Below are positions 1 to 21,154 of a stretch of 21,154 bases of DNA, one piece after another (the stretch's first letter is position 1; each line of letters begins with the position of its first letter). The translations under genes were made by a program, and so were the position numbers. The notes under the pieces were generated by a model. It worked only from the letters and a program-made list of their open reading frames with translations, was not told the origin of the DNA and searched no databases. This DNA is from a virus, in IMG/VR virus record IMGVR_UViG_3300035698_011869, positions 1-21,154 of that record; one strand, written 5' to 3'.

Positions 1-1831
1 CACCAGTACCACCGGAAATGGTGATCGTACCTGTGTTGGCTCCAGTAGCAGAAATGCCATAGGTTGAAGTAACAGCACCTTCGAGAGTGAAGTTTCCAGT
101 ACCGCAAAGTAGGTCAAGAGACGCAGCACCAGAAGCCGAACCGATAGTCACTAAGTTAGCAACAGCGCCTTCGGCGATGTTGACGACCTTCGCTGCGGTA
201 GCACCACTAGCAATGTTAACCGTAGTAGCACCTTCACCAGCTCCGATATCAACAATGTTGATTCCATCGGAAGAACCTAGTGTCATCGTACCTGTTTGGG
301 ACGTTCCACCAATAGTTATTGTTCCTGTTGTTGTTGTTGCAAATAAGTCGTATTGACTTGTTGCAGCACCATCAATGGTAAAGTTTCCAGTACCACACAA
401 CAGGTCTAGGCTAGCAGCTCCGCTTGCTGATCCTATAGTTACCAGGTTAGCAACAGCTCCCACAGCAATATTTACCACTTTAGCAGCAGTAGCGCCGCCA
501 GCGATATTAACTGTGGTGGCGCCTTCACCAGAACCGATCTGAACGATATTGATACCAGAGCTATCACCAAGTGTGATGGTTCCAGTCTGAGCAGTACCAC
601 CAAGATCAATTGTTCCGGTAGTAGTAGAGGCACCAATCACATAAGAAGTTGTAGCATCACCGTCTAAAGCAAATCCACCACTTCCACAACTCATGTTAAT
701 GCCACCGGCTGCATTGCTGGCATCAATGAGAATAGCATTAGCATCGGCTTCTGTGGAAACAATGTTCACAGAACTGCCTGTCGCTGTTATTGAAATATCT
801 TCGCCAGCAGCGGCACCAGCTGCGTTGATTTGAATACCGCCAATAGTTGAAGAAATAACGATGGAATCACCAACGTTTTCACCGGCTGTGAGGTTCAAAG
901 AACCAGAAGTGCAGGTAATATCTATATCCTTACCAGCAGCTCCGTCAGCGACTAAATCCATACCGCCTGTACTGGCGTTGATAACGATAGCGTTAGCAAT
1001 ATCCTCACCGGCTGTGAGGTTCAAAGAACCAGAAGTGCAGGTAATATCTATATCCTTACCAGCTGCACCAGTCGCCACTAAATCCATTCCTCCTGCGGAA
1101 CCAATAGCTACAGAATCGGCGTTAGCTTCAGCAGAATCCATAGTCAAGCTTAATGCACAGTCTAGATCTACACCGCCTGCAGCAGACAGAATCGTTATCG
1201 CATTATCGGCAGCCTCTTCACCATTGACAATGACGCGTCCTGCAGAAGATTCTAGCGTTAGATCCTCTGTGGCACCTGTCACAGTGAAGTCTGAGGCAAC
1301 ATCTGAATTTAATGAAATCGTTCCTGTTGCAACAGCGTCTAGATCGGTAAACGAACCAGCAGCAGGAGCAGTCGCACCGATAGCACTAGGAGAAGCAAGT
1401 ACAGCCGCTAAAGAAGACGGTACAATAGCCCTTGTTGTGTCAGCTAGAGCAACAGCTTCGACGTCTGTGGCAAGTTCAATGATACCTTTACTGCCAGTAG
1501 TGGCATCGGGAGCGCCCGCAATAGCAACAGCAGCAACACCAGCTGGTGTAGCAGCAATAATTTCACTGGTACCCGTTACTGTCTCAGCAGTAGTGGCAAT
1601 CGTAATGATCCCTGGCACTGTAGTAGTGGCGTATGCGTTACCGCCTGATATCCATGTCTGATAAGCAACGTAGTCATATACAATGTTAGTTGTTGAATCA
1701 ATCCATCTTGTACCAAGTTCTTTGGTCGTATCTGATGCTGTTGGAGCTCGTGCAGCAGTTACTGTTTTTGGATTTTCTTTTGAGTCGATACCCATGTATC
1801 CCAAAGGATTAGCTGAATCTAAAGTGGTCAT
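1..1831 (-). CDS. Tail fibre protein, partial (3' end beyond the left edge)
   Basis: The minus-strand frame opens with ATG at 1831 behind GAGGG and stays open to base 1, giving about 610 codons with no stop in the window. Residues about 1-62 resemble a fibre attachment region, with GTRWIDSTTNIVYDY then a Trp/Gly turn. Residues 73-101 and 114-144 are two copies of the classic phage fibre repeat (GII-x-IAT-x-x-E...TPAGVAAV and GIIELATDVEA...VPSSLAAVL). The rest is Gly/Ala/Thr/Ser-rich and built of internal repeats of 42 and 97 residues, which suggests a repetitive beta structure such as a beta-helix. The likely role is host-surface binding at the end of the virion gene block. The fibre call is well supported; the receptor is unknown and the C-terminal tip is not in view. 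Confidence 0.85.
   Translation of the reverse strand, partial: MTTLDSANPLGYMGIDSKENPKTVTAARAPTASDTTKELGTRWIDSTTNIVYDYVAYQTWISGGNAYATTTVPGIITIATTAETVTGTSEIIAATPAGVAAVAIAGAPDATTGSKGIIELATDVEAVALADTTRAIVPSSLAAVLASPSAIGATAPAAGSFTDLDAVATGTISLNSDVASDFTVTGATEDLTLESSAGRVIVNGEEAADNAITILSAAGGVDLDCALSLTMDSAEANADSVAIGSAGGMDLVATGAAGKDIDITCTSGSLNLTAGEDIANAIVINASTGGMDLVADGAAGKDIDITCTSGSLNLTAGENVGDSIVISSTIGGIQINAAGAAAGEDISITATGSSVNIVSTEADANAILIDASNAAGGINMSCGSGGFALDGDATTSYVIGASTTTGTIDLGGTAQTGTITLGDSSGINIVQIGSGEGATTVNIAGGATAAKVVNIAVGAVANLVTIGSASGAASLDLLCGTGNFTIDGAATSQYDLFATTTTGTITIGGTSQTGTMTLGSSDGINIVDIGAGEGATTVNIASGATAAKVVNIAEGAVANLVTIGSASGAASLDLLCGTGNFTLEGAVTSTYGISATGANTGTITISGGTG
90..671 (-). repeat. Imperfect 291-bp (97-codon) tandem repeat inside the tail fibre gene
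   Basis: Bases 90-380 and 381-671 align at an offset of exactly 291 bp. Both units encode a block running LCGTGNFT-[IL]-[DE]-GA, then TGTIT-[IL]-GGT, GSGEGATTVNIA or a close variant, AAKVVNIA and ANLVTIGSASGAASLDL. A partial third unit continues towards base 1. Synonymous changes outnumber amino-acid changes by eye, so protein-level selection or recombination keeps the units alike. Confidence 0.8.
879..1063 (-). repeat. Direct repeat of 59 identical bases, 126 bp apart, in the tail fibre gene
   Basis: Bases 879-937 and 1005-1063 are identical over 59 bp. The 126-bp offset equals 42 codons, so the repeat keeps the frame. Each copy encodes GKDIDITCTSGSLNLTAGE. Exact identity at the DNA level points to recent duplication or gene conversion within the fibre gene. 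Confidence 0.9.
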
Positions 1832-1894
1832 GTTATGCCCTCGCTTAACTCTTAAATTTTAATCTTACTTCTTGTTCGTTGATTTCCCATACAT

Positions 1895-2551
1895 TTATCC
1901 CCGAACTTTTTTGTATGGATAACCACCCATTTTGAGTAGTTGGAAAACAGAGGCGCCCACACTTGGAACCTTATTTCTCCACCATCTACCCCATTTGTTT
2001 TTCCCGGCTGTCTTCGCAGGGATAGCACCTACCGATAATAAATCAAAAATCTGAGAAGGAACGCCGTCATACGCATAAACAGGACCACCAGTCTTGACAT
2101 CCTTTCCGTTAAATTTAACCAGAAGCTTTTGGTTTCTCTTGTCATAACGAAACCCAAAAACATTGCTACTAGGGATGTCGCTTTCTGGTATCCCGTCATC
2201 TCTAGCCATCTCTGTTGGGGCGCTGGGCTGCTCTTGTGACAACCTTTGTATTATCTCCTGTACCCTTCTAGGATCAGCAGAAATCTGTTGTATTGCAGGG
2301 TCTGGAAACGTCTGTAAATACCGAGCGAAAGCTTCCGGATTTCCTCCGGCAACGTGCCACAACATCAACAGTGTTTCTTGACTCTCTGAATCGACGGCCT
2401 CTTCTTGATTCTTCCTTTCAACCCAGGAGGATATTTCGCTCATCACAGTAGATAGCATCGAAGTAACTTCCGATGTCATCATTTGGGGATTGGAAGACAG
2501 TGTCCCCAGTATCCCTTCTAATAAATCTGCAATTTGCGCTTTCGTTGCCAT
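1895..2551 (-). CDS. Phage structural or morphogenesis protein with a C-terminal KTSC-like domain
   Basis: 218 residues, starting at an ATG that shares one base with the TAA of the upstream gene (TAATG), so the two are probably translationally coupled. The N-terminal ~125 residues are helical and Gln/Ser/Glu-rich, with no recognised domain. From about residue 130 the pattern SSNVFGFRYD...LLVKF, then YAYDGVPSQIFD...LL and a closing GGYPYKKVRG, fits the small KTSC fold: a beta-strand pair, 'Y-x-V/G-P', and a terminal 'YPY-x-x-(V/R)'. A Trp/Arg/Lys-rich insert (GRWWRNK) precedes the last block. It sits between putative ejection proteins and the tail fibre, so it is probably a virion component. 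The biochemical role of KTSC domains is poorly known. Confidence 0.65.
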   Translation of the reverse strand: MATKAQIADLLEGILGTLSSNPQMMTSEVTSMLSTVMSEISSWVERKNQEEAVDSESQETLLMLWHVAGGNPEAFARYLQTFPDPAIQQISADPRRVQEIIQRLSQEQPSAPTEMARDDGIPESDIPSSNVFGFRYDKRNQKLLVKFNGKDVKTGGPVYAYDGVPSQIFDLLSVGAIPAKTAGKNKWGRWWRNKVPSVGASVFQLLKMGGYPYKKVRG

Positions 2552-3279
2552 TAACTACGTAATGCCTGAACTAGTTGTTGCATTTGAGATATTAATTCTG
2601 TCGATCCCTGTGTTCCTTGCTGTGCTTGAGCACCTTCTTGTTGCTGTTGAGCCTCTGGTGCCGCTTGTTGTTGGCCACCACCGTATACTTGTTCAACGAT
2701 GTCAATAATCGACATCTTGTGAGTCTTTTCAGCTCTCTTGATTTCTTTCCGCAAGTCTGGATTCCTCGACACAGTTGCTACAGCTGCCGCTTGCTGTGGA
2801 CTGTCACCACCTTGCATTCTACCTTGTATAAACTGGTCAAGCTTAGGATCTAAAACTTCTACTTGTTTGGAAACCGCTTCTTCTTCTGGCGCTCCACCAG
2901 AACCACCCTTTAACATGTTCAATACGTCTTGTGGGCCTTTTACCCCAGCAGCAGCACCGGCAGCAGCCAATCCGCCACCTATCGCGACACCCTTTTGCAA
3001 AAGACTAGATGCTCCAGGTTCCATCCTGGTCAAAGCAGATAGTTCGTCTGGTCTAGCCGTTCCCTCAGCCCTACTCTGTTGTAAACGCTCGGTTTCTGCA
3101 CGTTGCGGCTTGGACTCATAAACATTTCTAAGCTCATCCATGATAGCATCCATACCGTAGCCGGCAGCGGTAGCAACTCCGATGAATTTTTTTATCTTGG
3201 GACTTGCCTTTGATAGACCCTTCATGGCCAACCCGACTGGCAATGCTTTTCCTAACCAAGGTAAAATTTGTGGCATCAT
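2551..3279 (-). CDS. Putative internal virion (ejection-type) protein, Gln/Ala-rich
   Basis: 242 residues, starting ATG ATG just after the preceding gene's stop. Two hydrophobic Gly/Ala segments (about residues 32-46 and 96-113) could insert into or associate with a membrane. A charged helical stretch lies between them (about 47-75), and the C-terminal 40 residues are Gln-rich. No catalytic motif is visible. Low-complexity, partly amphipathic proteins in this position, after the neck and fibre-base genes, are typical of DNA-ejection proteins of short-tailed phages. That role is inferred from position and composition, not from a recognised family. Confidence 0.5.
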   Translation of the reverse strand: MMPQILPWLGKALPVGLAMKGLSKASPKIKKFIGVATAAGYGMDAIMDELRNVYESKPQRAETERLQQSRAEGTARPDELSALTRMEPGASSLLQKGVAIGGGLAAAGAAAGVKGPQDVLNMLKGGSGGAPEEEAVSKQVEVLDPKLDQFIQGRMQGGDSPQQAAAVATVSRNPDLRKEIKRAEKTHKMSIIDIVEQVYGGGQQQAAPEAQQQQEGAQAQQGTQGSTELISQMQQLVQALRS

Positions 3280-3283
3280 CTAT

Positions 3284-4663
3284 CTACCTGTTTGCTTTTT
3301 TGTTACCGAATACCGAATACCAAATATCAGGAAGCGTACGCCAATAGTTTTTTATAGTTTCAAGTTCACGCGCCTGCACTTCTGTTAAATCCAACTCGTC
3401 GTTTTCATATGAATCTTGCAAGGCATTCATGAAAGGGCCGTCCTTGTATCCAGCCTCTCTAATCCCAGACTGTAAAGCTGATATGCTTTGCCCTGGAGAA
3501 AAGTTTTTATTAAAAGAAGCTATAAATTTTTTCATCTCCGTTGGTTCTGGTAATATTCCAAGCAGAGATATTTCTGCAGTTCCTAGATAATTGGCCCTCT
3601 TTATCTCAGATATAATCTTATTGAATCCAGTAGAAGGCTCGTATGCTATGCTTGAAGCAATAGGATCGGAAAACCCTTGGTAGTTTTTAAGATCATCTCT
3701 GAATAGCTCTAATGCGTTTGATCTTTTGTAAGATTCCCTAATCGCCCTTATATTTTTATTCCAGCTAAGAGGGATGTTTCTTTTCTTTAGGCTCTGTAAT
3801 GACATCCGCGACTTAGCAAGGCTAAGAGCTTCAGCTGCCGTTTCAGCTGCCGCTTTCTCTGGGATGATACCTTCGCCGATCCTCTTTATCACCTTATTCT
3901 CAAATTTATTCTGGTATTCACCTGGGATATCTGCAAAAGAAGCGCCACCACCTTTCTGTAGCAACTTTTCTAGTTTATTTTTGTATTTATCTAGAGCGCT
4001 AGTCTCTAGACCGTGGATACGTTCTCTTCTGGCGATGCGTTGATCGAAATCTTCTTGATCTGCTCTTAACGCGCTCTCCGCTGCAGGCCGTGTTCTTTCA
4101 GCACTGTCGTATAACATTGGGTTGCGTCCCATCAACTCGCTGATCTTGTTGGCGATAGCGTCTTCAGTAACGATTGGTCGTTTTGTCTTTGCTAGTTCTA
4201 AACCTTCAGCGTCTAATGTCTCCGGTTCAAACCCATACTTTTGAGCGAATTCAGAAGTTATTTGTTGAGGTTCTGCAGGAGCTTGTTGGGTTTCAGGTGA
4301 AATCTGTTCTAGTCCAATAGCAGATTGATCTCCCCCTGTGCTTGGCTGTCCACCCGTGATAGGTAATTGATCGCCTTGTGGTTGTGTTTGATCACCTACA
4401 GCCCCTGGAGATCTAAGAAATTCATCTCTCATCATAGGCATCAGCTGTGAAGCCGTGGCAGTATCAAGGAAAGGCGTTGTTGCTAGTCTTTTGGCTAAAT
4501 CAAAAGGCGTTAACTTCCCCGATTTTAGACCTTCTTGCATCCCCTCAAGGCTTTTCGAAAGCATGCCTTTTTTTGCGACTTCTTGGGTTGTTGCACCAAT
4601 ACCTTTTCCAACAGATTGGCCAATCTTTCCCCAAATGTCAGCTTGTTCTATGACTTGAACCAT
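3284..4663 (-). CDS. Putative large internal virion (ejection-type) protein
   Basis: 459 residues with a good AGGAG ribosome-binding site nine bases before the ATG. Residues ~10-30 are Gly/Lys-rich and amphipathic (GKIGQSVGKGIGATTQEVAKKG). Residues ~90-140 are a Pro/Gln/Gly-rich flexible linker. From about residue 160 the protein is long, helical and charged with many Arg/Lys/Glu, including a probable coiled coil around 200-270. No enzyme motif (lysozyme, transglycosylase or protease) can be seen. It is the largest of the four genes between the fibre-base proteins and the tail fibre, which suggests an internal core or ejection protein. Function is inferred from context only. Confidence 0.5.
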   Translation of the reverse strand: MVQVIEQADIWGKIGQSVGKGIGATTQEVAKKGMLSKSLEGMQEGLKSGKLTPFDLAKRLATTPFLDTATASQLMPMMRDEFLRSPGAVGDQTQPQGDQLPITGGQPSTGGDQSAIGLEQISPETQQAPAEPQQITSEFAQKYGFEPETLDAEGLELAKTKRPIVTEDAIANKISELMGRNPMLYDSAERTRPAAESALRADQEDFDQRIARRERIHGLETSALDKYKNKLEKLLQKGGGASFADIPGEYQNKFENKVIKRIGEGIIPEKAAAETAAEALSLAKSRMSLQSLKKRNIPLSWNKNIRAIRESYKRSNALELFRDDLKNYQGFSDPIASSIAYEPSTGFNKIISEIKRANYLGTAEISLLGILPEPTEMKKFIASFNKNFSPGQSISALQSGIREAGYKDGPFMNALQDSYENDELDLTEVQARELETIKNYWRTLPDIWYSVFGNKKANR

Positions 4664-4675
4664 TGATATCGTCTC

Positions 4676-5221
4676 CTATATCATCAAAAAGGGTAATGCT
4701 TTAGCCAATCCCCACAAAGCAGCTCCTGTGCCAACTCCTTCGCCAGCACCTTGAGCCAGTCCCCCCATCAACCCCTGTTCCTTGGGTCTAACTACTGTTT
4801 CACCAACTTGGCCTAAACCGCCTTGAGCTGCACCCATTAGCCCTTGCGCACCTTGTTGCCTAAGTTGTGCCCTCATAGAACCTAGGCGCTCTGCAAGGTC
4901 TGTTCCTGCTCTCACACCAGCGTTGCGAAATGAGCTAGACGATAGCGCACCGCTTCCGAGCCCAGCAAATTGATGTGACAACCCAGGTATAGTCTCTTCT
5001 TGAAACTGCCTCATCATTGGGGCTGACATCTGTTGGGCTGTTTGACCACTAGGGTCTAGCAAGTCTCTATAATAATCGGTCGCAGCACCCGTAGCCCCAC
5101 CGGCACCACGACCCTGAATTGCTTGTAAATAGTTTTGATGTAACCCTTGTTGTCCAGGGGTTAGATGACTTATGTATTCTTGTCTCTCAGGTCTTCCATA
5201 TAAAGTATCGGACATTCTCAT
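4676..5221 (-). CDS. Gly/Ala/Gln-rich putative internal virion protein
   Basis: 181 residues. The ATG at 5221 follows AGGAG by six bases; a second ATG two codons later is less well placed. The opening pattern, LTPGQQGLHQNYL followed by ...FQEETIPGLSHQFAGLG and then SFRNAGVRAGTDLAERL, is one I associate with a protein found in many uncultured podoviruses near their ejection genes. The C-terminal ~30 residues are Gly-rich and hydrophobic (GTGAALWGLAKALPFLMI) and could touch a membrane. No catalytic residues are evident. Confidence 0.5.
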   Translation of the reverse strand: MRMSDTLYGRPERQEYISHLTPGQQGLHQNYLQAIQGRGAGGATGAATDYYRDLLDPSGQTAQQMSAPMMRQFQEETIPGLSHQFAGLGSGALSSSSFRNAGVRAGTDLAERLGSMRAQLRQQGAQGLMGAAQGGLGQVGETVVRPKEQGLMGGLAQGAGEGVGTGAALWGLAKALPFLMI

Positions 5222-5230
5222 AGTATTCTC

Positions 5231-5728
5231 CTAGCTTTGCTTAACGTATTCTAAAACCACATAACAGTCCGTATATGCAGAGTAGTCAGCAGCAGATCTT
5301 AAAGTAACATTCGTTCCGTCAATCGAAATGCCTATCGAGTTATTAACATTTTCGGCATCTACATAGGGTAGAGGTAAAAATGAAGTCCCAGGGTCGTTTG
5401 CCGTTCCGTAGATTTGTGTAAATCGTGTATTTGAATCTATCGTTATCCCATGAGCAATGATCTGATTACTTGGAGCACCACCGAAATTATTCATAGCTCC
5501 AAAACTCAACACTTTCCTAAGTACAGTTCTAGGTTTTCCTGGTATTGAAGTTGGCAAAAATTCCTTTCCGGTCTGTTCTTCTGTTTCATAATACGATCCT
5601 ATCTCTCTAGCGTTGATAGCGGTAGAAACATCGTAAAAATAATCGACGAAAACATCACGCGCTTCAAGCCATTCATCCGGCGTGTATTTGAGCATTGGAA
5701 TAAATGCGGAATTTTCGCTAGAACCCAT
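5231..5728 (-). CDS. Fibre-base or tail-associated virion protein
   Basis: 165 residues. The ATG lies in TTAATTAATG and overlaps the stop of the upstream gene, so translation is probably coupled. The N-terminal third is helical (WLEARDVFVDYFYDVSTAIN followed by REIGSYY). The C-terminal two thirds is beta-rich, with VLRKVLSFGAM, IAHGITI, IYGTANDPGTSFLPLPYV and a closing YVVLEYVKQS. This arrangement recurs in structural proteins of many phages that sit beside fibre genes: a short helical tail-binding part followed by a jelly-roll-like C-terminal domain. A receptor-binding or fibre-connector role is inferred; it is too short to be a full fibre. Confidence 0.55.
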   Translation of the reverse strand: MGSSENSAFIPMLKYTPDEWLEARDVFVDYFYDVSTAINAREIGSYYETEEQTGKEFLPTSIPGKPRTVLRKVLSFGAMNNFGGAPSNQIIAHGITIDSNTRFTQIYGTANDPGTSFLPLPYVDAENVNNSIGISIDGTNVTLRSAADYSAYTDCYVVLEYVKQS

Positions 5729-6306
5729 TAATTAATTCTCCTTACGAAGAAATTAAAGGTATAAGTTTCACCAAGAATTGTTATTAGTCTTAGTTTGCTT
5801 CCTGACCAACTCATTGTTAGTTGTTGGATTTGAGCTGTTGCTGGCCTAGCAATATAGAATGCGTTTCCATCCATGAAAGCGATACCCCATGAAATCTTAA
5901 AGGCAGTAGCAACATCTGAATAACCATAATATTCAACTATCCCACGTGTTAAACCATCAAAATCATATAAATCTTGAACTCCACCTGCTCCGATAAGAGT
6001 TGTTGAAATAGGCGTTATCGGAACGACAACACCATTTCCTCCACCTCTGGTGAATTGCAAGACTGTCGCATTAGTAGTCAAAATACTATTAGCGTAGAGT
6101 TTTGGTTCATCAGCTGCTGTTGCTGGATCGGCTGTCTGATCTGGTGTCGTTATCGTATGGTGTTTGCCTGTATCTCCGCTGACATCTTCGAAAGAATAAT
6201 GATCCATGTCAAAGGTAGTGTTTGCCTGAGCAAAGTTTCCCTGAATATCTGATTGAGAGATACTCTGATCGTCGGTAGCTGCTGGTTTGTTTGAATTATA
6301 AACCAT
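5728..6306 (-). CDS. Short fibre or tail appendage protein
   Basis: 192 residues with AGAGG seven bases before the ATG. The N-terminal ~55 residues follow a pattern common in phage appendage proteins: NSNKPAATDDQSISQSDIQ with N/F-A-x-x-N-T-x-F after it, then the GKHHTIT block. The remainder is beta-rich (GIAFMDGNAFYIARP, LTMSWSGSKLRLITIL). It overlaps the next gene by one base. The appendage call is by pattern; what it binds is unknown. Confidence 0.55.
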   Translation of the reverse strand: MVYNSNKPAATDDQSISQSDIQGNFAQANTTFDMDHYSFEDVSGDTGKHHTITTPDQTADPATAADEPKLYANSILTTNATVLQFTRGGGNGVVVPITPISTTLIGAGGVQDLYDFDGLTRGIVEYYGYSDVATAFKISWGIAFMDGNAFYIARPATAQIQQLTMSWSGSKLRLITILGETYTFNFFVRRIN

Positions 6307-6315
6307 ATTGAACCT

Positions 6316-8580
6316 CTAAATTCCTAGCCTTCCGGCATTACGTACCCATAACATTTGAGCATCTATCACAACTTGTTCTTTCTGAGCTTCACTATTCATT
6401 TGAGCGTTGCTTAGGGTATATTCTGTTGTTATCATATTAGCTCTGACCGGGCAGTGGATACGCTGCCATAGCTTATCTTGATTAGGTAGCAAGTCTGTAG
6501 TATCTGACGTGCTGACAGTAGAGTTGAAGAATGGATCAGCACTATTGTTAAGGACAGTGTTATCAGCATAGTCGCCGTATATCTTCAGGGTCATTTCTCC
6601 GCTCGTTGTCTTGGTGGTAAGAAGGTCTATGTATCCGAGTTGTATTTGCTGTCCTTCTTCTAGCCTGTTGAATTTCTTCGACACGATGCGGAAATTGTCT
6701 ACTATTCTAATCCTTCCATACCCAACAAATGTACCGGCTTCCGGTGGAACAGGTTCATCAAACTTCTCTGTCGTTGTGCTGTATGTAAAGATTTGGAAAG
6801 TGTCAGCATCGACCTTCGTTGTACGAAAGACAACACCATTAAGCGTTGTCGCAAACGCTGTACCTGATGGGATATTGCTTATTGAAATAATTGTGCTGTT
6901 GTTAAACCCGTGATTAACACTAGTCACTACCATCGTGTCACCAGTAGCGTCTATAGCTGAGATTGAAAACGCTTGTTTCTCTGTTGAGGCATCACTCAAG
7001 TTGGATATAAAGCCCTGTTGATTGCCTGCTATAATGGCAGGAAATTGGCTTTGTTGGTATATCCAAGGCCAATGTGCCTCAGCCCATGTAATGCCTTCAC
7101 AATCTGCCCAGGTTCTATCACTAAGAGTATAGAAATATCCTAATGATGTGTAGTGGTCTAAGAAAATAGACCAACTTTTATCTTCATAGTTGGCAACAAG
7201 CATGGCGTTGGGGAATTTTGAATCTTTGCTTGCGTCTGGATAGATCCAATATGCTAACCGCTTGGCATGATCCCGGATTCCATGTATTCGCAGTTGACCA
7301 TCAAAATCGTTGTTTGTCAGATAGAACACAAAATCTTGTATCTTGTCGTCTATCCTCTCTACTTTGAAAGAGTCGCATGAAACTATTCCTCTAGATCCAA
7401 CAGCTAGGATTTCAGAATCAAATTGAACGCTCCCTTTAGGAGACTTGCTGCCAAGTTCGCTATTTATCTTATCAAGTTGGTATGGAGCTAGAGCGTTACC
7501 TGTAAATCGTAACTGCCAAGTTGATCTTTCACAAAATATTACTAGGTTGTCACGGACAAAACCTGCTGAAACAATATGTTCTGATGTGGGTATATCAATA
7601 AAACCACCCTTACCACTGATATCATCACGCCATGAGTCAGTATTAAACGGAGAACCTATCTGCGAATATCTTATTCTTTGTGGATAATTTGCTGCTGTTG
7701 CAAGGCTAGCACCTTCAAATGTGTTCATTGTCAGAAGAGCACCCCTGAAAGGGATGATTATTCTAGACTGCCATAAGAAGTTAGAAGCTGCGTCGATTTC
7801 TGCTCTAACAGGAGCAACTGTTTTAGGAAGATCAGCCCATGTACTACCGTCGTAGTATTTTATATTGTCCCCTGATGTGCCTGAAAAGTTCGTCGCCCAG
7901 AAGATCTTTTTGTTGCTGGCATCTACGAACCAGTTAGTTGTCCAAAAAAAGTCGCTGTCGCTTCCACTCCATGTTGTAGGAACGGTACTAGCAAGCTCTA
8001 TCCATGCGTCTATTGAATATCGATAAGCATATTTTGTATCGAAAGCGATTGGCATCTCTATATTTTCGGAATCAAGCTCTCTAAGCTCATTAGCCATTGA
8101 TGGCAATGCCGGATAATAGTTGAAATCAGCTGTTATTGCTGCAGCACCACCGTATGCCGTGAAATTCAATGTAACAGCGCCAGTGGAATAGTTTATTGAT
8201 GAACCTGTAACGTCACCAGCTCCGGTTACTGCAAACGATCCATCGCCATTATCTGTAAACGTAGAAGCATTCGGTGCGGCTACAGTTATAATGAGCGATT
8301 TTGGTTGTATCTCAGCGTTTGGTTCTGTAGCAGCAAGAGCCAATACTGTAAAGATATTTAATGTCGTTGGGTCTGCCGACGTGTTTCCCAAAGATTGAGA
8401 AGTAAGAACACGTCGAAGTCTTCCAAGTAACCGGGCCGGTGTCTTTCTCCAGATCCTCTGGAATTTTAGATAAGCGTTTTGAAGAATAGGATAAGCGTCT
8501 TCAGGTAATAGAAATTCCTCGCGCTCTGTGACAAGCCCTGTCGTTGGTCCTAGTAACTTTACTGGGCTATAGCCTGCCAT
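6316..8580 (-). CDS. Large beta-rich tail hub or stabilisation protein
   Basis: I place the start at the ATG at 8580, which overlaps the upstream stop as TGATG, giving 754 residues; a TTG one codon earlier is possible but less likely. The opening (GPTTGLVTEREEFLLPEDAYPILQNAY) is typical of a conserved tail protein of short-tailed phages. Residues ~70-155 hold an Ig-like insertion (NGDGSFAVTGAG...INYSTGAVTLNFT). Residues ~300-400 contain repeated 'NLVIFCERSTWQLRF' and 'SRGIVSCDSFKVERI' strands like those of propeller-type hub proteins. Around residue 540-610, NHGFNN...LNGVVFRTTKV resembles the FCCH-type beta domain often found in phage virion proteins. Comparison with P22 gp10-like hub proteins is an inference from strand pattern and from its place just after the adaptor. 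Confidence 0.6.
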   Translation of the reverse strand: MAGYSPVKLLGPTTGLVTEREEFLLPEDAYPILQNAYLKFQRIWRKTPARLLGRLRRVLTSQSLGNTSADPTTLNIFTVLALAATEPNAEIQPKSLIITVAAPNASTFTDNGDGSFAVTGAGDVTGSSINYSTGAVTLNFTAYGGAAAITADFNYYPALPSMANELRELDSENIEMPIAFDTKYAYRYSIDAWIELASTVPTTWSGSDSDFFWTTNWFVDASNKKIFWATNFSGTSGDNIKYYDGSTWADLPKTVAPVRAEIDAASNFLWQSRIIIPFRGALLTMNTFEGASLATAANYPQRIRYSQIGSPFNTDSWRDDISGKGGFIDIPTSEHIVSAGFVRDNLVIFCERSTWQLRFTGNALAPYQLDKINSELGSKSPKGSVQFDSEILAVGSRGIVSCDSFKVERIDDKIQDFVFYLTNNDFDGQLRIHGIRDHAKRLAYWIYPDASKDSKFPNAMLVANYEDKSWSIFLDHYTSLGYFYTLSDRTWADCEGITWAEAHWPWIYQQSQFPAIIAGNQQGFISNLSDASTEKQAFSISAIDATGDTMVVTSVNHGFNNSTIISISNIPSGTAFATTLNGVVFRTTKVDADTFQIFTYSTTTEKFDEPVPPEAGTFVGYGRIRIVDNFRIVSKKFNRLEEGQQIQLGYIDLLTTKTTSGEMTLKIYGDYADNTVLNNSADPFFNSTVSTSDTTDLLPNQDKLWQRIHCPVRANMITTEYTLSNAQMNSEAQKEQVVIDAQMLWVRNAGRLGI

Positions 8581-9524
8581 CAATAGTTTCCATTATTTGA
8601 ATACGAATCGCATTCGCCTGAATATATTGTGTTGTTTCTTAATCCTATCTGTTCTGCAGACTGCCTTTCAAGAACGAGACCTCGCTGCTCTTCTAGCCAC
8701 GGGAGGACATTTTGTAACCCTTCCATATCTTGCCTATCTTGTAGCACTTTTACAGCAGCACCTAGAGCTAGTAGCTGATACCACTGATTCAATATCGGGG
8801 AGCCATCAGTTGCCATAAACTGCGTAGGTGTCAAGAAAGCTTCTACCTCGATGCGATATATTCCATCAGGAATAGGACGTACTGTAATCTCATCATTCCA
8901 AAAAAGGATGCTTAGAGGACGAGCAGCAATATATGGTCGTGCCCATACAATGATATCCTCTCCTGTAGCTGGAGCCGTCGTAAACGTTATTGAAAAAGAA
9001 CCAGCAGTATAGTCAACAACACCAATAATATCGGTTGTATCCGCAGTAAGTAGGTTTCCGTCACCATCGTCCGTGACTTTAATTGGATCCCCAGCAGCAT
9101 CAACCGTTCCTATTGTTATTGAACCAGGAGTAAAAGGCGTTCCTGTCAAAGTCCATATGAAAATAAGTGTTACACCATCTCCTAAAGAAGCAGTATAACG
9201 GCTCGTCTGTTTAGGCCAGTGATTGAAAAAAGCTGATCTATCACGGTAAAAACCGCATTCACGCCCCTCTACATACGTCGGAGACCGAAGCCCCTGATAT
9301 TTGTTAAGATCGACGCTGTAAGTATCAACATTCGGAGACGTAAAAAATTCGTACACCGTACGCAACTGATCCAACTTGCAAGAGGATGGAAAGTCTTGCG
9401 AATAATATGTGTTGATGTACATATCAATGTCATCATTTGACAATTGTGAAGTGTGAGGTGAAGCGGTTAAACGCCTCACCTTCTTACGAATCGCCACTAA
9501 TGTTGAGTCAGCCTGTGCAACCAT
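8580..9524 (-). CDS. Head-tail adaptor or upper neck protein
   Basis: 314 residues, starting at an ATG that overlaps the upstream TAA (CTAATGG). The N-terminal helices carry VAIRKKVRRLTASPHTSQLS then DDIDMYINTYYSQDFP, a pattern found in adaptor-like proteins of uncultured podoviruses. Residues ~115-195 are a beta-sandwich insertion with DDGDGNLL...GVVDYTAGSFSITFTTAP, related in pattern to the insertion in the next gene downstream. The C-terminal part returns to helix (QWYQLLALGAAVKVLQDRQD...LEEQR). It lies between the capsid genes and the large hub protein, the expected place for a portal-binding adaptor. Family membership is by pattern recognition. Confidence 0.6.
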   Translation of the reverse strand: MVAQADSTLVAIRKKVRRLTASPHTSQLSNDDIDMYINTYYSQDFPSSCKLDQLRTVYEFFTSPNVDTYSVDLNKYQGLRSPTYVEGRECGFYRDRSAFFNHWPKQTSRYTASLGDGVTLIFIWTLTGTPFTPGSITIGTVDAAGDPIKVTDDGDGNLLTADTTDIIGVVDYTAGSFSITFTTAPATGEDIIVWARPYIAARPLSILFWNDEITVRPIPDGIYRIEVEAFLTPTQFMATDGSPILNQWYQLLALGAAVKVLQDRQDMEGLQNVLPWLEEQRGLVLERQSAEQIGLRNNTIYSGECDSYSNNGNY

Positions 9525-9928
9525 TAGAACCCAATTGGTAAAAATTCATGTATTCTGATGCTGCCATCTTTCTTAGATACTGGAGTGTTTTCTTCGTCTT
9601 TTTGGGATCGTTTATTAAAATAAGTCTCGTTGACTTGATTAACTAGCCCTAAGGGTACTTCATACTCTTGCCCATGAATGAATCGCCATTTTGTGATAGG
9701 GTCGCCGCCCCATCTGCAATAAGACATCGCAAGTCTACCCGTTGCTGACTCTTGATGATTGACATATCGCGCCTTAACAATCTTGGCTTCTTCTTTCCTG
9801 AGCTTTTCAGCTTTTACCTTGGCTTCCGGGCCTAAATGCTTAAAACCGTTGTCAGGTTCTGAATTCGCCACTGTGCCGATGTGGCCGTGTTCTTCGCCTG
9901 ATGCTGTAACTTTTACTATCTGTGTCAT
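9524..9928 (-). CDS. Small conserved phage head or neck-region protein
   Basis: 134 residues, with AGAGGAAAAT just before the ATG. The first half is Lys/Glu-rich and helical (PEAKVKAEKLRKEEAKIVKA). The second half has a recognisable core of MSYCRWGGDPITKWRF followed by GQEYEVPLGLVNQVN, which recurs in short proteins placed after the capsid genes of podovirus-like phages. No enzymatic motif is seen. It is the first gene after the hairpin at 9956-9981 and is coupled to the adaptor gene by a stop/start overlap, so it probably belongs to the neck-assembly group. Confidence 0.5.
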   Translation of the reverse strand: MTQIVKVTASGEEHGHIGTVANSEPDNGFKHLGPEAKVKAEKLRKEEAKIVKARYVNHQESATGRLAMSYCRWGGDPITKWRFIHGQEYEVPLGLVNQVNETYFNKRSQKDEENTPVSKKDGSIRIHEFLPIGF

Positions 9929-9955
9929 ATTTTCCTCTGTGGGGTTAAAGGATTA

Positions 9956-9981
9956 ATAGTGGGGGAAACTTCCCCCACTAT
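9956..9981 (-). terminator. Strong hairpin after the capsid gene pair
   Basis: A perfect 12-bp stem (ATAGTGGGGGAA against TTCCCCCACTAT) with a two-base centre lies two bases beyond the stop of the upstream structural gene. Read on the minus strand it is followed by TAATCCTTTAACC, a poor U-tract. It may therefore be a partial terminator or an mRNA-stabilising 3' hairpin, letting capsid transcripts exceed neck transcripts. Confidence 0.65.
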
Positions 9982-9983
9982 AA

Positions 9984-10967
9984 TTATTCGCTCTTCCAAG
10001 CTTGGTACATGATGACGTCAGCTGACGAACCAGCTGGGCTATCTACACCAGTAGCAAGAAGCATATATGGATACACTTGAGCATCACGGAACGGATTGAG
10101 TGCGTATTCAGTACGTCCTACAACATCAAAGATATCGTCATACAGTCCACGCTTTCCAGCAGGAGCAGCAATCGGATATTTGATATTCGGCGATACTGTC
10201 GTTAGTGGAAACGCAAACGCTGTGAATCCAGTCGAATTGATATCGACGGTTACAGTGTTGTTCGCTGTACTAACAGCGGTAACCTTGCCAGTCAATTTAT
10301 CCAATTCAACCATCCCGAAATCAGAAGAAACACGGAAGTATATCAGGTCACCCAACTTGTAGTTATGGGTAGAGCTGAGGGTTACAACCGCCGATGCTGC
10401 TAGAGTAACACCAGTTACATAATGCGATTCAGGAAGGACATCAGCATATTTTGCGATACGTCTAACGGTAAATGCCGTTTCTGCATCTGCAAAACCTGAA
10501 GAGTCTAGAGTTGCAACGTCGAATGTGTTCGCAGTAACAGCTGATATGGTGAACTCCATCCCAGCAATTTGTTTCATGGCAGCGTTGCCATAAATGCGAA
10601 CACGATCACCTACTGCATACCCGTGAGCTGTTGCTGAAAAAACAGCAGGGTCAGCTTGGGTGATGACTGTACCCGTTACAGCAGCCTCCGGAGATGGACG
10701 CGAAGTAACATAGGTAAAACCACCTGAAGTAAGCGGCTCGAGGTCGAGCGTATGAACGGAGTCGCGTTTTGTCCACATCAAGCCAGCTGTGCTAGCAGCA
10801 GGCATATCTGGATACCATTCAAATTTAACACCACGCCCAGTTGTCTGAGTTACTGCGGCCTGTGTTAGGTTTTCTGTCACAAAGTAGTCAGCAGCACCGA
10901 CTAGATCGACGATCTTAGCAGTGCCATCACTTGTGAAAGTTCCTTGAGCTAGTAAAGTAAGTCCCAT
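9984..10967 (-). CDS. Second structural head protein (possible decoration or capsid-associated protein)
   Basis: 327 residues with an excellent AAGGAGG before the ATG, implying high expression. The gene directly follows the major capsid protein. It contains two similar beta modules. The first, about residues 105-170, has AHGYAVGDRVRIYGN...MEFTISAVTANTFDV. The second, about 190-250, has THNYKLGDLIYFRVS...LTGKVTAV...NTVTVDINSTGF. Both follow the 'HG-x-x-x-GD-x-(V/I)-x-(I/F)...N-T' pattern of FCCH-like domains common in virion proteins. The N-terminal part starts MGLTLLAQGTFTSDGTA and is beta-rich. A decoration role is inferred from position and domain type; a neck role is possible. Confidence 0.5.
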   Translation of the reverse strand: MGLTLLAQGTFTSDGTAKIVDLVGAADYFVTENLTQAAVTQTTGRGVKFEWYPDMPAASTAGLMWTKRDSVHTLDLEPLTSGGFTYVTSRPSPEAAVTGTVITQADPAVFSATAHGYAVGDRVRIYGNAAMKQIAGMEFTISAVTANTFDVATLDSSGFADAETAFTVRRIAKYADVLPESHYVTGVTLAASAVVTLSSTHNYKLGDLIYFRVSSDFGMVELDKLTGKVTAVSTANNTVTVDINSTGFTAFAFPLTTVSPNIKYPIAAPAGKRGLYDDIFDVVGRTEYALNPFRDAQVYPYMLLATGVDSPAGSSADVIMYQAWKSE

Positions 10968-10977
10968 TATGTCCTCC

Positions 10978-11940
10978 TTAAAGTCTTTGAGTTACGTTAA
11001 GTCCAGACAACCAATTCTGGTTCGTGATAGCGCGTGCAATCGAGAACTTAGCGTAAAGTTCGTCGTTTTGTGCAACACGAGACACAACCCAAGCAGGACG
11101 GAAACCAACAACAGAACTGTAGTTGTTCTGTTCGATCTTCGCTGTCGATTCAACACCATACATCGGTATTCGATATACGGTATTGCCGTTAAGACTTGCA
11201 GCTGGAAGCTCTGTGCTACGGCTGCTTACAAAGAATCTGAATCTTCCGATAGTACAGTATTCTTCTGGTCTTAGACCTTCTTGGGTCCCAGGATAGTTGA
11301 CTTTCAACTGTACGCCAGTAACGTTCTGAAGATCTGGTGTGATATCCGTACTAGCAAGGGCGACAAATGCGTCACGAACAGGAGACGTTCCGAACTGGTC
11401 CATTGCAGAAATGGATGTCATGATAGTTCTTGCGTCAGCACCCAACAGAACACGCTCAACGTTGTTACACGCTGCCTTAGTGATCTCACTAGGCTGGTCG
11501 CCATTAAGGCCGCCAGTAGCGTTGATGTAAGCTGGAGAACTTGCATACAAGTCTCTCATCAGAAGGTCTTCTTTCTCTCTCATCCACTGACCGAGTAGCG
11601 CCATGTATTTCGTCATTACTCGTTCATTTTCAAACAAAGAAACTTGTTCGTTAACTGTTACCGCTTTCGCATAAATTTCCATCTCAGCATCTATATCAGA
11701 ACGAACGGGAACTTCAGGAGCTGGGTCAATACCCGTTCCGTCTAGTTGTCCGCCATCTGTGCTAAGTGGTTCATAGCGACTCATTCGAGTGACCTTGCCC
11801 ATATGCGCTTGCGCATGGTAAAGGTCAGATCCGAACGAGTTAATTAGATTAAACATCGGCGTCGATAGAAATTCATCGATCGCCTGCAAAGGCAATTCAG
11901 GTTGAACATTGCCGATGGTTGTGATGCCTGTAGCCATCAT
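10978..11940 (-). CDS. Major capsid protein, N4-gp56-like family
   Basis: 320 residues. Two ATGs lie in tandem after GAGGTGA; the second (11937) has the better ribosome-binding spacing, so the product may be one residue shorter. Residues ~45-110 contain MGKVTRMSRYEPLSTDGGQL then the E-I-Y-A-K-A-V-T-V-N-E-Q strand, the hallmark of the N4-gp56 HK97-fold capsid family. This is followed by a long spine helix (VMTKYMALLGQWMREKEDLL). The C-terminal portion has repeated hydrophobic strands (RFRFFVSSRSTELPAA, YSSVVGFRPAWVV). The position after the scaffold gene fits. Its flanking hairpins at 12107-12126 and 9956-9981 suggest it is expressed as a distinct transcript segment. Confidence 0.85.
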   Translation of the reverse strand: MMATGITTIGNVQPELPLQAIDEFLSTPMFNLINSFGSDLYHAQAHMGKVTRMSRYEPLSTDGGQLDGTGIDPAPEVPVRSDIDAEMEIYAKAVTVNEQVSLFENERVMTKYMALLGQWMREKEDLLMRDLYASSPAYINATGGLNGDQPSEITKAACNNVERVLLGADARTIMTSISAMDQFGTSPVRDAFVALASTDITPDLQNVTGVQLKVNYPGTQEGLRPEEYCTIGRFRFFVSSRSTELPAASLNGNTVYRIPMYGVESTAKIEQNNYSSVVGFRPAWVVSRVAQNDELYAKFSIARAITNQNWLSGLNVTQRL

Positions 11941-12058
11941 TCACCTCGTGATCTGTTAATATGTTTTCCGTTTTGGCGAGAAACAAATACAGCCGGAGGT
12001 GACGACATCTCATACAGTCTGCGAGGACGAGGCGCTTACAGTCCTAATGGAAGCCTAG

Positions 12059-12073
12059 TATTTCATTGAAATA
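12059..12073. promoter_or_regulatory. 15-bp perfect palindrome upstream of the capsid gene
   Basis: TATTTCATTGAAATA is a perfect inverted repeat with one central base. It lies in the 202-base gap between scaffold and major capsid protein, 119 bases before the capsid start. It could be a protein-binding site. I see no convincing sigma70 hexamers next to it, so its role is open. Confidence 0.4.
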
Positions 12074-12106
12074 AATGAAAGGAAAAAGTTGGGTGATAGA
12101 AAACCA

Positions 12107-12126
12107 TATTCCCGGCGCCGGGAATA
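12107..12126 (-). terminator. GC-rich 20-bp perfect palindrome between scaffold and major capsid genes
   Basis: TATTCCCGGCGCCGGGAATA is fully self-complementary and lies 17 bases beyond the scaffold stop. On the minus strand it is followed by TGGTTTTCT, so it may act as a weak terminator, an attenuator or a 3' stabiliser. Its G+C content stands out sharply from the AT-rich surroundings. Confidence 0.6.
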
Positions 12127-12142
12127 AGGTAAAAATTAATTG

Positions 12143-12925
12143 CTATCCACCCTTCATCTTGCGCTGCATACGTGCCCATGTTTCAGCTTTGCGATTAGAG
12201 TCGAGATATTGTGGAGACTGGTCTCCAGTAGAAGCGATACCAGGAAGACTCATCGATTGTGGTTTTGAAAGATTCTTGTCGGCTAAAGCATTCGCCGAAG
12301 CTGTGTTGTAATTTGGCACAAGTTTCTTTACCGTGTCATAGATTCCTTTCCATTTTTCATACGAATCTGCTGGAGCTACTAGAGCTTTAGCTACGCTAGG
12401 GTAGTTGTATTCGATGTAATCGAGGTTTTCTTGTGAACATACTTGTTCGAAATCTGTATTTTCTTTTGCTATGTTTGTGAGACGTTCTTGTGAGTGATTT
12501 TGACGTACCATTTCACGTTCATTTTCTAGACCTGCTTTAATGCCATCAGCCACTTCTCTCTTGACGTAGGATGCCACCTGCTCACCTGTGGGAATCTCGT
12601 AAGGCTCTAGTTCACCAGTAGATTGTGGTTCTGGTTCTTGGACGATTGGAGATTTAGCAGATAAGACCTGTTCTAGCGCCTTTTGCAAAGCAATCTTTTG
12701 TTTTTCTTCATCAGCAGCTTTGCGGTTGGCTTCATCTAGCTCTTTGCGGTTGGCTTCTTTCGTCTCACGGAACTTTCGCCAGTTGATGTCTTCCGTTTTG
12801 TCTTTAGAGACTTCTTGACCGCTACCGACTTCTTGGTTGGTGTTTTCTTTTGATTCTTGGGAACTTTCTTCTGTTGTATTTGTTTCTTTTTCGGTATTTT
12901 CTTGTTCTTTGGACTCGTTAGGCAT
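12143..12925 (-). CDS. Scaffolding protein
   Basis: 260 residues, with GGAG ten bases before the ATG. The sequence is highly charged and low in aromatic residues. Residues 1-45 are Glu/Ser/Thr/Asn-rich. Residues ~50-95 form a clear Lys/Glu/Ala coiled coil (EANRKELDEANRKAADEEKQ). More helix follows (SYVKREVADGIKAGLENERE). The basic C-terminus ends in WARMQRKMKGG, like the capsid-binding tail of many scaffolds. Its place, between portal and major capsid gene, is the standard one. No protease motif is visible. An internal alternative-frame Lys-rich ORF over its 5' half is regarded as a by-product of codon bias. Confidence 0.8.
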   Translation of the reverse strand: MPNESKEQENTEKETNTTEESSQESKENTNQEVGSGQEVSKDKTEDINWRKFRETKEANRKELDEANRKAADEEKQKIALQKALEQVLSAKSPIVQEPEPQSTGELEPYEIPTGEQVASYVKREVADGIKAGLENEREMVRQNHSQERLTNIAKENTDFEQVCSQENLDYIEYNYPSVAKALVAPADSYEKWKGIYDTVKKLVPNYNTASANALADKNLSKPQSMSLPGIASTGDQSPQYLDSNRKAETWARMQRKMKGG

Positions 12926-12939
12926 AGAGGGCTATCTCC

Positions 12940-13194
12940 GTGGATGTTAAAAATACTTCTGATGTAGAAGATGATATTTTGCATTATCGCAAATGTCTTG
13001 AATTTCTTCATGGGAACGTTCCTATAGAAGCGTTGTGTCTACCGAAAAAGATAGAGGCTATCTTATTACGCGAAGGACTACTTAGAATCTACGACCTTAC
13101 TTTCGAAGGGGTGAAAAAGATCAAAGGAATCGGCAAATGCAGGGCCGATATTATCAGAGATAGGTTGGACATGTTCGTCTCTATGAGCCTTTAA
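12940..13194 (+). CDS. Stand-alone RNA polymerase alpha-CTD-like protein on the opposite strand
   Basis: 84 residues from GTG at 12940, nine bases after AGAGG. Residues ~28-78 match the alpha-subunit C-terminal domain in order and spacing: VPIEALCL, then the L-P-K-K-I-E-A-I-L-L-R-E-G helix, L-x-x-I-Y-D-L-T, and the helix-hairpin-helix core IKGIGKCRADIIRDRL. In my hand alignment, E. coli R265 falls on Lys and N268 on Ala, while the Gly of the hairpin is kept. DNA or polymerase binding is therefore plausible but altered. It fills a 152-base gap between minus-strand genes, starts 14 bases from the scaffold ATG, and overlaps the 3' end of the neighbour by 117 bases. A generic helix-hairpin-helix protein is the main alternative. 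No clear promoter was found. Confidence 0.6.
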   Translation: MDVKNTSDVEDDILHYRKCLEFLHGNVPIEALCLPKKIEAILLREGLLRIYDLTFEGVKKIKGIGKCRADIIRDRLDMFVSMSL

Positions 13195-13671
13195 CCACTC
13201 TCCCTCACTCAACAAGTCAATATCAGATTCTCTTCGTATGGTTTCAAAAAACTTCTTGGCATAAAAAGCTTTACACCAAGTAGCCATTGTTCTGTATTCC
13301 TGTGGGATGTTGATAAACGTCCCTAATGATGCCATCGTCATAGCACCTGGAAGAGCCCACAAGAACTGTATGTCTTCACCGTCTTTACGATACAACCATA
13401 CACTTTGTCTAGGACGTGGTTTAGGCAAGAAAGGCCAAGCATAGAACTTGCGACGTATGACATCTTGAAGCAGACAATCATCGGCATAAACCATAACAAC
13501 ACAAAATTCGTCATCTTGGCATTTATCCTTGTGAGAATCTACACATTTCCACACCTCAGCAAGAATGGACTTTGACCATTCTGTCCCAAGGTCTCTTGAA
13601 TCATACTTGCTGTTTTCTTGGGACGCCTGAATACACAATTGTCCCGCTGTTTGACCTTTTCTATTCGCCAT
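13078..13671 (-). CDS. Conserved phage protein of the head-assembly region, function unknown
   Basis: The ATG at 13671 follows AAAGGA by four bases and lies one base after the upstream stop. I prefer it to longer versions that would overlap the upstream gene. The product has 197 residues. A core at about 55-115 (EFCVVMVYADDCLLQDVIRRK, then WPFLPKPRPRQSVWLYRKD and IQFLWALP) recalls small proteins found beside portal genes in other podovirus-like phages. Residues 117-141 look like the end of such a core (FINIPQEYRTMATW, AFYAKKFF). Residues 160-197 are encoded antisense to the alpha-CTD-like gene and may be a lineage-specific extension. No enzyme motif is seen. Confidence 0.6.
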   Translation of the reverse strand: MANRKGQTAGQLCIQASQENSKYDSRDLGTEWSKSILAEVWKCVDSHKDKCQDDEFCVVMVYADDCLLQDVIRRKFYAWPFLPKPRPRQSVWLYRKDGEDIQFLWALPGAMTMASLGTFINIPQEYRTMATWCKAFYAKKFFETIRRESDIDLLSEGEWLKAHRDEHVQPISDNIGPAFADSFDLFHPFESKVVDSK

Positions 13672-13672
13672 A

Positions 13673-13852
13673 TTATCCTTTCTTGACCATGTTAGCCAGA
13701 GAAGCGGCTCGTGTTTCAAGCTCTTTAACATTGTCGCCAGAGGAATATTTTCCGCCGCCAACTGCTAAACATGAATGTTTTGTTTCCATGTGTTCTTTCT
13801 TGTTAAAGTCTAGGCTCTTGCCGCCGGTTGACTTCTTTCCATCTTTATACAT
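13673..13852 (-). CDS. Small basic protein downstream of portal
   Basis: 59 residues from the ATG at 13852, which follows the portal TAG by one base and has AGGTGGG upstream; a GTG three codons earlier would overlap the portal end and is less likely. Gly/Lys-rich at the start (MYKDGKKSTGGKS), then HMETKHSCLAVGGGKYSSG and a Lys-rich end. The function is unknown. Tight spacing on both sides (1 and 2 bases) shows that it belongs to the portal-scaffold operon. Confidence 0.55.
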   Translation of the reverse strand: MYKDGKKSTGGKSLDFNKKEHMETKHSCLAVGGGKYSSGDNVKELETRAASLANMVKKG

Positions 13853-13853
13853 T

Positions 13854-15869
13854 CTACCCACCTACTGTTAAAGGTATAGTTTCCAAATTGTTGTTTGTGC
13901 TGTTAGCGATCATTTCTGCCATCTCAAGAGCATTGCGAAGGCTTTCACGATCCATGTTTTCCAGTTCTATGATTTGTTTGACAAGCTCAAGGTCTGCCTT
14001 CGCCTGGTTGTGTTCTGCTGCCGAGTGAATCTCTGTTATCTTCATCGTCTTTTCTGCTGCCGATGCCATCAGCTCTTTCGATTTGGCAAGATCACTCTTT
14101 GCCTTTGCAACTTTAACAAGTTGGTCTGCTCTGGATGCTTCACCTTCGGCTTCTGCCTGCTGCTGCATTTGCTGTGATTGTTCTTGCTGCGCTTGTGCCA
14201 TCCTATCAATGATCTTTTTCTTGCCCGATAGCTGACTCTTCTCAATCATTGTTTGATCATCAATTTGCATACCCAATTCGCCCCTTAGATATGCTAGCTG
14301 TTTAAACTCGAGCTGTTGTTGAGTTGTGCTGTATGGCCCTTCTTCTACTGCCAGGTCAAATTTCCCAATATCAGAGGTAAAGAACTTTTCGCTTGCTGGT
14401 TTCCCTAGTATTCTTTCAATTTTACCTCTAGTCCAGCTTTTTCGTATGACGTCCATCCTTAACTTGCCAAGTAGACGTAACGAATAATCAAATTTGTCGA
14501 ATATGCCATGCAAAGTAATGAGTCCTGCACCTTGTCGTGCCATCGCCAGAACAGCAGCTTTATCATCTTCGGCAGCGCCTAGAAGCTCTTCATTAACACC
14601 GCTGATTTTGGTCATATCCTCACTAAGAGAACGTGATAATTCAATCATCGAAGCGGGAATGTCTGGTGCTTGTATACGCTCAATCTCTTGCGCAGTATGA
14701 CCTTTCTTGAGCGGTACTAGGATCCCCTGACCTGTTTGCCTAAATGCTCTTTCGTCAGTTACGGCGTCTACAGGATAGACCCAACCGCTGTTTACCTGAG
14801 ATTCAAGAATATCAAGTTCAATAACCTTGCGCCTATTGAATAAGAATTGAGCGTCTCTTAATCCACGAACAACACCCTGGAAACGCCACGAGTATGAAGG
14901 CAAGTCAGGTTCATGATAACAAACAACAGGGACAAATGGATACAGGTCAACGTTTAGATGATTAGGCCCATCATACATAGGCTTTCCGTTTAATATAACG
15001 GCTAGATTAACTGTAGGCTTCTGCATCTTTCGTGTTTTGAGCCAGGGTTGTTGGCTTAATATAGTCTCAAGTGTGCCCTCTGGTTCATCATCACGCTTTT
15101 CCCATTCAACAGCTTCTCCGCTCATCGGATCTAGTATATATGTCGCTTCTCTGAAAGCTCGATAGTAGAACTCATCATAAGATAACAAATTTGATAGGTT
15201 GAGACCTTGTAACTCCACCTGCATAGGGAACTTACCGTCTTTTGAACCGCTTGCTTGCATCCTATCAATTTCTTCAGCTCTTCCAGGAATCAACACCTTA
15301 GCTGCATCGTTAGTCAACCACCGACGCCGCCAAATGTAATTACAGTCACTCAGGTCTAGCTTTCTCCAATAAGGATCTACGAGAACGTTGTTGTACGAAA
15401 CATTATCTAAAGACAAATCACCCGAATATGGATCGTTAGTATATGAGGGAAACATATGTAGCCAACTAAGGCCAACGTCTAGTGCTCCTTCAAACGCTTG
15501 ACTTGCGTACTCATGTGCTCCTTCACGCCTCTCCGACCATAGAGAACATGCGGTATAGTCATCTGCTAATTGATCGTCTGCTCCCTCCATAGGAATTAGC
15601 ACCGTCGATTTTCTGTGGCTGCGTTGATATCCTGAAATCATGTTGACATTACGTCGAATCATGTTAAAGAAGAATTTACGCTTTGAATAATACTCGTTAT
15701 CTCCATATATCCAAGACCATAACGACTGATCTCCAGACTTGAATCGTTTGTCTATATGCCCTTGCTGCCATAGTGCGCTATTAATTGGATATGCTTGAGT
15801 ATAGCAATTGTCCATCATGTCTATGATGCCTTTAGCATCAGACCCGCCATCGATGTAGTGTGATTCCAT
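13854..15869 (-). CDS. Portal protein, P22-like family
   Basis: 671 residues from the ATG at 15869; a TTG two codons earlier gives 673. Neither start has a strong ribosome-binding site. The portal forms the dodecameric DNA channel at the capsid vertex. Diagnostic blocks are: NMIRRNVNMISGYQRSHRKS (about 70-90), the Trp/Tyr-rich wing (YNNVLVDPYWRKLDLSD), LPSYSWRFQGVVRGLRDAQF...NRRK (about 325-350), and the stem-forming ISGVNEELLGA (about 435-445). The C-terminal 130 residues are Gln/Glu/Ala/Lys-rich coiled coil (QAQQEQSQQMQQQAEAEGE), a barrel-like extension seen in P22-type portals. It lies 49 bases after terL and before scaffold, the expected order. Confidence 0.85.
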   Translation of the reverse strand: MESHYIDGGSDAKGIIDMMDNCYTQAYPINSALWQQGHIDKRFKSGDQSLWSWIYGDNEYYSKRKFFFNMIRRNVNMISGYQRSHRKSTVLIPMEGADDQLADDYTACSLWSERREGAHEYASQAFEGALDVGLSWLHMFPSYTNDPYSGDLSLDNVSYNNVLVDPYWRKLDLSDCNYIWRRRWLTNDAAKVLIPGRAEEIDRMQASGSKDGKFPMQVELQGLNLSNLLSYDEFYYRAFREATYILDPMSGEAVEWEKRDDEPEGTLETILSQQPWLKTRKMQKPTVNLAVILNGKPMYDGPNHLNVDLYPFVPVVCYHEPDLPSYSWRFQGVVRGLRDAQFLFNRRKVIELDILESQVNSGWVYPVDAVTDERAFRQTGQGILVPLKKGHTAQEIERIQAPDIPASMIELSRSLSEDMTKISGVNEELLGAAEDDKAAVLAMARQGAGLITLHGIFDKFDYSLRLLGKLRMDVIRKSWTRGKIERILGKPASEKFFTSDIGKFDLAVEEGPYSTTQQQLEFKQLAYLRGELGMQIDDQTMIEKSQLSGKKKIIDRMAQAQQEQSQQMQQQAEAEGEASRADQLVKVAKAKSDLAKSKELMASAAEKTMKITEIHSAAEHNQAKADLELVKQIIELENMDRESLRNALEMAEMIANSTNNNLETIPLTVGG

Positions 15870-15918
15870 GCCCAACCGTTTTTCTGTTATTGTCTCATAG
15901 CCAATCTAAAGTCTCAAT

Positions 15919-18162
15919 TTAAAAATAGGAACCACCCATCATCATTGAATTTAGTGACTCGTCTCCAAAAGCTAGCTGCCGTCGTTGGGCTAGGGACAGC
16001 TCCTCGTTGTGTGTCGAAATTTCCCCATCTTGGAATGTTGAATAGATAAGATAGCGAAGTGCGTCACAATTGCAAACAAGTATCCCGTTTGCAAAGTATT
16101 CGTGTTCGTCTTCAACTTCTAGGTTGTAGACTTCTTTTTCTTCTGTTTTCTGCTCTATAAACGACTGAGCATTTTCTTGAACACAGTTTTTGGCTATAGA
16201 ATTTATTGACAACATAGGTTTTGCCACACAAAACACACTCTCTCTCTTCGTTGTCATCTCCTCTTTTTCTTCTATTTTTAGCTCTACAGTTGTGCGAACA
16301 AAAGTTAACATGTCCCGTATGTCTGCTGCCAAAAGTTTTAAAGCATTCTTTACATTCGAAAATCCTTTCTTCTCTATTTTTCCAAAATTCCTTGGAAATT
16401 CTGCTTTGTTTAATCTTCCCCTCTTCTCCCTTATGCCACTCTGCTGCTTTTCGTCTTGCATGTTCCACTTCAACAAGGTGTTTTTTTGCATGGGATGATT
16501 TTGACAAGCACTCGAGGTTTGAAATATCGTTGTTTGCTGTGTCCCCATCGATATGATGTACTTGATACCCGTTTGGTATTTTTCCGTTATAAAATTCCCA
16601 AACATCCCTATTAATGAAAAAATACTTTGTTTTTTTGTTGAGTTTTTCCTCTCTCTTGAAATAGTTTCTGTGCGCTCTGTGTCTACTTTCTGGGTATCTC
16701 TTGTATTCTTTTTTGTTAAAAACTTGGATTTCTGTTTTTTTAGACATCTCTCACCTTTTCTTGTGACAAATATCGTAGTATATCCTTGTACATTTTTTAA
16801 ATCAACAAAACCTTCCCCTGTCCAAATTGGATGGTTTCCAGTGCCAACAAGCTCCATGTCATCAGCTTTTAATTCCCAAATATCACTTGATTTATGGGAC
16901 ATTGTTGCGGTCACTTTCTTGTAACCTTGCCTAGTTAAAACATTTTCGCCCACGACGATTGATTCAATCGGTTTGTTACCACTTTCTGCGGTTACTAAAG
17001 TTCCAGCGATAAAACACGCATGGTCATTGGTCTTAACGGGAACATCTTTACCTTTTAGTGAAGCCTTGTTATCCCAACTATAAGTATGCATCTCATTTAT
17101 GAGGTTTTCACAACATTTGTTTATGACAATATTTTTATGAGCTAGGAATTTCTGCGTCACCCTGATACCTGGGATAACGTCGTGTTTAGCATCGACAACA
17201 GGAAGGTCTCTGCGTAGCAGCTCAATCTTTAAGCTGGCGGCTGCTGGGTCTATGTACAGAGCCTCTATTGGTTTCCAGCCGATAAACTCCTTTATGTCGT
17301 CTGCGAGTTCAGCGTCGCTCTTCTGTCTACCTGCCGCTAGGCTTGAGTAGTAATACTCGTCCTCTATGTGAATCTGTGGCCACTGCTTAGGAGATACGCC
17401 AGCTATTACACATGCTGTCGGGTTAGTGGTGCCATAGTCTATGCCAGCAACCCAGTAGTTCGGCTGGGGATAATCACCAGTATAGAAGTTGTCGTCATCA
17501 AAACCCTCGAAAACAAGTCCTGTCGCAATCGCCCATTCACCTAGGATGTACCTTTTATACCACATGCCAGAGAGGTATTCAGCTTTCAGGCTGTCGACAT
17601 AGTCTTTCGTTAAGATTGGGTTGTCTTCTAAGATGAAATGCCATGTCTTGAGGTCAAGTTCATGCTCTCTGTCTATGAATCTCTTCTTCAGCCAGTGTAG
17701 CGGGGACTCTGGATTGCAGGTAGCTAAAAGTTGGGCGCCAGGAACACTAAGTCGTGATAACAGCATGTTCCAAAATGGCTCGGGTATTGACGTGGCCTCG
17801 TCAACATATGCTAACGCTAGCGTTGCCCCTTGGATTCGCCTTACACTAGACTCGTCGTTGGCGCCCACAAAATAGGTTGATCTTCCTAGTAAAACGCATT
17901 CTGATGTTTTAGATCCCGGTATCTTAGCACCTAGGAGCGGGAAGAGCTCCATTACTATGTTGCGCTGTATGCTGTCTCTTGTCACCCCTACAAACATAAC
18001 AGGACCAGGAGGGCCGTTTAGGTAGAGGTCTATTATCTTTAGGATAGACGAGAATGTCTTTCCTGATCTAACTGCGCCCTGCCATATGTTTATTCTAGCT
18101 GTCGCTTCCCTGAAGGCTATCGACTGCTTGAGGCTCATCGGACGATTTTTTTGATCGCTCAT
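15919..18162 (-). CDS. terL: Terminase large subunit interrupted by an intein
   Basis: The ORF has 747 residues; removing the intein (383-698) leaves a 431-residue TerL of normal length. TerL is the ATPase and nuclease motor that cuts and packages phage DNA. Visible motifs: Walker A GAVRSGKT (29-36), Walker B LALAYVDE (115-122), coupling motif ATCN (147-150), nuclease acidic residues at GIDYG (Asp242) and YIDPAA (Asp305), and the third at HAC/DALRYL, which is split by the intein and restored by splicing. The ATG at 18162 overlaps terS by 68 bases. Until the intein is removed, the third nuclease aspartate is displaced by 316 residues, so an unspliced precursor should be inactive. The terminase call is very safe. 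Confidence 0.95.
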   Translation of the reverse strand: MSDQKNRPMSLKQSIAFREATARINIWQGAVRSGKTFSSILKIIDLYLNGPPGPVMFVGVTRDSIQRNIVMELFPLLGAKIPGSKTSECVLLGRSTYFVGANDESSVRRIQGATLALAYVDEATSIPEPFWNMLLSRLSVPGAQLLATCNPESPLHWLKKRFIDREHELDLKTWHFILEDNPILTKDYVDSLKAEYLSGMWYKRYILGEWAIATGLVFEGFDDDNFYTGDYPQPNYWVAGIDYGTTNPTACVIAGVSPKQWPQIHIEDEYYYSSLAAGRQKSDAELADDIKEFIGWKPIEALYIDPAAASLKIELLRRDLPVVDAKHDVIPGIRVTQKFLAHKNIVINKCCENLINEMHTYSWDNKASLKGKDVPVKTNDHACFIAGTLVTAESGNKPIESIVVGENVLTRQGYKKVTATMSHKSSDIWELKADDMELVGTGNHPIWTGEGFVDLKNVQGYTTIFVTRKGERCLKKQKSKFLTKKNTRDTQKVDTERTETISRERKNSTKKQSIFSLIGMFGNFITEKYQTGIKYIISMGTQQTTIFQTSSACQNHPMQKNTLLKWNMQDEKQQSGIREKRGRLNKAEFPRNFGKIEKKGFSNVKNALKLLAADIRDMLTFVRTTVELKIEEKEEMTTKRESVFCVAKPMLSINSIAKNCVQENAQSFIEQKTEEKEVYNLEVEDEHEYFANGILVCNCDALRYLIYSTFQDGEISTHNEELSLAQRRQLAFGDESLNSMMMGGSYF
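16112..16747 (-). CDS. HNH homing endonuclease encoded in the -1 frame inside the intein
   Basis: 211 residues, fully contained in the intein DNA but in a different frame from terL. The HNH motif spans about residues 62-90: QVHHIDGDTANNDISNL then SSHAKKH, with the His pair at 64-65, Asn73, Asn77 and His86/His90. Two similar zinc-finger-like units follow, C132-x2-C135...C150-x3-C154 and C171-x2-C174...C189-x3-C193, each ending in an Arg/Lys-rich N-R-R-K-R tail suited to DNA binding. The ATG has AGGTGA three bases upstream, and a TGA lies two codons upstream in the same frame, so this is a separate cistron. It probably cuts intein-less terL alleles. Its last six codons overlap those for intein block F. 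Confidence 0.88.
   Translation of the reverse strand: MSKKTEIQVFNKKEYKRYPESRHRAHRNYFKREEKLNKKTKYFFINRDVWEFYNGKIPNGYQVHHIDGDTANNDISNLECLSKSSHAKKHLVEVEHARRKAAEWHKGEEGKIKQSRISKEFWKNREERIFECKECFKTFGSRHTGHVNFCSHNCRAKNRRKRGDDNEERECVLCGKTYVVNKFYSQKLCSRKCSVVYRAENRRKRSLQPRS
16735..16756 (-). promoter_or_regulatory. Internal ribosome-binding site and A7 slippery run at the start of the nested HNH gene
   Basis: On the minus strand AGGTGA (16756-16751) pairs with the 16S tail and lies three bases before ATG (16747), the same spacing as at the second ATG of the capsid gene. Seven A residues (16741-16735) follow. In the terL frame they read CTA AAA AAA CAG, a slippery A AAA AAA heptamer. A -1 slip would continue ACA GAA in the HNH frame. 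AGGTGA lies nine bases upstream of the run, like the stimulatory site in dnaX-type frameshifting. Internal initiation is the simpler reading. Confidence 0.6.
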
Positions 18163-18619
18163 TCTCTATGATCGCATTGTATTTGTTGATCCCTTCTAGA
18201 AGCAGCTTCGCTTTCTCTATCTGCAGTCCCTCTAGGCCATCGTGATCTTTCTGCCCTAGGTACTGCTTACCTAGCCAGATTGCCATAGTTGGGTTGGTCT
18301 CTGACATCTTGAATTGATTACGTCTTAAAGTGATTTTACCTTCAGCTCCATTACCTAAAGCCTTTTTAAGATCCGTAAAATTGCAACCAAACTCTTCTTT
18401 AAGTCTTAAGTCTAAGGTATCTGGGCTAACACGAAATGCTCCTGCTATTTCTTGCGCTGTTGCTTGTATCCCTATCCAATAAAGAACCTGGTGGATATTA
18501 ACTTCTCTTTTTATTCTATCCCAATTGGCCTCTATTTTGGGTCGACCAACTTTATTTTTTTTGGGCTTCTCGATAGAGATCTCATTTACTTCCATTGGAT
18601 ATTCTTCTTCAGGATACAT
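18095..18619 (-). CDS. terS: Terminase small subunit
   Basis: 174 residues with AGGTAAGA before the ATG. TerS recognises the packaging site and recruits TerL. A basic GRPKIEANWDRI leads into a helix-turn-helix-like segment at about 52-70 (QATAQEIAGAFRVSPDTLDL), then EFGCNFTDLKKALG and the conserved KITLRRNQFKMSETNPTMAIWLGKQYLGQKD, very typical of phage small terminases. The C-terminus is Glu/Ser/Lys-rich. The gene overlaps terL by 68 bases, which supports coupled translation. Length and order fit the family. Confidence 0.9.
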   Translation of the reverse strand: MYPEEEYPMEVNEISIEKPKKNKVGRPKIEANWDRIKREVNIHQVLYWIGIQATAQEIAGAFRVSPDTLDLRLKEEFGCNFTDLKKALGNGAEGKITLRRNQFKMSETNPTMAIWLGKQYLGQKDHDGLEGLQIEKAKLLLEGINKYNAIIENERSKKSSDEPQAVDSLQGSDS

Positions 18620-18628
18620 TCTTACCTA

Positions 18629-18748
18629 TCAAGATGTGGTTGAATTTCTGTACGTTTTTATTTTTAGCAGGTCTTCAGTTTCTTGTGGTGTGTTTTCTTC
18701 GACGTTTACTAGAAAATAATTATATCCTTTAGCGGTTGGAGCTCTCAC
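18629..18748 (-). CDS. Possible short ORF upstream of terS (doubtful)
   Basis: A GTG-initiated frame gives 39 residues (VRAPTAKGYNYFLVNVEEN followed by TPQETEDLLKIKTYRNS). The frame is open back to a stop at about 18771 and reads like a real protein (VDCDTAPVRAPTAKGYNYF). However, no ATG and no ribosome-binding site precede it. It ends nine bases before the terS start. It may be a remnant of a longer gene or a short leader cistron. Outside it, 18749-18823 shows nothing more than a 15-codon ORF overlapping the previous stop. Confidence 0.25.
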   Translation of the reverse strand: MRAPTAKGYNYFLVNVEENTPQETEDLLKIKTYRNSTTS

Positions 18749-18823
18749 TGGTGCTGTATCACAATCGACGATTTAAGTTTTACACTACGACTGACACTTT
18801 TTGGCGACGTAAATGAATCGCGC

Positions 18824-18994
18824 TCATTTTACCTCGTCTTTAATCCCTATTGTCTTGTCGACTTTCCCTGTTTTCTTCACATGCTCGTGTTGAGCTTCGA
18901 AGGTTTTTTGTTGTTCTTTCAACGACTCTAGAAACGCTTCACAAAGATTGATAGCCGCTCCATGACCATCAACGACACCTTCCAAATAATCCAT
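18824..18994 (-). CDS. 56-residue protein at the head of the terminase operon
   Basis: ATG at 18994 with GGAG five bases upstream; stop TGA at 18824. The product is MDYLEGVVDGHGAAINLCEA, a helical Glu/Gln/Lys stretch, then HVKKTGKVDKTIGIKDEVK. It is mostly alpha-helical with mixed charge and no known motif. It is the first gene after the minus-strand promoter at 19068-19096, and its ribosome-binding site abuts the operator-like palindrome at 19003-19013. It could be a small regulatory or packaging accessory protein, but nothing in the sequence proves this. Confidence 0.6.
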   Translation of the reverse strand: MDYLEGVVDGHGAAINLCEAFLESLKEQQKTFEAQHEHVKKTGKVDKTIGIKDEVK

Positions 18995-19002
18995 ATACTC
19001 CT

Positions 19003-19025
19003 ACACTAAGTGTTATTTCTGTCAA
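19003..19025 (-). promoter_or_regulatory. Operator-like element, downstream copy
   Basis: On the minus strand, TTGACA, six bases, then the palindrome ACACTTAGTGT. The same arrangement (TTGACC, six bases, ACACAATGTGT) forms the -35 and spacer of the promoter 71 bp upstream. Here the place of the -10 is taken by the AGGAGT ribosome-binding site of the next gene, so this copy is more likely a repressor site than a promoter. Confidence 0.45.
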
Positions 19026-19067
19026 TGACCTGGATAATTTATGTTAGACAATATTTCCTTTTACTCA

Positions 19068-19096
19068 GTTATAACACATTGTGTATTAGTGGTCAA
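19068..19096 (-). promoter_or_regulatory. Sigma70-like promoter for the terminase/structural operon with an embedded palindrome
   Basis: The minus strand reads TTGACC (-35, five of six consensus bases), a 17-base spacer, then TATAAC (-10, five of six). The last 11 bases of the spacer are the palindrome ACACAATGTGT, which ends directly at the -10, a classic position for a repressor. It is the only convincing minus-strand promoter I found upstream of the structural genes. Confidence 0.65.
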
Positions 19097-19138
19097 CGAT
19101 GTTTTTAAAGGGGACCGCTAAGTCTATTGTGTTTTTTC

Positions 19139-19167
19139 TTGATGCTTAATGCACCAGGCTGTATGAT
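19139..19167 (+). promoter_or_regulatory. Sigma70-like promoter for the plus-strand accessory gene
   Basis: TTGATG, a 17-base spacer, then TATGAT (five of six consensus bases). The predicted start falls near 19174, beside an unusually GC-rich patch (GGCGCGCGGGCGC, 19177-19189). It is back to back with the minus-strand promoter at 19068-19096, the -35 elements being 42 bp apart. Confidence 0.65.
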
Positions 19168-19212
19168 AGTGGAAATGGCGCGCGGGCGCTTAGAACAAGT
19201 AAGGAAGACCAC

Positions 19213-19593
19213 ATGGAAGAAATTGACTTGATCTGGAAAAATGTTGAAGACTACGGGATCTGGTATACTCAGGAAGACCTAGTAGAATGGATCTTAAGTG
19301 ATGAATCTCTCATCTATGAGTGTAACCCGAGATCTGATTTTGAATCTCATATAAGGAGTAAAAACCCTATCGTTGTCGTTGTATCAGGTATCAACATCGA
19401 CCCTGTTGACGCACTCAAAGAACTACACCCTAATGACTGGGAGATGTTGCTTGACGATTGGATAGGCGACAAACTTGACTGCGGTGACTACGTGGAAGTT
19501 TCAAACAGTGACTGTGTTTCTATCTTCTGGAGAATCGAGATCGAGCTGCGCATAAAAAGAGAGGTTGCCAAAAAAATGGCCGTTGCTGTTTAA
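19213..19593 (+). CDS. Acidic accessory protein with its own promoter and terminators, function unknown
   Basis: 126 residues. The ATG at 19213 has AAGGA seven bases upstream. The sequence is acidic and rich in Trp and Asp/Glu (WYTQEDLVEWILSDESLIYE; PNDWEMLLDDWIGDKLD). A hydrophobic strand lies at about 52-62 (NPIVVVVSGINID), and the C-terminal segment (RIEIELRIKREVAKKMAVAV) is basic and helical. No helix-turn-helix or enzyme motif is visible. A promoter 46 bases upstream and tandem hairpins directly after the stop make it an independent transcription unit running against its neighbours. That is a moron-type arrangement, seen for phage genes active in lysogens or early infection. Acidic proteins of this size include DNA mimics and anti-defence factors, but nothing here proves such a role. 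Confidence 0.6.
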   Translation: MEEIDLIWKNVEDYGIWYTQEDLVEWILSDESLIYECNPRSDFESHIRSKNPIVVVVSGINIDPVDALKELHPNDWEMLLDDWIGDKLDCGDYVEVSNSDCVSIFWRIEIELRIKREVAKKMAVAV

Positions 19594-19594
19594 A

Positions 19595-19641
19595 GAGAAG
19601 CTTCTCCCTTTTTGTTAGGTCGGCCCCGTGCCGGCCTTTTT
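19595..19641 (+). terminator. Tandem rho-independent terminators after the plus-strand gene
   Basis: First the 12-base palindrome GAGAAGCTTCTC (19595-19606), one base after the stop and followed by CCTTTTT. Then a 7-bp stem with one G-T pair (GGTCGGC 19618-19624 against GCCGGCC 19630-19636, loop CCCGT) followed by TTTTT. The second is a textbook intrinsic terminator on the plus strand. It is not one on the minus strand, where it is followed by TAACAAAAAGG. Confidence 0.85.
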
Positions 19642-19646
19642 CTATT

Positions 19647-19790
19647 TTATTGATTGCATTTTCTAGCTGCATTAGCCTTTTTGCCAATCTCGCGTCTTCT
19701 CTCTGGTGAAAGTGCTTTTGCCCTTGCAGCTCCGCCTTTTCTGCCCATTTCTTGCGCTTTAAGATCTACTATGCTATCTTTTGAAGACAT
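19647..19790 (-). CDS. 47-residue basic KGG-type protein
   Basis: ATG at 19790 with a perfect AGGAGG ahead, stop TAA at 19647. The product begins MSSKDSIVDLKAQEMGRKGG and continues AARAKALSPERRREIGKKAN then AARKCNQ. The 'MG-R-K-G-G-x-A-R-A-x-x-L-S-P-E-x-R-x-x-I-(G/A)-x-K-A-x-x-A-R' pattern is widespread in tiny bacterial and phage proteins and may bind nucleic acid through its Arg/Lys-rich helices. The ribosome-binding site lies inside the long hairpin 19791-19840, so its translation may be limited by RNA structure. Confidence 0.75.
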   Translation of the reverse strand: MSSKDSIVDLKAQEMGRKGGAARAKALSPERRREIGKKANAARKCNQ

Positions 19791-19848
19791 AAAACCCTCC
19801 TAGGTTTGGTTGTTTTGTTATCCGAACCTTAGAGGGTTTTTTTTATTT
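19791..19848. promoter_or_regulatory. Long hairpin: plus-strand terminator and minus-strand ribosome-binding-site sequestering stem
   Basis: AAAACCCTC (19791-19799) pairs with GAGGGTTTT (19832-19840). After a bulge on each side, nine more pairs (19801-19809 with 19822-19831) close a 12-base loop. On the plus strand the stem is followed by more T residues and would stop read-through from the left. On the minus strand the right-hand arm of the RNA contains the AGGAGG of the 47-residue gene, so folding would hide it. Confidence 0.6.
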
Positions 19849-19867
19849 ACGGTCAAGAAGAATTAAT

Positions 19868-20086
19868 TTATTCTTCGATTCCATCAGGAATCTTTTCTAG
19901 ACCTTCCTCTTGCTTTGACCGTTTAGACATAAGAACGATTGATTCTCCCACAAGCTCGAGTTTCTCGAGAGTTGTTGAACTTGGGCCTTCTAGTGTCCAG
20001 AATTCCCCACCTATTAGCAGAGATATGCGGTGTATTGTACCGCTGTTCCATTGGCAATTCACTGCTGCTTTAGTTTCTTCTTCCAT
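19868..20086 (-). CDS. Small hypothetical protein (72 aa)
   Basis: AAAGGAAAGACA precedes the ATG at 20086. Residues 18-40 look like a small beta unit (GTIHRISLLIGGEFWTLEG), then a helix (TTLEKLELVGESIVLMSKRS) and an acidic tail. No family recognised. It is the fifth in a leftward run of small genes, ten bases after its upstream neighbour. Confidence 0.55.
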   Translation of the reverse strand: MEEETKAAVNCQWNSGTIHRISLLIGGEFWTLEGPSSTTLEKLELVGESIVLMSKRSKQEEGLEKIPDGIEE

Positions 20087-20096
20087 TGTCTTTCCT

Positions 20097-20315
20097 TTAT
20101 TCGATCGTTAAAGATACTTTGATCGAGATTTTCTCAACAGTGCCTTTATAGGCTTGTTTTGCTTGCTCTATGAGCTCTTTGATGATCGGGTCGTACTCAC
20201 TCATCATGACCTCCCTGTACTCAAGGAACTTTTGTTTGTACGTTGAGTCGTCACCCTTTAGCGTGACGGTCACTTCTATCGGTGTCGGAGCGTCAGTCAT
20301 TTCTGATTTTGTCAT
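20097..20315 (-). CDS. Small hypothetical protein (72 aa)
   Basis: The GAGGAAAACG site before the ATG lies inside the 3' end of the upstream gene, with a 23-base overlap. Strands (TPIEVTVTLKGDD and VEKISIKVSLTIE) flank a central helix (EYDPIIKELIEQAKQAYKG), giving a beta-alpha-beta outline. No known motif. It is part of the co-transcribed small-gene run. Confidence 0.55.
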   Translation of the reverse strand: MTKSEMTDAPTPIEVTVTLKGDDSTYKQKFLEYREVMMSEYDPIIKELIEQAKQAYKGTVEKISIKVSLTIE

Positions 20316-20592
20316 CGTTTTCCTCGTTTGCTTCAGCTTCTTTTTTCATGTGAAATTTATACTTGTGCAACAGTACCAGATCTTTTTTTAGAGCCATGAC
20401 CAGGTCTTCCATCTCTTTTTCGAACTCCATCGGTACCGTTTTAATAGCGCTAGCTACATATACATTGGTGAAAAGATACACTCCGATAAACATCATCTCG
20501 GCTGGGCTTAGCCCTTCTGCTAGCATTTTATTTGCTACATCTTGAGCGATGTTATCCATGTGTTCTTTTTTCTTTTTTTCTTCGTCATTCAC
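20293..20592 (-). CDS. Hypothetical protein with a hydrophobic segment (99 aa)
   Basis: AAGGAGAGAATGTGA precedes the ATG, which overlaps the upstream stop by four bases (ATGA type). Charged ends flank a hydrophobic stretch at about 33-46 (MMFIGVYLFTNVYVAS) that is long enough for a marginal membrane segment. The N-terminal helix is Lys/Glu-rich and the C-terminal helix has Met/Lys/Glu heptads (FEKEMEDLVMALKKDLVLLH). Function unknown; a small membrane-associated or oligomeric helical protein fits. Confidence 0.55.
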   Translation of the reverse strand: MNDEEKKKKEHMDNIAQDVANKMLAEGLSPAEMMFIGVYLFTNVYVASAIKTVPMEFEKEMEDLVMALKKDLVLLHKYKFHMKKEAEANEENDDKIRND

Positions 20593-20822
20593 ATTCTCTC
20601 CTTTTTGGCCGTATAATGGCCGTATCCAGATTTGTCTTTTGTCTCGTGCTCGATCAAATTACCTGTCAAAAAATTACATTGTAGGAGCTCTTCCAGTTCC
20701 AGAGCTAAAAAGGGGGATTTAGTTCTTTTATACGCTTCAAAATATTCCTTAACAACATGATCAAATATCGAAGTTCCCGCCTTCATATCATCAAACATTA
20801 ACTTAGGTTTCTTTTTGATCAT
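20589..20822 (-). CDS. Small hypothetical protein (77 aa)
   Basis: The ATG at 20822 overlaps the upstream gene by 20 bases, with GAGGCGGCAG as a possible ribosome-binding site. The sequence is mixed helical (DHVVKEYFEAYKRTKSPFLA, LELEELLQCNFLTGNLIEHE) with a basic start and end. No recognised domain. Overlap on both sides shows it is part of a compact operon. Confidence 0.55.
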   Translation of the reverse strand: MIKKKPKLMFDDMKAGTSIFDHVVKEYFEAYKRTKSPFLALELEELLQCNFLTGNLIEHETKDKSGYGHYTAKKERM

Positions 20823-21147
20823 CTGCCGCCTCTTCTTGCATCAACTCAACAAAATCCCACCATATTAAAATTGCCACGTCAAGACCGACCCTTCCAACAA
20901 TAGCATCGTGAATCTCGGGATACTCTTTAGCCATAGTCTCACAGGCAAGCTCGCGCTGTGTTTCTTGCGCACATCCATCTAAGATATCCAAGATTGTTTT
21001 TCGTTGGCATTCAGGCAACCCGTGTAGCCGATCTTTAAACCCGCTACTGGCAAAAGTAATCGGCGCACTGCCGTATTTCTCGTAACCCCTGTCAACATTG
21101 AAAAGATTCTTGGTAAAAGTAGTTTTCTTAGGTATTTTGGTTGTCAA
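20803..21147 (-). CDS. Hypothetical protein (114 aa or more), start uncertain
   Basis: The first in-window start codon is TTG at 21147, and the frame is open to the right edge, so the true start may lie outside. The next in-frame ATG would remove more than half the protein. The body is helical: RLHGLPECQRKTILDILDGC, then ETQRELACETMAKEYPEIHD and GRVGLDVAILIWWDFVELMQ with an acidic tail. No family recognised. It heads, within the window, the run of small minus-strand genes. Confidence 0.5.
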   Translation of the reverse strand: MTTKIPKKTTFTKNLFNVDRGYEKYGSAPITFASSGFKDRLHGLPECQRKTILDILDGCAQETQRELACETMAKEYPEIHDAIVGRVGLDVAILIWWDFVELMQEEAADDQKET

Positions 21148-21154
21148 ATCGGTA

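Follow-up and report, generated by a model that had tools for sequence, protein, structure and literature searches.

How can one stretch of phage DNA keep an essential gene open from end to end while a second reading frame of the same bases encodes a complete endonuclease? Inteins are bifunctional proteins in which the endonuclease sits inside the splicing polypeptide. Here we analyzed a terminase gene, terL, whose intein overlaps an HNH endonuclease ORF in another frame. The window, meaning the whole stretch of DNA that was analyzed, is a 21,154-base IMG/VR record from a tailed phage and covers its packaging and structural region, with PHROG matches to portal, major head, and tail genes downstream. 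Among the tail-region genes, a 755-aa ORF at 6316-8583 had no PHROG match at E 1e-5. The features of the terL locus are as follows:

15919 to 18162, minus strand: terL ORF, encoding the terminase large subunit and, in frame, an intein (747 aa, open throughout)
16069 to 17016, minus strand: intein of 316 aa at the nuclease motif DHA|C...N|CDALRY (profile matches, AlphaFold HINT fold)
16762 to 17016, minus strand: N-terminal splicing half of the intein, with Cys1, blocks A and B, and TGNH at 16831-16842 (IntN HMM, E=3e-29)
16186 to 16761, minus strand: linker in the terL frame, Lys/Thr/Gln-rich and mostly the out-of-frame shadow of the HNH gene (predicted disordered)
16069 to 16185, minus strand: C-terminal splicing half of the intein, with blocks F and G and the terminal Asn (IntC HMM, E=8e-21; pLDDT 81-96)
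16750 to 16757, minus strand: Shine-Dalgarno-like AAGGTGAG, two bases before the HNH ATG and within the coding sequence of the intein N-half (read from the sequence)
16112 to 16747, minus strand: HNH endonuclease ORF, 211 aa, in the -1 frame relative to terL (HNH_3 PF13392, E=4e-17; phrog_15471, 2e-32)
16487 to 16603, minus strand: HNH_3 catalytic motif HHID....NN...NL...H (PF13392 match)
16286 to 16354, minus strand: first Cys4 unit, C132, C135, C150, and C154 (invariant or nearly invariant alignment columns)
16169 to 16237, minus strand: second Cys4 unit, C171, C174, C189, and C193 (nearly invariant alignment columns)

The identity of the host gene was supported by several terminase families (TIGR01547 phage_term_2, E=6e-48; PF03237, 4e-10; PF04466, 1e-9; phrog_2, 5e-60). 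In the window, terL is one open frame, and the host gene is not broken in two as it would be in a split intein or a fractured gene. The intein runs from Cys1 at 17016 to Asn316 at 16069 and is followed by Cys+1, and its joined flanks, DHA|CDALRY, make up the TerL nuclease motif. Matches to the TerL proteins of other phages mostly stopped at residue 382-383, which places the insertion in a conserved host motif and shows that it is absent from these homologues. Intein profiles matched as well: the Pfam families Intein_splicing and Hint_2 (PF14890, 7e-5, and PF13403, 2e-5) scored below their curated cut-offs yet significantly, and the TIGR01443 intein C-terminus match (4e-5) exceeded its own. We also considered whether dual-coded inteins occur in rtcB, on the basis of an NCBIfam RtcB_rel_intein match; that match spans the intein C-terminus, and when four genomes plus controls were searched for the family, no support emerged.

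Both ORFs lie where the original prediction had placed them, and the HNH ORF is complete and offset by -1 from terL. It is not in the frame of the splicing blocks, as an endonuclease carried in frame by its intein would be, and its overlap with block F comes to 20 nt, or the six codons or so that had been proposed. The PF13392 match scored 62 bits against a curated cut-off of 24.8, residues H64, H65, N72, N73, N77, H86, and H90 were invariant in the HNH alignment, and the pattern HHxD..NN..NL was intact in 113 of 127 relatives embedded in an intein in the same manner. The two Cys4 units that had been read from the window were likewise conserved among relatives. An AlphaFold model of the HNH protein had a mean pLDDT of 96, with the HNH homing endonuclease I-HmuI as its best PDB match (E 0.012). 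The HNH protein is thus probably a DNA-cutting enzyme that spreads the intein, as judged from its sequence and family.

Relatives were gathered by HNH similarity from viral contigs, annotated phages, and prokaryote genomes and, independently, by the 26-aa C-terminal block of the intein only; the parts and their frames were placed by profile HMMs for both intein halves and for the HNH. In a non-redundant set of 157 HNH loci, differing by more than 5%, 127 (the window and at least 126 others) carried the HNH out of frame inside a continuous terL intein, a share that, like those that follow, is not valid for all inteins because loci were picked for their resemblance to the HNH or to block F/G. 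None of the 157 had the HNH in frame with the intein. The host frame was at HNH +1, the arrangement of the window, at 125 loci and at +2 at two (L012 and L101). A further nine had the HNH between intein N and C halves that no open frame links (split-like), 19 had an HNH without an intein, mostly beside terL, and two were cut by contig ends. The search by C-terminal block alone returned 76 complete inteins, comprising 71 whose HNH occupies the same overlapping frame, two eroded inteins, and three mini-inteins, and none of the 76 had an in-frame HNH. Homologues in which one of the frames is routinely broken, which the original prediction had named as evidence against itself, did not appear: the host frame was unbroken in all 127 continuous inteins, the HNH was lost only in the two eroded inteins and the three mini-inteins, and host continuity was lost only in the split-like minority.

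The same arrangement was present in the GenBank phage genomes Highwayman, Tetrasphaera phage TJE1, and MD07, in which only TerL is annotated at the locus. A scan of prokaryote genome contigs with a narrow HNH alignment gave four loci, one of them embedded (L103, the same element as L005) and one split-like. The N-exteins of the hosts matched at least nine PHROG terminase families, and insertion occurred at several TerL sites, including the DH..DALRY motif and DFGF|C. Within this collection, the comparison of loci shows that the dual-frame arrangement is a stable one and occurs widely among phage terL inteins. Terminase genes also adjoined most of the HNHs found outside inteins, which suggests that homing is directed at terL, in the manner of collaborative or intronless homing (PMC10448857).

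Several individual loci differ from the common form. At L012:1659-2552 and L101:3113-4048, the two loci with the HNH at +2, the host frame has no stops against an expectation of 11 and 13; these loci are neighbors on the HNH tree (support 89). The split-like terL inteins with an HNH between the halves are L003, L018 (Lactobacillus phage CL2), L037, L038, L044, L047, L055, L098, and L104, and these nine are candidates for new natural split inteins. At L159:2405-3406, the HNH is in the usual frame and a 198-aa open stretch occupies the third, so that three frames are open, probably as a result of composition.

The computed duplex of AAGGTGAG with the 16S 3' end had an energy of -6.0 kcal/mol. 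Among 75 embedded relatives, the best HNH start was predicted to pair with 16S at -5 kcal/mol or better in 53, a count that is favored by choosing the best of several starts, and the start nearest the profile start still gave 37 of 62. By comparison, 15.7% of 229 internal start-like codons reached the same value. The site was weak in two of the 127 embedded loci and in about a third of the rest. It is also conceivable that ribosomes translating terL undergo programmed frameshifting into the -1 frame and so make a TerL-IntN-HNH fusion in place of a protein with its own start. Such a mechanism needs a nearly constant offset, as is found (125/127), but the fixed offset has a simpler cause. In non-embedded HNH genes, the +2 frame had several times more stops than the +1 frame (for example, 26-39 versus 5-15 in AT-rich loci); the +1 frame would therefore be easier to clear of stops, which could account for the offset without frameshifting. 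Moreover, two loci use the other frame, start codons are present at all embedded HNH loci, and the frequency of strong Shine-Dalgarno sites stands well above that of internal start-like codons. We therefore regard a frameshift fusion as unlikely. The HNH is probably translated off the terL mRNA from its own internal ribosome-binding site, and with a Shine-Dalgarno-like site before its start, here and in most relatives, it is plausible that its expression is uncoupled from splicing.

The terL frame of the same DNA encodes the splicing domain. AlphaFold modeled the HINT fold confidently over intein residues 1-80 (pLDDT 91-97 per 10-residue block) and 280-316, with blocks of 34-67 for most of the length of the linker. 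The HINT model superposed on the gp41-1 intein at Z 20.3 and 1.3 Å over 122 residues, and RecA inteins also reached Z about 20. Cys1 was present in 73 of 75 relatives (automatic table), and in block B, where the TxxH motif reads TGNH, T59 was nearly invariant and H62 invariant in the alignment of relatives. These features bear on the proposal that the insert is an inert, disordered TerL loop that does not splice, as has been put forward for the methylase insert of ShiLan, a published precedent for an unspliced out-of-frame HNH insert (PMC11855218). A residue that would fit such a loop is the penultimate one of the window's intein (16069-16074), which is Cys and not the block G His that inteins usually, though not universally, have. 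Against an inert loop, Cys1, TxxH, the terminal Asn, and Cys+1 are present and conserved, the model matches solved inteins at Z about 20, and an unspliced 316-aa insert in the TerL nuclease motif should be harmful. An inert loop is accordingly quite improbable, and from the intact splicing blocks and the confident HINT model we infer that the terL intein excises itself after translation, leaving a TerL predicted at 431 aa. Among the relatives, the penultimate residue was His in 51 of 75 and Ser in 15 of 75, so this intein lineage often lacks the His that block G usually has.

The two overlapping frames are under unequal constraint. When the synonymous codons of the window's own HNH were permuted, 2.3 terL-frame stops were expected (P(0)=0.04), a conservative value because the codon usage of this HNH is already purged; when the codon usage was instead that of non-embedded relatives with a similar GC content, 5.6 stops were expected (P(0)=0.00045). 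The original prediction had put the chance of such an overlap at about 5 in 100,000. The overlap is indeed unlikely by chance, and it is the estimate itself that proved crude. The comparison among relatives is decisive. Across 126 non-redundant embedded loci, synonymous-codon permutation predicted 350.0 host-frame stops and none was found. These loci share ancestry, and a pooled probability overstates their independence and is not to be taken literally, but the first set of 75 by itself forms 66 clusters at 70% HNH identity. Matched controls fell on expectation, with 131 stops versus 133.7 expected in free-standing HNHs and 68 versus 63.3 in split-like loci. The proposed selection for a readable TerL is thus borne out by stop avoidance across many homologues. 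Embedded HNHs also avoid Met followed by Met, Ile, Lys, Asn, or Thr, residues whose codons begin with A, because this pair forces a stop in the host frame: it followed 0 of 197 Met in embedded proteins versus 20 of 65 in others (Fisher p=6e-14). The stop-purging constraint reaches the HNH protein sequence.

We found no sign of selection in the terL frame of the overlap, such as a functional linker should show, when positional divergence was compared between embedded and control pairs. At identities of 0.35-0.40, divergence by HNH codon position was 0.496/0.443/0.653 in embedded pairs and 0.483/0.451/0.661 in controls, and other bins were similar. HNH third positions are host second positions, and host amino acids therefore change as if only the HNH mattered. 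In addition, the TerL exteins of two loci, L157 and L182, agree at 381 of 383 positions (99.5%), and their inteins differ almost only by one in-frame 134-codon (402-nt) deletion, which removes most of the HNH. This deletion implies that the linker is dispensable and that loss of the HNH can keep the host frame. The suggestion that the TerL-frame stretch is unselected has thus gained three supports: divergence as in free-standing HNHs, disorder in the model, and removal by a natural deletion. By the same measures, what the terL frame encodes in the overlap is a linker that can be dispensed with and is predicted to be disordered. The codon comparisons show that the HNH frame keeps its amino-acid sequence and that the terL frame need only stay stop-free.

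These results also weigh on the view that the terL intein alone matters and that the HNH ORF is open merely by chance or is the remains of a gene. By its own codon usage, the overlap in the window is only moderately unlikely (P=0.04), but the HNH_3 match (E=4e-17), the pLDDT of 96, the catalytic pattern in 113 of 127 embedded relatives, and a codon-position divergence typical of a protein under purifying selection make this view very improbable. Sequencing or assembly indels that shifted an ordinary in-frame HNH intein out of frame can be practically dismissed even though the loci are mostly metagenomic contigs, given the same offset in 125 non-redundant loci and none in frame, the purging of stops from the host frame, and the presence of the arrangement in named GenBank phages.

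Together, these results support a mobile terL intein whose splicing and homing functions are encoded in overlapping frames of the same DNA, a reading to which we assign a probability of roughly 0.88 and which has five parts. In the terL frame, the intein, whose HINT domain consists of two halves with a long disordered linker between them, would excise itself in cis after translation. Within the linker, the -1 frame would give rise, from an internal ribosome-binding site, to a free-standing HNH homing endonuclease. This enzyme would cut intein-less terL at the insertion site, and recombination would copy the intein in; cutting and homing at terL are deduced from the HNH family and from relatives beside empty terL. 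Selection acts unequally, maintaining the HNH amino-acid sequence and, in the terL frame, only an absence of stops. Finally, the arrangement is a stable and common one among phage terL inteins, and it has relatives in other states: free-standing HNHs by terL, split-like inteins whose halves flank an HNH, eroded inteins, and mini-inteins.

Neighboring states can be seen in pairs of natural variants. At locus L002 the terL site is empty (KYSH|IHDSLQY) and a free-standing HNH follows immediately downstream, and L007 has an intein at exactly this site. The TerL proteins of the two are 75% identical over 165 aligned residues, and the embedded HNH of L007 is the sister of that of L002 (60% identity). 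A short 'VYNM' after the free-standing HNH of L002, considered as a remnant of block F, was too short to be of use. L111, with an eroded intein and an HNH remnant, and L116, with a mini-intein, have TerL proteins 53% and 51% identical to that of the window over the aligned stretches. Compact terL mini-inteins, some 135-145 aa long and akin to the dual-coded inteins, were found at L113:3689-4093, L114:2722-3156, and L116:644-1060 and are possible protein-splicing tools. At L050:2400-3720, an HNH lies beside an intein-less terL and is followed by a second, diverged TerL tail (DAMRYACMWAESSSKGVYV versus DALRYACMFVERQSEGVFV), which sits in the frame that is open through the HNH; this tail copy is possibly a relic of a former dual-coded intein.

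The free-standing, split-like, eroded, and mini states are all observed, and the order among them is a matter of interpretation. On the HNH tree (unrooted, with 68 of 150 inner branches open), the states mix, with 15 changes versus a minimum of three, and because many forks are weakly supported and there is no root, gain and loss are not separable on this tree. As one possible origin, the original prediction had a nuclease gene invading a mini-intein out of frame. HNHs beside intein-less terL fit such an invasion, and the tree gives it no direction. In our preferred order, a mini-intein would have captured a free-standing HNH beside terL, the host frame would next have been cleared of stops, and the element would then have eroded to a mini-intein or broken up into a split intein.

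How does this arrangement compare with known systems? In inteins with in-frame endonucleases such as PI-SceI and PI-PfuI, the HINT domain is interrupted between blocks B and F, as in the window, but the endonuclease is a domain of the same polypeptide, whereas in the window it would be a separate protein in another frame. Fractured genes, in which phage split inteins have an endonuclease gene in the gap, were reportedly described by Dassa et al. in 2009, a study cited in PMC10448857. The nine split-like relatives resemble them in that intein halves flank an endonuclease gene, and gp41-1 is the solved fold closest to the window; in contrast, the host frame of the window and 126 relatives is unbroken, and splicing would occur in cis. 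In collaborative or intronless homing, free-standing endonucleases lie beside their target gene (PMC10448857). The HNH relatives that adjoin an intein-less terL are similar, and the HNH of the window differs in lying inside the intein and overlapping its coding frame. TerL inteins are common in mycobacteriophages (PMC5050341).

The closest published precedent is the 'hidden' HNH of the ShiLan domain, which is encoded out of frame within the DNA methylase gene of a phage (Arsenault, Gosselin, Gogarten 2025, PMC11855218). Like the window, ShiLan has an alternate-frame HNH of about 200 aa in a phage host gene that has no host-frame stop, with flanking zinc-finger units, and I-HmuI is the best PDB match in both. 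Unlike the window, ShiLan has no splicing domain, its methylase host is non-essential, and no Shine-Dalgarno site was detected (PMC11855218). The HNH of the window, by contrast, lies within a complete HINT intein in the essential terL gene, and stop avoidance extends across 126 loci. A search for work on out-of-frame endonucleases within inteins found, among the papers it covered, only the ShiLan study. That paper cites, for overlapping frames, a 2025 actinophage intein preprint with 'non-canonical architecture' in its title, which, going by this title and the citation, may describe inteins with out-of-frame endonucleases and so may contain the arrangement. The odds are about even, in our judgment, that inteins of this dual-frame kind, with homing and splicing encoded by overlapping genes, represent an architecture of their own that is widespread and has not been described before. 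It would be the form that one lineage of phage terL inteins usually takes, and it would be a natural bridge between free-standing endonucleases, cis inteins, and split inteins.

In such an intein, the two functions would share DNA and not protein, and the nuclease, with no need to fold within the splicing domain, could have its own expression, evolution, and action. A frameshift in the HNH, on the other hand, would disrupt an essential host gene as well. The nuclease escapes annotation pipelines, as in Highwayman, TJE1, and MD07. The relatives form a large natural set for studying the constraint of one frame on another, in which even the dipeptides of the HNH are altered. The dual-frame intein would also offer a direct path, open to testing, by which a free-standing homing gene becomes an intein and the intein a split intein.
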